Shown: positions 1 through 64,000 of the stretch, one piece after another
How the letters are laid out: every line of letters begins with the position of its first letter
How positions within the stretch are numbered: position 1 is the stretch's first letter
Assembly (NCBI GenBank): GCA_028821235.1
Contig: JAPPGV010000089.1
Location: forward strand, 1-64,000
Reading direction: 5' to 3'
DNA: 64,000 nucleotides
Origin: a bacterium
GTDB lineage: Bacteria > Actinomycetota > Acidimicrobiia > Spongiisociales > Spongiisociaceae
Position numbers and translations under genes: made by a program
The notes under the pieces: model-generated
What the model saw: the letters and a program-made list of their open reading frames with translations, nothing else
Database searches by the model: none
Told to the model about the DNA's origin: nothing

Positions 1-2
1 AG

Positions 3-884
3 TTGCTGACGGTGCCCGAGGCGGCCAACCGTCTCGCCCTGCTCCAGAGCGGTGACGTGGACATCGCCCTCGATCTGTCCGTACAGCAGTTGGCTACCGC
101 AGCAACTTCGGACGGTGTGAAGGTTCTGTCGGTTCCCGACCGGAACGGGATCAACGTCCTGCTGAACAACCAGGCTCCGCCGTTCGACAACGTGACCCTG
201 CGGAAGGCGATGTCCTACGCGGTCGACTACAACGCGATCGTCAACGGCGTCCTGAATGGCCAGGCAGTCCCGAGCCAAGGACCTATCTCGGTGAATTCCA
301 GGTTCTTCGACCTATACAACCTGGAGGACGCGTGGATCTACGAGCACGATCCCGACAGGGCTCGGCAGCTCATGGCGGAAGCCGGCTATCCCGACGGGTT
401 TGAGTTCGAGATGGTCATCCGCCAGAACGTCCCGCTCGACGAGGCGGTCGCCACGAACCTCAAGGCGCAATTCTCCGACCTCGGGATTGACATGAGCATC
501 CGTCCTGTCACCGGGGCCGAGATGTTCGACCACCTGTTCGGTCTCACCTACGGAGGTATGGCCTTCCGGGGCGGTCTCCTCGACTACGTCGATGACCCCT
601 ACTACCAGTTCTTCCTGTGGTGGGATTCGCAGGATGCAGCGATCAACTGGACCGGTTTCGTGGACCCGCGGATCGATGAGATCCTCGACGAAACGGCTTC
701 GGTCGTCTCGGATCCGGGACGGCGCGAGCCTTATCGGGAGGCAGTGACCCGATTGGTCGATGCAGCACCGATGCTGTGGCTTGCCAATGCCAACTACACG
801 CTGGCGATGCGTGAAGACATCGGCGGGTTCACGCTCCATCCCGACGGGCTTCTCTGGTTCGCGACCCTGAATCGGTCCGGCTAG
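3..884 (+). CDS. ABC transporter substrate-binding protein, family 5 (5'-partial)
   Basis: This is the C-terminal ~293 residues of an extracellular solute-binding protein of the oligopeptide/dipeptide/nickel class (SBP family 5). It would capture a small peptide-like or amide ligand outside the membrane for the permeases encoded next. The frame is open to the window edge, so the signal peptide and N-terminal lobe are missing. Features typical of the family are the NGINVLLNNQAPPFDN segment, the DPDRARQLMAEAGYPDG segment and a closing Trp-rich stretch near FFLWWDSQDAA. A perfect hairpin follows the stop and precedes the permease gene. Family assignment is firm; ligand identity is not visible, though the downstream hydantoinase genes suggest a cyclic amide or its derivative. 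Confidence 0.9.
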   Translation: MLTVPEAANRLALLQSGDVDIALDLSVQQLATAATSDGVKVLSVPDRNGINVLLNNQAPPFDNVTLRKAMSYAVDYNAIVNGVLNGQAVPSQGPISVNSRFFDLYNLEDAWIYEHDPDRARQLMAEAGYPDGFEFEMVIRQNVPLDEAVATNLKAQFSDLGIDMSIRPVTGAEMFDHLFGLTYGGMAFRGGLLDYVDDPYYQFFLWWDSQDAAINWTGFVDPRIDEILDETASVVSDPGRREPYREAVTRLVDAAPMLWLANANYTLAMREDIGGFTLHPDGLLWFATLNRSG

Positions 885-905
885 TCCATCGGTAGCAACT
901 ACGCA

Positions 906-945
906 GATCGGGAGGGCGCCGCCTAGGGTGGCCGCCCTCCCGATC
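906..945 (+). promoter_or_regulatory. Intercistronic GC-rich hairpin after binding-protein gene
   Basis: A perfect 13-bp inverted repeat (GATCGGGAGGGCG at 906-918, complement at 933-945) encloses a 14-nt loop between the binding-protein stop and the first permease. No T-run follows, so it looks more like an mRNA-stabilising or partial-attenuation hairpin than a full intrinsic terminator. Hairpins in the same position occur at 39362-39403 and 54247-54280. Confidence 0.75.
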
Positions 946-1061
946 GTTCTACCTCCCTGGAGCCACGCATAGAAGCGATACAGGCAACCAGTCAGGAGCG
1001 GGAGACCCGCGACCGGCTCTCCGGACTTCGGCGATGGGCCCTGTTCCTGGCCAATCGCGTC

Positions 1062-2072
1062 GTGGTTCTCGCCGTCGTCCTCCTGGCGGTGGTCATTATC
1101 GGCTTCACGATCACCCGGTCCACGGGTACCCCTCTTTACGCCTCGCTCGGAGTGGCGGTGAGCGAGGCGATAATCGAGCAGCGAGCCGAGGAGATGGGCC
1201 TCAACGAGCCCATCGTCGTACAGTTCTGGACCTATCTCACTCACCTTCTCCAGGGAGACCTGGGTGTGTCCCGTATTAGCCGCATACCGGTTGCCGAGGA
1301 CATTGCCCTCAAGCTTCCCGCTACCGCCGAGATGGTCTTCTTCACGCTGATGGTCAGTTTCATCTGGGCCATCCCACTCGGTGTACGGGCAGGACTCAGA
1401 CCCGACGGAAAGCTGGCCAGGCTCGGGGAAGGCATGGCGCAGTTCGGGGTCAGCGTTCCGGCCTTCTGGCTCGGCCTGCTGTTCATCTTCCTCCTCTACT
1501 TCCTGCCTCCCAGGCTCCCTGACCCTCTAGGTCCTCTCCCCTCGCTCTTCCCGCCTCCCTTGGGCCGCGTGGGCAGTGGCATTACTCCCCCGGAAATGGT
1601 GACCGGTCTCTACACGCTGGATGCCCTGATCGCCGGGGACTTCCGTCTGGCTTGGCATGCCCTGTGGCATCTGATTCTCCCCGCGGTGACCCTCTCGTTG
1701 ACCAGTGGGCCCCCGCTATTCCGTGTCACCCGCTCCGCAGTTAGCGAGGCCGTGTCCAGCCCGTTCGTCGAGGCCGCCTACAGCTACGGACTGGGTCGGC
1801 GAACCGTTCTTGTCAGGGACGTTCTCCGCAACGCCTCCCCGCCGGTGCTCAATCTGGCCGCCATGACCTTCGGCTACCTGATCGGAGGCGGGGTGCTGGT
1901 GGAGGTGGTGTTCTCCTGGCCTGGGATCGGTTCGTTCGCGGTGTGGGGCATGGACAACTCGGATTATGACGTGGTACTGGCAGTGGTAATCATCGCCGCG
2001 GTCATCTACGTGATCCTGTACTTCATAGTTGATCTGATCCAGTTCGCCATGGATCCCCGGCTCCGTGACTGA
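1062..2072 (+). CDS. ABC transporter permease, DppB/OppB type
   Basis: Inner-membrane permease of an oligopeptide-type importer. It has an N-terminal membrane segment, a periplasmic region ending in the LNEPIVVQFWTYL and GDLGVS elements, then about five more helices with the EAA-type coupling loop near EAAYSYGLGRRTVLVRDVLRN. The first conventional start is GTG at 1062, but the same frame is open and protein-like back to about 957, including RWALFLANR just before the first helix, which resembles the usual FLLRRL entry of this family. The true start may therefore be an upstream non-ATG codon; CTG at 957 is possible but lacks a clear ribosome-binding site. It is followed 6 bp later by the partner permease. 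Confidence 0.88.
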   Translation: MVLAVVLLAVVIIGFTITRSTGTPLYASLGVAVSEAIIEQRAEEMGLNEPIVVQFWTYLTHLLQGDLGVSRISRIPVAEDIALKLPATAEMVFFTLMVSFIWAIPLGVRAGLRPDGKLARLGEGMAQFGVSVPAFWLGLLFIFLLYFLPPRLPDPLGPLPSLFPPPLGRVGSGITPPEMVTGLYTLDALIAGDFRLAWHALWHLILPAVTLSLTSGPPLFRVTRSAVSEAVSSPFVEAAYSYGLGRRTVLVRDVLRNASPPVLNLAAMTFGYLIGGGVLVEVVFSWPGIGSFAVWGMDNSDYDVVLAVVIIAAVIYVILYFIVDLIQFAMDPRLRD

Positions 2073-2078
2073 ACAGCG

Positions 2079-2999
2079 ATGACCACCATCTCCCCCCAAA
2101 GGGAACGCCGGCTTCTAGCCCGTGTCTTTGTCGGCCCGACGGTCGGTATCACCGTCCGGCGTTCACTGTTCTTCTTCATGCTGTTCCTGGCCGTGATCGG
2201 TCCGTGGATCGAAACGATCGGCCAATGGATACCCATGCCCGTCTACGACCCTCTCCGGCCCGATCCGTTCAATCCGGTGTCCCCGCCCTCGGCGGAGCAC
2301 TGGTTCGGTACGGACACGCTGGGCCTCGACATCTTCACGAGGGTGATAGTGGCCACCCGGGTCGACTTCACCCTGGCGCTCATCGGGGTCATGCTCGGCG
2401 GCGGCCTGGGATGCCTGGCCGGCGCCTGGGCCGCCTACCGCCGCGGGTGGGTGGACATGATTGCCCTGCGGATTGTCGAGGTGGTCCAGTCGTTCCCCGT
2501 CCTCCTCCTCGGGATCGCCCTGTTCGCCGCGCTGGGACCCCTCGAGATCTTCGGCCCCGTGGACAACGGCATGGCGGTCCTCGTGATAGCCATCGCCATG
2601 GTCAATTTCCCGTTGTACCTGCGCCAGGTACGCAGCGTGCTGCTGCCGCTTACCGAAGCAGAGTTCGTGCAGGCGGCCAAGTGCGCCGGCCTGGGAGCAT
2701 GGGGCATCGTGGTGCATCACTTCATTCCCAACGCCCGGGGCCAGATCCTGGCCTTGTTCCCACTGACCTGCGCCTACGCCATCCAGATCATCGCCGGGCT
2801 CAGCTTCATCGGTCTCGGCATCGAACCGCCCAACCCCGAGTGGGGATCCATGATCAAGACGGGGGCCACGCTGATCGTCCAGGGCCACTGGTGGGTCTCC
2901 GTCTTCCCCGGCGCCTTCATCGTCCTGTCCGTGTACTCGTTGACCGGCTTTTCTGCCCGCTCCGAAACGTTGGTCGGTCCGGGAGGGACGTCCGCATGA
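2079..2999 (+). CDS. ABC transporter permease, DppC/OppC type
   Basis: Second inner-membrane permease of the same importer (306 aa). A first membrane helix is followed by the DppC-type segment PPSAEHWFGTDTLGLDIFTRV at about residues 66-86. The core then has five helices and an EAA loop near EFVQAAKCAGLGAWGIVVHHFIPN. The C-terminus carries the typical GLSFIGLGIEPPNPEWGSM element. The ATG at 2079 lies 6 bp after the preceding stop. The TGA overlaps the next gene's ATG at 2996, so the two are probably translationally coupled. Confidence 0.95.
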   Translation: MTTISPQRERRLLARVFVGPTVGITVRRSLFFFMLFLAVIGPWIETIGQWIPMPVYDPLRPDPFNPVSPPSAEHWFGTDTLGLDIFTRVIVATRVDFTLALIGVMLGGGLGCLAGAWAAYRRGWVDMIALRIVEVVQSFPVLLLGIALFAALGPLEIFGPVDNGMAVLVIAIAMVNFPLYLRQVRSVLLPLTEAEFVQAAKCAGLGAWGIVVHHFIPNARGQILALFPLTCAYAIQIIAGLSFIGLGIEPPNPEWGSMIKTGATLIVQGHWWVSVFPGAFIVLSVYSLTGFSARSETLVGPGGTSA

Positions 3000-3979
3000 A
3001 CTCCGGTCCGGCCAACGGGGCGCTGCTGACCCTCTCGGGGGTGGAGGTCACCATCAACACCCTCTCGGGCCCGGTCCATCCTCTCCAGGGCGTGGATCTC
3101 CAGGTTTTCCCCGGTGAGACGGTCGGGTTGGTGGGGGAGAGCGGTTCCGGGAAGTCGATGACCCTGCGGTCGATACTGCGGCTGATGCCTCCGGGCGGGG
3201 CGATCACCGGCGGTGCGGTCGAGTGGCAGGACCGCTCGGTGCTCGACCTGGATACCGACGAACTCCAAACCTATCGGGGCTCGGATGTGGCCATGATCTA
3301 CCAGAACCCGGTCACGGCCCTTGACCCGATGCTCAGCGTGGAGCGCCAGATCGTGGACGCGTTCAAGGCCAACCGCGAGGTACTGGACGGCGCTCCGGAG
3401 GAGTTCGCCCGCGAGGCCCTGCGGGACCTCGAGTTCGGCAACCCCGACGCGATCCTGAAACGCTACCCGCACCAGTTGAGCGGGGGAATGGCGCAGCGGG
3501 TCAACATCGCGCTGGCCCTGGCGTGCGGCCCTTCCCTCATACTGGCCGATGAGCCGACCACCGGACTCGACATGACCACCCAGGTGAGGGTGCTCGATCT
3601 CTTGGAGCGGCAGGTCAGCGCCCGTAATGCGGCCCTGCTCTTCATCTCCCACGACTTGCGGGCCGTGGCGAGGGTGGCCCGGAACATCGGGATCATGTAC
3701 GCCGGACGGGTGGTGGAATTCGGCCCTCGGGAGCGGATCCTCACCGAGCCCTCCCATCCCTACGCCAGGGCGCTTCTCGATTGCGTGGACCTGCGCACCG
3801 ATGAGCGTCCTCGTTCCATACCAGGCCTGGTTCCCCGGATGACCGAGGTTTACCAATTCTGCGCCTTCCGCGACAGGTGCGTGTACCGGATGGCCGTGTG
3901 CGACGAGGAACCCCTGCCCGTGCACGACTTGGGCGGGCGCCGCCGGTTGCTGTGTCACTTGGGTCCCGACCATGACTGA
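2996..3979 (+). CDS. ABC transporter ATPase, DppD/OppD type
   Basis: Cytoplasmic ATPase that powers the importer (327 aa). Walker A (GESGSGKS, about residues 46-53), the Q-loop (YQNPVTALDP), the signature LSGGMAQR near 161, Walker B with LADEPTTGLD and the H-loop SHDL are all present. The C-terminal tail has the Cys-containing CAFRDRC element, typical of this subfamily and an iron-sulphur ligand region in some members. The open frame extends far upstream, but the start is placed at the ATG at 2996 because it overlaps the permease stop as ATGA and homology begins there. It overlaps the second ATPase by 8 bp. Confidence 0.94.
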   Translation: MNSGPANGALLTLSGVEVTINTLSGPVHPLQGVDLQVFPGETVGLVGESGSGKSMTLRSILRLMPPGGAITGGAVEWQDRSVLDLDTDELQTYRGSDVAMIYQNPVTALDPMLSVERQIVDAFKANREVLDGAPEEFAREALRDLEFGNPDAILKRYPHQLSGGMAQRVNIALALACGPSLILADEPTTGLDMTTQVRVLDLLERQVSARNAALLFISHDLRAVARVARNIGIMYAGRVVEFGPRERILTEPSHPYARALLDCVDLRTDERPRSIPGLVPRMTEVYQFCAFRDRCVYRMAVCDEEPLPVHDLGGRRRLLCHLGPDHD

Positions 3980-4931
3980 GGCCACCATCCTCGAGGTCCG
4001 CAACCTGTCGAAGACCTATCGGGTGCGTCGTTCTATCGGTCTGGTCGAGACGATCAAGGCTGCCCAGCGTGTCTCGTTCTCGGTGGAGCGGGGCCGGACC
4101 CTGGGGATAGTCGGGGAGAGCGGATCCGGCAAGTCGACCGTGGCTCGTTGCCTACTCGGCTTGACACCGCTCACGGAGGGGGAAGTCCTCCTGGAGGGGA
4201 CCCAACTCGGTGATCTAGGCGTACGGAAGATGCGATCTCACCGCCGCATGATGCAAATGGTGTTCCAGATGCCGCAGGCATCCTTCGACCCGACCCGGAC
4301 CGTGCGCAGTTCCGTCGCGCAGCCGTTGCGCCGCCTCCGACCGGACATGTCGAAGTCGGAGCAGGAGGAGCGTCTCCGGCATGTCCTGGCGGCGGTCAGC
4401 CTCGGTGAGGAGTTGTGGGATCGGAAGCCGAGGGCGCTGAGCGGAGGACAGCTCCAGCGCGCGGCCATCGCCCGAGCCCTGGCGCCCGATCCCGAACTCG
4501 TGGTGCTGGACGAGCCGACCTCCTCGCTCGACCTGAGCGTGCGCGGGGACATCCTGTCGCTTCTGCAAGAACTCCAGGACGAGTTTCACGTCGCCTTCGT
4601 CTTCATCTCCCATGACCTCGAAGCGGTGCGCGTGTGCGCGCACGAGGTGATCGTCATGTACCTGGGCCAGATCGTGGAGCAGGGCACGGCAGAACAGGTC
4701 TTCGGCTCACCTGCCCATCCCTACACGCAAGCCCTGATGGCGGCGAGCAGGTTCGAGACCGACAGTTTCGAGCTGGGCCCGAAGGGCGAGACCGACCCGG
4801 CCGCCGGTTGCCGCCTGATGCCGCGGTGCCCGCTGGCCGAGGAGGCCTGCTCCGCCGAGCAGGATCTGGTCCCGAGCGGTAGGGACGGGCGGACGGTGCG
4901 ATGCTGGAAGGTCGTGGCCAACGACCACTGA
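3972..4931 (+). CDS. ABC transporter ATPase, DppF/OppF type
   Basis: Second cytoplasmic ATPase (319 aa) that pairs with the DppD-type subunit. It shows Walker A GESGSGKS, a Q-loop (VFQMPQASFDPTRTV), signature LSGGQLQRAAIARAL, Walker B VVLDEPTSSLD and the H-loop SHDLEAV. The C-terminal oligopeptide-transporter extension with paired cysteines (RLMPRCPLAEEAC) is present. Start ATG 3972 lies inside the end of the preceding gene. A 65-bp gap then leads to hyuA, probably within the same operon. Confidence 0.94.
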   Translation: MTEATILEVRNLSKTYRVRRSIGLVETIKAAQRVSFSVERGRTLGIVGESGSGKSTVARCLLGLTPLTEGEVLLEGTQLGDLGVRKMRSHRRMMQMVFQMPQASFDPTRTVRSSVAQPLRRLRPDMSKSEQEERLRHVLAAVSLGEELWDRKPRALSGGQLQRAAIARALAPDPELVVLDEPTSSLDLSVRGDILSLLQELQDEFHVAFVFISHDLEAVRVCAHEVIVMYLGQIVEQGTAEQVFGSPAHPYTQALMAASRFETDSFELGPKGETDPAAGCRLMPRCPLAEEACSAEQDLVPSGRDGRTVRCWKVVANDH

Positions 4932-4996
4932 CCGCGGGTGACCGGCAACTGGTAGCCTGTCGGTCGCATCTTTCCACCTGAAGGGATCAATAGGTA

Positions 4997-6994
4997 ATGG
5001 GCACGAGAATCGCGGTGGACATCGGTGGGACGTTCACCGATCTGGTCATGGAGTCGGACGCCGGAACACGGGTCTCGAAGGTCCTGAGCACCCCCGAGGA
5101 TTTGGTCGAAGGTGTCCTGGATGCGGTAGAGGAGGCCGGCGCCGATCTCGACGACGTATCCCTCTTTATCCACGGAACGACGGTGGGACTGAACACCTTC
5201 CTCGAGCGCTCCGGTGGCAAGGTGGCCCTGGTTACCACCCGGGGCTACCGCGACGCCTACATCATCGGCCGCGGTCACCGGCCCGACATGTACGACCTGA
5301 AGTATCACAAACCCACCCCGCTGGTCGAGCGCGACTCCATCCTCGAGATCGACGAGCGGATCAGCGCATCCGGTGAGGAGCTGGCGCCGCTCGACGCCAA
5401 TTCGGTCGAGGTAGTGGCCAAGGCCATCGCCGAGGCCGAGTACGAAGCGGTGGCCGTGTCCCTCATCCACTCCTATGTCGACCCACTGCACGAGCTGGAG
5501 ACACGGGAGATTCTCCGCAGAACCCTCCCCGATATTCCCATCGTGCTCAGCCATGAGGTGGCGCCCGAGTGGCGGGAGTACGAGCGCACCTCCTCCACCG
5601 TCACCTCGGTGTACATCACCCCACGGGTTCGTGACTACCTGTCACGGCTGTCCCAAGCCCTCCGCGCCAAGGGGTTGTCGGTGCCGCTCCACATAACCCA
5701 GTCGAACGGCGGGGCGATGATTGCCGACTCGGCGGCCGACCGGGCGGTGCTCACCCTCTACTCGGGACCGGTAGGTGGCGTGATCGGGGGCCGGGAGGTG
5801 GGCCGGAGGACCGACCAGCCCGACCTCATCTGCATCGACATGGGCGGCACTTCCTTCGACGTCTCGATCGTGCGCGGTGGTCAGGTGGGCATGCAGTCCG
5901 AGTTCGAGCTGCAGGGCCTGCCGATACTGGCGCCCGCGGTGGAACTGGTGAGCATCGGCGCCGGCGGCGGGAGCCTGATCTACGAACGGCACGGCGGGCT
6001 CCGGGTGGGGCCCGAGTCCGCGGGATCGTTCCCCGGCCCGGCCAGCTACGGGCGGGGCGGCGTCCGCCCCACCGTTTCGGATGCCAACGTGGTGCTGGGC
6101 CGCATCCCGCGAGCCCAGAAGCTGGCCGGCTCCTTCACGCTGGACCGCCAGGCCGCCGAGGATGCCCTGGCGTCGGTGGCCGGGTTCTTCGACTTGACGG
6201 CGACAGATCTGGCCGAACAGGCGCTCGACGTCACCCACTTCGTCATGGCCGAGGCCATCCGCGAGCTGACCGTGGAGCGCGGCCTGCATCCGAAGGACTT
6301 CGCCATCGTGGCGTTCGGCGGGGCCGGCCCCCTCCACGCCGCCTTCCTGGCCGAGGAGCTCGAGGTGGAGCGGGTGCTGATACCCGCCAATCCGGGCGTG
6401 TTCTCCGCCTGGGGGATGCTCCAGGGCGATGTCCGCCACGATGCTGTGACCACCCATTACCGGAGGCTGGACCAGCCCATCGTCGACCTCACCGAGCCGA
6501 TCGAGCGGCTCAAGGACAAGGTGTGCCGCGAGATGGAGGTGGATGACGAGCAGCGGGCCGGGATGCGCTTCGAGACCCACGTCGAGCTTCGGTACGTGGG
6601 CCAGGAGTACTCCTTGCCCATCCGGCTGGCGGCCGCGGCAGCCGACGAGGAGTTCAAGGCAAGCTTCCACGCCCGGTACGAGGAGCGCTACGGCCATGCC
6701 AACCCGGAGGCCCCGATCGAGATGGTCGCTATCCGCTTGACGGGCATCCGCGAGTTCGAGCGCGGCCCGTCCGGTGACGGCGACGAGCAGACCGGGGGTG
6801 CGGGCCGCACCAGCGAGCAGGTCATCTTCAACGGACGGTCCATGGAGGTCCCGATCGTGGACCGGGGCGATCTGTCCGGTCGCCTGGTGGGCCCGGCCAT
6901 CGTCATGGAGCCGTCGACCACCACCGTGGTTCCCCCCGGCTGGGAGCTACGGGTGGGATCCCAGGGCCATCTGATCATGGAGAGGGGAGCCTGA
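4997..6994 (+). CDS. hyuA: Hydantoinase/oxoprolinase family protein, subunit A
   Basis: Predicted ATP-dependent hydantoinase/5-oxoprolinase alpha subunit (665 aa). The family couples ATP hydrolysis to opening of a cyclic amide such as N-methylhydantoin or 5-oxoproline; acetone carboxylase subunits are relatives. The N-terminus has the actin-fold phosphate-binding motif DIGGTFTDL (about residues 8-16), and a second, IDMGGTSFDVS, lies near 280. The HGTTVGLN element and a C-terminal beta-rich domain ending in VMEPSTTTVVPPGW are typical. ATG 4997 is preceded by AAGGGA about 10 bp upstream. Its partner hyuB follows after 2 bp. The exact substrate cannot be read from sequence. Confidence 0.93.
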   Translation: MGTRIAVDIGGTFTDLVMESDAGTRVSKVLSTPEDLVEGVLDAVEEAGADLDDVSLFIHGTTVGLNTFLERSGGKVALVTTRGYRDAYIIGRGHRPDMYDLKYHKPTPLVERDSILEIDERISASGEELAPLDANSVEVVAKAIAEAEYEAVAVSLIHSYVDPLHELETREILRRTLPDIPIVLSHEVAPEWREYERTSSTVTSVYITPRVRDYLSRLSQALRAKGLSVPLHITQSNGGAMIADSAADRAVLTLYSGPVGGVIGGREVGRRTDQPDLICIDMGGTSFDVSIVRGGQVGMQSEFELQGLPILAPAVELVSIGAGGGSLIYERHGGLRVGPESAGSFPGPASYGRGGVRPTVSDANVVLGRIPRAQKLAGSFTLDRQAAEDALASVAGFFDLTATDLAEQALDVTHFVMAEAIRELTVERGLHPKDFAIVAFGGAGPLHAAFLAEELEVERVLIPANPGVFSAWGMLQGDVRHDAVTTHYRRLDQPIVDLTEPIERLKDKVCREMEVDDEQRAGMRFETHVELRYVGQEYSLPIRLAAAAADEEFKASFHARYEERYGHANPEAPIEMVAIRLTGIREFERGPSGDGDEQTGGAGRTSEQVIFNGRSMEVPIVDRGDLSGRLVGPAIVMEPSTTTVVPPGWELRVGSQGHLIMERGA

Positions 6995-6996
6995 TC

Positions 6997-8652
6997 ATGA
7001 CCGACACCATCGTCAACGGCCAAAGCGGGAACATGCCCTCCCCGGCCACGGTAGAGGTGGTCCGGAACGCGTTCATCTCCGGCGCGGAGCAGATGCGGCG
7101 GAACCTGTATCGCAGCGCGCACAGCCCGGTGATCTACGAGATGAAGGACTGCTCGGTGGGTATCTTCGACGCCGAGGGTCACCTGCTCGGCCAGGCGCCG
7201 GGCCTACCGTTCTTCCTCGGCAGCCTCGGTGGGACGCTGCGAGAGGTGGTGAGGCTCAAGGGTTACGAGGTGTTCCGCGAGGGAGACGTCTGGATCGTCA
7301 ACGACTCGACCATCGCAGGCAGCCATCTCAATGATGTGACCGTATACGCTCCGATCTTCGTGGACGGAGGCCTCAGGGGGTTCACGGCGGCCAAGGCGCA
7401 CTGGAACGACATCGGCGCCAAGGATGCCGGATTCTGCGGTGACACTACGGACATCTTCCAGGAGGGTCTGCGCATAGGACCGACCTGCATCTTCCGGGAC
7501 GGCCGTCTCGACCAGCAGATCGTGGACCTGATCGCGCTGAACTCCCGTTTCCCGACCGCGCTGGTGGGTGACCTGATGGCTGAGATCAGCGCCTGCCGGA
7601 CCGGGGTGGAGCGGTTCCGTTCCATCGTGCGGCGGTTCGGATGGGACCAGGTGGAGAAGTCCATCCATGCCGTGTTCGAGCAGGCGGAGGCGGAGGACCG
7701 GCGCTCGGTGGCGGAGATCCCCGACGGCGTCTACGTCGAGGGCGCCTACCTGGACAACGACGGCGTGACCGAGGATCCCGTCTACGTGAAGGTCACCGTC
7801 ACCGTAGAGGGTGACAGCATGACCGTGGACCTGACCGGCTCCAACAAACAGAACACCGGGAGCGTCAACAGCGGCATCGTGCAGACCCGGTCCGGCATCG
7901 AGCAGGGTTTCAAGTTCCTCGTCAACCCGCATTCTCCGGTGTCCGGAGGGAACTTCCGGAACCTGGAGGTCATCGCGCCCGAGGGCACCTGCTTCAACCC
8001 GAGCGAGACCGCCGCCTGCCTCAAGTACGGACCCCACCTGATGCTGGCGCTGGATCTGATGATCAAGGCCCTGAGCCGGGTCGTGCCGGAGCGAACCGCA
8101 GCCGGGCATGTGGGCGACTCGTGGAACGTCATCATCGTGGGGGAGGACGAGTTCGGCCTGTTCCTGTCCGGGGAGGCCCTGACCGGCGGCTGGGGTGCCT
8201 TCGAGGGGGGTGACGGCGAGTCGGCCCTGATCCACTCGGCGGCCGGCGACTTCAAGAACTTCCCGATCGAGACCATGGAGCACCGCTACCCGCTGATCAT
8301 GCGGCGCCACAGCTTGCGCGAGGGTTCGGGCGGTGACGGGAAGTGGCGGGGCGGAATGGGGATCGTTCGGGAGTACGAGATCCTTGCCCCGGTCACGATC
8401 CAGCTCTGGTTCGAGCGGGCCGTCCAGCAGCCTTCATGGGGCCTCTTCGGCGGCCAGGACGGCGCGGGGCCGGAGGTGTGGGTGCACCGTCCCGGCGAGG
8501 CGCCCGAGAAGATGTTCAAGGCCAACGATCTGAAGGTCGAGGCCGGTACCCGGCTGGTGGTGAAGACCGGGGGAGGGGGAGGCTGGGGCGACCCGGCGCA
8601 GCGTGCCGCCGAGGACCGAGCTACGGACCGGCGCCTGGAGTTGGTCCCCTGA
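6997..8652 (+). CDS. hyuB: Hydantoinase/oxoprolinase family protein, subunit B (copy 1)
   Basis: Predicted catalytic partner of HyuA (551 aa). The HyuB pattern is clear: SPATVEVVRNAFISGAEQM at the N-terminus, NDSTIAGSHLNDVT, AHWNDIGAK, the Gly-rich SVNSGIVQTRSGIEQGFK segment, and a C-terminal GDGKWRGGMGI followed by GGGGGWGDP. ATG 6997 follows hyuA by 2 bp with GGAGAGG upstream, so the two are translationally linked. A near-identical second copy follows directly. Having two B subunits for one A is unusual and could mean alternative A-B pairings or a recent gene duplication. Confidence 0.92.
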   Translation: MTDTIVNGQSGNMPSPATVEVVRNAFISGAEQMRRNLYRSAHSPVIYEMKDCSVGIFDAEGHLLGQAPGLPFFLGSLGGTLREVVRLKGYEVFREGDVWIVNDSTIAGSHLNDVTVYAPIFVDGGLRGFTAAKAHWNDIGAKDAGFCGDTTDIFQEGLRIGPTCIFRDGRLDQQIVDLIALNSRFPTALVGDLMAEISACRTGVERFRSIVRRFGWDQVEKSIHAVFEQAEAEDRRSVAEIPDGVYVEGAYLDNDGVTEDPVYVKVTVTVEGDSMTVDLTGSNKQNTGSVNSGIVQTRSGIEQGFKFLVNPHSPVSGGNFRNLEVIAPEGTCFNPSETAACLKYGPHLMLALDLMIKALSRVVPERTAAGHVGDSWNVIIVGEDEFGLFLSGEALTGGWGAFEGGDGESALIHSAAGDFKNFPIETMEHRYPLIMRRHSLREGSGGDGKWRGGMGIVREYEILAPVTIQLWFERAVQQPSWGLFGGQDGAGPEVWVHRPGEAPEKMFKANDLKVEAGTRLVVKTGGGGGWGDPAQRAAEDRATDRRLELVP

Positions 8653-10306
8653 GTCCCGGGTAGCCGAAATCAGGACCTCTGACCTGTCCGCTCCGTCGCC
8701 CGCGACGGTCGAGGTAGTGCGGAACGCGTTCATCTCCGGCGCGGAGCAGATGCGGCGGAACCTGTACCGGAGCGCCTACAGCCCGGTGATCTACGAGGCC
8801 AAGGACTGCTCGGTGGGCATCTTCGACGCCGAGGGACGCCTGCTGGGGCAGGCGCCGGGCCTTCCGTTCTTCCTGGGAAGCTTGGGCGGGACGCTCCGGG
8901 CGGTGATCGGCATCAAGGGGTACGAGGTCTTCCGGGAGGGAGATGTCTGGATCGTCAATGACTCGACCATCGCCGGGAGCCACCTCAACGACGTGACCGT
9001 CTTCGCTCCGATCTTCGTTGACGGGTTGTTGCGCGGGTTCTCGGCGGCGAAGGCCCACTGGAACGATATCGGCGCCAAGCGGGCCGGCTACGTGGGTGAC
9101 AGCACGGACATCTTCCAGGAAGGTCTGCGAATAGGCCCGACCTGCATCTTCCGGGAGGGTCGGGTCGATCAGCAGATCGTGGACCTGATCGCCCTCAATT
9201 CCAGGTTCCCGACCGCGATGGTGGGTGACCTGATGGCCGAGATAAGTGCCTGCCGTACCGGGGTGGAGCGGTTCCGGTCGATCGTGCGCCGTTTCGGGTG
9301 GGATCAGGTCGAGACCGCCGTCCGGCTGGTGTTCGAGCAGGCGGAGGCCGAGGACCGTGCCTCGGTGGCGGAGATTCCCGATGGTGTCTACGTGGCCGAC
9401 GGTTACCTCGACGACGACGGTGTCACGGAGGATCCGGTCTACGTGAAGGTCACGGTCACGGTGGAGGGTGACAGCATGACCGTCGACCTCTCCGGCTCCA
9501 ACCGCCAGTGTGTCGGCAGCATCAACAGCGGCATCGTGCAGACCCGGTCCGGCATCGAGCAGGGTTTCAAGTTTCTCGTCAATCCCCACGCTCCGGTGTC
9601 GGGAGGGAACTTCCGCAACCTCGAAGTGATCGCGCCGGAGGGCACCTGCTTCAACCCGGCCGAGACCGCCCCCTGCCTCCACTACGGACCCCACCTGATG
9701 CTGGCCATCGACCTCATGATCAAGGCCTTGAGCGCGGTGATTCCCGAGCGGACCGCGGCGGGACATGTGGGCGATTCGTGGAATGTCAGCATCGTGGGGG
9801 AGAACGAGTTCGGCCTCTTCCTGTCAGGTGAGTCGCTGACCGGGGGTTGGGGTGCGTTCGAGGGAGGGGACGGAGAGTCGGCCCTGACCCACTCGGCGGC
9901 CGGGGAATACCGCAACCAACCGATCGAGTCGTTGGAGAACCGGTATCCGTTCCTTATGCGTCGTCACGCCCTGCGGGACGGGTCGGGCGGTGACGGCAAA
10001 TGGCGCGGTGGGCTGGGGATCATCCGGGAGTACGAACTCCTGGCGCCGTGCACCGTCAACCTCTGGTTCGAGCGCTCCAAGCAACCGTCGTGGGGGCTCT
10101 TCGGTGGCAGGGACGGAGCGCCGCCCGAGGTGTGGGTGCATCGTCCCGGGCACGAGCCCGAAAAGATGCTCAAGGCCAACGGTCTCAAGGTCGAGGCCGG
10201 GACTCGGCTCCTGGTGAAGACCGGTGGGGGAGGGGGCTGGGGAGATCCGGCGGAGCGCAGCGCTACGGACCGTGGACGGGACCGCCGACTAGAGATGGTC
10301 ATCTGA
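8603..10306 (+). CDS. hyuB: Hydantoinase/oxoprolinase family protein, subunit B (copy 2, tandem duplicate)
   Basis: Second HyuB-type subunit, colinear with the preceding copy from PSPATVEVVRNAF to the C-terminal GGGGGWGDP and identical at roughly nine of ten residues by eye. No ATG, GTG or TTG lies in frame between the first copy's stop (8650-8652) and the start of homology. The only conventional upstream start is GTG 8603, inside the end of copy 1, giving a 50-bp overlap and a divergent leader of about 30 residues; a CTG near 8683 is another option. The gene is intact throughout, so it has remained under selection. It probably forms an alternative or heteromeric complex with HyuA. Confidence 0.88.
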   Translation: MPPRTELRTGAWSWSPESRVAEIRTSDLSAPSPATVEVVRNAFISGAEQMRRNLYRSAYSPVIYEAKDCSVGIFDAEGRLLGQAPGLPFFLGSLGGTLRAVIGIKGYEVFREGDVWIVNDSTIAGSHLNDVTVFAPIFVDGLLRGFSAAKAHWNDIGAKRAGYVGDSTDIFQEGLRIGPTCIFREGRVDQQIVDLIALNSRFPTAMVGDLMAEISACRTGVERFRSIVRRFGWDQVETAVRLVFEQAEAEDRASVAEIPDGVYVADGYLDDDGVTEDPVYVKVTVTVEGDSMTVDLSGSNRQCVGSINSGIVQTRSGIEQGFKFLVNPHAPVSGGNFRNLEVIAPEGTCFNPAETAPCLHYGPHLMLAIDLMIKALSAVIPERTAAGHVGDSWNVSIVGENEFGLFLSGESLTGGWGAFEGGDGESALTHSAAGEYRNQPIESLENRYPFLMRRHALRDGSGGDGKWRGGLGIIREYELLAPCTVNLWFERSKQPSWGLFGGRDGAPPEVWVHRPGHEPEKMLKANGLKVEAGTRLLVKTGGGGGWGDPAERSATDRGRDRRLEMVI

Positions 10307-10413
10307 CTTGCGCGCCAGTCCGAGGGTGGGTCCATGCTGGTCTGCTGGAACGACATGATTGTCGCCGAACTCAACGAGCGGACCTAGGCACTATGATAGC
10401 AATGAAATCACCG

Positions 10414-10419
10414 TATAAT
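10414..10419 (+). promoter_or_regulatory. Consensus -10 element of the FitAB-like operon
   Basis: A perfect TATAAT sits 30 bp upstream of the antitoxin start in a locally AT-richer patch (10391-10430). No good -35 box is seen at 16-18 bp. An AGGAG ribosome-binding site lies at 10437-10441, before GTG 10449. The antitoxin probably represses this site. Confidence 0.6.
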
Positions 10420-10448
10420 CCCGTGCAGTTGCTAGCAGGAGTAGGTCA

Positions 10449-10706
10449 GTGGCGAGTATCACCGTGCGGAACCTGGAGGAAGGACTGAAACGTCGGCTGC
10501 GCATCCGGGCGGCCGAGAACGGTAGATCCATGGAACAGGAGGCTCGGGACATTCTGAAGGCAGCTCTGTACGCGCAGCCTTCGACGGGAGAGGACCTCGT
10601 CCGAGCCATCCGGAGCCGGTTTGCGCCCCTGGGTGGTGCTGAATTGGAGTTGCCGCCGCGTGAACCCATGAGGGATCCACCCGACTTCAGCGATCGCGAT
10701 CGATGA
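10449..10706 (+). CDS. FitA-like ribbon-helix-helix antitoxin
   Basis: Small (85 aa) DNA-binding antitoxin. The N-terminal MASITVRNLEEGLKRRLRIR beta-strand/helix and the RSMEQEAR helix match the FitA/Arc ribbon-helix-helix class, which forms dimers that bind the operon's own promoter. The C-terminal half is charged and Pro-rich, as expected for the part that wraps the toxin. GTG 10449 has AGGAG at a good distance. Its TGA overlaps the toxin ATG at 10703, the usual toxin-antitoxin coupling. Confidence 0.88.
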   Translation: MASITVRNLEEGLKRRLRIRAAENGRSMEQEARDILKAALYAQPSTGEDLVRAIRSRFAPLGGAELELPPREPMRDPPDFSDRDR

Positions 10707-11122
10707 TCGTCCTGGATACAAACGTCGTTTCCGAGTTGATACACCCGCATCCTGCTGCCCCGGTGGTCGACTGGTTCTATCGACAGGCCGCCTTACGCCT
10801 CTATCTCTCAAGCATCACCGAAGCCGAGTTACGGTACGGTGTTGAGGTTCTGCCGGAGGGGTCTCGGCGGATGAAGCTCCGAGCTGCGGTTGAAGGGCTT
10901 TTGAGAGAGGACTTTGCGGGGCGTATTCTCCCCTTCGAGAGTGACGCCGCCCGCGCATACGCTTTGATAGCCGCCTCACGACGCGCCACGGGCCGTCCCA
11001 TCAGCCGGGCTGACTGCCAGATAGCTGCGATCGCACGGTCGGTAGGCGCCTCGGTGGCCACGCGGGATACCGGTGGTTTCGAGGGATGCGGTGTCGGCGT
11101 CGTCAATCCGTGGTCTGACTAG
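10703..11122 (+). CDS. FitB/VapC-like PIN-domain toxin
   Basis: PIN-domain ribonuclease toxin of 139 aa. The acidic metal-binding residues are all visible: D5 in MIVLDTNVVSE, E42 in ITEAELRYG, D104 in SRADCQIAA and D122 in TRDTGGF. The arrangement, ISRADCQIAAIA plus a C-terminal VVNPW, is typical of the FitB subgroup. It is translationally coupled to the preceding antitoxin. The module sits between the hydantoinase operon and an unrelated hydrolase gene, as an isolated stability or stress module would. Confidence 0.9.
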   Translation: MIVLDTNVVSELIHPHPAAPVVDWFYRQAALRLYLSSITEAELRYGVEVLPEGSRRMKLRAAVEGLLREDFAGRILPFESDAARAYALIAASRRATGRPISRADCQIAAIARSVGASVATRDTGGFEGCGVGVVNPWSD

Positions 11123-11136
11123 CGAGAGGACTCCAC

Positions 11137-12771
11137 ATGAGTGACATGAACCAGGCGGTGCAGGACCTGGGGGTTGAGTTCTGGGACTGGAGGGTCGTTA
11201 CCGGTTACCGGAGTCCTGACGATGTTCCCCGCCTGGAGCTTGTGCCCGACTGGATCCCGCAGTTCGACGAGGACTCCGCTCGCCACCGGCTGGACAAGGC
11301 CGCTGAATTCCGGCAGCGATGGGAGGACCTCGACGTGTCGGGCGAGCCGGTTCCCACCCAGGTCGACTACCGGCTGATCGGCTCCGCCATCTCCCGCGTG
11401 GAGTGGGAGACCAGGATCCTGCGCTCTTGGGAGAGGGATGCGGTCATGCAGGTCCATCAGGCCCTCGGCACCTATTACGACTCGCTGCTCTGCCCGCCGC
11501 CGTTCGACGGAGATCGCCAGGAGGGCATCATCCACAAGCTCCACATGGTGGGTCCCCAGCTCGAAGTCGCTCTCGAGAACCTGGCCCGAGCGGGTACTTC
11601 TGCTCTGGCCGGGTCGGCCATCCGCCTGCTCGAGGATATCGACTCGGCGCTGCCCGAGTCGATAGACGAATTGAGCGGATTCTTCGACGCATCCCGTCGG
11701 AGCTCCCTCGCCGAGGCCGGCGACCAGGCCACCGAGCACCTGGTGTCGTTCCGCGAGTGGCTGCGGGAGCACCAGGACGGGATGGCTGCCCCGCAGCCGG
11801 TAGGGCGCGACAGCTTCATGTGGTACCTCCGGAACGTGGCGCTCCTCCCCCTACAGCCCGAGGAGATGGTGCTGCTGGCCCAGCGGGAGCTCTACCGCAA
11901 CTACGCCTGGGAGGAGGTGGAGCGCAACCGGTACGGGGACACGCCCGTGCCCGACCGATTCCCGACCGCCGAGGCCCAATGCGAGCAGCAGGCCCGGGAT
12001 GAGCAGGCGGTGCGGGAGTTCTACGAGAACGAGAACCTCCTAACCCAACCCGAGTCGCTCCGCCGCTACCTCACCGCGCCCCGGCCGGGGTACGTGCGGC
12101 CTCTCAACTGGCTGGGGGTGGGCAACGATCTGACCTCAGATCAGCGTCTCGACGAGGACGCGTACACCTACGTGTGGGATCCCAACCAGCCCCTGTCCTA
12201 TTTCTACGAGGCCAACGCCCGTGATCCCCGGCTGGGCATCATGCACGAGGGCGTCCATTACAAGCAGCTGGCCCTGTCCTGGGCCAATCCGAACCCGCTA
12301 CGACGGCGCTACTACGACTCGATCAGCAATGAGGGCCTGGCCCACTACAACGAAGCTTTGATGCTCCAGGCCGGCCTGTTCGACGACGCTCCCTGGTCGA
12401 GGCTGGTGACCCAGAACTTCAAGCGACTCCGTAGCCTGCGGACGGTGGTGGACGTGAGTCTGGCCACCGGGGCCATCACCCTCGAGGAGGGGATGAAGAT
12501 GTTCGAGGAGTTGATCCCGGTCGATCCCCAGACCGCTCTAGAGGAGACGTCGATGTACGTCTCCAACCCCGGTCTGGCGATGGCCTACATGGTCGGCAAG
12601 CTCGAGATCATCCGCCTGCTGGGCGATGCCAAGAAGAAGCTTGGCGCCGAGTTCAGCCTGCGATGGTTCCACGACCATCTGTGGAGCAACGGCAACGTCC
12701 CCATCTCGCTGCTCCGTTGGGAGATGCTGGACGACCCGAGCGACATCGAGGCCATCGACCGCGCCGGTTGA
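11137..12771 (+). CDS. DUF885 family metallohydrolase
   Basis: Protein of 544 aa, largely helical, matching the DUF885 family of putative zinc metallopeptidases/carboxypeptidases. The zinc-binding HExxH appears as MHEGVHYKQ at about residues 370-374, with a downstream NEGLAHYNEAL element supplying the likely third ligand glutamate near 399. No signal peptide is visible, so it is predicted cytosolic. ATG 11137 is preceded by GAGAGGA about 9 bp upstream. It is only 14 bp after the toxin gene but is probably not functionally related to it. The natural substrate of this family is poorly known. Confidence 0.85.
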   Translation: MSDMNQAVQDLGVEFWDWRVVTGYRSPDDVPRLELVPDWIPQFDEDSARHRLDKAAEFRQRWEDLDVSGEPVPTQVDYRLIGSAISRVEWETRILRSWERDAVMQVHQALGTYYDSLLCPPPFDGDRQEGIIHKLHMVGPQLEVALENLARAGTSALAGSAIRLLEDIDSALPESIDELSGFFDASRRSSLAEAGDQATEHLVSFREWLREHQDGMAAPQPVGRDSFMWYLRNVALLPLQPEEMVLLAQRELYRNYAWEEVERNRYGDTPVPDRFPTAEAQCEQQARDEQAVREFYENENLLTQPESLRRYLTAPRPGYVRPLNWLGVGNDLTSDQRLDEDAYTYVWDPNQPLSYFYEANARDPRLGIMHEGVHYKQLALSWANPNPLRRRYYDSISNEGLAHYNEALMLQAGLFDDAPWSRLVTQNFKRLRSLRTVVDVSLATGAITLEEGMKMFEELIPVDPQTALEETSMYVSNPGLAMAYMVGKLEIIRLLGDAKKKLGAEFSLRWFHDHLWSNGNVPISLLRWEMLDDPSDIEAIDRAG

Positions 12772-12873
12772 CATGGGTCCCGCGAGACATGATGTCAAAC
12801 CCACGCGGCTGGATCTCGTATTGTGCGGGTTGGTTGAAGCCGGGACTGTAGGGCGGCGCCACCGGAGGACCCC

Positions 12874-13617
12874 ATGACCGAGAGCATCCGTGAGCAGGTA
12901 CGGCAGAGCTACGCCAACGCTGCTCGCGCCACCATGACCCGGGTGGTCGAGACCGAGCCGGAGTTCGAGCTCGCGTCCAGCCTCTACGCGCCTTCCGACA
13001 TCGACCAGCTTCCGATGGCAGCTGCCGAAGGATCCCTCGGCTGCGGAAATCCGGTTGCCGTGGCCGAGCTATGCCCTGGCGAGGTCGTGCTGGACCTCGG
13101 TTCGGGCGGGGGGATCGACGTGCTGCTGTCGGCTCGGAGGGTCGGCCCGGCCGGATTCGCCTACGGCTTGGACATGACCGATGAGATGCTGGACCTGGCG
13201 CGAGCCAATGCCGTTGAGGCGGGGGTGAGCAACGTCGAATTCCTCAAGGGCTACATGGAGCACATCCCGCTGCCCGACGCCTCCGTAGACGTGATCATCT
13301 CCAACTGCGTGATCAACCTGTCGGAGGACAAGAGGGCAGTGTTCGCAGAGATCGCCCGAGTGCTCCGTCCCGGCGGGCGGGTAGGGGTGACCGATGTGGT
13401 GGCCGACGATGCCCTCACTCCGGAGCAGCGGAAGGAGCGCGGCTCGTGGGTCGGATGCATCGCCGGGGCGCCCTCATTCACCGAGTACCGGCAGGGTCTG
13501 GAGTCGGCCGGCCTGGTCGACGTGGAGATCACTCCCACCCACCAGATGGCGGACACGGCGAACTCCGTAGCCGTCATGGGGGTTCACTCCGCCGTCATCC
13601 GGGCTCGTCGTCCCTGA
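12874..13617 (+). CDS. arsM: ArsM-like arsenite S-adenosylmethionine methyltransferase
   Basis: SAM-dependent methyltransferase of 247 aa. The SAM-binding motif I is [15 protein letters not shown] (about residues 71-85). Three cysteines match the As(III)-binding triad of ArsM: C57 in SLGCGNP, C145 in [11 protein letters not shown] and C195 in VGCIAGAP. These motifs separate ArsM from generic UbiE-type methyltransferases. The likely role is methylation of arsenite to volatile or less reactive species. No arsR, arsB or arsC is visible nearby; the convergent downstream gene is a cation-diffusion-type transporter. ATG 12874 is preceded by GGAGGA 7 bp upstream. Confidence 0.86.
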
Positions 13618-13698
13618 ACAGCGGACTCACGCGCACACTCCCTTCGACCCCGATCACCGACTCGTAGCGGCCCGCACAAGGGTTGCCATCGGATCGGG

Positions 13699-14349
13699 TC
13701 AGCAGCACGCCAGTCCGATCCTCCAGGTCCGTCCGGCCTCGACGGCTATCAGCGAAGCCAGGCCGAGGGCCGCCAGCGGATCGGCCCACCACCAGCCGAG
13801 AACGGCGTTAGCGACCAGTCCGATCAGGGCGACGACCGAGAGCTTCCAGCAGAAGTCGGTCTGGGCGGCGTCGGCCTCCATGGCATGGCTGTGCAGGGCC
13901 AGAGCTACGGCTCGTTTGGCGTTGGCCAACCACTTCATCACGGCTATCGACAACACCAGCAAAGCCACACCGACCGCCGAGGCGGACGGCCGCTCACCGC
14001 TCACCAGGGCGACCGTTGCGTCCGCAGCCACATAGAGCGCCAGTAACCAGAGGCTGAGGGCCACTCCTCGCCGGGCGATGCCCTCCACCCGGTCGATACG
14101 TTCCGGGTCCCTGGAGCGCCGCTCGGCGGCGATACGCCAGAGGATTACAGCGCCGGAGACGGTCTCGACGAAGCTGTCGATCCCGAACCCGAGGAGGGCC
14201 ACGCTGCCGGCGGCCATAGCCGCTGCCACGGCGATGATCCCCTCCACCGCGTTCCACCCCACGGTCAGCCATTCGAGCCGCAGCGCACGCCGGAGCAGCC
14301 TCTTGCGGCCTCTGTCTGGCTGTTCGTGGGTCATGCGCTTCCTGCCCAT
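13699..14349 (-). CDS. Cation diffusion facilitator-like membrane transporter
   Basis: Short (216 aa) integral membrane protein with about five or six hydrophobic helices. The first two, EWLTVGWNAVEGIIAVAAA and SVALLGFGIDSFVETVSG, carry the polar D/S positions typical of the metal site in CDF proteins. A second likely pair is the HSHAMEADAAQTDFCWK region. It lacks the long cytoplasmic C-terminal domain of classical CDF zinc exporters, as the TMEM163-like/short CDF group does. It probably exports a divalent cation. It is transcribed toward arsM and ends in two cysteines (GLACC), which could bind soft metals. Confidence 0.78.
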   Translation of the reverse strand: MGRKRMTHEQPDRGRKRLLRRALRLEWLTVGWNAVEGIIAVAAAMAAGSVALLGFGIDSFVETVSGAVILWRIAAERRSRDPERIDRVEGIARRGVALSLWLLALYVAADATVALVSGERPSASAVGVALLVLSIAVMKWLANAKRAVALALHSHAMEADAAQTDFCWKLSVVALIGLVANAVLGWWWADPLAALGLASLIAVEAGRTWRIGLACC

Positions 14350-14374
14350 GATTGACTAGGCACCAGCTATGAAA

Positions 14375-15358
14375 CTAGTTCTTGAGTCTTTTCCTCGCAC
14401 GGGAGAGAGAACTCTCCAGCAGTTCTTGCCTGTACGGCTCAAATTGTTGCCTAAACAGGCGGTATCTCTCGACGACCCAGTTGTGGACTTCGTCCCACGA
14501 ATCCGTAAGGTCCGAAAAATCCTCTGGGTAGTAGCTCATAATCGTGCTTCCTCGATCTCGCTGCCACCGGCGTTCCCACTCCAGGTCTCCCAAGATTGAT
14601 TCGATGTCACTCCTGTCTTCCTCTAGCCGGTCGAACGCCCAATGGCACCAGTCCAAGCTTTGATTACCGCGAGTGTCCAACTGGAACGAGAAAAAGATCC
14701 GATCACGGAAGTCAACCGAGTAGTTGAGCCCATCAAGGTGTTGGATTGCCAACCACGGTTTAGTGTGATCGCTCGTCGGGCCAAGTGGAAGATCAGCGAG
14801 TCTCAGCTTCTCTTGCAAGCGTTCCCGGAATCTGCGAAATCTCCTTCGGGGTGGGCGCGAGACGACATTTCTCTTCCGCCAGTCGTTCGGAGCAGCGACG
14901 ACGCGAAAGTATGGGGCTGGCGGGGACCCGTCGATCGTCCACACTTCAATGACGACACCGAAGAACTTCGTCTGTGTGTCGGTTCGTTGATTGAGCCACT
15001 GCAACACTTGCCAGTGTTCGTCCTCGAACTCTTTGGCGATCCAGATAACGACATCGGCGTCCTTGCCAGCAGCATAGATCAGGAGCCTGCCTAGGTGATC
15101 GCCGTCGCTGTTAGCAAGCTGGTTCTCGATAATCACGGGACGACCGCTGCTGTCAGTGGCCATAATGTCCAGAAAGCGCTTGCCGACGGATGATTCCCGT
15201 TCTTGTGTTTCCAGCTCGATCCCCAGAGATTCTCCAAGCTCGGCGATATGGTCTGCCAACCACCGTGTGAAATGATCTGCTTCACTGGGCCAAACGCTTC
15301 GGAGGGCAACCCTCTTGATCCTTGAGAGTGGCGGTTGACCTACGTCACTTTCATTCAT
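14375..15358 (-). CDS. DUF4268 domain protein with PD-(D/E)XK nuclease-like fold
   Basis: Protein of 327 aa. Residues ~25-150 show a restriction-endonuclease-like pattern (KRFLDIMATD, then VIIENQLANSDGDHLGRLLIYAAG), as found in proteins annotated with a C-terminal DUF4268 domain. The RRRFRRFRERLQEKLR stretch begins the second domain. Such proteins are usually solitary and of unproven function; nucleic-acid cleavage in defence is plausible but unproved. The coding sequence is clearly AT-richer than its neighbours and uses codons rare elsewhere in the window, which suggests recent acquisition. No methyltransferase or specificity gene is adjacent. Confidence 0.78.
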   Translation of the reverse strand: MNESDVGQPPLSRIKRVALRSVWPSEADHFTRWLADHIAELGESLGIELETQERESSVGKRFLDIMATDSSGRPVIIENQLANSDGDHLGRLLIYAAGKDADVVIWIAKEFEDEHWQVLQWLNQRTDTQTKFFGVVIEVWTIDGSPPAPYFRVVAAPNDWRKRNVVSRPPRRRFRRFRERLQEKLRLADLPLGPTSDHTKPWLAIQHLDGLNYSVDFRDRIFFSFQLDTRGNQSLDWCHWAFDRLEEDRSDIESILGDLEWERRWQRDRGSTIMSYYPEDFSDLTDSWDEVHNWVVERYRLFRQQFEPYRQELLESSLSRARKRLKN

Positions 15359-15663
15359 GAGCGAACCGTACCATTACGACCAGCATTCCCTGGGAGAGCG
15401 CCGACGCAGCCGCTAGCCATGCCGATACTCCCTGGCTGCAGGGTGCCATACGGGGTTCAAACTGGATTCCCTAAGGCTCGTCCATCCTGCACGGGGTCGG
15501 TTGGTGGTGTCGAGACTCCGATCTAGCAACAATGACGGTGGTCTTGCGTCGGCATGACCGAACGGACGGTCCGAATGAGAGCGTTCTCCGCCGGATGTGT
15601 GGGGGCACATCGGCCCGTCCGACCGCCCACTAGCATCGGGGGTCGCCGCAACAGAAACCTGGA
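15359..15663. other. Divergent intergenic region, no gene recognised
   Basis: These 305 bp separate the DUF4268 gene (leftward) from the molybdenum hydroxylase operon (rightward) and should hold both promoters. I see no convincing -35/-10 pair, RNA gene or repeat. A stop codon at 15631 blocks upstream extension of the rightward gene. Confidence 0.6.
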
Positions 15664-16545
15664 TTGGATTACCTTCGACCTCGCACGTGGCAGGATGCTG
15701 TAGCGCTGAAGACGGAGAACCCTGCCGCGGTTCCCATCAACGGCGGCACCGATCTCATGGTCGATCTCAACTTCGCCCGCTGCCGGCCGGCGGCTCTCCT
15801 CGATCTGTCCCATCTCGACGGACTCAAGCGGTGGGGCAAGAGCAACGGTACGGTCGAGCTCTGGGCCGGCGTCACCTACACCGATGTGTTGGAGCACCTG
15901 GGGACCGACCTTCCGGCGCTGGCGATCGCCTCGCGGACGGTGGGGTCGCCCCAGATCCGCAACCGGGGGACCATCGGGGGGAATCTCGCCACCGCTTCTC
16001 CCGCCGGGGATTCCCACCCGCCGTTCCTGGCTACGGGCGCGACGGTCCGGGTCGAGTCGATGCGAGGGGTCCGCGATGTTCCGGTCGGGAGTTTCTTCAC
16101 CGGTCCCAAGCGCACCGTGCTGGAGCCGGACGAGCTGATCAGGTCCGTCCTGGTTCCCACCGCTCGGGGGCCACAGCAGTTCTCCAAGGTGGGCACCCGC
16201 AACGCGATGGTGATCGCGGTGGTCTCCTTCGCGCTCGCCTTCGACGTGCCGGGCCGCCATGTGGGGACCGGGATCGGTTCCGCAGCCCCCACGCCGATCG
16301 AGGCCGCCGGCGCCGCCGCCTACCTGGAGCAGGAACTAGACCGCGGCGGGTATTGGCAGGATTATCGAGAGCTTCCCGCCGGGATCGTGGAGGGCTTCTC
16401 CGAGCGGGTAGCGGCCGCCGCCCGGCCGATCGACGACGTGCGCGGTCCGGCCCGATACCGTGTCCATGCTCTTCGCGTCATGGCCCGCCGGACCCTGCGC
16501 TGGGCCTGGTCGGCCCTGGCGACGGATGGATCCCGTGCTCATTGA
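15664..16545 (+). CDS. Xanthine/CO-dehydrogenase-family FAD-binding subunit (medium subunit)
   Basis: FAD-binding subunit of a molybdenum hydroxylase (293 aa), passing electrons from the 2Fe-2S subunit to an acceptor. The two FAD pyrophosphate motifs of the CoxM/XdhB family are seen: VPINGGTDLMVDL (about residues 23-35) and TIGGNLATASPAGD (about 104-117). The C-terminal CO-dehydrogenase flavoprotein domain follows. No ATG or GTG is available after the in-frame stop at 15631, so TTG 15664 is taken as the start. The ribosome-binding site is weak. It overlaps the next gene by 20 bp. Order FAD, 2Fe-2S, GTPase, molybdopterin subunit makes this a complete enzyme locus. Confidence 0.9.
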   Translation: MDYLRPRTWQDAVALKTENPAAVPINGGTDLMVDLNFARCRPAALLDLSHLDGLKRWGKSNGTVELWAGVTYTDVLEHLGTDLPALAIASRTVGSPQIRNRGTIGGNLATASPAGDSHPPFLATGATVRVESMRGVRDVPVGSFFTGPKRTVLEPDELIRSVLVPTARGPQQFSKVGTRNAMVIAVVSFALAFDVPGRHVGTGIGSAAPTPIEAAGAAAYLEQELDRGGYWQDYRELPAGIVEGFSERVAAAARPIDDVRGPARYRVHALRVMARRTLRWAWSALATDGSRAH

Positions 16546-17005
16546 GTTGACCGTGAACGGCAGGAGCCGTACGGCCGAGAATGTCTGGGCCGGTGAGAGC
16601 CTCCTGTACCTCCTCAGGGAGCGGCTGGGTCTGAGGGGCTCGAAGGACGCCTGTGAACAGGGAGAGTGCGGATCATGTTCCGTGTACCTGGACGGTGAAC
16701 TTGTCTGTGCGTGCCTGGTGTCGGCCGGCCAGGCCGATGGCGCCGAGGTGGTGACGGTGGAGGGCCTGTCGGACGGGGAGGCGCTCCATCCGATCCAGCA
16801 GGCATACGTGTCCGAGGGGGCGGTCCAGTGCGGCTTCTGCACGCCCGGGCTGATCGTCGCCACCCACTGCCTGCTCGATGCCAACTCCGATCCCTCGGAC
16901 GCCGAGATACGTGAGGCTCTGGCCGGGAACCTCTGCCGGTGCACCGGCTACGAGAAGATCGTCTCCGCGGTCCGGCTGGCTGCGACGGGAACGGCGCCCG
17001 GATGA
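16526..17005 (+). CDS. Xanthine/CO-dehydrogenase-family [2Fe-2S] subunit (small subunit)
   Basis: Iron-sulphur subunit of 159 aa. The N-terminal plant-ferredoxin-like cluster uses C43, C48 and C51 (CEQGECGSC) plus a Cys near 61. The C-terminal cluster uses C102/C105 (QCGFCTPG) and C137/C139 (CRCTGY). All eight-ligand motifs typical of CoxS/XdhC-like subunits are present. The frame is open upstream, but the ATG at 16526 begins the homology, giving a 20-bp overlap with the FAD subunit. Its TGA overlaps the GTPase ATG at 17002. Confidence 0.94.
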   Translation: MDPVLIELTVNGRSRTAENVWAGESLLYLLRERLGLRGSKDACEQGECGSCSVYLDGELVCACLVSAGQADGAEVVTVEGLSDGEALHPIQQAYVSEGAVQCGFCTPGLIVATHCLLDANSDPSDAEIREALAGNLCRCTGYEKIVSAVRLAATGTAPG

Positions 17006-17997
17006 GCACGGTGCCCATCCCATCCAGGACCGGCCCGAGCGTCACTGTCCTGACCGGCTTCCTGGGCGCCGGGAAGACCACCCTCGTGAACCACATTCTC
17101 TCGACGGACCACGGCCGCCGTATCGCGGTGATAGTGAACGAGATGGGTGAGATCGGGATCGACGGCGATCTCATCGTCTCCTCTGACGAGGAGGTGATCG
17201 AGATGGCCAACGGGTGTGTCTGCTGCACCCTGTCGGTTCGCAACGACCTCACGGCCACGATCCGGAAGCTGCTGGCCCGCCCGGAGCCGCCCGACTACGT
17301 GGTCATCGAGACCAGCGGAGTGGCCGATCCGGTGCCGGTCACCCAGGCGCTCTTCGTGGACGAACTGTCCGATCGCATCGCGGTCGACGGGATCGTGACC
17401 ATGGTCGACGCCAAGCACGTGGACGCCCACCTGGACGCGTTCGGTCCCGACCGTCGCGATAGTCGGGTGGTGGACCAGATCCTGTCCGCCGACCGGATCG
17501 TGATCAACAAGACGGATCTGGTCGGGCCGGACGCCTTGCGGAGGACAGAGGCCCGGATCGGTGAGTTCAACAGCACCGCGCCGGTCATCAGATCGAGCTA
17601 TTCCAGGGTGGATCCGGATGAGATTCTCGGGATCGAGGCCTTCGGCGGATCGGCGGCGTCGACAGACGGCGGGTTCTTTGAGGACACCTATGTGCCCTCC
17701 GGCGATCCGGGCATCGAGGCCATCAGCATCGAGGTCGACGGCGAGTTGGACGAGGCGATGCTGAGGGGCTGGCTCGAGAACCTCACCGAGGCGCGATCAG
17801 CCGACATCTACCGGATGAAAGGCATCCTCGCCGTGGCCGGGCGCCCCCGCCAGACCATCCTGCAGGGAGTCCATCGACTCTTCGAGATCTATCCCGGCGG
17901 GCGATGGTCGGGCAGCCGTGGCAGCCGACTGGTCTTCATCGGTCGTGACCTCGATCACCGCATGTTGCGGTCCGGTCTGGAAGGCTGCCGCGCCTGA
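17002..17997 (+). CDS. CobW/G3E family GTPase (putative metallochaperone)
   Basis: GTP-binding protein of the G3E family, 331 aa. It shows the P-loop GFLGAGKT (19-26), the metal-binding GCVCC with C72/C74/C75 in the CxCC pattern, the ETSGVADP switch region and the NKTD guanine-specificity motif. The C-terminal CobW domain is present in short form. G3E proteins insert or traffic metals such as Zn, Co or Ni. Here it lies between the 2Fe-2S and molybdopterin subunit genes with 4-bp and 1-bp overlaps, so a role in maturing this hydroxylase or its metal supply is a reasonable inference. Confidence 0.9.
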   Translation: MSTVPIPSRTGPSVTVLTGFLGAGKTTLVNHILSTDHGRRIAVIVNEMGEIGIDGDLIVSSDEEVIEMANGCVCCTLSVRNDLTATIRKLLARPEPPDYVVIETSGVADPVPVTQALFVDELSDRIAVDGIVTMVDAKHVDAHLDAFGPDRRDSRVVDQILSADRIVINKTDLVGPDALRRTEARIGEFNSTAPVIRSSYSRVDPDEILGIEAFGGSAASTDGGFFEDTYVPSGDPGIEAISIEVDGELDEAMLRGWLENLTEARSADIYRMKGILAVAGRPRQTILQGVHRLFEIYPGGRWSGSRGSRLVFIGRDLDHRMLRSGLEGCRA

Positions 17998-20321
17998 TGG
18001 GAGTTCGCTCGCAGTTGGACACGAAGGTTCGCGACCGCGCGGCCCACGCGCGCGGCGTCGGCGCCTCACCGCCGCGTCCTGATGCCCCGCTCAAGGTGCT
18101 GGGCCGCTTCGCCTACGCCTCGGACCTCCACATAGACGGCATGCTGTGGGGCGCCACGGTCAGGAGTCCGCACCCGAGGGCACGCATCCTGGGTGTCGAC
18201 ATCGGCCAGGCCCTGGCGATCCGGGGGGTTGCCACCGTGCTGACCGCCGAGGACGTGCCCGGACACCGTTTCTACGGCATCAAGGTGGCTGACCAGCCCG
18301 TCCTGGCCGCCCACGAAGTCCGGTACGTGGGGGAGCCGGTGGCGATCGTGGCCGCCGACCATCCCGAGACGGCCCGTAGGGCGGTCGAGGCCGTCACCGT
18401 CGAGTACGAGGTGCAGGCGCCCCTGACCGATCCTGAATCCTCCCTGGCAGGGGACGGGGATCCGATCGACCCGGGCGGGAACGTGGCGCGGCACGTTCGC
18501 ATCCGCCACGGGGACGTTGCAGCGGCTCGCTCGCGGGCAGAGATCGTCATCGAAGCCGAGTACCGCTCCGGGGTCCAGGATCCGGCCTTCCTGGGCCCGG
18601 AAGCCGGTCTGGCGGTGCCGGACGGGAGCGGCGGCATCGACCTGTACGTGGCGGCGCAGTGGATCCACGACGACCGGCGCCAGGTGGCAGCCGCTCTCGG
18701 GCTGGATCCGGGCATGGTGCGCCTGACGCTGAGCGGGGTAGGCGGTGCGTTCGGGGGCCGGGAGGATCTGTCGGTCCACATCCATGCCTGCATGCTGGCG
18801 CTGCGGATGGGCCGTCCCGTCAAGATGTCCTACAACCGGGAGGAGTCCTTCGTCGGCCACGTCCATCGGCACCCCTCGCGGATCCGGGTGGAGTTGGGCG
18901 CCCGCCGGGACGGAACCCTGGTCTACTCCAAGGTGAGGCTCCTGCTGGACGGAGGCGCCTACACGTCCACCTCGCAGATCGTCATCGCCAACGCCTCCTA
19001 CTTCGCCGCCGGCGCCTACGCCGTCGACCACGTCGAGATCGACGGCTACGCCGTCTACACCAACAACCCTCCCCGCGGCGCCATGCGCGGCTTCGGGGCA
19101 GTCCAGGCCTGCTACGCCATCGAATCGGCCATGGACCGCCTCGCGGGGGAACTGGACATGGACGCGGTGGAACTGAGGATCCGTAATGCCATCCAGGCGG
19201 GAGACCTCCTACCCACCGGACAGGTGATTGACGGCCCCGCCCCAACCCGCGAACTCCTCGATCATCTGCGCAGTCTTCCCCTGCCCCCCAAGCGTCCTGC
19301 GGCAGGCGAGGACCTGAGGCGGCTGCCCGGCGGCGTGGGCAATACCACCCACGGGGAGGCGGTGGTCCGGGGGGTCGGCTACGCCCTCGGGATGAAGGCG
19401 ATCGGCTTCTCGGGAGGCGTGGACGACATCTCCACGGCGCGAGTGTCGGTCTCGGTTGCAGGCGGCCGGCCCGTGGCGGAGGTCTACAGCGCCGCCTCGG
19501 AATGCGGGCAGGGCATCGTGGCGGTCCAGGCCCAGATAGTGCGCACCGAACTGGGCATCGACTCGGTGACGGTCCGGCCCGCCGACACTGACATCGGGGA
19601 CGCCGGCTCGTCGGCGGCCTCCCGCCAGACCTGGATGACCGGGGGAGCGGTCGAGGGCGCCTGCCACGGCGTGCGCGAGCGGATCCTCGAGCGGGCCGCC
19701 CGGCGCCTCGGTTGCTCTCCGCGAGACCTGGCTCTCACTCCCCACGGGGTCACGGTTCCCGGCAAGGGGGAGGCTCTCGTTGGTCTTGCCGACATCCTCG
19801 GCCATGACACGATCGAGCACACCTTCGTGTACCACCACCGGCCTACCGAGCCCATCGACGACGTCCGGGGCCAGGGCAACGCCCACATCGCCTTCGCCTA
19901 CGCCGCCCACCGGGCGGTGGTCGACGTGGACACCGAGCTGGGTCTGGTCCGGGTGGTCGAGCTGGCCACCGCCCAGGATGTGGGGAGAGCCATGAACCCC
20001 CAAGCCGTCGAGGGCCAGATCGAAGGCGGTTCCGCCCAGGGTCTCGGCCTCGCCCTGCTGGAGGAGGTCCAGGTCGAGGACGGCTTCGTGAAGAACGCTT
20101 CCTTCACCGACTACCTGGTCCCGACCATCCTCGACATGCCTCCCATGAACGTCCGGCTCTTCGAGTTCCCCCATCCCGACTCCCCATACGGGCTCAACGG
20201 GGTAGGGGAGCCGCCCACGCTGTCCTCCACCCCGGCCATCGTCAACGCCCTGCGCAACGCCACCGGCCTCGACCTGCCAAGGGTCCCGGTCCGACCAACC
20301 GATCTGATCTCGTCGTTCTAG
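17997..20321 (+). CDS. Xanthine dehydrogenase-family molybdopterin-binding large subunit
   Basis: Catalytic subunit of the molybdenum hydroxylase, 774 aa. It begins with the a/b-hammerhead domain (LKVLGRFAYASDLHIDGMLWG). The molybdopterin domain follows with GGAFGGRED, the substrate-pocket PPRGAMRGFGAVQ and QASECGQG-like SAASECGQGIVAVQ. Near the C-terminus the GVGEPP motif holds the catalytic glutamate. The RGAMRGFG pocket resembles xanthine/purine-type hydroxylases rather than form I CO dehydrogenase, which has an AYRCSFR loop. The substrate is therefore more likely a purine or other N-heterocycle, but this is inference. ATG 17997 overlaps the GTPase stop by one base. Confidence 0.92.
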   Translation: MGVRSQLDTKVRDRAAHARGVGASPPRPDAPLKVLGRFAYASDLHIDGMLWGATVRSPHPRARILGVDIGQALAIRGVATVLTAEDVPGHRFYGIKVADQPVLAAHEVRYVGEPVAIVAADHPETARRAVEAVTVEYEVQAPLTDPESSLAGDGDPIDPGGNVARHVRIRHGDVAAARSRAEIVIEAEYRSGVQDPAFLGPEAGLAVPDGSGGIDLYVAAQWIHDDRRQVAAALGLDPGMVRLTLSGVGGAFGGREDLSVHIHACMLALRMGRPVKMSYNREESFVGHVHRHPSRIRVELGARRDGTLVYSKVRLLLDGGAYTSTSQIVIANASYFAAGAYAVDHVEIDGYAVYTNNPPRGAMRGFGAVQACYAIESAMDRLAGELDMDAVELRIRNAIQAGDLLPTGQVIDGPAPTRELLDHLRSLPLPPKRPAAGEDLRRLPGGVGNTTHGEAVVRGVGYALGMKAIGFSGGVDDISTARVSVSVAGGRPVAEVYSAASECGQGIVAVQAQIVRTELGIDSVTVRPADTDIGDAGSSAASRQTWMTGGAVEGACHGVRERILERAARRLGCSPRDLALTPHGVTVPGKGEALVGLADILGHDTIEHTFVYHHRPTEPIDDVRGQGNAHIAFAYAAHRAVVDVDTELGLVRVVELATAQDVGRAMNPQAVEGQIEGGSAQGLGLALLEEVQVEDGFVKNASFTDYLVPTILDMPPMNVRLFEFPHPDSPYGLNGVGEPPTLSSTPAIVNALRNATGLDLPRVPVRPTDLISSF

Positions 20322-20404
20322 CGCGACGGCTCTCGGGAAGAATAGGTCGATGCGACCTACGTTGTCCCGAGTCTCTACAAGCCCCTATCCGCGAAGAGTT
20401 GGGG

Positions 20405-20842
20405 TTAGCCGACGTCTAGGAGCGGGTTGTGCCATCGCAGTCCTGGGAAGCGGGCGAAGTCACCGTCGTTGGAGTGGACCTGGGCTTGGTGTTCGATGGC
20501 CAGCGCGGCGATGTGGGCGTCGGTGACGAGGTTCCCGCCCACGCCGACGGCGGCCAGCAAGTTGCGGAAGATGGCGAGGTGCTGAGTGCCCGGATTCAAC
20601 GGAGTGACGCTGGATGAGCGGAACCACTTGGCCACGAGGTCGGCCGCGTGCTCTGGTGCCGCCGGGTCGCGCAGCACGGCGGGATGGGTAAGCAGCCGTA
20701 CGAACCCTGTCGCCACGAGCCAAGGAACCCCTACTCGCTCGGTTCCGTTCACCAAGTCCTCCCACCACCGGCGTGCCGGCTGGTGCAGCGGCGCGCCGGC
20801 GGCGTGGGCGTACACGAGCAAGTTCAGGTCTGGGACGATCAC
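20405..20842 (-). CDS. vapC: VapC-family PIN-domain toxin (TIGR00028-like)
   Basis: PIN-domain toxin of 145 aa. Acidic residues D5 (MIVPDLNLLVYAH), D108 (LVTDAHIAALA) and the D126/D128 pair (SNDGDFARFPGLRW) match the actinobacterial TIGR00028 VapC subgroup, in which the FARFPGLRW ending is characteristic. Predicted activity is Mg-dependent RNA cleavage. Start ATG 20842 overlaps the antitoxin stop, the normal order of antitoxin first. Confidence 0.9.
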   Translation of the reverse strand: MIVPDLNLLVYAHAAGAPLHQPARRWWEDLVNGTERVGVPWLVATGFVRLLTHPAVLRDPAAPEHAADLVAKWFRSSSVTPLNPGTQHLAIFRNLLAAVGVGGNLVTDAHIAALAIEHQAQVHSNDGDFARFPGLRWHNPLLDVG

Positions 20843-21096
20843 TGCGCCTGCGGGCCGGGGAATCCGCCGACCTCGAGCGAGTCGTTGAGTTGGTTGAGTC
20901 GCATCGGATCGACGCCGGGCCTGAACCCGCTCGGGTAGGGATCGACTAGGTAGCGCGGCGCGGTCTCGACGAGCGCAGGGGACAGGCCCCGTCTCAAGGT
21001 GTCGTTGACCACCTTCTTGAACGGCTGGTCTGTGCGCTGGGCCTGTTCCTTGAGGGCATCAGCCAGATCGTCATCAAGAGTCAGAGTCGTACGCAT
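20839..21096 (-). CDS. vapB: VapB-type ribbon-helix-helix antitoxin
   Basis: Antitoxin of 85 aa with the N-terminal RHH signature MRTTLTLDDDLADALKEQA and a QPFKKVVNDTLRRGL helix. The C-terminal half (DPYPSGFRPGVDPMRLNQLND) is the expected toxin-neutralising tail. It lies directly upstream of vapC with a 4-bp overlap, and its upstream region carries inverted repeats that could be its operator. Confidence 0.88.
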   Translation of the reverse strand: MRTTLTLDDDLADALKEQAQRTDQPFKKVVNDTLRRGLSPALVETAPRYLVDPYPSGFRPGVDPMRLNQLNDSLEVGGFPGPQAQ

Positions 21097-21100
21097 GTAG

Positions 21101-21138
21101 ACATCATAACATCAATGTCAAGTGATGCCATGATGTTA
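21101..21138 (-). promoter_or_regulatory. Putative VapB operator / promoter region
   Basis: Just upstream of the antitoxin start is an AT-rich stretch with overlapping inverted repeats. ACATCAT (21101-21107) pairs with ATGATGT (21130-21136), and TAACATC (21107-21113) pairs with GATGTTA (21132-21138). A TTGACA on the minus strand lies between them. Symmetric sites of this kind are typical binding targets of RHH antitoxins. Confidence 0.55.
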
Positions 21139-21208
21139 GATCGTGAAGCCAGATGTCATTCGATCACCACTAGCAAACCGGCTCCGACTCAGGGGGACTC
21201 CGAGTCTC

Positions 21209-21222
21209 GAGCCTGCAGGCTT
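21209..21222 (-). terminator. Palindrome just after the redoxin stop (possible terminator)
   Basis: AGCCTGCAGGCT at 21210-21221 is a perfect self-complementary 12-mer immediately 3' of the redoxin stop on the minus strand. There is no T-tract. Termination is possible but uncertain. Confidence 0.3.
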
Positions 21223-21224
21223 CT

Positions 21225-22379
21225 CTAGCGGCGGCGTAGTTGTTTGATCCGCCGGGCGGCTGGGGTCCATAGCCACTCGGGTTCGGTGAACCGGCGATGG
21301 TCCTCGCCGGGCAACCCCAAGGGGTCGTAGTAGCTCTTGTCGGTGTTCTTGCGCAGATAGCTTGTTCGCCGCAGCACCTTCAGGGAGGCATAGATCGTCC
21401 CCTTGTGGGTCCAGCCCTGGCGCTGGTAGTTCCAGTTATCGGGCGCCAGGTGCTGCGCTTCGCTGAAGTACCGCCAAGCGCGTTCGCTGTCGCCCACCGA
21501 CTCGAAGTGCAGCGCCAGCTTGAACGTCGCCTCCGCCAACCGTAGGTCGTCATCGACGGGCTTGAGCCGCTCGGCTAGTTCCTCGCTGGACCAGACATGC
21601 TCGCTGTCGGCTCCCTTGTCGATCCAGTCGCGAATGGCCCGGGCGAATGCGTCGTCGCCCACGCGGACCTTGCCGAGGCCGAACCTGATGGTCGTGTGAG
21701 CGGGGTACGTCCCCTCGTTGCTACGGACGATGCGCCCGTCCTCGTCTATCCACGCGGCTGACGGCACGCTCACCCAGCCGAACAGCGAGCTGATCTGATG
21801 GGTCGGGTCGATGACGCACCGGTAGGTCGGCGAGGCCCGGTCGAACCATTTGTCCACCACGGCGGGTCCGCCCGAGTCCTGCGCCACGCTGATCAACTCG
21901 AACCGGTCCGGACCGATCGATTCGTACAGATCCTGCCAGTCCGGCAGGCTGAAGCGGCACCCTCACCATGAGGACCAGGTGAACAGCACCACCTTGCGCC
22001 CCCGCAAGTCCGAGAGACTCAACGTGTTGCCGTTCCGCTCGGTCACCTCGAAGTCCGGGGCGATGGCGCTCTCAAGCCCGGCGCGACGGACCTCGGGCAC
22101 CGAGCCGAGGCTCCAGACATCGCCGTCACGGGCGTACTTCTGGCCGATCCTGTCCGCGAATCCCGAGTAGCAGAACCAGACCCAGTCGTCGGCGTCCGCG
22201 ATCCACTCCTCACGCTTGTCCGCCGGCAGCGGTACGCACAAATCGCCCAGGCAGGCGCCCTCCGGCTTCATCTGCCAGCCGGTGGCGCGCGGGAGTTCGT
22301 CCATCCGCACCCACAGCGCTCCCGCGGGGTCGGTCCGCCGGGCGACCTGGTTCGTCTTGCCGTTTACGAGGATGATCAT
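21225..22379 (-). CDS. Redoxin (thioredoxin/TlpA-like) selenoprotein with in-frame TGA = Sec139
   Basis: Reads as one 384-residue protein if TGA at 21963-21965 (minus) is selenocysteine. Start ATG 22379 has GGAG 5 bp upstream. Residues ~1-100 form an N-terminal domain with CxxxxC (GACLGDLC). A redoxin core follows, DFEVTERNGNTLSLSDLRG then VVLFTWSSW-U-GCRFSLPDWQ, placing U139 exactly at the redox-active position with resolving C141 (UxC). Beyond the TGA the same frame continues with LISVAQDSGG and a C-terminal TPR-like helical region to the TAG at 21225. There are no other stops or frameshifts. A SECIS-like hairpin lies 20 nt after the TGA. The alternative, a nonsense-mutated pseudogene, fits poorly with the intact downstream frame and the position of the TGA. 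Predicted role: thiol-disulphide or peroxide reduction. Confidence 0.82.
21932..21948 (-). ncRNA. Bacterial SECIS-like hairpin for Sec139
   Basis: On the minus strand CCTGCC-GGACT-GGCAGG forms a perfect 6-bp stem with a 5-nt loop starting GG. An adjoining CAG/CTG pairing extends it past a 2-nt bulge. Twenty nucleotides separate the UGA from the loop, within the 16-37 nt expected for bacterial SECIS elements, and a G lies in the first two loop positions as required for SelB recognition. It overlaps coding sequence, as bacterial SECIS elements do. Confidence 0.75.
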
Positions 22380-22674
22380 GCTTGCTCCGCGAGAGCCGGC
22401 TCGCCCGGCCAGTTGAGCGCTTCGCCGTGCGTCAGGCTCCATTGGTACCTGACCGTAGTGCTCGCCGGCTACGAAGGCTATTGGCCATGGGCGGCCATCA
22501 CGGACCGCTACGGGTTGGAGATGCGGCGTTCGTTTGCCTACGACCGGGTGTGCCAGGGACGGACCGCGCCCGGTCGCGAGGGTGATCGGAAGCCCGGTGA
22601 TTCGGGCGGGGCAGTCCTATTGGTACCGTGCGGACCCGCTCGGGAGTGCCGAGGGGGTGATTCTCGTAGAGGGG
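22380..22674. other. Divergent intergenic region between selenoprotein and lipoprotein genes
   Basis: About 295 bp that should contain promoters in both directions. A short rightward frame (from about 22413) encodes a Trp/Tyr-rich stretch I do not recognise (around LAGYEGYWPWAAITDRYG). It could be a gene remnant or the out-of-frame start of the lipoprotein leader. No repeat or RNA gene is seen. Confidence 0.4.
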
Positions 22675-24093
22675 ATGAATCGTGCGGTCAGCAGGGAAGA
22701 GACGCGGTCGGTGAGGGTGGGTCGAGTCGGTCTGGGCTTGTTGGGCGCGGCGTTGGCGTCCGTCTTCATTGCGGCGTGCGGGCCGGCGGATGATCTGTCG
22801 ACGTCGGGGGCTTCAGTCGTGTCGACCCTGGCCTCCGAGACATCGGCCGGAACGACCGCGGCTTCGACCGCGCCGGTCCCGGTTGTCGAGACGGGTCTCG
22901 ACGGCGTGTCCGCGGACGCGCGTTCCCTCGTTGACATCTGGCTGTCCGCGGTGTCGGAGTCGGGTGGAGCGTGGCCGGGTTACGACCTTGGCGATATCCC
23001 GACGGTGTTGGTCTCGGTCGACGTCGGGGGGAGCATAGGGGCTGTGGTGGCCTTCAACCACCCGAGTCCGAGCCCCTTGGGGAGCGCGATCCTGGATGTC
23101 GAGGTGGGCGGCCACCGGGTGGCGGTGGTCGGGGAGCCCGCCGACCCGGAGAGGCTGGCCTCCATGGCGCCGTTCGACTTCTTCGCGGACATCGGCGGTA
23201 CGGAGACCTTCGTGCTGGTAGGACAGCGGGGAGAGCCGGGCCGGGAGCCTGACACTCCGGGGTTCGTGGCGATGGTCGCCCACGAGGCGTTCCATCGTTA
23301 CCAGTTCGATCACTGGGTTCCCGGCGCAACTGCGCAAGACGTCGTGGGATACGACTTCGGGGCGGAGAACCTCGAGTTGGTGCTGCTCGAGAACCGGGTC
23401 CTGGTCGCTGCCTACCAGGCGCGCACGGTGGGGGAAACCGAGCGGCTGGCCCGCCAGTTCGCGGCGGTGCGCGCCGCCCGGCACGAGCGGGATCCCAGGG
23501 TTGCGCTCGATGAGGAGCAGGAACGTATGGAGGGGTCGGCCCGATGGATCGAGCACCGGATGGGCGACGCGATCGGAAACACCTACCTCTCTACCAATCA
23601 CACCAGCGAACTCGGATACCTGGATGAGAGCATCGACGACCCCGGGGCGGTGCTGGGCAACGTCAAGTCGTTCTTCGGGTTCGGGCGCTTCTACAGCAGC
23701 GGCGCCACCGTGCTCGCTCTACTCGAACGCCTCGGTGTGGCCGGCGCCGACGTCGCTGACCGGCTCGGGGACGGTGATACGCCTGCCCAGTTGCTAGCAC
23801 AGCGCATCGCGCCCCTAGGCGACCGCGACGAGCTGGTCGCGGCGGCCTGGGCGGAGCACGATCCGGACGGCCGGCTCGGCGCGGCCGCGGCGGCCCTCGC
23901 CGAGCTCGCAGCCGGCGAGGGGGAAACCGACTTCGGCGCCGGCGACGCTCCTGAAGAGACGCTCGGACCCGGTTTCGAGGTCAGCGAAGACCAGATTGCC
24001 TGCCTCCTGGACCATGGGCTCGACCTGAGCGCCGACAGCGTCACCATCCCCGACGACATCGCGAGTGCCTGTCTCGGCGACTCCGGATCCTGA
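22675..24093 (+). CDS. Lipoprotein with HExxH zinc-metallopeptidase-like motif
   Basis: Predicted secreted lipoprotein of 472 aa. The N-terminus has a basic stretch, a hydrophobic core (VGLGLLGAALASVFIAAC) and a lipobox Cys, followed by a Ser/Thr/Ala-rich linker. HEAFH at about residues 203-207 (VAHEAFHRYQFDHW) is a gluzincin-type HExxH, and the later MEGSARWIEHRMG may give the third ligand glutamate. No named family is recognised. Peptidase activity at the cell surface is the best guess. ATG 22675 is chosen over upstream starts because AGAGGGG precedes it and the signal peptide begins shortly after. Confidence 0.78.
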   Translation: MNRAVSREETRSVRVGRVGLGLLGAALASVFIAACGPADDLSTSGASVVSTLASETSAGTTAASTAPVPVVETGLDGVSADARSLVDIWLSAVSESGGAWPGYDLGDIPTVLVSVDVGGSIGAVVAFNHPSPSPLGSAILDVEVGGHRVAVVGEPADPERLASMAPFDFFADIGGTETFVLVGQRGEPGREPDTPGFVAMVAHEAFHRYQFDHWVPGATAQDVVGYDFGAENLELVLLENRVLVAAYQARTVGETERLARQFAAVRAARHERDPRVALDEEQERMEGSARWIEHRMGDAIGNTYLSTNHTSELGYLDESIDDPGAVLGNVKSFFGFGRFYSSGATVLALLERLGVAGADVADRLGDGDTPAQLLAQRIAPLGDRDELVAAAWAEHDPDGRLGAAAAALAELAAGEGETDFGAGDAPEETLGPGFEVSEDQIACLLDHGLDLSADSVTIPDDIASACLGDSGS

Positions 24094-24186
24094 GCGGCCC
24101 GTTACCCGCGGCAGCCTCCCGGTCCAGGAGAAGCGGCCCTCCCGGCGAGCCGGGCACTCCTTCCTCGGGCCCAAAACTTTGGCGCG

Positions 24187-24209
24187 GCCCGCCGCGATGG
24201 GCTATTTTT
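24187..24209 (+). terminator. Possible intrinsic terminator after the lipoprotein gene
   Basis: GCCC (24187-24190) and GGGC (24199-24202) form a short stem with an 8-nt loop, followed by TATTTTT. The stem is only 4 bp, but the T-run is rare in this GC-rich window. A second hairpin, CCCGGC/GCCGGG, lies upstream at 24141-24154. Confidence 0.45.
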
Positions 24210-24263
24210 CCTGAAGCGGGCAGAACGAGCTCGAGAACAGTGACCTATCGAAGGAGGCCGCCT

Positions 24264-25637
24264 TTGGTACCGAAGTCCAACCGTCCCCACCACTTCACCC
24301 GCCGCCAGTTCCTTGGCGGAGGCTCCGCACTCATGGCCTTCGCCGCCATGGGGGGTCTGTCCGCGCTGGTGGCCGCCTGCGGTGAAGGTGATCCGATCGA
24401 AGAGGGCGCCGAGCCCGGTACCGACTTCACCGGCAACCTGGGCGTCCTGATCGGCACCCACATGGATCCGGTCAAGGCCCTTCTCGAGCAGCATCAGGGT
24501 TCGGTCGGGTTCGCACCCACCATCGAGGAGGTCACCACTCCCGACCTCCGGAGCAAGCTCACCACCTCGTTCCTGGCACAGAGCTCCCCATGGGATGCGG
24601 TGTTCGTCACCGCCGAGCTCGGCGCCGAGTTGGGCAACCGCGGCTGGCTGACCAACGCCGGCATCTTCATGGATGAGCGGGTCCGTCCGGAAGGAGACCT
24701 GCTGACCAGGGGGATGGGAGCGGTGGAAGTCGGAGGCAACACCCTCGCCGTACCGTGGACCATGGGCAGCCAGTTGCTCCACTGGAACAAGCAATTGATG
24801 GAGCAGGCCGGACTCGATCCGGATGCCCCGACCGACTGGCATTCCACGCCCAACTCCTGGGACACTTTCGTCGAGTATGCCAAGGCCATGACCGGCGAGC
24901 GGGACGGCGTGCAGTACTACGGATATACGGACGCCTGGGCCGACAAGCATGTCCTGTGGACGTGGGGCGGCATGCTCAACATGCACGGCGGGAGCTTCCT
25001 CGACGAGGAGTCCCAACCGGCGTGGAACTCGGAGGCCGGGGTCGAGGCCCTGCAGAAGCTCTACGACCTGCTGCATACCCACCAGGTCATCGACCCGGCC
25101 GTCACCACCTACACGTGGGTGTTCGACGCCACTCCCGGGTTCTTCGAAGGCACCAGGGGCATGTTCATCTCCTGGCCGTTCGTGGCCGGTGTGGCGGCCA
25201 TTCCCGACGCGGCGCCCGGTTTGGCCGGTCACAGCGCCTTCGCCCCCAACCCGGCGGTGGTGACCAGTGGATCGGTGGACGGCTCCGAGTTCTTCGGAGT
25301 TCCGGTCTACGCCGAGAACAAGGACGAGGCATGGCGCCTGCTCGATCTCATCACCTCCCGCGAGGGCCAGCGGGTGGTGGCGATGGGCGGGTGGGGATCC
25401 ATCTATTCGGGAATCCTGCAGGAACCCGACATCGTGGAGGCCTTCCCGTTCTACCCGGCCCTCGCCAAGGCATACGAGTATCCCGTGGACGGCGGGTGGT
25501 CGGAGGATCGTCCTCGCTGGACCCAGATGCTGGCCGATGAGATCCACGAGGTCCTGGCCGGCAACAAGGCACCCAAGCAGGCGCTGGACGACGCTGCCGC
25601 GGCCGCCACCGCGGCCCGGAGGCAGGACGAGGAGTAA
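24264..25637 (+). CDS. Extracellular solute-binding protein, family 1 (sugar-type ABC importer), Tat-exported lipoprotein
   Basis: Binding protein of a CUT1-like importer, 457 aa. The N-terminus carries a twin-arginine motif (TRRQFLGGGSALMA) and a lipobox (LVAAC). The mature part has the family-1 pattern with TTPDLRSKLTTSFLAQ, PWTMGSQLLHWNK and the helical MTGERDGVQYYGYTDAW region. A GTG at 24240 is also in frame, but AAGGAGG at 24251-24257 lies exactly 6 bp before TTG 24264, so TTG is taken as the start. Two permease genes follow within 20 bp. The ligand is probably a sugar or sugar-like compound. Confidence 0.9.
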   Translation: MVPKSNRPHHFTRRQFLGGGSALMAFAAMGGLSALVAACGEGDPIEEGAEPGTDFTGNLGVLIGTHMDPVKALLEQHQGSVGFAPTIEEVTTPDLRSKLTTSFLAQSSPWDAVFVTAELGAELGNRGWLTNAGIFMDERVRPEGDLLTRGMGAVEVGGNTLAVPWTMGSQLLHWNKQLMEQAGLDPDAPTDWHSTPNSWDTFVEYAKAMTGERDGVQYYGYTDAWADKHVLWTWGGMLNMHGGSFLDEESQPAWNSEAGVEALQKLYDLLHTHQVIDPAVTTYTWVFDATPGFFEGTRGMFISWPFVAGVAAIPDAAPGLAGHSAFAPNPAVVTSGSVDGSEFFGVPVYAENKDEAWRLLDLITSREGQRVVAMGGWGSIYSGILQEPDIVEAFPFYPALAKAYEYPVDGGWSEDRPRWTQMLADEIHEVLAGNKAPKQALDDAAAAATAARRQDEE

Positions 25638-25657
25638 TCTCGCCGCCTCCTGACGAC

Positions 25658-26584
25658 ATGACTGGAGAAGTCCGGGCGGAGGAAACAATCCGGACAGGAA
25701 GCCGCCGGGGTCGCCGGGCAGCAATTGCCCTGGTGGCCCCGGCGGTCTTGATCGTGGCCGGCGTGTACGCGTACCCGGCCATCACCACGGTCGCGTACAG
25801 CCTGTCGGCCATCGACCTGTCGCCCCGGTTCCGGATCGTCCGGTTTGTCGGCCTCGACAACTTCATCGACCAGCTCGGGAGCGGGGCGTTCTGGGAGGCC
25901 ACCTGGACGACCCTCTACTTCGGGTTGATGCTCTGCCTGGTCACGGTGGTCGCGTCATTCGCCATCGCCCTTCTGCTCAACAAGACCTTCCTGGGACGGG
26001 GCCTGGTCCGGGTGACCGTGCTCCTGCCCTGGGCGGTCCCGCCGGTGGCCTCGGGAGTGCTGTGGGTGCAGATGTTCCATGCCGAGTTCGGCTTCCTGAA
26101 CGGGCTGATCAGGGCGTTCGGCGGCGAGGGGGACATCATCTGGCTGGGCGGGCAGGGCATCGCCCTTCATTCGGTGCTGATCGCCGAGGTATGGCGCTGG
26201 ATCCCCTTTGCAACCATCTTCCTGCTGGCCGGGCTCCAGATCGTTCCCCGGACCGTCAAAGAGGCCGCCGCCATTGACGGGGCCGGGTCATGGCGAACGC
26301 TGCGCCACATCACGCTGCCGCTCATGTTGCCGGTCGTCATACCGGTGGTGATCTTCCTGTTCGTCTGGGCGATGAAGGTGTTCGACACCATCTTCGTCCT
26401 GACCAGGGGAGGACCCAGCCGGGCCACCACCACCCTGAACTTTCTGGTCTACCGTCAGGGTTTCGAGCAGTTCGACTTCGGGAGCGCGGCGGCGACGGCC
26501 TACCTGCTCTCGGCGCTGACGGTGCTCGCCATCGCCGGGCTGGGCTGGATGCTGGTCCGTGCCCGAAGGCTGGCGGGGGCGTGA
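25658..26584 (+). CDS. ABC transporter permease, MalF/UgpA type
   Basis: Inner-membrane permease of 308 aa with six predicted helices. It has the PAVLIVAGVYAYPAITTVAYS first helix region, LLPWAVPPVASGVLWVQMF, and the EAA loop VKEAAAIDGAGSWRTLRHITLPLM typical of CUT1 sugar importers. It starts 20 bp after the binding-protein gene and overlaps the next permease start region as GTGA. No ATPase gene is found in this cluster. Confidence 0.94.
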   Translation: MTGEVRAEETIRTGSRRGRRAAIALVAPAVLIVAGVYAYPAITTVAYSLSAIDLSPRFRIVRFVGLDNFIDQLGSGAFWEATWTTLYFGLMLCLVTVVASFAIALLLNKTFLGRGLVRVTVLLPWAVPPVASGVLWVQMFHAEFGFLNGLIRAFGGEGDIIWLGGQGIALHSVLIAEVWRWIPFATIFLLAGLQIVPRTVKEAAAIDGAGSWRTLRHITLPLMLPVVIPVVIFLFVWAMKVFDTIFVLTRGGPSRATTTLNFLVYRQGFEQFDFGSAAATAYLLSALTVLAIAGLGWMLVRARRLAGA

Positions 26585-26586
26585 CC

Positions 26587-27429
26587 ATGGTCGGAGCCGC
26601 TCCGGGCCGGGTCGTCCGCCGGGCCGCAACGTATGTCGGGGCGGCGGTGGTGCTCATCGTGATGGCGTTCCCTCTCTACGGGATAATCCTCACCAGCACC
26701 CAGACCGAGCGGGACATCCGTTCGGCTGACGTGGCGTTCGTCCCCACCTACATCACCACCGAGCACTACACCCGGATCTTCTCCGCCTCGTCCGGCGTCC
26801 CGGTTGCCGAGTCGATGGTCAACAGCCTGGTCGTGGCGATCGCTACCGCCGTGGTGACCGTGGCCATCGCGGTGCCCGCCGCCTACGCCCTCAACCGCAT
26901 GCGGGTGCCGGGCCGCCGCCTGATCCTGGGTGGTTTCGCGGCCATCTACGTGTTGCCCACGCTCCTCTTCATCATGCCGCTCTTCATCACGGTGGTGCAG
27001 CTGGGCCTGCGCGACACCTACGTCGGCCTGGTCCTGCCTTACGTGGCCTTCACCCTCCCGTTCATGGTCTGGATCATGGGATCGTTCGTGCGGGCCATCC
27101 CCGTCTCGGTGGAGGAGATGGCTCTGATCGACGGCGCCGGCCTGGCCCAGCTGATCCTCCGCATCGTCCTGCCCTTACTCAGGCCCGGGATCTTCGCCGG
27201 GTTGCTCCTGGGGTTCGTGCTGGCCTGGATAGAGTTCCTGACCCCGCTGCTCTTCACGTCCAACCTGTCGATGATGACCGTCACGCTGGGCTTGTTCCGC
27301 TCTACGATGGATATCGAGATCGGGCAGTTGGCGGCGGCCACCGTGATGACCGCGCTGCCGGTGATCCTCATCACGGCCTTTTTCCAGCGGAACATCACCG
27401 AGGTCATCACTGCGGGGGTGGAACGATGA
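26587..27429 (+). CDS. ABC transporter permease, MalG/UgpE type
   Basis: Second permease of the CUT1 importer, 280 aa, six helices. Typical elements are MAFPLYGIILTSTQTERD, PAAYALNRMRVPGRR and the EAA loop VEEMALIDGAGLAQLILRIVLP. The start is ATG 26587 or GTG 26581, two codons earlier; the latter overlaps the previous stop. An MBL hydrolase gene follows after 46 bp with a strong AGGGAGG site, suggesting transport is coupled to intracellular hydrolysis. Confidence 0.93.
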   Translation: MVGAAPGRVVRRAATYVGAAVVLIVMAFPLYGIILTSTQTERDIRSADVAFVPTYITTEHYTRIFSASSGVPVAESMVNSLVVAIATAVVTVAIAVPAAYALNRMRVPGRRLILGGFAAIYVLPTLLFIMPLFITVVQLGLRDTYVGLVLPYVAFTLPFMVWIMGSFVRAIPVSVEEMALIDGAGLAQLILRIVLPLLRPGIFAGLLLGFVLAWIEFLTPLLFTSNLSMMTVTLGLFRSTMDIEIGQLAAATVMTALPVILITAFFQRNITEVITAGVER

Positions 27430-27475
27430 GCCGCCGGTCGGACCGGCTCGACCCGAACGAAGGGAGGCATGGCAG

Positions 27476-28243
27476 ATGCCGAACCAGATAGACGTGGTGA
27501 TACAGCCGGTGGTGCTGAGGTTCAGCCTGCTGGACGACGAGGTGGTGTACCACTTCGCCGCCGACACCGACGCGGTGCTGGACCGCATGGAGCGGATGAT
27601 GGGCATCGACCCGGCCGAATCCAGCCTGTTCGACTCCAACCTGGGCTTCCTGCCGGTGTCCACCACCGTGCTGGTCCGGGGCCCGAAGACCGTCCTGGTG
27701 GACCCGGGCAACCATCACACCGGTTTCTACGGCCAGCTCGGTATCGGCCTGGCCCGTTTCGGGGTCACACCCGCCGACGTCGACTACGTGGTTTGTACCC
27801 ACTGCCATCACGACCACATGGGCAGCGCCTTCCGGATTCCCGGCGCCGACCTGGTTATGGGCCAGGGGGAGGTCGACTTCTGCGAGGAGATCTACGGGCC
27901 GGAGGAGACCGAGCGGCGGCTGGCCGTCATGGGCGACCTGATCGAGGTGCCGCGCGGCGGCGAGCTGGAGATCATGCCCGGCCTGGTGGCTATCTCGACC
28001 CCGGGACACACCCCCGGCCACATCAGCGTGATGGCCGAGTCGGAGTCGGGGGAGCGGGTCCTGGTGGCCGGTGACACGGTCATGACCCGCCGCGAGTATT
28101 CGGAGCGGTCCTTCTCGCATTGGTATACCGACGACCAACTCCGGGGGCTGAACGCCAGCCTCGACCGGATCCAGTCGTTGGCGCCCACCCGGGTGATGCC
28201 CGGCCACGACCGGGTCTTCGCCCCTGCCGGGGATCTGTCGTGA
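27476..28243 (+). CDS. MBL-fold metallo-hydrolase (lactonase-like)
   Basis: Metallo-beta-lactamase-fold hydrolase, 255 aa. The metal-binding HxHxDH motif is THCHHDHMGS near residue 109. Further ligands are the TPGHTPGHIS histidine and the VAGDTV aspartate, with a late MPGHDR histidine. The arrangement resembles the AttM/AiiA lactonase group, whose members open lactone rings; a sugar lactone is plausible next to a sugar importer and a Gfo/Idh dehydrogenase, which could produce one. ATG 27476 has AGGGAGG 8 bp upstream. Its stop overlaps the next gene's GTG. Confidence 0.9.
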   Translation: MPNQIDVVIQPVVLRFSLLDDEVVYHFAADTDAVLDRMERMMGIDPAESSLFDSNLGFLPVSTTVLVRGPKTVLVDPGNHHTGFYGQLGIGLARFGVTPADVDYVVCTHCHHDHMGSAFRIPGADLVMGQGEVDFCEEIYGPEETERRLAVMGDLIEVPRGGELEIMPGLVAISTPGHTPGHISVMAESESGERVLVAGDTVMTRREYSERSFSHWYTDDQLRGLNASLDRIQSLAPTRVMPGHDRVFAPAGDLS

Positions 28244-29250
28244 ACCGGTTACGCACCGCCGTGGTCGGGACGGGGATGATCGGCTCGCTCCACGCCCGCA
28301 TCTACGCCGAGCATCCGCTGGCCGAACTTGTGGGGGTGGTCGACGCCAGCGCGGACGCGGCCCGGACGGTGGGGGAGCAGCTCGGCGTCCCCTGGTTCAC
28401 CGAGGTCACCGACCTGCTGGAGGGGTGCGATCTCGCCGCCGCGTCCGTCTCCGTGCCGGAGCACCATCGCTATCCGATCGCCATGCAGCTGGCGAGGGCC
28501 GGAAAGCACCTGTTGCTGGAGAAGCCCCTGGCGCCCTCGCTGGCCGGCGCCGACCGCCTGATCAAAGATCTCGAGGAGACCGGAGTGCTGACCATGGTCA
28601 ACTTCATCCTGCGCTTCGATCCCCGCTACTCGGAGGCCAAGGCCGCGGTCGCCTCAGGGCGCATGGGTGATGTCCATACCATCTTCGCGCGCCGGCGCGG
28701 TTCGTCCCTGGGCGCCGACATCTACGGTGTCTGGACCGATCTCCTGATCTCCACCGGCATCCACGACCTGGACGTGATGGCCTGGCTGGCGGACTCCCCG
28801 GTCACCAGGGTGTATGCGGAGACCATCTCCCGCCGGTCGGCTCCCTACGGCCATGATGACGCGGCCATGGTGCTGGTGCGGTTCGAGAACGGTGTCATCG
28901 GTTCGCTCGAGATCAGCTGGGTGCTACCGCCCACCATCCCGGCGCTGCTGGACGCCTCACTCCAGCTGGTCGGGACAGGGGGAGGTGTGTTCGTGGACGG
29001 ATCCAATCACGGCCTGGCCATAGCGGACCGTGAGGGGTTCACGCATCCCGACCTGACCCACTGGCCGGTGAGCCGCGACCGGGTGAGCGGCGACCTGGCA
29101 GGCTCGCTGGATCACTTCATCCGGGCGGTGCTGGATGGCCGCCCTCCCGAGGTGACGCTCGGAATGGCCCGTAACGCCCACGCCATCGTGGATGCCGCCA
29201 AGCGCTCGGCCGAGTCGAACCAGCCCGTGTCGCTCACGCCGCCGGGCTGA
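28240..29250 (+). CDS. Gfo/Idh/MocA family NAD(P)-dependent dehydrogenase
   Basis: Sugar or inositol-type dehydrogenase of 336 aa. The N-terminal Rossmann motif is VVGTGMIGSLHAR. The conserved EKP (LLLEKPLAPS) supplies the catalytic lysine, and STGIHDLDVMAWL gives the substrate-site His and Asp. GTG 28240 overlaps the preceding TGA by 4 bp. The gene likely oxidises the imported sugar-like compound. A related partial gene occurs at the right end of the window (63452). A 165-bp MITE-like element begins 4 bp after its stop. Confidence 0.92.
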   Translation: MNRLRTAVVGTGMIGSLHARIYAEHPLAELVGVVDASADAARTVGEQLGVPWFTEVTDLLEGCDLAAASVSVPEHHRYPIAMQLARAGKHLLLEKPLAPSLAGADRLIKDLEETGVLTMVNFILRFDPRYSEAKAAVASGRMGDVHTIFARRRGSSLGADIYGVWTDLLISTGIHDLDVMAWLADSPVTRVYAETISRRSAPYGHDDAAMVLVRFENGVIGSLEISWVLPPTIPALLDASLQLVGTGGGVFVDGSNHGLAIADREGFTHPDLTHWPVSRDRVSGDLAGSLDHFIRAVLDGRPPEVTLGMARNAHAIVDAAKRSAESNQPVSLTPPG

Positions 29251-29254
29251 CCTG

Positions 29255-29419
29255 GTGGTCTGTCTGCGAAACAGCTTGGCGTGCTCTGGCTGCCACCGGT
29301 GCCCCGTCGCTGCGTTCCGCTTCCTCAACGTACCGCTGCGGGTACGCCTTCGTCAGCGGGCCTTGCGAGGAACACCGCTGCCGACGCCATACCACACCGC
29401 CATTCCACAGACAGACCAC
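29255..29419. repeat. MITE-like palindromic element, copy 1
   Basis: A 165-bp element with perfect 12-bp terminal inverted repeats (GTGGTCTGTCTG ... CAGACAGACCAC), flanked on both sides by the dinucleotide TG. The interior contains a small hairpin around CGTACC/GGTACG and is largely identical to the copy at 41519-41680. It encodes no transposase. It fills the gap between the dehydrogenase stop and the GTG of the M81 gene, leaving only 4 bp before that GTG. Confidence 0.85.
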
Positions 29420-29423
29420 TGAC

Positions 29424-30887
29424 GTGGCCGGTCCTCGCATCGGGGTGGCATCCCTGGTCCAGGAGACCAACACCTTCAGCCCCAAGTCGACGGTCCGGGA
29501 GGACTACACCGTCCTGTCGGGCGAGGAGGCGCTCCGGACCCTGGCCGGAACGAACACCGAGTTCGCCGGAGCGGTAGCAGGGCTCGAAGAGATGGGCGCC
29601 GAGGTGGTCCCGCTGCTGGCCGGGTGGGCTCTTCCCTCCGGTCGGGTTACGGACGAGACGTTCGAGTACCTGGCCGGGATGCTGGACCGGGAACTGGAGC
29701 GAGCCCTGCCCCTCGACGCGCTGGTGCTGTCGTTGCACGGTGCGATGGTGGCCGGATCGGTCTTCGACGCCGACGCGGCCTTGATCGAGGTGGCGCGCCG
29801 CCGGATCGGGTCCGTTCCGCTCGGGGTCTGCCTGGACCTCCACGCCAACGTGACGGAGCGGATGGTCGAGCTGGCCGACATCATGGTCGGGTACCACACC
29901 GAGCCGCATGTCGACATGGCCTCGACGGGTGAGCGGATCGCCCGCCTGGTGGTCAAGACCGTCCGGGGCGAGGTAGTGCCGGTCATGGCCCTGGCCAAGC
30001 GACCCATGCTGGTCCCGGCGGAGGGCATGCGGACCGACATGGGGCCCATGTCGGAGGTTCGGAGCCTGGCCGACTCCCGAACCGGGGGCCCGGTCCTGGA
30101 CGTGTCGCTGTTCCCGGTCCAGCCCTGGCTCGACGTTCCCGAGCTCGGTCTGGGCGTTCTGGTGGTCACCGATGGCGACCTGACGGGCGCCGGCTTGCTG
30201 GCCGAGCAACTCGCCGGCGAGGTGTGGCGCAGGCGCGACCGGATGACCACGCCCCGCCTGATGGTTCCGGAGGAGGCCTTCCGGGCGGCCCGGGAGTCGG
30301 ACTGCCGGCCCTTCGTAATGGCCCATACCGCCGACTGCCCGACCGCCGGCGCGCCCGGAGACGATCCCGTGATGGTCACCGAGGGGGCCCGCCACGCCCC
30401 CGATCTGGTGGTGTTCCATTCGGTTCTCGATCCTGAGGTCTCCCGCCGGTGCCACAACGAGGTCGGAGGGCGGGTCCGGATTGCGGTGGGGGGCGCCTTC
30501 GAGAAATCTGTGGTCCCGGTCGAGATTGAGGGCACCGTTACGGCGGCCGGCTCTGGCGCCTACCGGCTTACCGGCCGTTCCTTCACCGGCCGGGAGGTAT
30601 CGATGGGGGAGTGGGCGGTGATCGTCACCGGCAACCATCACCTGCTCGTCAGCTCGGCCCCCTCGATCACCGCCGATCCCGCCACCTGGAGGCATGCCGG
30701 GCTCGAGCCTGATCGGGCGGACGTGCTGATCGTGCGGTCCTGCAGCGACTACCGGGCCAACTTCCCCGGATCGGCAGCGGAGGCCGTCACCCTCGACCTT
30801 CCCGGTCCGAGCACTCCCAGGCTGGAGCACTTGGAGTTCCGGCACGCACCGAAGCCGCTGTACCCGCACGACCGGGCGGCGATGTGA
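29424..30887 (+). CDS. M81 family metallopeptidase (MlrC/microcystinase-C-like)
   Basis: Protein of 487 aa matching the M81 family, zinc amidohydrolases that include MlrC. The family signatures VQETNTFSP at the N-terminus, SLHGAMV, the metal-binding CLDLHANVT and VGYHTEPHVDM are all visible. The C-terminal MlrC domain (NVGGG-type) follows. GTG 29424 lies only 4 bp after the MITE-like element, so its ribosome-binding site must be within the element or absent. M81 proteins are widespread in catabolic clusters where they probably cleave small amides; the substrate here is unknown. Confidence 0.9.
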   Translation: MAGPRIGVASLVQETNTFSPKSTVREDYTVLSGEEALRTLAGTNTEFAGAVAGLEEMGAEVVPLLAGWALPSGRVTDETFEYLAGMLDRELERALPLDALVLSLHGAMVAGSVFDADAALIEVARRRIGSVPLGVCLDLHANVTERMVELADIMVGYHTEPHVDMASTGERIARLVVKTVRGEVVPVMALAKRPMLVPAEGMRTDMGPMSEVRSLADSRTGGPVLDVSLFPVQPWLDVPELGLGVLVVTDGDLTGAGLLAEQLAGEVWRRRDRMTTPRLMVPEEAFRAARESDCRPFVMAHTADCPTAGAPGDDPVMVTEGARHAPDLVVFHSVLDPEVSRRCHNEVGGRVRIAVGGAFEKSVVPVEIEGTVTAAGSGAYRLTGRSFTGREVSMGEWAVIVTGNHHLLVSSAPSITADPATWRHAGLEPDRADVLIVRSCSDYRANFPGSAAEAVTLDLPGPSTPRLEHLEFRHAPKPLYPHDRAAM

Positions 30888-32149
30888 CGGACTCGATGCC
30901 GGATGCCGGCGGCGCCCGGGCACGCCACGAACAGGAGGCCCTCGCCTTCCTCAGGGCCACCGCCGACGAACAACTTGCGTTCGCCCGCCGCCTCATCGCC
31001 ACCCCCAGCCCCACTCCACCCGGGGACGAACGAGCGGTCGCCCGGCTGGTCGAGGAGAGGCTGGTGGAGCTCGGGGTGCCGGACATCACCGTGCTGAGCG
31101 CCGAGCCTACCCGCCCCAACCTGATGGTCCGGGTTCCCGGCCACGGACCGGGCAAGACCCTGATCCTGTCCGGCCATCTCGACACCAAGCCGCCCGGTGA
31201 CCTGTCCCGCTGGCGGGTGTATCCGTACGATGCGGCTGTCTTCGGCGGTGTCCTCCACGGCCTGGGATCGGGAGACATGAAGGCTTCCATCGCCGCCATG
31301 GTCTACGCCGGGGCGGCTCTGGCCCGCGTGGGCGGCTGGGCCGGAGAGCTGCATCTGGTCCTGACCGCGGACGAGGAGGGGGGTTCGACCCTGGGTTCGA
31401 AGTGGCTGGCCGAGCAGGGTCATCTGGAGGCCGACGCCGCCATCATCGGCGAGCCGTGCGGCGTGACCGCGGAGTGGGAGAGCATCGGCATCGTCTCCCG
31501 GGGGTCCGCCCTCTTCGACATCGAGGTGGTGGGAACCCAGATGCACTCCAGCGTGTCCGATCGTTTCGACCCGGTCAACGCCACCGCGGAGATGGCCTGG
31601 CTGATCACCAAGATGCATGAGGAACTGCTCGACCACCTCACCTACCGGCCCCACCCCCTCGATGGCACGCGGCCGACCGTGAGCATCGGGGTGATGGTCG
31701 AAGGAGGGGTCTTCTACGGGGTCTACCCGGGCAACGCCCGGTTCTCGTCGGACATCCGCCTGGTGCCGGGCATGAACGAGAAGAGCATCACAGCCGACCT
31801 GGAGGACTTCCTGGATCGCGCGATGGCCGAGAATCCTCGCCTCGACGCCAAGCTGAAGATGGTGGGCGCCAGCGAGGCCACTGAGATTCCATCCGACCAC
31901 CCGGCCGTGACCGCCCTCCAGCACGCCTCCCACCGCGTGCTCGGCAAGCGCGTGGAGCCGGCTGTCTTTCCGGGCGCCACCGACGCGCTCAGCTTCCAGG
32001 GCATCGCCGGCATCCCCACCGTGGCCGCCTTCGGACCCGGTCTGGTGCCACGGGCGCACGCCCCCAACGAACGCCTCGCCATGTACGGGGTCAACCAGGC
32101 CGCGCTCATCTACGCCCTCGCCGCCCTGCGCTTTCTAGCTCGTTCCTAG
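30884..32149 (+). CDS. M20 family amidohydrolase/peptidase (ArgE/DapE/ACY1-like)
   Basis: Zinc-dependent deacylase or peptidase of 421 aa. Metal-site elements are LSGHLDTK, GLGSGDMKAS, the catalytic DEEGG, the IGEP glutamate and a late PRAHAPNE histidine. The dimerisation lid domain lies about residues 200-310. GTG 30884 overlaps the M81 stop by 4 bp. The operon import, lactonase, dehydrogenase, M81 and M20 suggests stepwise removal of amide or acyl groups from an imported conjugate. Confidence 0.92.
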   Translation: MTDSMPDAGGARARHEQEALAFLRATADEQLAFARRLIATPSPTPPGDERAVARLVEERLVELGVPDITVLSAEPTRPNLMVRVPGHGPGKTLILSGHLDTKPPGDLSRWRVYPYDAAVFGGVLHGLGSGDMKASIAAMVYAGAALARVGGWAGELHLVLTADEEGGSTLGSKWLAEQGHLEADAAIIGEPCGVTAEWESIGIVSRGSALFDIEVVGTQMHSSVSDRFDPVNATAEMAWLITKMHEELLDHLTYRPHPLDGTRPTVSIGVMVEGGVFYGVYPGNARFSSDIRLVPGMNEKSITADLEDFLDRAMAENPRLDAKLKMVGASEATEIPSDHPAVTALQHASHRVLGKRVEPAVFPGATDALSFQGIAGIPTVAAFGPGLVPRAHAPNERLAMYGVNQAALIYALAALRFLARS

Positions 32150-32221
32150 TTGTTGGTTGCTAGTTGCTAGTCGATATTGGATTCCACTTACCACTGACCG
32201 CTGACCACCGCCCACTGACGG
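32147..32221. repeat. Short intergenic micro-repeats
   Basis: After the M20 stop the sequence repeats TAGTTG/GTTGCTAGT units (32147-32173), then CCACTGACC-like units (32185-32221). The pattern is low-complexity and non-coding. No hairpin with a T-run is present. Confidence 0.6.
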
Positions 32222-32282
32222 TTTGAGCCGGACTGTCTTGCGGTGTACGGTGCGCGGGTATGGCGAGTGAGGGGTATTGGGT

Positions 32283-33359
32283 GTGTATCGGGTAGCGGTG
32301 ATCCCGGCGGATGGTGTGGGTCCGGAGGTGTCGGAGGAGGCGGAGCGGTCTCTTAGGGCGGCGGCGCGGTCCCATGACTTCGGCGTGGAGACGGAGTGGT
32401 TCGACTGGGGTTGCGACCGGTATCTGGCCGACGGCAAGATGATGCCCGACGATTACCTGGACACCTTGTCGGGGTTCGACGCCATCTTCCTGGGGTCGGT
32501 GGGCGACGTGTCCAAGGTCCCGGATCACCTGTCTCTGGAGTTGATCCTGGGGATACGGCGGGGGTTCGACCAGTACGTCAACCTGCGCCCGATCCGCCTG
32601 TACCCGGGGGTCGGCACCCCGATCCGCACCGCCACGCCCGAGACCCTGGACATGGTGGTGGTACGGGAGAACACCGAGGGCGAGTACGCCGCCCAGGGAG
32701 GGGTGTTCAAGGCCGGCACCCCGGACGCGGTGGCATTGCAGACGGCGGTCTTCACCTACAAGGGATGCGAGCGGGTCATGCGCTACTCGTTCGAGTTGGC
32801 TCGCCGGCGGGCCAAGCTGGGATCCGAGGCGCCGGTGGGACGGGTCACCAACTGCACCAAGTCCAATGCCCTCAACTACTCGATGGTGTTCTGGGACACG
32901 GTGTTCGACGAGGTGGCGGCCGGCTATCCGGACGTAGAGACGGACATGGCGCTGGTGGACGCCCTGTCGATGTGGATGGTGAAGAACCCGGAGTGGTTCG
33001 ACGTGGTGGTGGCCTCCAACCTGTTCGGCGACATCATCACCGACCTCGGGGCCATGCTCCAGGGGGGCATGGGTTTCGCGGCCGGCGGGAACATCGACCC
33101 CGAGCACAGGTTCCCGTCGATGTTCGAGCCGATCCACGGTTCGGCGCCAAAGTACACCGGTCAGCGGCGGGTGAACCCCATCGCGTCGATCGAGGCTGTT
33201 CGCATGATGCTGGACCACCTGGGCGAGCATGGCGCAGCCGATGCCGTGGGCGCCGCAGTCACAGAGGTGCTGGCGGAGGGGGAGGTAGGGACCCGGGACA
33301 TGGGCGGCACCAACAGCACCGACGAAGTCGGAGCGGCCATCGCGGAGCGAATCCGCTGA
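32283..33359 (+). CDS. Tartrate/D-malate/isopropylmalate dehydrogenase family protein
   Basis: NAD-dependent beta-hydroxyacid oxidative decarboxylase of 358 aa. It starts RVAVIPADGVGPEV, has the VVVRENTEGEYAAQGG signature of the isocitrate/isopropylmalate family and the metal-site ASNLFGDIITDLGAM. The DWGCDRYLADGKMMPDDY and YVNLRPIRLYPGV segments are those of tartrate/D-malate dehydrogenases rather than LeuB. GTG 32283 is preferred to TTG 32277 because GAGGGG lies 9 bp upstream. It may convert a hydroxy-diacid product of this catabolic region. Confidence 0.9.
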   Translation: MYRVAVIPADGVGPEVSEEAERSLRAAARSHDFGVETEWFDWGCDRYLADGKMMPDDYLDTLSGFDAIFLGSVGDVSKVPDHLSLELILGIRRGFDQYVNLRPIRLYPGVGTPIRTATPETLDMVVVRENTEGEYAAQGGVFKAGTPDAVALQTAVFTYKGCERVMRYSFELARRRAKLGSEAPVGRVTNCTKSNALNYSMVFWDTVFDEVAAGYPDVETDMALVDALSMWMVKNPEWFDVVVASNLFGDIITDLGAMLQGGMGFAAGGNIDPEHRFPSMFEPIHGSAPKYTGQRRVNPIASIEAVRMMLDHLGEHGAADAVGAAVTEVLAEGEVGTRDMGGTNSTDEVGAAIAERIR

Positions 33360-33404
33360 CATCCGCATCCGACCAGCGGCCCGGGCCGGCGCCCTGAAGC
33401 ACGC

Positions 33405-34655
33405 ATGACGAAGTCAGCACCGCTCCGGGCTACCCGCTCCGAACTCGCCGCCGTGCGCCGCCGTCTGGCCTACGTGCTGTTCTCGGGGGCGGTCCTGGCC
33501 TGGCTGGCCTTCGTGGCCACCCTTGCCGTAGCGACCGTGGCGGCGCGTTCCCTGAGCGGGTCCACCATGATGGCGGGGCTGCCGCTGGCTGCCGGCGCCC
33601 TCGGCCAGGCGCTGGGAACCAACGTGTTGGGACGGCTGAGCACCCGTTACGGGCGCCGGTTCATCATGGTGGCAGGCCCGCCGGTCTCCGCCTGCGGCGC
33701 GGCGCTGGAGCTTATCGGCGTCACAGCCGGCTGGTACTGGGTGCTGGTCGGTGGGGCGATCCTGATGGGAGCGGGCGTGGGCGCCATCCACCTGGCCCGC
33801 TACGTTGCCGCCGAGTTGGCCGAAGATTCCGAGCGAGGCAAGGCGATGGGCCTCCTGGTGTGGTCGGCGACCATAGGGTCCGTGATCGGCGCCAGCCTGG
33901 TGGACCGGGTCGGTCGCTTGACGCAGGAGTGGTTGGGCACGCCTTACGGTGGGGCTTTCCTGCTGGCGACCGTGGCCTTCTCCCTGTCCTGGGTGATCTT
34001 CTGGGTCGGGCTGCGCCCCGACCCTTCCAAGGTGGCGGTGACCTCCGCGGTCCGCCCCGAGCCAGGCGGAACGGTGGGCGCCTCCCTGCGCCTTCCGGCT
34101 GTCCAGCTCACCATCCTGGCCCTTCTGTCCGCGCAGGGCGCCATGGTCCTGGTAATGACTGCCACCCCCCTCCGCATAGAGGACGCCGGCTACGGCCTCG
34201 ACGCGGTTGGCTTGGTGCTGTCGGTCCACGCGGTGGGGATGTTCGCCTTCGCCCCCCTCGTGGGCAAGCTGGTCGACCGCCTGGGACGCCTCCCCATGCT
34301 GGGGATGGGCATGTGCCTGACCGTGGTCTCTCTCCTCCTGACGGGCACGGCACCTTACGACGGACTCTTCGTGCTGGCCTTGGGCTTGTTCGTGCTCGGA
34401 CTGGGTTGGAACTGCTCCTTCCTCGCCAGCAGCTCCATGCTCTTCACATCCGCCCCGCCCGGGGTCCGCCAGGTCGTAGAGGGATGGGCCGACTCGGCCG
34501 CGTGGACGATGGTCATGTTGGGAAGCGTCGCCTCGGGCGTGCTGATGGGCTCGGTCGGATACAGCTGGCTGAGCGCGACCGCGGCCCTGCCGATGCTGCT
34601 CATCCTCGCTCTCGCCCTGGCTGTACCCCGCCTCCGTGGCGCGATCAAGACCTGA
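33405..34655 (+). CDS. MFS transporter
   Basis: Major facilitator protein of 416 aa with about 12 predicted helices. Motif A appears as GRLSTRYGRR in the loop after helix 2, with a partial repeat (GKLVDRLGR) in the second half. No ligand-specific feature is recognisable. It is co-directional and 45 bp downstream of the dehydrogenase, so uptake of an organic acid or export of a metabolite is possible. Its 3' end faces the convergent Mrr-like gene. Confidence 0.88.
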   Translation: MTKSAPLRATRSELAAVRRRLAYVLFSGAVLAWLAFVATLAVATVAARSLSGSTMMAGLPLAAGALGQALGTNVLGRLSTRYGRRFIMVAGPPVSACGAALELIGVTAGWYWVLVGGAILMGAGVGAIHLARYVAAELAEDSERGKAMGLLVWSATIGSVIGASLVDRVGRLTQEWLGTPYGGAFLLATVAFSLSWVIFWVGLRPDPSKVAVTSAVRPEPGGTVGASLRLPAVQLTILALLSAQGAMVLVMTATPLRIEDAGYGLDAVGLVLSVHAVGMFAFAPLVGKLVDRLGRLPMLGMGMCLTVVSLLLTGTAPYDGLFVLALGLFVLGLGWNCSFLASSSMLFTSAPPGVRQVVEGWADSAAWTMVMLGSVASGVLMGSVGYSWLSATAALPMLLILALALAVPRLRGAIKT

Positions 34656-34721
34656 ATCGTTATCCCGCCGCTACGCCCGCCGAGAATCTTCCGCTCTCTG
34701 TAGGCCAGGCCGCCGACGTAT

Positions 34722-35813
34722 TCAGTCCTCTGTTTCCTCTATTCGAGTCCAGACTTGCTTGAGTGGCAGTTCTGCCTGTAGTTCCTCGTCGAACTTGTGG
34801 TAGTTGCGGAACACAGCGTCCATCAGGTCTTCGGCGCTCCATACCCGCACTCGGAAGAACTGCTCGCGCTGCTCACGTCGCGTGGTCCTGGTGACCCCTC
34901 CCCAGGCGACCAGTAGACCTTGATCGGCACCCTGGGCACTCACCACACCTTTGAGTTCCCGGAGGACCGGCGCGCTGACCGGAGTCTCGCCGGACTTGAC
35001 CTGCACGACTATGCGAGGGCTATCGAGGCCAAGCGGGCCGCGTCCGGCAAACACGTCTATGCCACCGTCAGGGCCAGGCGGCGAAGGCTCGGTGGTGAAC
35101 CCTTCGGCCTCCAGGATCTTGGCCACCAACTGGCTGAGTTCATGTCCGGCGAACTTCTGCCCAATGAACTCCCGGATTCGGTCTCTGGCGAATCCTTCGA
35201 GATCCACACCTTCGGGAGAGTCAGGCGCTTCGGCTGTAACGGGTCCGTCGCCACCGTCGGCCTCCAGATCGTCCTGCGACCGGCTCCCAGGATCTCGATC
35301 CCCGGACATCAGTTTGCGCAGCCGCCTGGCTCCGTCATTTCGGGTTATGGCACAGAATGTGAGCAGCGAGCCAAGTGAATAAAGTAGGTCTTGTCCGACT
35401 TCGGAACGTGGCAGGTCGGTCCGCTTCCAGTCCACGGATACCACATGGCGGTTGTACGGGTCCTCTGCGTCTCGGTACCAGTACGCCCGGGTTACCGTGC
35501 CCAGTGCGATCTGACCGGTTGTCTTGAGTGGCAACACCACCAGATCGCCTACCCGGACCTCGGTCTTGAACCTCCAGAGCTGGTTGGTTTGTACTGAGAT
35601 CGACCTCTCCTTGGCATCCGGACTCGCGTCGCGGATCAGCCTTTCCAACTCGTCTCGGCTTGCCACCAGCTTCAGGTCGGGGATAGCGCGCCAATCAAGG
35701 CCGGCAAGGCCCTTTTCGAGGTTGAAGTCTTCGTTTCCGCCGCGTCTCCCGGCCCTTATGAGCCAGGCCGTCGGCGTGTCGTCTCCGTCCGTGTCAGCCA
35801 TCCGCTTGCCCAT
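34722..35813 (-). CDS. Mrr-like restriction endonuclease
   Basis: Protein of 363 aa with two parts. The N-terminal ~150 residues form an RRGGNEDFNLE/VGDLVVLPLK domain often fused to such nucleases. The C-terminal Mrr catalytic domain has GPDGGIDVFAG followed by RIVVQVKSG, a D-(Q/E)xK variant of the PD-(D/E)XK site. Mrr enzymes cut modified DNA without a cognate methyltransferase, and none is adjacent. The ATG at 35813 is used; ATG 35801 is an in-frame alternative. It is a likely stand-alone defence gene inserted between catabolic operons. Confidence 0.88.
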   Translation of the reverse strand: MGKRMADTDGDDTPTAWLIRAGRRGGNEDFNLEKGLAGLDWRAIPDLKLVASRDELERLIRDASPDAKERSISVQTNQLWRFKTEVRVGDLVVLPLKTTGQIALGTVTRAYWYRDAEDPYNRHVVSVDWKRTDLPRSEVGQDLLYSLGSLLTFCAITRNDGARRLRKLMSGDRDPGSRSQDDLEADGGDGPVTAEAPDSPEGVDLEGFARDRIREFIGQKFAGHELSQLVAKILEAEGFTTEPSPPGPDGGIDVFAGRGPLGLDSPRIVVQVKSGETPVSAPVLRELKGVVSAQGADQGLLVAWGGVTRTTRREQREQFFRVRVWSAEDLMDAVFRNYHKFDEELQAELPLKQVWTRIEETED

Positions 35814-35920
35814 CCGTTCGCTGGTTCCGTCGGAATCGTAGCGAGACCCGGAGGCCGGCCCTCGACCGCTAGTCTGACCGGGTTGCCGCGTGTGCTTAGC
35901 GAGTCGGAGGAAACCTCAAA

Positions 35921-36841
35921 GTGATAATCGATACCCACCTCCATCCCACCAACGTAGTCGACCAGGCGTGGCGCCATACGGGGGAGCCGTTCAACGGGGA
36001 GCGCATGCTCGAGATGATGGACGGTCCCTACTGGATCAACGGCAAGCCTCGCCGGATCGACATGGGTTTCATCCAGCCTCCCCCGGGCAACACGGTCTGG
36101 AATGAGGGCAGCCGCGGGGGCCGGGAGGGTATCCGTGACTACATGGCCTACATCGCGGAACTCACCCAGAAGTACCCCGACCGCTTCATCGGCAACTTCA
36201 ACTACAACCCCAGATTCGGGCCCGAGAACGGCGCGGCCGAACTCGAGTTCCACGTGAAGGAATACGGCTTCAAGATGATGAAGCTGCACGCCAACATGCA
36301 TGCCTACCGTCCCGACCGGGCCCTCGACTGGCTCCGCCCTCCGCTCCAGAAGTGCGACGAGCTCGGCGTGGTGGTCCTGCTCCACACCGGTGACGGTCCC
36401 TACTCCATTCCCACCCAGTTCTATCCGATCATCCGCGAGTTCCCCAACGTGAACTTCATCATCGGCCACTTCGGTGTCCAGACAGGCGGCGTGTACTGCT
36501 TCGAGGCCTTCTGGATGATCATGGACTCGCCGAACGTCTACGGCGAGTCGGGATGGCTGCTCCAATCTCGGATCGTCGAGTTCGCCAAGGAGATGCCGCG
36601 CGATCGCCTGGTGTTCGGCACGGACTCACCTCCCAACGACCCGGGTATGTGGCTGACCCACCTAGAAGTGCTGTGCCACGAGCCTCCGCAGGGCTTGGGT
36701 ATCGACGAGGACCGGCTCGAGGACTACATGGGCAACAACATCGCCCGGCTGGTGGGAATCCAGCCCACCGCACCGCCCCAGTCTGTCGAGGCAGCCAAGG
36801 CGCAGCTGGCAGCCGGCAGCCACGGGCGTGCCATCGACTAG
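35921..36841 (+). CDS. Amidohydrolase family 2 (TIM-barrel) protein
   Basis: TIM-barrel metal-dependent hydrolase or decarboxylase of 306 aa. It has the N-terminal HxH (H6, H8 in MIIDTHLHPT), MMKLHANMHA, a barrel His in VVLLHTGDG, IIGHFG and the late catalytic Asp in FGTDSPP. The family includes ACMSD-like decarboxylases as well as hydrolases. The downstream UbiD gene makes a role in aromatic or heterocyclic acid metabolism plausible. GTG 35921 follows GGAGG by about 10 bp. Confidence 0.88.
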   Translation: MIIDTHLHPTNVVDQAWRHTGEPFNGERMLEMMDGPYWINGKPRRIDMGFIQPPPGNTVWNEGSRGGREGIRDYMAYIAELTQKYPDRFIGNFNYNPRFGPENGAAELEFHVKEYGFKMMKLHANMHAYRPDRALDWLRPPLQKCDELGVVVLLHTGDGPYSIPTQFYPIIREFPNVNFIIGHFGVQTGGVYCFEAFWMIMDSPNVYGESGWLLQSRIVEFAKEMPRDRLVFGTDSPPNDPGMWLTHLEVLCHEPPQGLGIDEDRLEDYMGNNIARLVGIQPTAPPQSVEAAKAQLAAGSHGRAID

Positions 36842-36881
36842 CCCGCCGGGAAGTGGTGGACAGAGATGTGAGGAGTCCTAC

Positions 36882-38267
36882 GTGACCGCCCCGGACTTCA
36901 CTGCGAGCCAGGACCTCCATGACTTCGTCTCGGTGTACGAGCGCTCGTTCCCGGAGGATGTCCTCAGTTTCACCGAGCCGGTGCCCGACTCCCAGGACGT
37001 GACCAGCGTCGTGTGGGAGCTGGCCGCAGCGGGCCACGACCAGATGCTCCGGTTCAGGCGCATCGACGGTATCCCGTACGAGGTGGTCACCAACCTGTTC
37101 GGGTGCCGCCGCCGGATAGCTCGAATGCTGGGGGCGGATCTGCGGAGCCTGCACGACGCCTACCAGGCCAGCGCCAAGCACCTCATGGAGCCCGTCGATG
37201 TGGGAGACGGCCCGGTGCTGGAACGCGTGACCGAGGGCGACGCCATCGACCTCCGTACCTTCCCCCTCCTCACCCACTTCGCCACCGACCGGGCGCCCTA
37301 CATCACCAGCGGGATCATCGTGGCCGAGGACGCCGACGGGATCGGCAACCTCAGCTACCACCGGGCCATGGTCCACTCGCCCACCGAGTTCGCCACCAGC
37401 CTCCACTCCCGAGGGGACCTCTGGCGGATGCTGAAGGCCGCTGCCGAGCGTGGCGAATCGCTCCGGGTGGCGATGGTGCTCGGAGGGCATCCCCTGTTCA
37501 TGCTGGCCGCTTCCGCCCGGGTGCCGATGACCGTGGACGAGCGCCAGGTGGCGGGTGGTCTGTTCGGGGCGCCTCTCGAGGTGGTGCGATCACCCCGCTA
37601 CGGGATCCGGGTTCCCGCCACCGCCGACTTCCTGTTCGAGGGGGTGATCGACCCGGAGGCCCGCGTCGAGGAGGGTCCGTTCGGGGAGTTCACCGGGTAC
37701 TCGTCCGACCGGTCCACCAACAGCCTCTTCCGCGTGGAGGCCATGTGCTCCCGGCGCGATCCCCTTCTTCTCGACGTGGTTGGAGGCAACTCGAACGAGC
37801 ACCTCAACCTGGCCCGCATCCCCAGAGAGTCCGAGATGGCGGAGAAGCTCAAGGGAAGGTTCCCGGGTGTAGCCGCTGTCCACTACCCCAACTCGGGCAG
37901 CCACTTCCACTGCTACGTGAGGCTCCGGCAGCGCCGCGTGGGCGAGGCCCGCCAGGTGATGCTCGGTCTTTTGGGCTGGGACCCTTACCTGAAGACGGTG
38001 ATCGCGGTGGATGACGACATCGACGTCACCGACGACTCCGAGGTTCTATGGGCGCTGGCCACCCACTTCCAACCCGCGGGCGACCTCTTCGTGGTCGATG
38101 GCCTGCCGGGTAGCCCGCTCGATCCGTCGTCGTCCGTCGAGGGCACCACGTCGCGCCTCGCGCTGGATGCAACCCGCGGCCCTGACTTCAGCGGGGTCAG
38201 GATCGGGTTCTCCGAGGAATCGCTGGAACGAGCGGGCCGTCTCATATCCGAGCGCCTATCCTCCTAG
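36882..38267 (+). CDS. UbiD family decarboxylase
   Basis: Predicted prenylated-FMN-dependent (de)carboxylase of 461 aa. It matches the UbiD fold: RFRRIDGIPYEVVTNLFG near the N-terminus, IGNLSYHRAMV, an MVLGGHP segment and the catalytic EEGPFGEFTGY with the E-x-PFGE motif around residue 267. UbiD enzymes act on aromatic, heteroaromatic or unsaturated acids and require UbiX for cofactor; no ubiX is in the window. GTG 36882 has GAGGAG 7 bp upstream and is preferred to an ATG at 36828 inside the previous gene. Confidence 0.9.
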   Translation: MTAPDFTASQDLHDFVSVYERSFPEDVLSFTEPVPDSQDVTSVVWELAAAGHDQMLRFRRIDGIPYEVVTNLFGCRRRIARMLGADLRSLHDAYQASAKHLMEPVDVGDGPVLERVTEGDAIDLRTFPLLTHFATDRAPYITSGIIVAEDADGIGNLSYHRAMVHSPTEFATSLHSRGDLWRMLKAAAERGESLRVAMVLGGHPLFMLAASARVPMTVDERQVAGGLFGAPLEVVRSPRYGIRVPATADFLFEGVIDPEARVEEGPFGEFTGYSSDRSTNSLFRVEAMCSRRDPLLLDVVGGNSNEHLNLARIPRESEMAEKLKGRFPGVAAVHYPNSGSHFHCYVRLRQRRVGEARQVMLGLLGWDPYLKTVIAVDDDIDVTDDSEVLWALATHFQPAGDLFVVDGLPGSPLDPSSSVEGTTSRLALDATRGPDFSGVRIGFSEESLERAGRLISERLSS

Positions 38268-38304
38268 AAGTTCTGTGCAAGCTACACAGGAGGTAGTGAA
38301 CGAT

Positions 38305-39312
38305 ATGTCCATCTTGAGGAGTTTCATGGGCCGGCGCGGCTGGCTGGTCGGGTTGCTGGCGTTCGCCCTGGCCATGGCCGCCTGCGCTGAAGAGGAGGAC
38401 GCCGGCCGTTCAGCCGACGATCCGATCCGGATCGCGATGGTCGGACCCAGCGCGTCGAACGACCTGGCCTTCACCCAGAGCATGGTCGACTCCCTCAACC
38501 GTCTCGGCGAGGACTACAACATCGAGGTCGACATCACCGACGGCACGTTCGTCATCGAGGATGCCGCCGTCGCCATCCGCGGGTACGCGGAGGACGGCTT
38601 CGACATCGTGCTGGCCCATGGCTCCCAGTTCGGGGGTTCGCTGTCGGAGATCGCCCCGGACTACCCGGACACCTACTTCGCCTGGGGGACCAGCCGGGAC
38701 ACATTCGGGCTGTCCAACGTGTATTCCTACAGCGTCAAGTCGGATCAGGGCGGATACATCAACGGCGTCATGGCCGCCCACCTCACCGAGTCGAACATCA
38801 TCGGCGTGGTGGGTCCGATCGAGGTCGGAGACATCAAGGCCTACATCGACGGGTTCGTGGTCGGTGTTGCCTCGGTCGACCCGGGGATCACCGTCAACGT
38901 CAACTACATCGACTCGTTCAGCGATGTGGCCCTGGCTGCCGAGGCGGCACAGGCCCATCTCGAGGCGGGGGCCGATGTCCTGACCGGCGTTTCCCAGATG
39001 ACCGTGGGGGCAACCGGAGTAGCCAGGGAACACGGTGTCCTCTGGTTCGGCTCGCAGTCCGATCAGACTCCCCTCGGTGAGGAGATCGTGGTCGCCTCCC
39101 AGATCTACAACTGGGACTTCCAGCTCGGCCAGATAGTGGAGGATCTGCTGGCAGGGGAGCTGAACGGGAGGGTCATTACCGCCGACTTCAACAACGGTGG
39201 TCTGACCATGGCCTACAACCCCGGTTTCTCGCTCGACTCAGCTGTCCGGGCCGCCGCGGATGCTGCGGAAGCGGGCATCAAGGACGGATCCATCTCGACC
39301 GGTATCGAGTAG
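38305..39312 (+). CDS. BMP family ABC transporter substrate-binding lipoprotein
   Basis: Binding protein of the basic membrane protein (PnrA/Med) family, 335 aa. Signal peptide GWLVGLLAFALAMAAC ends in a lipobox Cys. IRIAMVGPSASNDLAFTQSM and the AHGSQFGG and YFAWGTS elements are typical. This family binds purine nucleosides in characterised members. AGGAGG precedes ATG 38305. A 14-bp hairpin follows the stop before the permease gene. Confidence 0.92.
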   Translation: MSILRSFMGRRGWLVGLLAFALAMAACAEEEDAGRSADDPIRIAMVGPSASNDLAFTQSMVDSLNRLGEDYNIEVDITDGTFVIEDAAVAIRGYAEDGFDIVLAHGSQFGGSLSEIAPDYPDTYFAWGTSRDTFGLSNVYSYSVKSDQGGYINGVMAAHLTESNIIGVVGPIEVGDIKAYIDGFVVGVASVDPGITVNVNYIDSFSDVALAAEAAQAHLEAGADVLTGVSQMTVGATGVAREHGVLWFGSQSDQTPLGEEIVVASQIYNWDFQLGQIVEDLLAGELNGRVITADFNNGGLTMAYNPGFSLDSAVRAAADAAEAGIKDGSISTGIE

Positions 39313-39361
39313 ACGGAGATTGGAGACACGACACCACCGGAACCGTACGGTGGCAGTCGTT

Positions 39362-39403
39362 GTCCGGCGGAACCCTCGGCGCGTTCCGTGGGTTCCGCCG
39401 GAC
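39362..39403 (+). promoter_or_regulatory. Intercistronic GC-rich hairpin after BMP binding-protein gene
   Basis: A perfect 14-bp inverted repeat (GTCCGGCGGAACCC at 39362-39375, complement at 39390-39403) with a 14-nt loop lies between the binding-protein and permease genes. No T-tract follows. It could stabilise the upstream message or reduce read-through so the binding protein is made in excess. A smaller CCACCG/CGGTGG hairpin precedes it. Confidence 0.75.
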
Positions 39404-39429
39404 GGGTTTGATCCGATACGGAGGCGCCT

Positions 39430-40590
39430 CTGAAACCTGACCGCAGGCTCCTGCTGGCTCGCCTCGCCGGGCCGGGCGTCCTCGTAGGGGCGGTGCTTGC
39501 AGCCGCTCTGATCGGCGCCGTCACGCTGGTCATCCTCGGAGCGAATCCGCTGACCGGTTATGCGGCGCTGATCGAAGGCGCGTTCGGCGGTACGAAGAAC
39601 CTGGCCAACAGCGCGCTCAAGGCGATGCCGTTGCTGCTGGTGGGCGCGGGTATAAGCGTGGCCTTCCGGACCGGCGTCATCAACATCGGTGGTGAAGGCC
39701 AGATCATCGCCGGGGCCATCCTCGCCACTCTGGTGGTCCTGGCCGTTCCCGACCTACCGCGCTTTCTCCTGCTGCCCCTGGCCTTCCTGTTCGGGGCGAT
39801 AGGTGGCGCCATCTGGGGCGGGATGGCGGGCACCCTCAAGTCGTACGCGGGGGTGAACGAGATCCTGAGCACCATCATGCTCAACATCATCGCCGTCCAG
39901 ATCCTGAACCTCCTGCTCAGGGGTCCTCTGATGGATCCGGGCGAGATCGAGAAGGGTTCCCGGATTCCCCACACGGAGCGGCTCAGCGCCAACGCCGACC
40001 TTCCGATCCTCCCCGGAGGAACCCGGTTGCATCTCGGCGTGGTCGTGGCCGTGTTGATGGCGGTGGTCTGCTACGTGGTGCTGTTCCGCACCACCCAGGG
40101 TCTCCGCCTCCGCGCCGCGGGACACAATCCCTTCGCGTCGCTCTACGCTGGGATGTCGGTGAAGCGCAATGTGGTGCTGGCCTTCATGTACAGCGGCGCC
40201 ATGTGCGGGCTGGCCGGGGTGACGCTGGTGTTCGGCAGCGAGGGGCACCGGCTGGCGACCGACGGCGGCGCAACCACGTTCACGGGAGCGGCCGGGTTCA
40301 ACGGGATAGTGGCGGCGCTGTTCGGCGGTCTGCATCCCCTGTGGACGATCCCGGCCTCGTTCCTGTTCGGGGCGCTCCTGGTCGGCGCCAACGCCCTGCA
40401 ACGAGCCGTGCAGGTCCCTGCTGCGTTGATCCTTGCCCTCAACGGTCTGGTCGTGGTGTTCGTGGTCAGCAGCCTCCAGGCCCGGATCCGGCTCTCTCAA
40501 GCGGTCTCCGGGATGGCCGGGAAGGAAGAGACCACCGACGACCCGGCTGGTGACGATCAGCAGACCCCCGATGGGGCGGATCCTCCGTGA
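39430..40590 (+). CDS. ABC transporter permease, BMP/nucleoside type (YufP-like)
   Basis: Inner-membrane permease of the BMP-type importer with about eight to ten helices. It shows the family element VGAGISVAFRTGVINIGGEGQ, MAGTLKSYAGVNEILSTIMLNII and the LRAAGHNPFASLYAGM loop. The first conventional start is GTG 39493, but a GGAGG at 39420-39424 lies 5 bp before an in-frame CTG at 39430, which adds a basic KPDRRLLLARL leader before the first helix. CTG is therefore proposed as the start. It overlaps the second permease by 4 bp. Confidence 0.85.
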   Translation: MKPDRRLLLARLAGPGVLVGAVLAAALIGAVTLVILGANPLTGYAALIEGAFGGTKNLANSALKAMPLLLVGAGISVAFRTGVINIGGEGQIIAGAILATLVVLAVPDLPRFLLLPLAFLFGAIGGAIWGGMAGTLKSYAGVNEILSTIMLNIIAVQILNLLLRGPLMDPGEIEKGSRIPHTERLSANADLPILPGGTRLHLGVVVAVLMAVVCYVVLFRTTQGLRLRAAGHNPFASLYAGMSVKRNVVLAFMYSGAMCGLAGVTLVFGSEGHRLATDGGATTFTGAAGFNGIVAALFGGLHPLWTIPASFLFGALLVGANALQRAVQVPAALILALNGLVVVFVVSSLQARIRLSQAVSGMAGKEETTDDPAGDDQQTPDGADPP

Positions 40591-41519
40591 CCGATTTTCT
40601 GACCGTCTCGGTCCTGCTCGCGACCCTTGCCTCGGGGATCCGGCTCGCCACGCCGTTCTTGCTGGCGGCTCTGGGCGAGACCCTCAGCCAGCGCAGCGGA
40701 GTGCTCAACCTGGGGGTGGAGGGAGTCATGTTGCTCGGCGCCTACGGCGCCTACTACGCAACCCTCCGCACCGACAGCGTCGTGCTCGGGATACTGGTCA
40801 GCCTGGTGGTCGGCGGGGTGATGGGAGTCGTGTACGGGGTGGTGACGCTCGCCCTCAAGGCCGAGCAGGGTATAAGCGGCATCGGCATCTTCATCTTCGG
40901 TCTGGGCCTCAGCGACCTCCTGTTCCAGAAGCAGGTCGGAACGCCCACTCCGATTGACGGTCTGGGGGATGTCGCCCTGCCCCTACTAGGGGACTTGCCT
41001 CTGGTGGGTGAGGTTCTCTTCCACCAGAACATCCTCGTCTACGTGGCCTTCCTGCTGGTGCCCGTCCTGTGGTTCGTCGTGAACCGGACCCCGTTCGGAC
41101 TGAACGTCAGGGCGGTCGGGGAGACCCCCGAAGCGGCCGACAGCCTCGGTGTCAGCGTGAACCGGACCCGCTACATCACCATCTTCGTGGGCAACGCCAT
41201 GGCGGGTCTGGCCGGCGGAGCGCTGGCCCTCGAGCTCGGGATCTTCCAGCAGAACCTCACCAACGGGCACGGGTTCATCGCCATAGCACTGGTCTACTTC
41301 GGCGCCTGGCGGCCCACCGGAGTGATGGCCGGCGCCATGGTGTTCGGCCTGGTGTCCGCCACCGTCCTGCAATGGAAGACCCTCGGCATCGTGGTGGGTA
41401 CCACCGCCAGCATCGTGGGCATGTTCCCGGCCGTTCTCACCATCCTGGTCTTGGTGCTCGTCTCCCGCCGCACCGGCCAGCCGTCCGCGCTCACCCGACC
41501 ATTCGAACGGGGGCACTAG
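40587..41519 (+). CDS. ABC transporter permease, BMP/nucleoside type (YufQ-like)
   Basis: Second permease, 310 aa. It carries the signature RLATPFLLAALGETLSQRSG near the N-terminus, LNLGVEGVMLLGA, and the coupling loop VRAVGETPEAADSLGVSVN. GTG 40587 overlaps the first permease stop. Its own stop, TAG at 41517-41519, spans the left junction of the second MITE-like element, so that insertion may have fixed or altered the final codons. Confidence 0.92.
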   Translation: MTDFLTVSVLLATLASGIRLATPFLLAALGETLSQRSGVLNLGVEGVMLLGAYGAYYATLRTDSVVLGILVSLVVGGVMGVVYGVVTLALKAEQGISGIGIFIFGLGLSDLLFQKQVGTPTPIDGLGDVALPLLGDLPLVGEVLFHQNILVYVAFLLVPVLWFVVNRTPFGLNVRAVGETPEAADSLGVSVNRTRYITIFVGNAMAGLAGGALALELGIFQQNLTNGHGFIAIALVYFGAWRPTGVMAGAMVFGLVSATVLQWKTLGIVVGTTASIVGMFPAVLTILVLVLVSRRTGQPSALTRPFERGH

Positions 41520-41680
41520 TGGTCTGTCTGCGAGACAACCGGGTGCTCTGGCGGCCATCGGCGTCGCGTCGCTGCGTTCCGCTTCCTCAACGTACCCTGC
41601 GGGTACGCCTTCGTCAGCGGGCCTTGCGAGGAACACCGCTGCCGACGCCATACCACACCGCCACTTCACAGACAGACCAC
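41519..41680. repeat. MITE-like palindromic element, copy 2
   Basis: A 162-bp element with the same perfect 12-bp terminal inverted repeats as copy 1 (GTGGTCTGTCTG ... CAGACAGACCAC), flanked by TA on both sides. An internal hairpin, CGTACCC-TGC-GGGTACG, is perfect. It lies between a permease stop and the ATPase GTG at 41686, leaving 5 bp. No open frame of its own is convincing. Confidence 0.85.
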
Positions 41681-41685
41681 TAGCC

Positions 41686-43239
41686 GTGCGACCGACCACG
41701 GACGGAGCGCCGCTCCTCGAGTTGGAGGGGATCACCAAGCGGTTCCCCGGCGTGGTGGCCAACGACCGGGTTGACTTCGACGTGCGACCCGGTGAAGTCC
41801 ATACGCTGCTCGGCGAGAACGGGGCGGGCAAGAGCACCCTGATGAAGATCCTCTACGGGCTGTATCACGCCGACGAGGGCGAGATAAGGCTCCGAGGGGA
41901 GCCGGTGACGATCGACTCGCCGTCCGATGCCATCGAGCAAGGCATCGGGATGATCCACCAGCACTTCATGCTGGTACCCACCCTCACGGTGGCGGAGAAC
42001 GTCGCCTTGGGGCTCCCGTCCGGGCGGCGCCTGCTGCAGGATCTCAGTCCGGTCCAGCAACGCATCAGGGAGCTGTCCGAGATCTACGGGTTGGCGGTCG
42101 ATCCCGACGCCTACATCTGGCAGCTGGCGGTGGGCGAGCGCCAGCGGGTGGAGATCATGAAGGCCATCTACCGGGATGTCTCGCTGCTGATCCTCGACGA
42201 GCCCACCTCGGTGCTCACCCCCGCCGAGGTCGAGGACCTGTTCGTGACGTTGCGACAGATGACCGACGGCGGTCGCGGCCTGGTGTTCATCTCCCACAAG
42301 CTGCACGAGGTCATGAGCCTGTCCGACCGGATCACCGTGCTGCGCGGGGGCCGGGTGACAGGCCGGACGGTTCCCTCGGAGACCAGCCGGGAACAGCTGG
42401 CCCACATGATGGTGGGCCGCGAGGTGAGGCTGGCGCCTAACCGGAGCGAGTCCGATGTCGCGGATGCGCGTCTCGCGATCAGCGCCCTGGAGGTCCTAGG
42501 AGACCGCGGTACTCCGGCGGTGACCGGCTTCGACCTGGAAGTTCGCAGCGGCGAGGTGGTCGGAATCGCGGGGGTCTCCGGCAACGGGCAGCGCGAGTTG
42601 GCCGAAGCGCTAGCCGGTCTGCGTCCGGTCGCCTCCGGGACCGTCGTCATGAACGGAGTCGATACCACCACCAAGACACCCAAGGAGATCCGCCGGCTCG
42701 GAGTCTCCTACATCCCCGAAGAGAGGATGCGGGACGGCGCCATCGGCGAGTTCAGCGTGGCCGAGAACCTCATCCTCACCAGCCACGATCTGCCGCCGAC
42801 CAGCCGGCGAGGGTTCCTCAACTTCAAGGAGATCGAGACCGGATGCTCCGACCTGGTCCGGCGGTTCACGGTCAAGACACCTTCGCTGGAGACGCCTACC
42901 TCCAACCTGTCGGGAGGCAACATCCAGAAGCTGATCATCGCCCGGGAGCTCTCCGGAGAACCCGAGGTACTCATCGCCTCCCAACCCACCCGGGGGGTCG
43001 ACATCGGGGCGGCCGAGTACATCCACACCGTTCTGATGGATCAGCGGGCCGGGGGGATCGCCATCCTCCTGATCTCGGAGGATCTCGACGAGGTGATCGG
43101 CCTCTCCGACCGGATCGCCGTGATGTTCGAGGGCCGGATCATGGGCATCCTGGACCAGGAGGAAGCGACCGTGCAAAGACTGGGCCTGCTGATGGCCGGG
43201 GTATCCGATGGAGAGGCGGAAGCGCCGGCGGGTCAGTAA
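41686..43239 (+). CDS. ABC transporter ATPase with two nucleotide-binding domains, BMP/nucleoside type (YufO-like)
   Basis: Tandem-domain ATPase of 517 aa for the BMP importer. The first domain has Walker [10 protein letters not shown]-loop [10 protein letters not shown] and Walker [14 protein letters not shown]; the second has the degenerate [15 protein letters not shown]-loop and [15 protein letters not shown] with [10 protein letters not shown]. The asymmetry is typical of RbsA/YufO ATPases. GTG 41686 lies just 5 bp after the MITE-like element. This completes the set of binding protein, two permeases and an ATPase. Confidence 0.94.
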
Positions 43240-43287
43240 CCGACCAGCTCGGGACCTTTGTAGCCGGCGCTGGGGCGAGGGCCCGAT

Positions 43288-44910
43288 TCAAGTCGTCTTC
43301 GAGCCGTAGCCGTCCTGAGCTACCAGCACTCCGGGGTTGAGTATTCCCTTCGGGTCCAGGTGTCTCTTGGCGCGGGCCAGCACGTCGCCGAAGAGCGGGG
43401 GTCTCTGCCGCTCGTACCACGGCTGGTGGTCGCGACCGATGGCGTGGTGGTGGGTGATGGTGCCGCCGTTGTCTATGACCGCGTCGGAGACGGCGCGCTT
43501 GATCTCCCACCACTGGTCCAGCATCGATCCCGGGTCTGCCGAGCAATGGAACGCGAAGTAGGGGGCGGGCCCGTCCGGATAGGCGTGGCTGAACCGGCAC
43601 GACACGGCGCCCTCGCCGCCGGTCGCCTCGCGGATGGCATCGTGGGTGGCCTTCCGGACGTTGTGGTAGAAGGCCTCGAAACGGTCCCAGGTGATGGCCG
43701 ACTCGAAGGTGTCGGAGATGATGCCCAGCGGCGTGAGGACCTCCCGGTTGTAGGGCATCCTGATGAAGGCCTCGCGCCATGCGCCCGCTGCTCCCATCAG
43801 GTGGGCGTCCGGGTTGGTCCGCCAATAGGCATCCGGCTCGCCGCCTTCGCCCAGGGCGCACTCCTCTGCGATGTCCATCCACGTGTCCACGGGGCGGTCG
43901 GCCGACTCGAAGGAGACCACCATCAGCGTGAACGAACCGTCCCCGGCCCCGTTCACCGCCAACTCCACCCCGTCCACGATCCGCACGTTGGCCGGGAACA
44001 GGCCGGCCTGGGCGATGGCCCGCACCGCTCCGGCGGCCTGGACGAAGTCCGGGAAGCGGAAGGCGGCCGTGGCCTTGAACCTGACCCGCCCCTGGACCCT
44101 CACCCAGGCTTCGGTGATGATCCCGAGCGACCCCTCGGATCCGATGAGTAGCCGGTCGGGGCTCGGACCGGCTCCCGACCCCGGTAGCCGCCGCGACTCC
44201 ATCCTCCCTGCAGGAGTGACCATGGTCACGTTCTCCACCAGGTCGTCGATGTGGGTGTACAGGGTTGCGAAGTGGCCTCCCGAGCGGGTGGCGATCCAAC
44301 CCCCCAAGGTGGAGTGCTGGAAGGACTGGGGGAAGTGACGGAGGGTCACCCCGTGTGGTTTGAGGGCCGCCTCGAGCTCGGGCCCGCGCGCCCCGCCCTG
44401 GATGAGAGCCGAACGTGACAGCGTGTCCACCTCGAGAACCCGGTTCATACGGCTCATGTCCAGGGTGACGACTCCCGCGTAGCGGTCGGCCACGTCCGGA
44501 GTCACCCCTCCCACGACCGACGAGCCGCCTCCGAACGGAATCAGAGCCGCCCCCTCCTCACCCGCCCATTCCAGCAGGGCCGCCACGTCGTCCTCGTCCT
44601 GGGCGTATGCGACCACGTCGGGAGCATGGGCGAAGTCCCGAGCGAAGATCCTGATCGAGTCGGGCTGGGATTGCCCGAAGCTATGCAGCACCCGCTGGTA
44701 CGGGTCCTGCGCGCAAAGGGGAACGAGGGCCGGCGGCGGCGCCAGGCGGGGCAGGGGGAGCGATATGTCGCCGAGCCCGGGTGCAGCCCCTGTTCCGGTT
44801 GCGTTTATCCCGTGCCCGACGGCAAGGGTGGCGAGCAGTGCGTCCCGATCGGACGCCGAGAGCCCGTCCCCCTCGTATCCCCATCCCCAGTACTTAAGCC
44901 GTTTCGCCAT
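43288..44910 (-). CDS. FAD-linked oxidase, alkyl-DHAP synthase-like
   Basis: Flavoprotein of 540 aa in the alkyldihydroxyacetonephosphate synthase/FAD-linked oxidase group. The RLKYWGWGYEGDG start is characteristic. The PCMH-type FAD domain shows LIPFGGGSSVVGGV, the FPQSFQHSTLGGWIATRSGG segment and LIGSEGSLGIITEA. The C-terminal ITHHHAIGRDH matches the triple-His active site of alkyl-DHAP synthases. It may make ether lipid precursors or oxidise a hydroxyacid. It is a single gene, convergent with the BMP operon, and starts at ATG 44910. Confidence 0.88.
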   Translation of the reverse strand: MAKRLKYWGWGYEGDGLSASDRDALLATLAVGHGINATGTGAAPGLGDISLPLPRLAPPPALVPLCAQDPYQRVLHSFGQSQPDSIRIFARDFAHAPDVVAYAQDEDDVAALLEWAGEEGAALIPFGGGSSVVGGVTPDVADRYAGVVTLDMSRMNRVLEVDTLSRSALIQGGARGPELEAALKPHGVTLRHFPQSFQHSTLGGWIATRSGGHFATLYTHIDDLVENVTMVTPAGRMESRRLPGSGAGPSPDRLLIGSEGSLGIITEAWVRVQGRVRFKATAAFRFPDFVQAAGAVRAIAQAGLFPANVRIVDGVELAVNGAGDGSFTLMVVSFESADRPVDTWMDIAEECALGEGGEPDAYWRTNPDAHLMGAAGAWREAFIRMPYNREVLTPLGIISDTFESAITWDRFEAFYHNVRKATHDAIREATGGEGAVSCRFSHAYPDGPAPYFAFHCSADPGSMLDQWWEIKRAVSDAVIDNGGTITHHHAIGRDHQPWYERQRPPLFGDVLARAKRHLDPKGILNPGVLVAQDGYGSKTT

Positions 44911-45056
44911 CCGACCCGCCTACCCCCTGTCACTGGGCGCCGATGAGGACCGTGTCACCCTACCGCCCTCGCCACGAGGCGTGTCCCACCCTCCCGGTAA
45001 CGTCAATCCCAGTGGTCGTTGCGCGAGAAGCCATGCGAGGAGGAGGAAGCGAGTTG

Positions 45057-45617
45057 ATGGATCGGACGGTAACGGTGGTACAGGGAGACATCACGGCAGC
45101 CCGCGTGGACGTGATCGTCAACGCTGCCAACGAGTACCTCCGCCACGGTGGCGGGCTGGCCGCAGCTCTGGCCGCGGCGGGCGGAGAGGAGTTCGTGGCT
45201 GACTCCGACCGATGGGTCTCCGAGCACGGCCCGGTTCCGTCCGGAAAGGCGGCGGTCACGGTCGGCGGCCGCTTGCAAGCCGGCTGGGTCGTCCATGTCG
45301 TAGGACCCCACTACCGCGAGCGTCAGGACAACCCGGCCCTGCTGCGGGCGGCCGTACGGGCGGCCCTGGAAGCCTCGGCCGGGGTCAAGGCAGAGACCGT
45401 GGCCATGCCGGCCATCTCCACCGGGGTGTTCGGCTATCCGCTGGAGCCGGCCACCGGGGTGATCGCCTCCGAATGCGTCCGATGGGCGCGGGCACATCCC
45501 GGCGTCCTGGGCGAGATACGGCTGGTGGGCTACGACCGCCGGACCGCGGACGCCTTCCGGCTCGGGCTGGACAACGCAACTGCCGAGGAATCGCCACCAG
45601 AAGGCGGCTCAGGATGA
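45057..45617 (+). CDS. Macro-domain protein (putative ADP-ribose hydrolase/reader)
   Basis: Macro-domain protein of 186 aa. The ADP-ribose pocket elements are clear: VVQGDITAARVDVIVNAANEYLRHGGG at the N-terminus and the phosphate-binding AISTGVFGYP loop. The Asn-Gly-Gly arrangement is that of hydrolytic macro domains. ATG 45057 follows a run of AGGAGGAGG; TTG 45054 is an alternative. The next gene overlaps it by 4 bp, so the two are expressed together. Confidence 0.9.
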   Translation: MDRTVTVVQGDITAARVDVIVNAANEYLRHGGGLAAALAAAGGEEFVADSDRWVSEHGPVPSGKAAVTVGGRLQAGWVVHVVGPHYRERQDNPALLRAAVRAALEASAGVKAETVAMPAISTGVFGYPLEPATGVIASECVRWARAHPGVLGEIRLVGYDRRTADAFRLGLDNATAEESPPEGGSG

Positions 45618-45985
45618 AGGTCGCCAAGCTAACCGAGCTCATATCCCGGGCGCCGTGGCGGGAGGCGGTCACCTATCGGGACACCTGGCCCCACGAGTAC
45701 GTACTGTCCGAGAAGGACGGGCAGCAGGAGCTACTGGAGGCCGTCCGCGAGCGGTTCCGGGCGGGGGAGGGCGTGGCCTGCCGCTTCTTCCGCATGAAGA
45801 ACACGTACCTGTTCATCGGCGACCACAAGTACTGGCTGATGACCCACTGGGACAAGATCGAGCCAGGAGTCAACTACGTGCTGAACCGCGCCCGCCTCTA
45901 CCGCGACCGTCGGGACTTCGTGATCCAGCCCGGAGACACGGGTAGACCCGAGGACTACCCCGCCAGCCCCGCGTTTAGCGGCTGA
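45614..45985 (+). CDS. Uncharacterised 123-aa protein coupled to the macro-domain gene
   Basis: Small soluble protein with no recognised domain name. It is rich in aromatic residues: TWPHEYVLSEKDGQQELL, then RFFRMKNTYLFIGDHKYWLM, and ends VLNRARLYRDRRDFVIQPGD. ATG 45614 overlaps the macro-domain stop (ATGA), so a joint function, perhaps in ADP-ribose or nucleotide metabolism, is likely. I believe similar proteins exist as hypotheticals, but I cannot assign a function. Confidence 0.82.
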   Translation: MKVAKLTELISRAPWREAVTYRDTWPHEYVLSEKDGQQELLEAVRERFRAGEGVACRFFRMKNTYLFIGDHKYWLMTHWDKIEPGVNYVLNRARLYRDRRDFVIQPGDTGRPEDYPASPAFSG

Positions 45986-46016
45986 CCCCTCCCATCCGGA
46001 CGATCACGAGGTCGGG

Positions 46017-46394
46017 CTAGTAGGCGCGGACGTCGGCGATCTTGCCTTCCCGGAAGGTGTAGATGTACACCTCCTGGGCATCCAGCGGCTCTCCGACCGA
46101 TCTCCCGGCAAAGGGTCGCCTGGCCGTCCCGCGGGCGATCACCTCCAAGGCGATGACATCACCGTCTCCGTAGATGCCGATGACGTCGTTGCAGAAACCG
46201 TCGAGCGCGTCGAAGGCGTCCTCGATCCACTCACCGACTGCCCGGTTCCCTTTCAGACGGCGCCCGAAACGGATGATGTCCACCTCGACGTCGTCCGTGT
46301 AGTAGGACGCGAACCGGTCGATGTCGCCGTCGTTGAGCGCCCCGACCATGTCCGCAACAACAGCCCGGTTGCCGGTCTCATCCCGGCGGCTCAC
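46017..46394 (-). CDS. SnoaL-like/NTF2-fold protein
   Basis: Protein of 125 aa with the SnoaL-like/NTF2 pattern: an N-terminal helix (VVADMVGALNDGDIDRFASYY), DDVEVDIIRFG, and a C-terminal beta-sheet ending in FREGKIADVRAY. Members act as isomerases, hydrolases or binding pockets for small molecules. GTG 46394 overlaps the MBL hydrolase stop, making it the last gene of a long leftward operon. The substrate is unknown. Confidence 0.85.
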   Translation of the reverse strand: MSRRDETGNRAVVADMVGALNDGDIDRFASYYTDDVEVDIIRFGRRLKGNRAVGEWIEDAFDALDGFCNDVIGIYGDGDVIALEVIARGTARRPFAGRSVGEPLDAQEVYIYTFREGKIADVRAY

Positions 46395-47188
46395 CCGATC
46401 GGCTCCATGTCGAACGCCTCGAGATGGTGGGCCGGGAGTAGCTGGGTGCCGGCCTCGTCGCGTATCCGTACCACGCTGTTGTAGGCGTCGAAGAGGTCGG
46501 TGTGTCCCCCGGGAGGAATCACCTCGTACTTGGCGGTCTTGAGGATCTCCGGGTCCGGGAAGTAGTTCTCCCAAATGGTGCAGAGGCCGGCGATCACGTA
46601 GCGGCCGCTCTGGGTGTGCACGGCGATCGACTGGCCGCCCGGGGTGTGCCCCGGTGTGAACAGCACGTCCAATCCGGGGACCAGTTGCTGGTCTCCTTCC
46701 GTGAGTTCGAGCCCCTGCATAGCCATCTCCTGGTACCGGTAGTCGGGGGCGAAACCCGAGGCGATGAAGGGATGGGGCGGTAACGCGTCCCATTCCTTCC
46801 GCTGCACGATGACCCTGGTGTCGGGGAACAGGGGCAGGTTCATGCAGTGGTCCCAGTCGAGGTGGGTGAGGACGATGAAGTCGATGTCCCCGGTGTCGAG
46901 CCCCCGGTCGGCCAGCAACCGGTCGAGGGGACGGAGGTTGATCACGTCGGCGAACTCCTCCCCGGCGTGACGTAACCTTTCCTCTCCCGGGGGCTTGATG
47001 TGGCCGGCGTACTCCTCGGCGCTGCATCCCACGTCGACGAGCACATTGAGGCCCCGCTCGGTGTCCTGGACCAGCCAGGAGACGTAGGGAAGGTCGATCT
47101 TGTCCCCGAAGTTATGCAGGAAGGTGAACCTGGACTTCTCTCGCTGCGGCCCGTAGGCCATGACCAGGGGAGTGATCGTGAACGACAT
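46391..47188 (-). CDS. MBL-fold metallo-hydrolase with HLDWDH variant motif
   Basis: Metallo-beta-lactamase-fold protein of 265 aa, similar in plan to N-acyl-homoserine-lactonase-like hydrolases. Its metal motif reads THLDWDHCMN, so the usual second His of HxHxDH is Asp. Other ligands seem present: FTPGHTPGGQS and the LLPAHH ending. An Asp at that place may alter metal choice or reduce activity. ATG 47188 has GGAGGTGAG upstream, inside the end of the amidohydrolase gene. It is next to last in the leftward operon. Confidence 0.87.
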   Translation of the reverse strand: MSFTITPLVMAYGPQREKSRFTFLHNFGDKIDLPYVSWLVQDTERGLNVLVDVGCSAEEYAGHIKPPGEERLRHAGEEFADVINLRPLDRLLADRGLDTGDIDFIVLTHLDWDHCMNLPLFPDTRVIVQRKEWDALPPHPFIASGFAPDYRYQEMAMQGLELTEGDQQLVPGLDVLFTPGHTPGGQSIAVHTQSGRYVIAGLCTIWENYFPDPEILKTAKYEVIPPGGHTDLFDAYNSVVRIRDEAGTQLLPAHHLEAFDMEPIG

Positions 47189-47190
47189 GT

Positions 47191-48750
47191 CTATCTCACC
47201 TCCAGTGGGGGGACTCGCGCGTTGTAGGTATAGGCGGGGGTAAGTGGTTGCAAGGCCCATTCGCGGTAGAAGTCGAGGACATAGGGCTCGACGTCGGCAG
47301 CCAACCGTGCTTCTCGCCGGCCCTGTTCGGTCGACACCCATAGCCTCTCACGCCCGGCCTCGGCGAAATCGGCAAGGACCTGCTGCTCGTCGACGGTGGT
47401 GAACCGCCCTTCGTCAAGAACGATCCGTCCGGCGATCATCACAGTCTCCAGATCCGACCCCGTTGCCCTGTCCAGGACGACGTCCAGGATCGGCATCGAC
47501 CCGTACTTGGGCGGTGGCCACAGGAGGCGTTGCTTGGTGAGCACCAGGAGGTCGGCTTCCTTGCCCTCGGCAAGCGACCCCAGTGCCGCCTCCTGCCGGA
47601 TAGCTCGGGCGCCGCTCCAAGCCGCCCGGCGCAACACCTCGAGCGAGTCCGTGCGCCCGATCTCCAACTCCCCGGGGGTCCGTTGCAGGTACAGGGCGAG
47701 ACGGAGTTCCTGGAAGAAGTCCTCGATGTCCGAGAAGGAGATCGAGTCGGTTCCGAACGCCAGTGCGGCACCCGAGTCGAGGATGTCACGGGCTCGGGCG
47801 ATTCCGGTGCTGAGACGCAGGTTTGAACCCGGGTTGTTCACCGCCACGGCGCCGGTGTCGGCCAGGATCCGGATGTCCTCATCGGTTGCCCAGACGAAGT
47901 GCGCACAACTCACGTCGGGTCCCAGAACCCCTATGTCGGCGAGCCTCCGCATCGCGGTCTTGCCGTATGTCTCCAGGTTGAACAGCATCTCCGAGCGGGT
48001 CTCGAGGAGATGGGTGGTGATCCCGGTGTCGTACTCATCCGCCAGGCGACGGTTCAATAGGTAGAGATCGTCGGAGCATGCGGGTGTCCAATCCGGGGCG
48101 AGGATCACCCGGAGGCGCCCGTCATGGCCGTCCCACTCGGTGTGGATCCGGCGGTAGGCCGCCACCACGTCTTCGGTAGGCCAGGCGTATCCCATGGTCG
48201 ATTCCCGCACCCGGCGGGCCAACTCGTCCGGAAGGGATGCGAGGAAAGCATCGTCGGGGGTGTGGACGTAGATGTTCTCGTCCCGGGTGACCATGCCAAG
48301 AGCCACCCTCATGCCGATCGTCCGGTAGGCGTCCAGGATCGGGGGGTTGCCGAAGTCTTCCAGCATGGGATAGCCGTAGTTGAAGTCCACGGCACCGGTC
48401 TGCCCTCCCCGGATGGCGCGCATGAGCCCAACCAGGATGATGGTCCGGATGTCCTCGTCGGTTGACGCCCTCCGGAAGATGCGGGTGTTCATCCGCTCGA
48501 AGACATATTGGAACAGGCCGGGCGAGCCGGCGCCCATCGAATGGAAGTGCCCGTTGATGAAGCCGGGCATCACCAGGTGCTGCTGCGAGCCGACCACCCG
48601 GTCGAACGAACCCCGGTTCTCCAATTCCTCGCGGCGGCCCACCGCGGTGACCAGGCGGTCTTCGACGATCAGGGCACCGTCGTCGATGATGTCCCGGCCG
48701 TTTCCGGCCAGAGCTACGACCGGATCCCCGACTACCAGCAGCCGGCTCAT
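47191..48750 (-). CDS. Amidohydrolase (TrzA/AtzA/cytosine-deaminase-like superfamily)
   Basis: Metal-dependent hydrolase of 519 aa from the large amidohydrolase group that includes chlorohydrolases, guanine and cytosine deaminases. Metal residues are H68/H70 in MPGFINGHFH, a His in ITTHLLETRSE, CAHFVWATDED and the Asp of GTDSISF. The C-terminal composite domain carries EGKEADLLVL. A close paralogue at 61790-63343 has the same YAWP-EDW-type insertion. The likely reaction is deamination or hydrolysis of an N-heterocycle. It lies 4 bp from the TenA-like gene. Confidence 0.9.
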   Translation of the reverse strand: MSRLLVVGDPVVALAGNGRDIIDDGALIVEDRLVTAVGRREELENRGSFDRVVGSQQHLVMPGFINGHFHSMGAGSPGLFQYVFERMNTRIFRRASTDEDIRTIILVGLMRAIRGGQTGAVDFNYGYPMLEDFGNPPILDAYRTIGMRVALGMVTRDENIYVHTPDDAFLASLPDELARRVRESTMGYAWPTEDVVAAYRRIHTEWDGHDGRLRVILAPDWTPACSDDLYLLNRRLADEYDTGITTHLLETRSEMLFNLETYGKTAMRRLADIGVLGPDVSCAHFVWATDEDIRILADTGAVAVNNPGSNLRLSTGIARARDILDSGAALAFGTDSISFSDIEDFFQELRLALYLQRTPGELEIGRTDSLEVLRRAAWSGARAIRQEAALGSLAEGKEADLLVLTKQRLLWPPPKYGSMPILDVVLDRATGSDLETVMIAGRIVLDEGRFTTVDEQQVLADFAEAGRERLWVSTEQGRREARLAADVEPYVLDFYREWALQPLTPAYTYNARVPPLEVR

Positions 48751-48754
48751 CGAA

Positions 48755-49402
48755 CTAGCCGAGGGGCCATTGCTCGAGGTTGTAGGCCATATCCCAGAAT
48801 CGGTACTCGTAGTTGGTGCTGATGATGAAGTTCTCCAGCATCTGCTGGCGTCGCTCGTCGGACAGCCCCTCGGAGTACTTGTCGACGAACGCTCGGTAGT
48901 TCGCCACGAGTTCGTTGTGCTCCTCGCTCATGTAGAACTCCCACCACTCCGCGGGCGCGCCCTGCAGGTCGGCGCTGCGGAGCTGGATCCCGATCTCGTC
49001 GTACGTCCAGGGACACGGCATGAACGACCCCAGGTACTCGACCGGGTCCTTCGTCCACACCAGGTTGAGGATATGCCGCGTATAGGCATGGCAGGTGGGG
49101 GCGATCCGGGCGCCGGGTTGGCCCCCGACCCGCCGGAGCATGTCCTCCTGGTGGTGCAGCTCGTCCACCACCATGGCGGTGCGGCTCAGGAAAAAGTCCC
49201 GGATCTCGTTGTTGTGGGCCTTGGCGGTGGCGATCGATCGGCACTTCACGACGTTGTTGATGTAATGGGTGTTCTGCTCGAAGTAGAAGGCAAGGCGCTC
49301 GTCCGACAGGGTTCCGGCAGCCAGATCCTGCAGGAAGGGGTGCTCGTAGATCCTCTCCCACATGTCCTTCGCCTGCTCTTGCATGTAACGGGTCCAACTC
49401 AT
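48755..49402 (-). CDS. TenA-like protein (thiaminase II fold), Asn at pyrimidine-binding position (copy 1)
   Basis: All-helical TenA-like protein, 215 aa. Compared with B. subtilis TenA, the catalytic C130 (FMPCPWTYDEIG), Y47, the AYTRH tyrosine, the EFY tyrosine and E199 (NYEYRFWDMAY) are kept, but Asp44, which recognises the aminopyrimidine, is Asn (N44 in FEQNTHY). A true aminopyrimidine aminohydrolase role is thus doubtful; a related C-N hydrolysis on another substrate is inferred. ATG 49402 with AAGGAG 7 bp upstream is chosen over an upstream start. It sits in an operon with amidohydrolases and an importer. Confidence 0.88.
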   Translation of the reverse strand: MSWTRYMQEQAKDMWERIYEHPFLQDLAAGTLSDERLAFYFEQNTHYINNVVKCRSIATAKAHNNEIRDFFLSRTAMVVDELHHQEDMLRRVGGQPGARIAPTCHAYTRHILNLVWTKDPVEYLGSFMPCPWTYDEIGIQLRSADLQGAPAEWWEFYMSEEHNELVANYRAFVDKYSEGLSDERRQQMLENFIISTNYEYRFWDMAYNLEQWPLG

Positions 49403-49439
49403 CGGGTCTCCTTGCTCGCTTCGAGTGATCCCATTCCGG

Positions 49440-50396
49440 TCACCCGGCAGGCGGGATCCGGTACACGCGCTCGGCATTGCCGCCGAGGACGAGGTCGATC
49501 TCGTCCTCGCTAAGGCGGAACCCGAGTTGCTTCGCCCACTCCGGCAGCATGCGGATCACGTCCACCCATTCCTTCAGCGTCATCGAGACCTCGACGTTGG
49601 TCATGTCGCTGCCGAACAGGAGCCGGTCAATGCCGATCCGGTCCCTGATCCAGACGAAAGTCCTCACCAGGTCGTCGACGCTTGCCCAGTGCTGCCAGAG
49701 GCTGATCTCGAGATGGACGTTGGTCTTGTAGATCGCCACGCTCATGGCTTCCTTCGCCCAGGTCTCGAAACGGGCTCCGTGGCCGAGCACGAACCTGACC
49801 TCCGGGAAGTCCGCCGCCGCCGAGTCCACGTACATGGGGTGGCCGTACTTGCTCTTTAGGCGCCCGCCTGAGTGGCCCTGGTGCAGGAGGACCGGAACGT
49901 CGTAGGAGCGGCACACCTCGTAGAGTGGATGGACGACCTCGTCGTCGGGGTAGAAGCCGGTGGTGGGGTAGAGCTTGAGTCCCAGGAATCCCCAGTCGAC
50001 GATCGCCTTCTCCAGGAACTTGGCGGCGCCGGGCCGGCGCGGATCGACCCCGCAGAAGGAGTAGATGCGCCCGGGCCACATCCGGGTGAGCTCGTAATAG
50101 CCCTCGTTCTTCTCCTCGTACGGCACCACGCCCTCGTCCCCGGTGAGGAGCCCCCGGTCCATCGGCATGGTCACCGATATGTCCACGCCCGCCTCGTCCA
50201 TCCGGGCGATGGTCTTGCTGCCGTCGGGATCCCAGCAGGCGTCGACCGAATCCCGGTAACGAGCCTCGGCGTCCTCGGGGTCCATGTCGAACCACCGGAC
50301 CTGGTTCACCCAGGAGATCGGCATGGCCTTCTGCGACTCCGGGCTCCAGGAGGGTTCCCGGAAGATGTGTATGTGAGCGTCGACGACACGGCTCAT
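49440..50396 (-). CDS. Amidohydrolase family 2 (TIM-barrel) protein
   Basis: TIM-barrel hydrolase of 318 aa. Metal ligands include H8 and H10 (VVDAHIHIF), K/H elements in LGLKLYPTTGF and VLLHQGHSGG, VLGHGARF and the active-site Asp in LLFGSDMTN. The family covers hydrolases and decarboxylases. ATG 50396 overlaps the ABC ATPase stop by 4 bp, so it is translated with the transporter and probably acts first on the imported compound. Confidence 0.88.
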   Translation of the reverse strand: MSRVVDAHIHIFREPSWSPESQKAMPISWVNQVRWFDMDPEDAEARYRDSVDACWDPDGSKTIARMDEAGVDISVTMPMDRGLLTGDEGVVPYEEKNEGYYELTRMWPGRIYSFCGVDPRRPGAAKFLEKAIVDWGFLGLKLYPTTGFYPDDEVVHPLYEVCRSYDVPVLLHQGHSGGRLKSKYGHPMYVDSAAADFPEVRFVLGHGARFETWAKEAMSVAIYKTNVHLEISLWQHWASVDDLVRTFVWIRDRIGIDRLLFGSDMTNVEVSMTLKEWVDVIRMLPEWAKQLGFRLSEDEIDLVLGGNAERVYRIPPAG

Positions 50397-51223
50397 CGGG
50401 TTCCTCCTCGCTGTCGCCTCCGGCGATAGCCGTCCATGGAGGGGATGGCCTCGAGCAACCTCTTGGTGTAGCCGTCTCGGGGGTCCTCGAACACCTGCTC
50501 CGTGGGGCCCTCCTCCACGATCCGGCCGTCGAACATAACCATTACCCGCCTGCTGATCTGCCGCACCACCCCCAGGTCATGGCTGATGAGCACGTACGAC
50601 ATGTCCATCTCCCGCTGCAGGTCGATGAGCAGCTGCATCACTTGGCCGCGAACCGACACGTCGAGCGAGGAGGTGGGCTCGTCGAGGAATACCAGCTTCG
50701 GGTGGGTGGCTATGGCCCGACCGATCCCGACCCGTTGGCGCTGGCCACCGCTGAGTTGACCGGGGTAGCGGTCGAGGTGGAAGCCCCGGAGACCCACCAG
50801 GGTCATGATCTCGTTGGCCCTCTCCTCTTGTTCCCCGCCCGACATACTCAGGTGGAGCTTCAAGGGCTCCGTGACGATCTCCCGCACCGTCATGCGGGGA
50901 TTGAGAGACGAGTTGGGATCCTGGAAGACCATCTGCATGTTCCTGTACAGGCGGCGCACCCTGGCCTTGGGGACCTGGTCCACCCGGACCCCATCGAATT
51001 CGACCTCTCCCGAAGTCGGGTCCACCAGCCGGAGAATGCTGCGAGCGGTGGTCGTCTTCCCGGAGCCGCTCTCTCCGACGAGCCCCACGCTTTCCCCAAG
51101 GGCGACATGAAGATCGATGTTGTCGACCGCAACGATGGTCTGTTTCCGGGGCCACACACCCCGGTGGAAGTGCTTGCTGAGGCTCCGCACCGCGAGTAGG
51201 GCCCCGTTGGGACCAGAGGTCAT
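50393..51223 (-). CDS. ABC transporter ATPase, DppF/OppF type
   Basis: Cytoplasmic ATPase of 276 aa. Walker A GESGSGKT, Q-loop MVFQDPNSSLNPRMTV, signature LSGGQRQRVGIGRAI, Walker B LVFLDEPTSSLD and H-loop SHDLGVV are present. An upstream-extended frame exists, but ATG 51223 has GGAGG 6 bp before it and overlaps the partner ATPase stop by 4 bp. The typical C-terminal oligopeptide extension is shortened. Confidence 0.93.
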   Translation of the reverse strand: MTSGPNGALLAVRSLSKHFHRGVWPRKQTIVAVDNIDLHVALGESVGLVGESGSGKTTTARSILRLVDPTSGEVEFDGVRVDQVPKARVRRLYRNMQMVFQDPNSSLNPRMTVREIVTEPLKLHLSMSGGEQEERANEIMTLVGLRGFHLDRYPGQLSGGQRQRVGIGRAIATHPKLVFLDEPTSSLDVSVRGQVMQLLIDLQREMDMSYVLISHDLGVVRQISRRVMVMFDGRIVEEGPTEQVFEDPRDGYTKRLLEAIPSMDGYRRRRQRGGTR

Positions 51224-52248
51224 TCCTGGCCTCCTTCTCCGGTGGGTCCGCTCGTGATGTGGAGCGGGCCGGGCATGGCGTGGTAGCGATCGGCGAAGTG
51301 GCATATGGACACATGACCCGGTTCGACTTCGACCAGAGGAGGGACGGTGCGGCAGCGGTCCTCGGCGGATGGGCACCGATCCTGGAAGAAGCATCCCTGC
51401 GGCAGGTTGCGGAGGTCGGGCGGCGCGCCCGGGATGCTGTACAGGTCACCGACCCCTCCCTCCACGCTCTCCGTGGACCGGAGGAGTTCACGGGTATAGG
51501 GATTGGCCGGTCTCTCGAAGACCTGGCTGATGTCACCGAACTCCATGGTCCGACCCGCATACATGACCGCCACGTTGTCGCAGAGTTCGCCGACCACGCC
51601 CAGGTCGTGCGTGATCAGCAGCACCGTGAGGCCCATCGACTCCACCAGGTCCCGGAGCATGGAGATGATCTCGGCCTGGACGGTCACGTCGAGCCCGGTG
51701 GTCGGCTCGTCGAGGATCAGGAGTTTGGGGGGGTGGATCACGGCTAGGGCCACCATGACCCGCTGGGCCATTCCACCGCTCAACTCGTGGGCGTACTGGC
51801 GGATGGTCCGCTCCGGATCGGTGATCCTCACCCGCTCCAGGATCCTGAGGGCCGCTTCCCTGGCTTCGCGCTTGGTGGCCCCCGTGTGAGTCCGCAGGGC
51901 CCGTCCGAGTTGCTCCCCGACCGTGAACACGGGGTTCAGGGCCGCTTTGGGATCCTGGAAGGCGATCCCGACTCCGTCGCCCCGGAACGGCTCCATGCGG
52001 TCCTCCGCCCAGGTGAGTACGTCCTCCCCCTGGAACAGCACCCGGCCCGACACGTACCGGAAGTTCTCGGGCATGAGCCGGGGGATGTTGAGCGCGGTCA
52101 TGGTCTTTCCGGAGCCGGTCTCGCCCACCAGACCGGTGACCTTGCCTTCTTCGATCGGGACGTTCACACCGTTCAGGGCGCGCACGTCCCCGCCGATGGT
52201 GTCGAAGTAGCCCTCCAGCCCGTCTATCTCGACGAGGTTGGCGCCCAT
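51220..52248 (-). CDS. ABC transporter ATPase, DppD/OppD type
   Basis: Partner ATPase of 342 aa with Walker [50 protein letters not shown] and ITHDLGVV. The C-terminal oligopeptide domain has three spaced cysteines (GCFFQDRC, EDRC), as in iron-sulphur-containing DppD relatives. It starts at ATG 52248, 15 bp after the permease gene. Confidence 0.93.
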   Translation of the reverse strand: MGANLVEIDGLEGYFDTIGGDVRALNGVNVPIEEGKVTGLVGETGSGKTMTALNIPRLMPENFRYVSGRVLFQGEDVLTWAEDRMEPFRGDGVGIAFQDPKAALNPVFTVGEQLGRALRTHTGATKREAREAALRILERVRITDPERTIRQYAHELSGGMAQRVMVALAVIHPPKLLILDEPTTGLDVTVQAEIISMLRDLVESMGLTVLLITHDLGVVGELCDNVAVMYAGRTMEFGDISQVFERPANPYTRELLRSTESVEGGVGDLYSIPGAPPDLRNLPQGCFFQDRCPSAEDRCRTVPPLVEVEPGHVSICHFADRYHAMPGPLHITSGPTGEGGQE

Positions 52249-52263
52249 CAGATCACGTCCCGG

Positions 52264-53169
52264 TCACTTGCGGGACCTCGGGTCCATGACGTCCCTGACC
52301 CCGTCACCGAGCAGGTAGAAGCCGGTCGTGAGAACCAGTACGAACAATCCCGGGAACACGGAGACCCACCACTCTCCGGTTATGATCTCCGACTGCCCGC
52401 GGGCGATCATGGATCCCCACTCCGCGGTACCCGGTTCGATACCGATCCCGAGGAAACCCAGGGCCGCCGTCACCAGAACCACCCAGGCGGCGTTCACCGA
52501 CGCGTACGCGAGTACAGGGGACAGGCTGTTCGGGAGCAGGTGCCGGAAGGCGACCCGCATCGGCGATCCGCCCACCATGCGGGCCGCTTCGGCGAACTCC
52601 CACGTACGTTTGGTCAGGATCTCGGCCCTCACCAGGCGGGCGTAGTAGGGCATGCCGATGAAGGCCATCACCACCACCACGTTCAACTCCCCGGGTCCGA
52701 TCGCCACCACCACCATCATCGCCAGCAGGAGGGTGGGGATGGACTGCAGGATCTCGAGAATCCGCAGCAGGATGAGATCGACGATTCCCCCGTAGTACCC
52801 GGCGATCGTGCCGAAGAGGACGCCGGCCACCAGCGCGACCAGTACCGCCGAGCCGGTGATGCGGAGATCGAGCGCAGTGGCGGCGACCGTCTTGGAGAAC
52901 ACGTCGGAACCCACCTTGTCGGTGCCGAACCAGTGCTCGGCGCTGAGGCCGGATAGGGGTGGCCCGGTGAGGACCGCGGCGGGATCATGGGTGGTTATGA
53001 ACTTGGCGAAGAGGGCGATCAGTATGAACAACCCCACGAGGACCGTACCGGCGGTGAGGCTCTTGCTCTGGCCGAAGACGTAACGGATCTTGCCCCATCT
53101 GGAACGGGCCGGTGCCACGACAGCGAAGGATGCCTCCTCATGGACCAGGTCACCGGTCATGTCGATCAC
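52264..53169 (-). CDS. ABC transporter permease, DppC/OppC type
   Basis: Inner-membrane permease of 301 aa: cytoplasmic N-terminus, a first helix (LTAGTVLVGLFILIALFAKF), the periplasmic PPLSGLSAEHWFGTDKVGSDVF element, then five helices with an EFAEAARMVGGSPMRVAFRHLLPN coupling loop. GTG 53169 has GGGAGG 5 bp upstream and is preferred to ATG 53160. It is 11 bp from the DppB-type gene. Confidence 0.93.
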   Translation of the reverse strand: MIDMTGDLVHEEASFAVVAPARSRWGKIRYVFGQSKSLTAGTVLVGLFILIALFAKFITTHDPAAVLTGPPLSGLSAEHWFGTDKVGSDVFSKTVAATALDLRITGSAVLVALVAGVLFGTIAGYYGGIVDLILLRILEILQSIPTLLLAMMVVVAIGPGELNVVVVMAFIGMPYYARLVRAEILTKRTWEFAEAARMVGGSPMRVAFRHLLPNSLSPVLAYASVNAAWVVLVTAALGFLGIGIEPGTAEWGSMIARGQSEIITGEWWVSVFPGLFVLVLTTGFYLLGDGVRDVMDPRSRK

Positions 53170-53180
53170 TGCCGCCTCCC

Positions 53181-54197
53181 TTATCTGGTTCTCGGGTCGA
53201 TGAGCATGTACACCACGTCCACCAGGAAGAACGCCACGATGTAGGTGATCGAGGCGATCAGAACGAATCCTTGCAGGGCGGTGAAGTCCGACTTGATGAT
53301 CGCGTCGAGCCCGTACTTGCCCATTCCCGGCCAGTTGAACACCGACTCCACCAGGACTGCCCCGGTGAAGACGAATCCGACGATCACGCCGATCATGGTG
53401 ACGATGGGCAGGAGAGCGTTCTTCAGCGCGTAGCGGAAGTAGATCACCTGCTTGCGGATACCCAGCGCCTTGGGCGTACGTATGTACTCCGAGCGCATGA
53501 CCTCAACCATGGAGGCGCGCGCCACCCTGGTGATGGGCGCCATCACAACCACGCCGAGGGTTACTCCCGGCAGGACCAGGTGCCGGAACGACTCCCACCC
53601 CATGGCCCAGTCACCTGCCAGAAGGCTGTCGAGCGTGTACAGCCCCGTGATCTTCTCCGGTGCCGTGGCGCCGAGCGGGAGCCGGCCCACCGGACCCGGA
53701 AACCATCCGAGGATGACGAAGAAGACCAGGATGAGGACCAGACCGAGCCAGAAGGAGGGCAAGGCCATTCCGACCAGAGTGATGCCCCGCACCGAGAAGT
53801 CCAGGGGACCGTCCCGTCTGGCTCCGGCGATGACACCGAGCGGTATACCCACCACGATGGCGAACGTGAGGGAGAACAGCGCAAGCTCGAACGTGGCCGG
53901 GAGCCGGTCCCAGAGATCGCTGGTAACCGGCCGTCCGGTGATGGTCGACTCACCGAGATCGCCCTGGGTCAGATCTCCAAGGAATACCGCGTACTGCTCG
54001 GGAATCGACTTGTCGAGGCCGAGCCTTGCCCGGATCTCCTGCCGGAGTTGCTCGTCGGCCTGTGGTGGCACATAAAGGGCCACCGGATCCGGGGCGAACA
54101 CCCGTGACACGAGGAAGGTGAGGGTCACGACGCCGAAAACCACCGGGACCACCAGCAGGACCCTGGTGGCCAACTGGCGGGAAATACCCGACTGCAT
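53181..54197 (-). CDS. ABC transporter permease, DppB/OppB type
   Basis: Inner-membrane permease of 338 aa with an N-terminal helix (ATRVLLVVPVVFGVVTLTFL), the LGLDKSIPEQYAVFLGDLTQG element, GDLGES and an EAA-type loop near VMRSEYIRTPKALGIRKQVIYF. ATG 54197 follows GGAGG by about 9 bp. A 12-bp hairpin separates it from the binding-protein gene upstream. Confidence 0.93.
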   Translation of the reverse strand: MQSGISRQLATRVLLVVPVVFGVVTLTFLVSRVFAPDPVALYVPPQADEQLRQEIRARLGLDKSIPEQYAVFLGDLTQGDLGESTITGRPVTSDLWDRLPATFELALFSLTFAIVVGIPLGVIAGARRDGPLDFSVRGITLVGMALPSFWLGLVLILVFFVILGWFPGPVGRLPLGATAPEKITGLYTLDSLLAGDWAMGWESFRHLVLPGVTLGVVVMAPITRVARASMVEVMRSEYIRTPKALGIRKQVIYFRYALKNALLPIVTMIGVIVGFVFTGAVLVESVFNWPGMGKYGLDAIIKSDFTALQGFVLIASITYIVAFFLVDVVYMLIDPRTR

Positions 54198-54246
54198 TTC
54201 TTGCCAACCTCCTACCGGCGGCCCGTAGGGTTGGGCAGCGGAGGAC

Positions 54247-54280
54247 GGAAGCGGCGGGACGTCTTGGCCCCGCCGCTTCC
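54247..54280 (-). promoter_or_regulatory. Intercistronic GC-rich hairpin between binding-protein and permease genes
   Basis: A perfect 12-bp inverted repeat (GGAAGCGGCGGG at 54247-54258, complement at 54269-54280) with a 10-nt loop. No T-tract follows on the coding strand. Position and form match the hairpins at 906-945 and 39362-39403, though the sequences differ. Confidence 0.75.
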
Positions 54281-54303
54281 TGCCGACTCGGGAGCCGGAC
54301 TGA

Positions 54304-56205
54304 TCACCCGGCCAGTCTCAACAGGTAGGACCGGAGGTGCGGGTCGGCGGTGAACGCCACGCCCACGACGGCGGGATGGACCGCTCCCGGCAGGCCGCGC
54401 ACCGTCATCGGGATGATCGGAACGTTCGCAGCGGCGAGACGCTGGACCTCCCTATAGGCATCGGCCCTAGCCGCAAGGTCCGGATTGAAGCGGTTCTCGA
54501 AATGCAGGGTGTCGATTTCGATGTTCGAGTAGTGGGTTGTGTTAGAGAATCCGCCCACACCCACCGGACCGGGGAACCCCCGGGTCACGAGCCAGAGCCC
54601 TACGTTCGGGTCCGCGTCGTCCAACCAGATAAGACCGCTGCGCATCTGCATCCCGGCCATGACCAGCGGGTCGTCGTAGCGGGCGGTTGTCTGCTCGCCG
54701 AACTCGGCTGCCGGAAGCGGCCGTAGCCGGACGTCGATCCCGACCTGTGACATGCTGGCCTGGATGAAGAGTGCGATGTCTTCCCACTCCTGGCGTTCCG
54801 AGGTGTAGAAGAGGTCTGTCTGGAACCCGTTCGGGAGGCCGGCCTCAGCAAGCAGGCTCCGCGCCATGTCCAGGTCGGTGTCATAGACATCCCAGGCGGG
54901 GATGAACGACGGCGATGCGGGGTTCACGACCGAGTAGGCACGCGTGGCATTCGTGAACACGTTCTCCACGATCGTGTCGTAGGGGATGGCATGGGCTACT
55001 GCTTGGCGTACCCGAAGGTCGTCGTACGGTGGCGTTGACGTAGGGAGGTCGATCCTCCACACGTCGGGGAGCGGGGCGTTGACGACGGTGAAGCCCGCCT
55101 CGCCGAGTGACTGGAGTTCTCTCTTGCCGAGGCCGAATGCCACGTCCACCTCGCCGCCCAGCATGAGGGCGGTGATGTCGGCCGGGCTGTTGAGGGTCCG
55201 GTAGATGACCCGGTCGAACCCGTTGTAGGCCTCACCGAGTTGGTTCTGATCCCCTTCGGTCCAATGACCCGGAACCCTCCTGAGGATCAGTTCCGTCCCC
55301 GGCGTGGCTGCTTCCATGACGTACGGTCCCGATCCCTCGGGGTTCTCCTTCAACCACTGGTGACCCCAAGGGTCATCCTCGGTGGAGCGCGCCTGAACCT
55401 CGACGGAGTCGACGATCCCGAAGATCGGAAACCGCATGCTCGGCAGCGAAGCGGTCAGCAGGAAGGGTGTCCCGTCACCCAACTCGTAGTCGAAACGCAC
55501 CGTGTAGTCGTCGATGACCGTGATCTGGCGGGACGGATCGAAGATCCCGGCCAGGTTGGAGTTGAACCTCCCGAACCCCGGCACCTCGATGGCCCGGACG
55601 AACGAATACTTGATGTCGTGGGCGGTCACCGGGTTCCCGGTCTTGTTGAACGTGACTCCCTCTCGAAGAGTGAAGGTCACAGAGCCGCCGTCGATCTCCC
55701 AACTGGTTGCCAGACCCGGCGCCACGTCGAGGCCGTTCCATACGAAGTTGCCGTCGTCGCGCTCGGTTAGGTCATAAGTGAGCAGGCGGTCGTACATGGC
55801 CGCGCTGGCCTCCCGGTTGAAGTTCACCAGGGCGTCCGGGGGATCGAGGCTGTTGAAGTAACCGGTCCACGCGATCACGACAGTCTCCTCGTCCTGTACC
55901 CGGTCGGGCGCCTGCATCACGTCGCCTTCCTCGACCCCGGGCGCCACGGTGGTGGTCGTTACCGCCTGGGTGGTCGGCGTCTCGGTTGTCTCCGAGACCT
56001 CTTCTGTTGTCTCCGTAGCCCCCGTCGTGGTGGCCTCGGTTGTCTCCGTGACCTCGTCCGTCGTGGTGGCAGGTGCGGTCGTGGCGGGTGCGGTCGTTGC
56101 CGTGGCCTGGGTGGTGGCGGCGGGTTCGTCGTCGCCACACGCCACGGCCGCGATGGAAAAGGCCAGCAGCAGCACCAATGGGTAGAAGAATCGGGTTCGG
56201 GTCAT
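54304..56205 (-). CDS. ABC transporter substrate-binding lipoprotein, family 5, with Thr-rich linker
   Basis: Binding protein of 633 aa. The signal peptide FFYPLVLLLAFSIAAVAC ends in a lipobox Cys. A roughly 65-residue linker made almost only of Thr, Ala, Glu, Pro and Val follows, then the family-5 core: VTFTLREGVTFNKTGNPVTA, the FDRVIYRTLNSPADITALM segment and IPYDTIVENVF. The linker likely spans a thick cell envelope. Ligand could be a peptide or amide. It is the second gene of the leftward operon; a 134-bp gap upstream separates it from the second TenA-like gene. Confidence 0.93.
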   Translation of the reverse strand: MTRTRFFYPLVLLLAFSIAAVACGDDEPAATTQATATTAPATTAPATTTDEVTETTEATTTGATETTEEVSETTETPTTQAVTTTTVAPGVEEGDVMQAPDRVQDEETVVIAWTGYFNSLDPPDALVNFNREASAAMYDRLLTYDLTERDDGNFVWNGLDVAPGLATSWEIDGGSVTFTLREGVTFNKTGNPVTAHDIKYSFVRAIEVPGFGRFNSNLAGIFDPSRQITVIDDYTVRFDYELGDGTPFLLTASLPSMRFPIFGIVDSVEVQARSTEDDPWGHQWLKENPEGSGPYVMEAATPGTELILRRVPGHWTEGDQNQLGEAYNGFDRVIYRTLNSPADITALMLGGEVDVAFGLGKRELQSLGEAGFTVVNAPLPDVWRIDLPTSTPPYDDLRVRQAVAHAIPYDTIVENVFTNATRAYSVVNPASPSFIPAWDVYDTDLDMARSLLAEAGLPNGFQTDLFYTSERQEWEDIALFIQASMSQVGIDVRLRPLPAAEFGEQTTARYDDPLVMAGMQMRSGLIWLDDADPNVGLWLVTRGFPGPVGVGGFSNTTHYSNIEIDTLHFENRFNPDLAARADAYREVQRLAAANVPIIPMTVRGLPGAVHPAVVGVAFTADPHLRSYLLRLAG

Positions 56206-56339
56206 GAATGATGCCTTCCTATCCGAAGTGCCTGGAGCCTACGCGGTGATCTCGCAATGCCACGACGGAGGCGCCACCTCACGGTGACGATCATACCCCC
56301 GCCTGCCGTTGCACGACGGGGAAAACTTCGAACGGCGGA

Positions 56340-57002
56340 TCAGACGGGCCAACTACGCATGTGGTAGGCGTCGTCCCAGAACATCCACTCGTACCGCATG
56401 CCGAGGCGCCACTTCTCGAGGAGCCCGTCGAGGTCTTCCTGGTCGAGTCCCTCGCTGAGCCGATCAACTGCCGCTCGGAAATCGTCCATCAGGTCGTGGT
56501 GCACCTCGCTGCCGTAGAACTCCATCCAGTTCTCGCGGCGCTCCTCCCCGATGTTGCCCGAGATCCTCTCGCCGATCAGATCGTAGGTCCAAGGGCAGGC
56601 CACGAAGCTGGCTAGCCAGTCGATCGTACGCCCGTGTAGCGCGTTGTACCACATGTGGTACGTGTATCCCCGGCATGCGGGCGCCATCGGTGGCAGTTTG
56701 TTGCGATCACCTCCGAACACCTCCAGGAGGTCGCCCTGCCGATCCTCACTGGGCTCGAGATTCCAGTCCCGGGTCAACAGATCGAACGTAGCCTTGTCCG
56801 GCGCCTTCGCCGCTGCGACCAGGCGGCACTTGTAGACGGCGTCCACGTACTGGGTGTTCTGCTCGAAGTAGAAGCGCAGCACCCCGTCGGGCAGGCGTCC
56901 TGCTTCCAAGTCAACCAGGAAGGGGTGGTTCTCGATGGCGGTCCAGATGTCGGTGGTGTTGTCCCAGAACCACTGAGCCCGGCTGGCGACATCCTCGCCC
57001 AT
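56340..57002 (-). CDS. TenA-like protein (thiaminase II fold), Asn at pyrimidine-binding position (copy 2)
   Basis: TenA-like protein of 220 aa, related to the copy at 48755-49402. C136 (FVACPWTYDLIG), Y52, the RGYTYH tyrosine, EFYGSE and E205 (RYEWMFWDDAY) match the TenA active site, while the aminopyrimidine-binding Asp is Asn49 (FEQNTQY). ATG 57002 has AAGGAG 7 bp upstream. It is the first gene of the leftward operon and is divergent from an SDR gene across 79 bp. The shared Asn in both copies suggests a distinct substrate rather than decay. Confidence 0.88.
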   Translation of the reverse strand: MGEDVASRAQWFWDNTTDIWTAIENHPFLVDLEAGRLPDGVLRFYFEQNTQYVDAVYKCRLVAAAKAPDKATFDLLTRDWNLEPSEDRQGDLLEVFGGDRNKLPPMAPACRGYTYHMWYNALHGRTIDWLASFVACPWTYDLIGERISGNIGEERRENWMEFYGSEVHHDLMDDFRAAVDRLSEGLDQEDLDGLLEKWRLGMRYEWMFWDDAYHMRSWPV

Positions 57003-57081
57003 CGGCGGTCTCCTTCCTTCCGTCCAGTATGTGAATCGTAACTGTAAGGTTGCCTGCCGGGTGTGGATCGGGAGGAACGTA

Positions 57082-57843
57082 ATGCCAAGACTGCGAGGAA
57101 AGAGGGCGCTGGTCACCGGAGCCGGCTCGGGCATGGGCGCGGCCACGAGCCGACGGTTCGCGCGCGAAGGTGCCTCCCTTGCCCTGGTGGATCGCAATGC
57201 AGACGGCGTAGTCCGTGTAGCCGATGAGATCCGTTCGGCAGGAGCGACCGCCGTTCCGGTTGCGGCCGATCTGGCCCTGGCCGCTGGTGTGCGCCGAGCG
57301 ATAGAGGAGTCGGTGGGGGGACTCGGCGGGATCGACATCCTGGTGAACTGTGCCGGCGTGGGCCAGCATCCGAAGCCCATCGAGAAGACGGATGAGGCCG
57401 AATTCGACCGCATCTTCTCCGTCAACGTCCGGAGTGTGTTCTTCATGATCCGGGCGGCGCTTCCCCATCTGGCGGAGGCGAGCGAGCCGGTCATCGTCAA
57501 CATCGCATCGAACATCGCGATCCGGCCTCGTCCGGGATATGCGGCCTACACGGCGAGCAAGGGGGCGGTGGCTTCACTCACCCGGAGCCTGGCTCTCGAG
57601 CTTGCTCCAAGGAACATACGGGTCGTGGCGCTGTGCCCGGCGGCTTCGGATACTCCCATGCTGGTCGAGTTTATGGGAGGTGAGAACACGGCCGAGAGCC
57701 GGAAGGCGATCGCCGAGGCGATCCCCATGGGCCGCCTGGTGCAACCGGACGAGGTGGCCGCCGTGGCCGCTTGGGCGGTGTCGGAGAATGCCAGGATGGT
57801 TACCGGAGAACTGATCTCTGTAGACGGCGGCCGGGGCCTCTGA
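57082..57843 (+). CDS. Short-chain dehydrogenase/reductase (SDR)
   Basis: Classical SDR of 253 aa. Cofactor motif TGAGSGMG (12-19), VNCAG, and catalytic S143, Y156 and K160 (IASNIAI, YTASK) are all present; it ends with the usual ISVDGGRGL. ATG 57082 has GGGAGG 6 bp upstream and is preferred to an earlier in-frame start at 57031. Being divergent from the TenA/ABC operon, it may share regulation with it and oxidise or reduce a pathway alcohol or ketone. Confidence 0.92.
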   Translation: MPRLRGKRALVTGAGSGMGAATSRRFAREGASLALVDRNADGVVRVADEIRSAGATAVPVAADLALAAGVRRAIEESVGGLGGIDILVNCAGVGQHPKPIEKTDEAEFDRIFSVNVRSVFFMIRAALPHLAEASEPVIVNIASNIAIRPRPGYAAYTASKGAVASLTRSLALELAPRNIRVVALCPAASDTPMLVEFMGGENTAESRKAIAEAIPMGRLVQPDEVAAVAAWAVSENARMVTGELISVDGGRGL

Positions 57844-58145
57844 CTCCTAACAGTCGCCGCTCGACTACTTCGCCTTTCCGGCGAATCCGAACACCCCGTT
57901 ACCGAGCGTTCGTCGAGCACACGGCCATCCCCGCCGATCCCCACATCCTCGCCCCCGCGTTGATAGCAGCCAACCGCGAGCGTTGGCTCGACTTGTGGAA
58001 CAGCGCCGTCCTGCGCTGACATGATCCGGCGGGCTATCCCCGCGAGGATCGACTCGTTGCGATGGATCGCCACGAGAACGGTCGTCGTGGGGATACCCCT
58101 CGGTCATCACGCCCTATTCGCCGGTCTGGAGCACGACCTCCGCCC
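57844..58145. other. Intergenic region with possible gene remnant
   Basis: About 300 bp between two convergent genes. In frame + from about 57894 to the TGA at 58019, a protein-like tail is readable (FVEHTAIPADPHILAPALI, then ANRERWLDLWNSAVLR) with no start or domain of its own. It looks like the C-terminus of a decayed gene I cannot name. Nothing recognisable lies in 58020-58145. Confidence 0.4.
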
Positions 58146-59228
58146 TCACGCCTCCCCATCGAAGGTGATGACGGAGCGGGCCACGGTCCCGTGTTCGAGG
58201 TCGTCCATGGCGATCCCGATCTCATCGATGGGTCGGGTCCGTCCGACGAGTTCGTCCAGCTTGATCATGCCCTGGCGGTAGAGCTCCAAGTACCTGGGAA
58301 TATCGGTCCGGGTCCGGGTCGATCCCATGTTCGAGCCCTTCACCGTCTTCTCGTAGAGGAAGTCAACGCCCGGCAGCGAGATGTCGACTCCCTCGGGGAT
58401 CATCCCGATCAGCACGGCCGTACCCCCGGGCCGTAGCGACGCGAATGCATGCTCGGCGGTCGTCTTCTGCCCTATGGCGTCAAACGCATAGTCGACGCCC
58501 CCGTGCGTGATCTCCATCAACTCGTCCACCGGGTCACGCGAGATGATGACGTCGGTGGCGCCGAACTTTCGAGCGGACTCCGCCTTGCCCGGGAACACGT
58601 CGATGGCGACGATCCGGCCCGCACCCGCGACCGCGCTTCCCTGGATGACGTTCAGCCCGACCCCGCCAGCGCCTATCACCGCCACGGTGGCGCCGGGCCT
58701 CACGCCGGCGGTGTTGAAGACCGAGCCCAGGCCGGTGATCACCGCACATCCGACCGTCGACGCGCTGAGCAAGGGTATGTCCCGATCGATCCTGGTCACG
58801 GCGTGTTCGTGGACGAGCATCATCTCCGCGAACGCCCCAACGCCCCAGTAAGGATGTATCTCCTCCCCGGACCGCGACAGGCGCGGGCGGCCGCCATCGC
58901 GCATCGTGCCCTCCTGCTGGCAGAGAGCCATCCTGCCGGCCAGGCACCACTCGCAACGGCCGCAGAAGACCATGAGGCAGGCCACGACATGATCCCCCGG
59001 AGCCACGTACCTCACGTCCTCACCGACAGCTTCCACGATCCCCGATGCCTCGTGGCCCATCACGGTGGGCAGCGGGGTCGTGTAGTGGCCCACGAGATAG
59101 TGGTGATCCGATCGACAGACACCGGCGGCGACGGTCCTGACCAGTACCTCGCGCGGAGCCGGGGTGTCGACCGCGACATCTTCGATTCCGAGCCGGCCCG
59201 GGATGGACCTGAGAACTGCTGCTTTCAT
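58146..59228 (-). CDS. Zinc-dependent alcohol dehydrogenase (MDR family)
   Basis: Medium-chain alcohol dehydrogenase of 360 aa. Catalytic zinc ligands are C38 (GVCRSDHH) and H59/E60 (MGHEASG); structural zinc cysteines are C89, C92, C95 and C103 (CGRCEWCLAGRMALC). The NAD-binding GAGGVGLNVI follows. ATG 59228 with GGGAG 6 bp upstream is chosen over an upstream-extended frame. Only 17 bp separate it from the molybdopterin subunit gene, so the two are co-transcribed. Confidence 0.93.
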   Translation of the reverse strand: MKAAVLRSIPGRLGIEDVAVDTPAPREVLVRTVAAGVCRSDHHYLVGHYTTPLPTVMGHEASGIVEAVGEDVRYVAPGDHVVACLMVFCGRCEWCLAGRMALCQQEGTMRDGGRPRLSRSGEEIHPYWGVGAFAEMMLVHEHAVTRIDRDIPLLSASTVGCAVITGLGSVFNTAGVRPGATVAVIGAGGVGLNVIQGSAVAGAGRIVAIDVFPGKAESARKFGATDVIISRDPVDELMEITHGGVDYAFDAIGQKTTAEHAFASLRPGGTAVLIGMIPEGVDISLPGVDFLYEKTVKGSNMGSTRTRTDIPRYLELYRQGMIKLDELVGRTRPIDEIGIAMDDLEHGTVARSVITFDGEA

Positions 59229-59245
59229 CACTCGCTCCCTTCGAG

Positions 59246-61615
59246 CTACGGCTCCTGCTCGCCCGCAGGGGGAGATGCGAGGTGGGCTACCAGGCCGGGG
59301 GTGAGAGGGAGGCGGTCGACTATCGGATGACCGGGGAGGGCGTCGGCGACCGCGTTGGCTATGGCCGCCGGCACGGCGATCATCCCCGATTCCCCCATCC
59401 CCTTCACTCCCAATACCGTGTTGGGCGAGGGAGACTCGATGTGACCGATCCGGATGGTCGGCACCTCGGCGCAAGTGGGGATCAGGTAGTCCATGAGGCT
59501 GCTGGTCAGTACCTGTCCATCGGCGCTGTATGCCACTCGTTCCTGCAAGGCGTATCCCAGGGCCTGTGCCGCGGCGCCGTGAAGTTGGCCCTCCACGATC
59601 AACGGGTTGATCACCCGGCCGCAGTCCTCGACAGCGACCAGGTCGACGACCGTGACGGAGCCGGTCTCCAGGTCGAGCTCTACCGTGGCCACCACGCAGC
59701 CGTTCGAATAGGTGGCGCCAGGGTCGTGGAAGCGTTGCGAGCTGAGCGTCGGCTCGGGTTCTGCGACGCGCACCGCAGGGTCGAAATAGGCGGCCGCAGC
59801 CACGCGCTCCACGGCCATCCCGGCAGACCGGTCACCGGCCACGTGCACGACCCCATCACTGATGTCGAGATCCCGTTCGGACGCCTCCAGCAGATGGCCG
59901 GCGATCCGCAACAGCTTCGACCGCACGTCCTCGGATGCCAGGACCACCGCTCCGCCCGTCACGACGGCAGTGCGCGAGGCACGCGTGCCGGCGATGCTCG
60001 GTGGGGTGGCGTCGGTGTCGTCACTCCTTACCTCGATGGTCTCCGGGGGGATACCCAGGGCGGCGGATGCCAGTTGGACCAGTGTCGTCTCGTGGCCCTG
60101 GCCCTGGGTGGGTGTCCCGACCGACACCGTGACATGTCCGGTGGAGTCCATGGTGACACGAGCGGCATCGTGGGAGGCGAAGACCCAGTGGGACTGGGCC
60201 GCGCCGGCGCTTCCCCATCCGTTCGGCTCGACGTACGGGCTGATGCCGATCCCGCGCCGGCGCGGGTACATGTCGCTTTCCTGCTGCTGACGGAACGAGT
60301 GGTAGCAGGCCATCTCCAGGGCCTCGTGCATGGATTCGCGAAACGATCCGCTGTCATAGACCATGCCCGTGACGTTGGTGTAGGGCGTCTCCTCCGATCG
60401 GATCATATTCATGCGCCGCAGCTCCGCCGGATCCCGTCCTTCCTCACGGGCTATGTGATCTATGAGCAGCTCGCGGGCGGTGTGGGAGGCGGTCCATCCC
60501 ACCCCTCGGTACGGGGATGCCGGCGCCTTGTTGGTGAGGACTGCCAGGATCTCGCATTCGTAGTGATCGATCCTGTAGAGGCTCGGGACGAGCAGCGCCG
60601 ACAGATACGGTTCGATGAGCGCGCTGGCGCTGTTGTGGGAGTAGGCGCCGGCGTCCCCGATGATCCTGGCGCGCATCGTCCGGAATCGGCCGGTTTCGTC
60701 GACGCTGATCTCCAGGGACACGATCTGTTCCTTGGCCTGCGGGGCGGCGACCAGATTCTCCCGCCGGTCCTCGATCCACCTCACGGGGCGTTCCAGTGCC
60801 ATCGACGCCAGGGCGACCGCTACCTCCTCCGGCGCCGCAGGGATCTTCTGGCCGAAGCCTCCCCCGACGTCAGGGACGATCACCCGCACCCTTGACTCGG
60901 GGACGCCGGTGCTGACGGCCAGGCGACGGCGTAGCAGGTGATGGCCCTGGGTCGAGGACCACACCGTCAGCCGCCCCCGGCCGGCGTCGTAGGAGGCCAG
61001 GCAGCCGCGTGTCTCCATGGGAACCGCCGTTGCCCGTCCTCCATGGAACTCGGATCTGTACACCCGGTGGTCTGATGCTGACTCCTTTTCCGGATCCCCG
61101 AACCTTTTCACCTCCCTGAAGACGACATTCGAGCCGAGCCCGGGGAAGAGCAACGGTGCGCCGCTGCGGGCGGCGGTTCGTGCGTCGGTTACCGCGGGAA
61201 GCTTCTCGAAGTCGAGGAAGACGAAGTCTGCCCCGTCCTCGGCGGCGTAGCGGTCCTTCGCAACCACGAGGGCGACCGGCTCGCCGACGTAGCGGACCCG
61301 GTCTCCGGCGAGCGGCGGCTGCGGGGTCTTGGCGAGTCCCTCGATGGCTACGGAATCCACCAGCGGAGCGTGATCCGGGAGCGTCACCGCCGTCAGCACG
61401 GCTCGAACACCGTCGAGCCCGCCCGCTTCCCGCGGATCGACCCCACGCAGGATGGCATGTGCGTACGGCGATCTCACGAAGGCTGCGTCGAGAGTCCCCG
61501 GGAGGCGAACATCGGCCAGGTACTCGCCCGAACCGGTGAGAAGCTGGGGATCCTCCCTGCGGGTAAGCGGCGCGCCGATCAGGGAGGCGATTCGATCCCT
61601 GTGGCCACCCGTCAT
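59246..61615 (-). CDS. Xanthine/CO-dehydrogenase-family molybdopterin-binding large subunit (orphan)
   Basis: Molybdopterin subunit of 789 aa. It begins LIGAPLTRREDPQLLTGSGEY, has the hammerhead domain, the GGGFGQKI cofactor loop, the active-site loop SPYRGVGW and the catalytic GMGESG near the C-terminus. The YRGVGW loop resembles form II (YRGAGR) rather than form I CO dehydrogenase. No FAD or 2Fe-2S subunit gene is adjacent. It may borrow those at 15664-17005, or partners may be elsewhere. Start ATG 61615. It precedes the alcohol dehydrogenase in the same operon. Confidence 0.9.
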   Translation of the reverse strand: MTGGHRDRIASLIGAPLTRREDPQLLTGSGEYLADVRLPGTLDAAFVRSPYAHAILRGVDPREAGGLDGVRAVLTAVTLPDHAPLVDSVAIEGLAKTPQPPLAGDRVRYVGEPVALVVAKDRYAAEDGADFVFLDFEKLPAVTDARTAARSGAPLLFPGLGSNVVFREVKRFGDPEKESASDHRVYRSEFHGGRATAVPMETRGCLASYDAGRGRLTVWSSTQGHHLLRRRLAVSTGVPESRVRVIVPDVGGGFGQKIPAAPEEVAVALASMALERPVRWIEDRRENLVAAPQAKEQIVSLEISVDETGRFRTMRARIIGDAGAYSHNSASALIEPYLSALLVPSLYRIDHYECEILAVLTNKAPASPYRGVGWTASHTARELLIDHIAREEGRDPAELRRMNMIRSEETPYTNVTGMVYDSGSFRESMHEALEMACYHSFRQQQESDMYPRRRGIGISPYVEPNGWGSAGAAQSHWVFASHDAARVTMDSTGHVTVSVGTPTQGQGHETTLVQLASAALGIPPETIEVRSDDTDATPPSIAGTRASRTAVVTGGAVVLASEDVRSKLLRIAGHLLEASERDLDISDGVVHVAGDRSAGMAVERVAAAAYFDPAVRVAEPEPTLSSQRFHDPGATYSNGCVVATVELDLETGSVTVVDLVAVEDCGRVINPLIVEGQLHGAAAQALGYALQERVAYSADGQVLTSSLMDYLIPTCAEVPTIRIGHIESPSPNTVLGVKGMGESGMIAVPAAIANAVADALPGHPIVDRLPLTPGLVAHLASPPAGEQEP

Positions 61616-61789
61616 CGGCGTCCCTGGAAGTCGACGGCGATCCCGCGCCGTGCGGGTCTGTACGTCCGCTCCATCCGGAAGGTTGGTGACCGGGGTCGCG
61701 GCCGCGCCGGACGCGGCAAGTTAGATTGCAGGCAGACCATCGCATGAACCCGCGCGGTGGGTGTCGACTCCGATTGTACAGGGAGGCAC

Positions 61790-63343
61790 ATGTCCCGGAC
61801 CCTGATAGCGGGCGGCACCGTGCTGGCGAACGGGGACCTGGGAACCATTGCGGACGGCGCCCTGGTGGTCGAGGACGGGATCATCATCGAAGTGGGGGAG
61901 AGGACCCGTCTCGAGGCGCACGGTCCCTTCGAGACCGAATTGGGCGGCACCGACCGGATGATCCTTCCCGGTTTCGTGAACGGCCACTACCACACCGAAT
62001 GCTGGACCGCCCCGGGGCTCCTAGGAAGCCTGTTCGAGCTGGACAATCTCTACATGGGCTCGGGGCTAATCGACACCACCGAGGAGATCATCGAGCTGCT
62101 GGCCACCTACGGGCTGATCCATGCGGCCAAGGGGGGCCAGACCACCCTGATCGACACCTTCTACGGTCGGCCCTGGATACACCTTCTGGGTGCCGAGGCC
62201 GCGCTCCGGGCCTACGACGCGGTCGGGCTGCGCGTGGCGCTCGGGATCACCATGAGGGACCAGAACACGTATGCCCATGAGGATGACGAGAAATTCCTGG
62301 CCCGTCTCCCGGCCGCCATCGCGGAGGAGGTGCGGAACTCGCCCCTCGGTTACGCCTGGCCGATCGAGGATCAGTTCCGGGTTTTCGACCAGCTGTACCG
62401 GGAGTGGGACGGGCGCAGGGGACGATCCCGCATCATCCTGGCCCCGGACTGGACTCCGGTCTGCTCGGACGATCTGTACAGACGCTGCCGCCGGGCGGCC
62501 GATGAGTACGGCACGACGATCACCACCCACGCGCTGGAGACGCGCTCCGAACTGATGTGGACCGTGGAGAACGTGGGTCCGTCGGGGATGCGCCGCCTTG
62601 AGGAACTAGGCGTGCTCGGCGAGGACGTCACCCTGTCGCACTTCGTGTGGGCCACCGACGAGGACATAGCGGTCGTCGCCGGTAGCGGGGCGGTGCCCGT
62701 GCACTGCCCCGGCTCGAACCTTCGTTCCTCGACGGGCATCTGCCGGGTGCGGGACGTCCTCTCGGCGGGCGGTTCGCTCAGCATCGGCACCGATGGCATC
62801 GCTTCCGGGGACCGCGAGGACATGATCGGCGAGGTGAGGCTGGCGAGCTACTTGCAGCGGGACGCCGGTGACATCACCTCCGGCCCGATCCCGGGGGAGA
62901 CTCTGCTCCGGGCCGCCACCGAGGGCGCCGCCGTGCCGGCGGGGTTCGGAGGAGAGGTAGGAAGGTTGGCCCCCGGCTACCAGGCCGATCTCGTCTGCTT
63001 CCGCACCGACCGGATCGGTTTCCCGGCCGCCCGCTACGCCAGGACCCCGGCACCGGATCTCCTGGTGGAGCGGGCCGACGCCGGCGACATAGAGTTCGTC
63101 ATGGTGGGTGGTGAGATGGTGGTACGGGACGGGGAGGTCCTGCTGGTGGACGAGCAACGGATCATCGACCGCATCAACGAACTCGCAGAGGATCTCTACA
63201 AGCCCACCGCAGAGGCCCGCCGGCGGCGGGAACTAGCCGATCTCATGACCACCCACATAGAGGAGATCTGCCGGCGCTGGTACCAGATACCCGTCCACCG
63301 TCCGGCCACCATCATGAACACCCGCAGGGCTCCAGGTGCGTGA
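61790..63343 (+). CDS. Amidohydrolase (TrzA/AtzA-like), paralogue of the 47191-48750 gene
   Basis: Metal-dependent hydrolase of 517 aa. Metal ligands are H66/H68 (LPGFVNGHYHTE), the His in ITTHALETRSE, LSHFVWATDED and the Asp of IGTDGIAS. The whole layout, including the GYAWPIED and ILAPDWTPVCSDDLY segments, matches the paralogue in the TenA operon. ATG 61790 has AGGGAGG just upstream and is preferred to an ATG at 61757. It is divergent from the molybdopterin subunit gene and probably acts in the same pathway. Confidence 0.9.
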   Translation: MSRTLIAGGTVLANGDLGTIADGALVVEDGIIIEVGERTRLEAHGPFETELGGTDRMILPGFVNGHYHTECWTAPGLLGSLFELDNLYMGSGLIDTTEEIIELLATYGLIHAAKGGQTTLIDTFYGRPWIHLLGAEAALRAYDAVGLRVALGITMRDQNTYAHEDDEKFLARLPAAIAEEVRNSPLGYAWPIEDQFRVFDQLYREWDGRRGRSRIILAPDWTPVCSDDLYRRCRRAADEYGTTITTHALETRSELMWTVENVGPSGMRRLEELGVLGEDVTLSHFVWATDEDIAVVAGSGAVPVHCPGSNLRSSTGICRVRDVLSAGGSLSIGTDGIASGDREDMIGEVRLASYLQRDAGDITSGPIPGETLLRAATEGAAVPAGFGGEVGRLAPGYQADLVCFRTDRIGFPAARYARTPAPDLLVERADAGDIEFVMVGGEMVVRDGEVLLVDEQRIIDRINELAEDLYKPTAEARRRRELADLMTTHIEEICRRWYQIPVHRPATIMNTRRAPGA

Positions 63344-63451
63344 ACGGCCATCGTAGACAGGTACACTGCGCGACCGACCGTTCAAGTGGCTCGCCGGCGC
63401 TGTCACACCCCGGGCGGGTCCCCGGCGGCCGCATCAGGGTGAGGAGAGGGG

Positions 63452-64000
63452 ATGACCATGGAGCCGATCCGGTGCGCCCTGGTCGGGCACGGCATGATCG
63501 GCAGGGAACACGCCCGGATCATCGCCGCTCATCCGGCGGCGGAGTTGGTTGCAGTCTGCGATACCGACCCCGATGCCGGCGCCACCGTCCCGGAGGGAAC
63601 CCTCTTCACGACCGACCTGGATGTTGCCCTGGATGTCGAGGGCCTCGAAGCGCTATGGGTTTGCACGCCCCAGCACTTGCATCTGCCGGTCGTCGAGGCC
63701 GGTCTGATCCGCGGCCTGCATGTCTTCTGTGAGAAGCCGTTCGCGTCCTCGCTGGATGACGCTGATCGCATGATGGAGCTCGATGCGTCGACCACCGGCG
63801 ACCTGGTGATCGGCCATACATTGCGTTTCGACCCGAACTACGTCGCTATACACCAGGCCGTGACGGAGGGGCGGCTGGGTGACATAGTCCATATCTCGGC
63901 GCGCTGGAACGCGCCGGACTACGAGGGCAGGATCATCTCCGGCCGTACCACCATTCCCCAGGAAATGGCCATTCACGATCTCGACGTGATGCGCTGGCTG
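63452..64000 (+). CDS. Gfo/Idh/MocA family dehydrogenase (3'-partial)
   Basis: First ~183 residues of an NAD(P)-dependent dehydrogenase, cut by the window edge. The Rossmann start is CALVGHGMIGREHAR, and the catalytic EKP is in VFCEKPFASS. AIHDLDVMRWL near the end gives the usual His/Asp. It is related to the gene at 28240-29250. ATG 63452 has GAGGAG 5 bp upstream; ATG 63458 is possible. Confidence 0.88.
   Translation, partial: MTMEPIRCALVGHGMIGREHARIIAAHPAAELVAVCDTDPDAGATVPEGTLFTTDLDVALDVEGLEALWVCTPQHLHLPVVEAGLIRGLHVFCEKPFASSLDDADRMMELDASTTGDLVIGHTLRFDPNYVAIHQAVTEGRLGDIVHISARWNAPDYEGRIISGRTTIPQEMAIHDLDVMRWL

Follow-up and report, generated by a model that had tools for sequence, protein, structure and literature searches.

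A divergent member of the UGC-containing redoxin family in Acidimicrobiia with a probable selenocysteine at an in-frame TGA

The window analyzed here, a stretch of 64,000 nucleotides from an acidimicrobial genome (positions 1 to 64,000 of contig JAPPGV010000089.1, assembly GCA_028821235.1), contains on its minus strand a frame (22442..21225) that is open when TGA is translated as selenocysteine (Sec, U) and that includes exactly one TGA, at 21965-21963. Translation bears out the original prediction of a redoxin frame that crosses a TGA at the position of the active-site cysteine: after this single TGA no stop is found until the TAG at 21227-21225, and the residues flanking U139 are VLFTWSSW-U-GCRFSLPDWQD. 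That prediction gave no strand, which is the minus strand; its extent of 384 codons stands, supported by the orthologues and by a GGAG upstream. In nearly all close orthologues an ATG, GTG, or TTG lies exactly 138 codons 5' of the TGA, matching the start at 22379, and the sequence 5' of that start codon is divergent among them. The features of the gene are listed below.

22379..21225, minus strand: coding sequence of the Sec redoxin, ATG at 22379 to TAG at 21227-21225, 384 codons, with U139
22385..22388, minus strand: GGAG, a probable Shine-Dalgarno sequence 5 nt upstream of the ATG at 22379
22068..22379, minus strand: N-terminal domain, residues 1-104, with the invariant C43-x4-C48
22236..22253, minus strand: codons of C43-L-G-D-L-C48 (CxxxxC), both cysteines invariant in 34/34
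21702..22064, minus strand: thioredoxin-fold domain, residues 106-226 (AhpC-TSA 63 bits, Redoxin 53 bits)
21963..21965, minus strand: TGA, codon 139, predicted Sec in W-U-G-C-R; TGA in 41/41 unique close orthologue sequences
21957..21959, minus strand: Cys141 codon; Cys141 pairs with U139 in U-x-C and is invariant in alignment A1
21932..21948, minus strand: bSECIS-like hairpin CCUGCC-GGACU-GGCAGG, 6-bp stem, loop starting 20 nt after the UGA
21345..21650, minus strand: C-terminal helical region, residues 244-345, with TPR models matching in at most 13/34 family members

An AlphaFold2 model of the protein (pLDDT 86) places a thioredoxin fold between an N-terminal α/β region and helices at the C-terminus. 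The central domain is a thioredoxin fold of the TlpA/ResA type; fold comparison of the model returns ResA, TlpA, and DsbE types as its solved neighbors (E about 1e-9), and the best PDB neighbors in sequence and fold are 3kcm, 4nmu, and 1su9. For the N-terminal domain, modeled alone with a pLDDT of 90, fold comparison finds no solved structure at E ≤ 0.001, and neither Pfam nor a PDB sequence-profile search gives a significant match; the best-ranking fold, that of a Cu/Zn superoxide dismutase from Paenibacillus, was rejected with an E value of 0.71. The C-terminal helices are matched by TPR_2 in 13/34 family members. The N-terminal CxxxxC and the TPR-like C-terminal region had been described as unusual additions, a description that does not hold: C43, C48, U139, and C141 are invariant in 34/34 aligned members (Sec counted as Cys), the family model NF041054 aligns over 305 residues, and both regions are shared across the family as a whole.

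The NCBIfam model NF041054 (WAxxUGC_long) matches the window protein with an E value of 4e-79 and 266.6 bits, below its 300-bit cut-off (254 bits from DNA), aligning residues 24-328 to model positions 8-322 of 354. The window gene is the only strong match in its genome, and other members of the family in the class score 470-558 bits. The proteins covered by this model, named 'ResA-like WAxxUGC motif-containing protein', have the same U-G-C site, N-terminal CxxxxC, and C-terminal region as the window protein, which differs in having WSSW-U rather than WAxx-U, such that the literal WAxxUGC motif is absent, and in belonging to a clade that is ~24 residues longer at the N-terminus and also has a longer C-terminal tail. 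The window protein contains WSSWUGC, and many orthologues of the same clade contain WASWUGC. Because of the score below the cut-off, the WSSW-U sequence, and the extra length of the clade at both termini, NF041054 assigns no automatic name to the window protein.

The family itself is on record from a 2008 Global Ocean Sampling survey, in which 'Prx-like (UGC-containing)' is a predicted selenoprotein family of 46 sequences with pfam00578 and the motif UGC (PMC2398784); later catalogues list a 'UGC-containing Prx-like protein' (PMC9312934) and a 'UGC-containing TlpA disulfide reductase family protein' (PMC13188914). Like the 2008 family, the window protein is a pfam00578 redoxin with UGC, and we equate the two by motif, Pfam domain, and name. 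The window protein is thus best seen as a divergent representative of selenoproteins whose sequences were already recognized in 2008, and, given the 2008 survey and NF041054, it is much less novel than the original prediction implied. The Prx-like thiol:disulfide oxidoreductases and SelL-related selenoproteins likewise have a redoxin fold in which the active-site helix starts with Sec; their spacing is UxxC or UxxU, in contrast to UxC in the window protein, and the match to the SelL-related model has an E value of 0.08. What the window adds is a clade of Sec redoxins from Acidimicrobiia MAGs, about 40 different sequences in all, that falls just below the cut-off of the NCBI model. Because the model just misses this clade, public annotation probably still splits these genes or calls them pseudogenes.

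Relatives, mostly with one in-frame TGA, are present in 91 of the 296 genomes from the class that a translated search covered, which argues that the read-through frame is not due to chance. Scanning a single genome for each species yielded 53 further loci, the majority, with 66-88% identity, from Acidimicrobiia MAGs and some, with 34-42% identity, from Gammaproteobacteria/Pseudomonadales bins; the close relatives are mostly MAGs. The TGA is at the identical residue in every TGA locus read and, in a residue-by-residue reading, is kept in all close orthologues and all gammaproteobacterial loci. Relatives down to ~30% identity keep the TGA, the exceptions read all have Cys, and the stop-free distant homologues (n = 12) have TGC or TGT aligned to it. 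The check proposed with the original prediction, a search for Cys or Sec at residue 139, therefore returned TGA or TGC/TGT in all homologues read: the frame is coding, and residue 139 is a Sec/Cys position. The locus in genome G268 appeared to contain a second TGA, which we rejected as its terminal stop read through by the search; as in the other TGA loci, there is one internal TGA, and the C-terminal length is the usual 245. Orthologues in congeners are full length with 83-91% identity. The dN/dS ratio against the closest congener is 0.10 5' of the TGA and 0.12 3' of it, and against more distant relatives it ranges from 0.12 to 0.28 on both sides; the part 3' of the TGA is constrained as strongly as the part 5' of it.

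The hairpin downstream of the TGA falls within the published limits for bacterial SECIS elements (a stem of at least 4 bp and a loop of 3-9 nt, with G in the first two loop positions, 16-37 nt after the UGA; PMC13188914), with its 6-bp stem and the loop GGACU 20 nt after the UGA. We rejected these loose criteria alone as evidence, as codon-shuffled controls pass them in 44/60 cases, and energy-based criteria alone are uninformative; the case for the hairpin therefore rests on fixed register and covariation and not on energy. All six stem pairs are standard in 55/64 distinct UGA forms versus 3/12 Cys forms, and in registers shifted by -6 to +6 none of the 64 UGA forms has all six pairs. Covariation is seen in the Leu/Gln pair, where TTG..CAA replaces CTG..CAG on two distinct branches, one being L079 and the other L031, L091, and L092. 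A G-ending Leu/Val codon is present in the stem of 64/64 UGA forms versus 6/12 Cys forms (Fisher 4e-6, relatedness ignored), against a background of 58% G-ending Leu codons elsewhere in the same genes. In the gammaproteobacterial forms with GTG the corresponding stem pair is lost.

The search for sel genes in the genome of the window, a MAG-like assembly (G000) of 3.6 Mb in 162 contigs with 96.9% completeness, was positive for selC and selD and negative for selA and selB. The tRNA-Sec (selC) has the anticodon UCA (77 bits). The selD gene (375 bits; L096/L145, G000:C28:48646-49566) has an in-frame TGA within its own frame, in GGGUASKLG, and for this reason is probably itself a selenoprotein gene. 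Neither selA nor selB was found above cut-off in the 162 contigs. However, selA is present in 8/8 congeners of the class sample, and in the closest congener (G176) selA (L127:7545-9005) overlaps selB (8993-10777), the pair spanning L127:7545-10777. When contigs of the window's genome are aligned to this region, base 1 of contig C69 corresponds to L127:6088 and the last base of contig C155, 10032, lies at L127:11392. The two contig ends flank the selAB equivalent, and the syntenic selAB site therefore falls exactly in an assembly gap, in which selAB is presumably present. This example illustrates that absence of selA and selB from a 97%-complete assembly can be an effect of gaps, a trap in calling or dismissing selenoproteins. 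Across the sampled class, selA accompanies the TGA-form redoxin in 75/78 cases versus 1/12 for the Cys form (Fisher 1e-10, relatedness ignored); the three TGA-form genomes that lack selA are the gapped genome of the window and two genomes that are 70% and 79% complete. In genome G162, which has a Cys-form redoxin, selA (L099, G162:C418) scores 518 bits versus about 390 or less for all others, this genome has no tRNA-Sec match at the threshold used, and its selA contig is possibly a contaminant.

Sec139 in a redoxin, as originally predicted, is thus strongly supported by the Sec/Cys alignment, selC, selD, the gap that accounts for selAB, and the SECIS-like hairpin. Based on these comparisons we regard the window gene as very probably a genuine selenoprotein gene in which the UGA at codon 139 is read as Sec, and we infer that this decoding takes place in vivo.

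As to function, we favor, with some reservation, a thiol-disulfide oxidoreductase that uses a Sec-x-Cys pair. The thiol-disulfide oxidoreductases ResA, TlpA, and StoA use a CxxC active site and are typically membrane-anchored or exported. The window protein has the thioredoxin fold in common with them; in contrast to these three it lacks CxxC and has U-G-C, one residue shorter, shows no evident signal sequence, and carries the N-terminal CxxxxC and C-terminal helical regions. The lack of an evident signal sequence points to a likely cytosolic, soluble location. Sec often raises peroxidase activity, and an alternative reading is that the selenoprotein acts as a peroxiredoxin-like peroxidase and not as a disulfide oxidoreductase, consistent with AhpC-TSA and Redoxin as its best Pfam matches and with the name Prx-like given to the family in the 2008 survey (PMC2398784). 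Against a peroxidase, the PxxxTxxC(U) motif of peroxiredoxins is absent (the window protein has LFTWSSWU), and in the alignment of 34 members neither P at -7 nor T at -3 is conserved, the latter position being S, A, or others; moreover, the top-ranked solved folds are of the ResA, TlpA, and DsbE types, and U-x-C occupies the position of CxxC. We consider the peroxidase a possible but rather doubtful assignment. The gene neighborhood gives no operon partner that would hint at a substrate, because flanking genes are common to at most 5/36 close-orthologue loci.

For the preferred thiol-disulfide oxidoreductase we propose that the UGA at codon 139 would be decoded by SelB and tRNA-Sec(UCA) with the aid of the hairpin 20 nt downstream. 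The selenolate of U139 would attack an oxidized substrate, in the direction of electron flow that we infer, and C141 would resolve the reaction as a Sec-x-Cys selenenylsulfide. Electrons would be supplied by another dithiol, plausibly the invariant C43-x4-C48 of the same protein; we are cautious in speculating about these residues and offer the relay from C43/C48 to the Sec-x-Cys pair as a tentative assignment. A bolder and less likely version is that the N-terminal domain has a fold not yet in the PDB, with CxxxxC serving the Sec-x-Cys center as an internal redox partner or as a metal site, which would make the protein a self-contained two-dithiol relay. The joint conservation of CxxxxC and U-x-C makes electron relay a concrete and testable hypothesis.

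Other readings of the locus would do without Sec. A pseudogene or sequencing error, in which a former Cys codon became TGA in the window's genome or its assembly, might be suspected because selA and selB are missing and the assembly, in 162 contigs, is MAG-like; yet the same TGA occurs in tens of genomes, Gammaproteobacteria bins included, the frame has neither a frameshift nor another stop, and selC and selD are present. The TGA is conserved and the sequence 3' of it is under purifying selection (dN/dS about 0.1 on both sides); we take the two together as a refutation, which leaves this explanation very improbable. Termination at the TGA with downstream re-initiation, yielding two proteins from ORFs 22442..21963 and 21896..21225, is the split that a mechanical ORF caller makes, but it would cut the thioredoxin fold at its active site and part that site from C141, whereas the Cys-form homologues are single uninterrupted proteins; we give it equally little credence. 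Reassignment of TGA to an ordinary amino acid, under which the frame would likewise be open, is hardly credible in view of the tRNA-Sec with anticodon UCA and selD, selA in all sampled congeners and selB in G176, and the alignment of TGA with Cys only.

The surroundings of the Sec redoxin gene include several further genes. A VapC-like PIN-domain toxin gene (20405..20842, minus strand) and a small antitoxin-like gene upstream of it (20839..21096, minus strand) sit as a pair between a xanthine-dehydrogenase-type gene and the Sec redoxin gene. Loci L043 and L044, elsewhere collinear with the window, do not align between 20332 and 21225, a segment across which L146 is continuous. DNA identity to L044 is ~100% in window positions 18242-20242 and from about 26700 on. 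Most of the DNA that separates or flanks these two tracts, the Sec redoxin gene included, has 81-93% identity; this patchy identity reflects either recombination tracts or a chimeric bin. A CobW/HypB-like GTPase gene (16939..17997, plus strand) with GFLGAGKTT and CVCC lies amid a molybdenum-hydroxylase-type set (15664..20321). Divergent to the Sec redoxin gene is a gene for a putative lipoprotein (22534..24093, plus strand) with a HEAFH (HExxH) motif, possibly a metallopeptidase.

Follow-up and report, generated by a model that had tools for sequence, protein, structure and literature searches.

The window, by which we mean the whole stretch of 64,000 nucleotides that was analysed, contains a minus-strand reading frame that runs from an ATG at 22442 to a stop codon at 21227-21225 and is interrupted solely by a TGA at 21965-21963. 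A short hairpin follows this TGA. The features of the region are as follows.

21225..22379, minus strand: predicted selenoprotein gene, from the ATG at 22379 to the stop at 21227-21225, with the TGA read as Sec
22385..22388, minus strand: GGAG, a likely ribosome-binding site judged from the sequence, 5 nt before the ATG at 22379
21963..21965, minus strand: in-frame TGA, the predicted Sec codon of a W-U-G-C-R motif, conserved among homologues
21932..21948, minus strand: putative SECIS hairpin with a six-pair stem (21948-21943 with 21937-21932) and the apex between the arms, from sequence and covariation
21939..21942, minus strand: apex G-G-A-C, in which 21942 and 21939 form a covarying closing pair around a two-base loop (21941-21940)
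21938, minus strand: bulged U between the apex and the 3' stem arm (the T of a Trp codon), as follows from the pairing
20839-21096: small 85-aa frame with no Pfam match, which the PIN-domain gene follows directly
20405-20842, minus strand: PIN-domain protein (53 bits)
17997-20321, plus strand: aldehyde oxidase/xanthine dehydrogenase-like large subunit (MoCoBD_1, MoCoBD_2, Ald_Xan_dh_C)

The 85-aa frame and the PIN-domain gene, both downstream of the selenoprotein gene, are likely a toxin-antitoxin pair of the VapBC type.

The selenoprotein gene more likely starts at ATG 22379, which we chose because the homologues begin there and a GGAG stands just upstream. Read from this ATG through the TGA, the frame has 384 codons and places the predicted selenocysteine at position 139; the longer alternative from ATG 22442 would give 405 aa and Sec160. 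The predicted protein has an AhpC-TSA domain (62.9 bits versus the Pfam cut-off of 26) and a U-G-C motif at the active site, within W-U-G-C-R, and its Cys43 and Cys48 are invariant in alignment A3. A structure model for which the window protein was combined with 32 Cys homologues had a mean pLDDT of 86.3 and a pTM of 0.84. In this model residue 139 is immediately N-terminal to a helix (140-155), and the top-ranked solved folds were 3kcm_B, 4nmu_D and 1su9_B (115-116 alignment columns, rmsd 1.3-1.9). The redoxin part of the model resembles the structures of ResA/TlpA-like thiol-disulfide oxidoreductases, which have a C-x-x-C motif, whereas the window protein has U-x-C and extra N- and C-terminal parts. 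The modelled fold suggests a redox role through the Sec/Cys pair.

The best NCBIfam match of the protein was NF041054 (WAxxUGC_long, ResA-like WAxxUGC motif-containing protein; 266.6 bits, residues 24-328). With about 266 bits it lies below the curated cut-off of 300 and is not filed as a member, and its motif, W-S-S-W-U-G-C, has S where the family name has A. All 16 members of alignment A2 match NF041054 at E≤0.001. A UGC-containing Prx-like selenoprotein (pfam00578) is listed in Table 2 of PMC2398784 and in part of the review PMC9312934, and one entry of PMC13188914 is a UGC-containing TlpA family. Compared by description, the window protein shares with the Prx-like type the AhpC-TSA domain and the U-G-C motif, and it is set apart by its N-terminal region, which is conserved and contains two Cys, and by its helical C-terminal part. 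Searches of the open-licence literature found nothing for WAxxUGC, and nothing on Acidimicrobi with selenocysteine and selenoprotein. Judged by its sequence, the protein is a ResA/AhpC-TSA-like redoxin with a U-G-C motif, which is a published selenoprotein type; what is new here is a member of that type, and its element is ordinary in kind.

On the minus strand the TGA is followed by 14 nt, CCTGCC (21948-21943), GGACT (21942-21938) and GGCAGG (21937-21932). The initial annotation had proposed CCTGCC-GGACT-GGCAGG as a SECIS-like hairpin, and we confirmed it at 21948-21932, where 20 nt separate the TGA from the loop. As first drawn, the loop has G in its first two positions (21942 and 21941) and its apex lies 20 nt after the UGA, in agreement with the rule for bacterial SECIS elements that had been invoked (loop 16-37 nt from UGA, G in the first two loop positions). 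The five loop bases were read correctly, and they are better drawn as a closing G-C pair, a two-base loop (G-A here) and a 3' bulged U. We also counted similar hairpins elsewhere. In this GC-rich window they follow 53 of 1556 TGAs (3.4%), including 2 of the 41 that are flanked on each side by 100 or more open codons, and they occur at 227 of 6000 random positions (3.8%). When the TGA had to be flanked on each side by 40 or more open codons, those with this type of hairpin were the selenoprotein site and three with five-pair stems. Rfam had no family for the hairpin near the site, where the single match was a chance miRNA. Because 3.4% of the window's TGAs have such a hairpin, its presence alone is weak evidence, and the same frequency speaks for the alternative that a Cys-type redoxin gene acquired its TGA by nonsense mutation or sequencing error and that the hairpin is a by-product of the codons chosen for Leu-Pro-Asp-Trp-Gln.

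Homologues bear directly on this alternative. We searched 15 genomes of the family, the window's own included. Nine of them, again including its own, have an orthologue that reaches the site (81-100% identity), with TGA in 9/9; two of these orthologues contain one extra stop, upstream of the ATG aligned with 22379. In a tenth genome (G006) the orthologue is an N-terminal piece only. In the remaining five the search met nothing closer than remote redoxins without a stop (25-39% identity), and such redoxins also occur, in addition or instead, in the nine orthologue genomes and in G006. Counting the own genome, matches were found in 19 of 396 genomes across the phylum (E≤1e-25) and in 116 of 395 across the class (E≤1e-40); in another class, 5 of 39 genomes had matches (E≤1e-20). 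A scan of named genomes, for which the search pattern demanded Cys at the site, gave 46 loci. The 212 loci were reduced to 178 distinct sites, with six yielding no site (L022, L122, L141, L190, L269 and L271) and 28 dropped for being identical over 180 nt around the site. The codon at the site is TGA in 123, TGC in 43 and TGT in 12 (55 Cys forms in all), and the protein is conserved downstream of the TGA in the 123 TGA homologues. In a FastTree phylogeny of 175 of the 178 rows, calculated with the site masked, 49 of 172 inner branches were open and some rows were very long. On this tree the Sec/Cys state changed at least 14 times and the closing-pair state among TGA rows at least 17 times, both figures being rough given the open branches and long rows. 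Six genomes (G187, G127, G495, G729, G621 and G745) have two or three separate family matches each, perhaps paralogous selenoprotein genes. Three metagenome-assembled records titled Bifidobacterium breve (L105, L116 and L117) are possibly mislabelled; on the tree L105 groups with rows titled Acidimicrobiales, and L116 and L117 group with L118, which is titled Actinomycetota.

We compared the pairing in these sequences with a null in which each codon was redrawn among its synonyms according to the gene's own usage (2000 draws). All seven pairs, the six of the stem and the closing pair, are intact in 108 of 123 TGA forms (null mean 14.6, maximum 27), and the remaining 15 miss one pair each, the outermost in 13. 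Sec homologues without any stem, which the initial annotation had regarded as damaging to its proposal, were not seen among them. The closing pair joins 21942 and 21939, the wobble positions of adjacent codons (Pro, then Val, Gly or Asp). These two bases are Watson-Crick partners in 122 of 123 TGA forms (null mean 53.6), as C-G in 76, G-C in 34 and A-U in 12, with A-G in the remaining one. In contrast, the Cys forms have the pair at chance level (24/55, null mean 23.0). When the Pro wobble base was permuted within amino-acid class (5000 permutations), the pair was present in 116 of 117 TGA rows (permuted mean 70.0, maximum 87) versus 15 of 44 Cys rows (mean 13.4). With one row per genus, rows without a genus being told apart by record title, the closing pair is kept in 60/60 TGA forms. 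The Val/Gly rows among these pair in 58 of 58 cases (permuted mean 35.7, maximum 46, 5000 permutations), and the corresponding Cys rows in 15 of 41 (mean 13.1).

Besides the closing pair, three of the seven pairs are free to vary through synonymous codons, all of them in the stem. The pair between the Leu third and Gln first bases is kept in 123/123 TGA forms (null 55.3) and 38/55 Cys forms (null 25.1), and that between the Leu first and Gln third bases in 123/123 (null 94.6) and 48/55 (null 40.5). The outermost pair is present in 110/123 TGA forms (null 94.2) and, at chance level, in 40/55 Cys forms (null 39.9). Double compensatory changes occur in L060 (GGTCCC/GGGACC) and L230 (CCTTCC/GGAAGG), both with an amino-acid change, and in L200 (CTTGCC/GGCAAG), where the change is synonymous. 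Covariation among homologues, which had been proposed as a check, is thus seen for both the stem and the closing pair beyond the codon-preserving null, and because the hairpin is conserved and covaries among relatives, it is raised above chance. The Cys forms have the six-pair stem in 25/55 cases (null 14.5) and all seven pairs in 12/55 (null 6.3, reached in 29 of 2000 draws); since they exceed the null for stem pairs, part of the stem signal reflects codon preference or Sec ancestry. In these alignments it is the closing pair that separates the TGA and Cys sets, and the stem is not cleanly absent from the Cys forms. The twelve Cys forms with seven pairs are L080, L082, L086, L094, L097, L098, L099, L104, L110, L115, L121 and L218, and in some of these Sec may have been replaced by Cys, with the SECIS element left behind as a fossil. 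The first loop base (21941) is G in 123/123 TGA and 53/55 Cys forms, and 21938 is T in 123/123 and 55/55. The invariance of the bulged U is not separate evidence, because the Trp codon keeps this T in the Cys forms too. As delineated by this comparison, the element comprises the stem, the covarying pair that closes it, a G-N loop of two bases and the bulged U.

The hairpin had also been thought to extend by CAG/CTG past a 2-nt bulge. The window sequence does contain this extension, and its folds of 27, 36 and 48 nt show it, but it did not hold as a conserved part: Watson-Crick pairing at its three positions is seen in 49, 26 and 36 of 122 TGA forms, and we rejected it as part of the element since it is kept by a minority of them. 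We considered whether the recoding signal is larger and the 17-nt hairpin merely its tip, given that the window sequence permits a longer lower stem and that two of the lower pairs exceed the null, each in a minority of rows (z 6.2 for the pair kept in 26/122, z 4.0 for that in 36/122). We scanned base pairs from nt 3 to nt 62 (150 shuffles, restricted to pairs that vary in the null), and in the TGA set the closing pair ranked first (z 16.2) and the Leu third/Gln first pair second (z 14.0). The two strongest couplings therefore both fall within the 17-nt hairpin, and a larger signal appears unlikely.

We also folded the sequence by itself. The hairpin was the minimum-energy structure of the 27- and 36-nt pieces, with a stem probability of 1.00, and 89 and 100 of 1000 codon-preserving shuffles, respectively, folded at least as well. 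In the 60-nt piece a different fold won, the stem probability of the hairpin was 0.33, and 464 of 1000 codon-preserving shuffles were as good; with dinucleotide shuffles z was -0.46, and 61 of 200 were as good as the native sequence. Hence, the 60 nt after the TGA fold no better than codon-preserving shuffles, which is literally the outcome that the initial annotation had named as speaking against its hairpin. We consider the 60-nt energy test to be too weak for a hairpin so short and to be outweighed by the covariation, and single-sequence folding, which does not discriminate at 60 nt, was rejected as proof of the hairpin. Across the homologues, the stem probability exceeded 0.5 in 119/122 TGA forms versus 32/55 Cys forms for the 36-nt piece, and in 70/122 versus 16/55 for the 60-nt piece.

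We then looked at the selenocysteine machinery. The window's own genome has a tRNA-Sec (77 bits versus a cut-off of 47; called tRNA-SeC, anticodon tca), and two further tRNA-Sec matches barely over the cut-off were called tRNA-Ser. Its selD (L285, G000:C28, 47800-50500) is over the cut-off and has an in-frame TGA, which is followed by GGCGCA-GGTC-T-TGCGCC, the same architecture as in the redoxin hairpin. Similar hairpins follow the selD TGA in the six relatives viewed, three of which have C instead of the bulged U. One over-cut-off selD match with one TGA is present in every one of the 15 family genomes (7 sites viewed). A profile search did not find selA and selB in the window's own genome. 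Four matches to TIGR00475 were considered as candidates for its selB and rejected, none being over the cut-off; judged by sequence, the top match is IF-2 and the next one LepA. Among the family genomes, selA is over the cut-off in 13/15 and SelB-wing_3 in 13/15, and the misses for both are the own genome and G004, which is 72% complete. In the relative G012, selA and selB lie side by side (L133, 8045-11277). Aligned to L133, the first base of the own contig C69 falls on L133:6588 and the last base of C155 (10032) on L133:11892. Because these contigs end at the flanks of the relatives' selA-selB pair, we infer that the own pair lies in an assembly gap between them. Co-occurrence was assessed in 80 of 95 listed genomes, and selA exceeded its cut-off in 61 of the 63 that carry a TGA form versus 1 of the 17 that carry Cys forms (Fisher p 9e-14, a value that ignores kinship). 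The exceptions are G557 and G050, with TGA and no selA over the cut-off, and G532, with Cys and selA.

With these results the two readings that dispense with a SECIS element can be weighed. For the nonsense mutation or sequencing error it can be said, besides the 3.4% given above, that Cys homologues exist and that 12 of the 55 have all seven pairs. Against it, 123 homologues have TGA at the same codon with the downstream protein kept, the closing pair is above the codon-preserving null only in TGA forms, and TGA forms co-occur with selA; in our view the homologue and selA evidence has already refuted this reading, and we give it next to no probability. The second is that the UGA is translated by another route, such as general suppression or a reassigned code, and that the hairpin has another job, for example in ribosome stalling. 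Selenocysteine insertion at this site is deduced from sequence, which leaves this reading some room, but the genome encodes a tRNA-Sec and a selD whose own TGA is followed by a similar hairpin, Sec and Cys exchange at the active site, and selA co-occurs with the TGA forms, so that we regard it as very improbable. We favour the reading of the hairpin as a bacterial SECIS element for a Sec UGA, with a probability of about 0.96, and not that of a nonsense mutation, because the TGA is conserved, the hairpin covaries, the Cys homologues lack the key coupling and tRNA-Sec and selD of the Sec machinery are present in the genome. On the same grounds, the suggestion of the initial annotation that a random nonsense mutation is the less likely explanation is borne out. 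A suspected broken gene thus becomes a probable selenoprotein gene.

In the proposed mechanism, the hairpin would form within the coding part of the mRNA, a short distance after the UGA, and SelB carrying Sec-tRNA-Sec would bind its apex, that is, the closing pair, the G-N loop and the bulged U. Selenocysteine would then be delivered at the UGA to give a 384-residue redoxin, in which the W-U-G-C motif at the N-terminus of the thioredoxin-fold helix might have a redox role. The element resembles the SECIS elements of E. coli fdhF and Moorella thermoacetica fdhA in being an in-frame hairpin with its loop 16-37 nt after the UGA and G at the apex. In the E. coli element the bulged U lies lower, in the 5' arm, whereas the U of the window follows the apex on the 3' side, a Moorella-like position. 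The bulged base and loop resemble those contacted by SelB in bacterial SECIS elements, where a passage of PMC11881835 describes contacts to bulged bases and the terminal loop. According to a passage in PMC12013277, it is difficult to define which features bacterial SECIS elements have in common. Here, 123 natural variants and 55 Cys controls spell out what the apex appears to require inside a coding sequence, which could make it easier to recognise selenoprotein genes in genomes of this group, where the folding of a single sequence, as here, fails to discriminate.

One apex is missing from the TGA forms. The 62 TGA forms with Leu-Pro-Gly use CCC.GGG in 51 cases, CCA.GGT in 11 and CCG.GGC in none. 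CCG.GGC consists of favoured codons and would also form the closing pair, giving a G-GG-C apex; from codon counts it would be expected to account for ~69% of the Watson-Crick combinations (1137x1422 divided by the four products added together). It is found in 8 of the 35 Leu-Pro-Gly Cys forms (Fisher p 1.6e-4 versus the TGA forms, with rows that are not independent). We tentatively suggest, at somewhat less than even odds, that the SECIS elements of this lineage follow a tight apical grammar of covarying pair, G-N loop and bulged U from which the G-GG-C apex is excluded. If so, this specific apex would be rejected by SelB or through misfolding.
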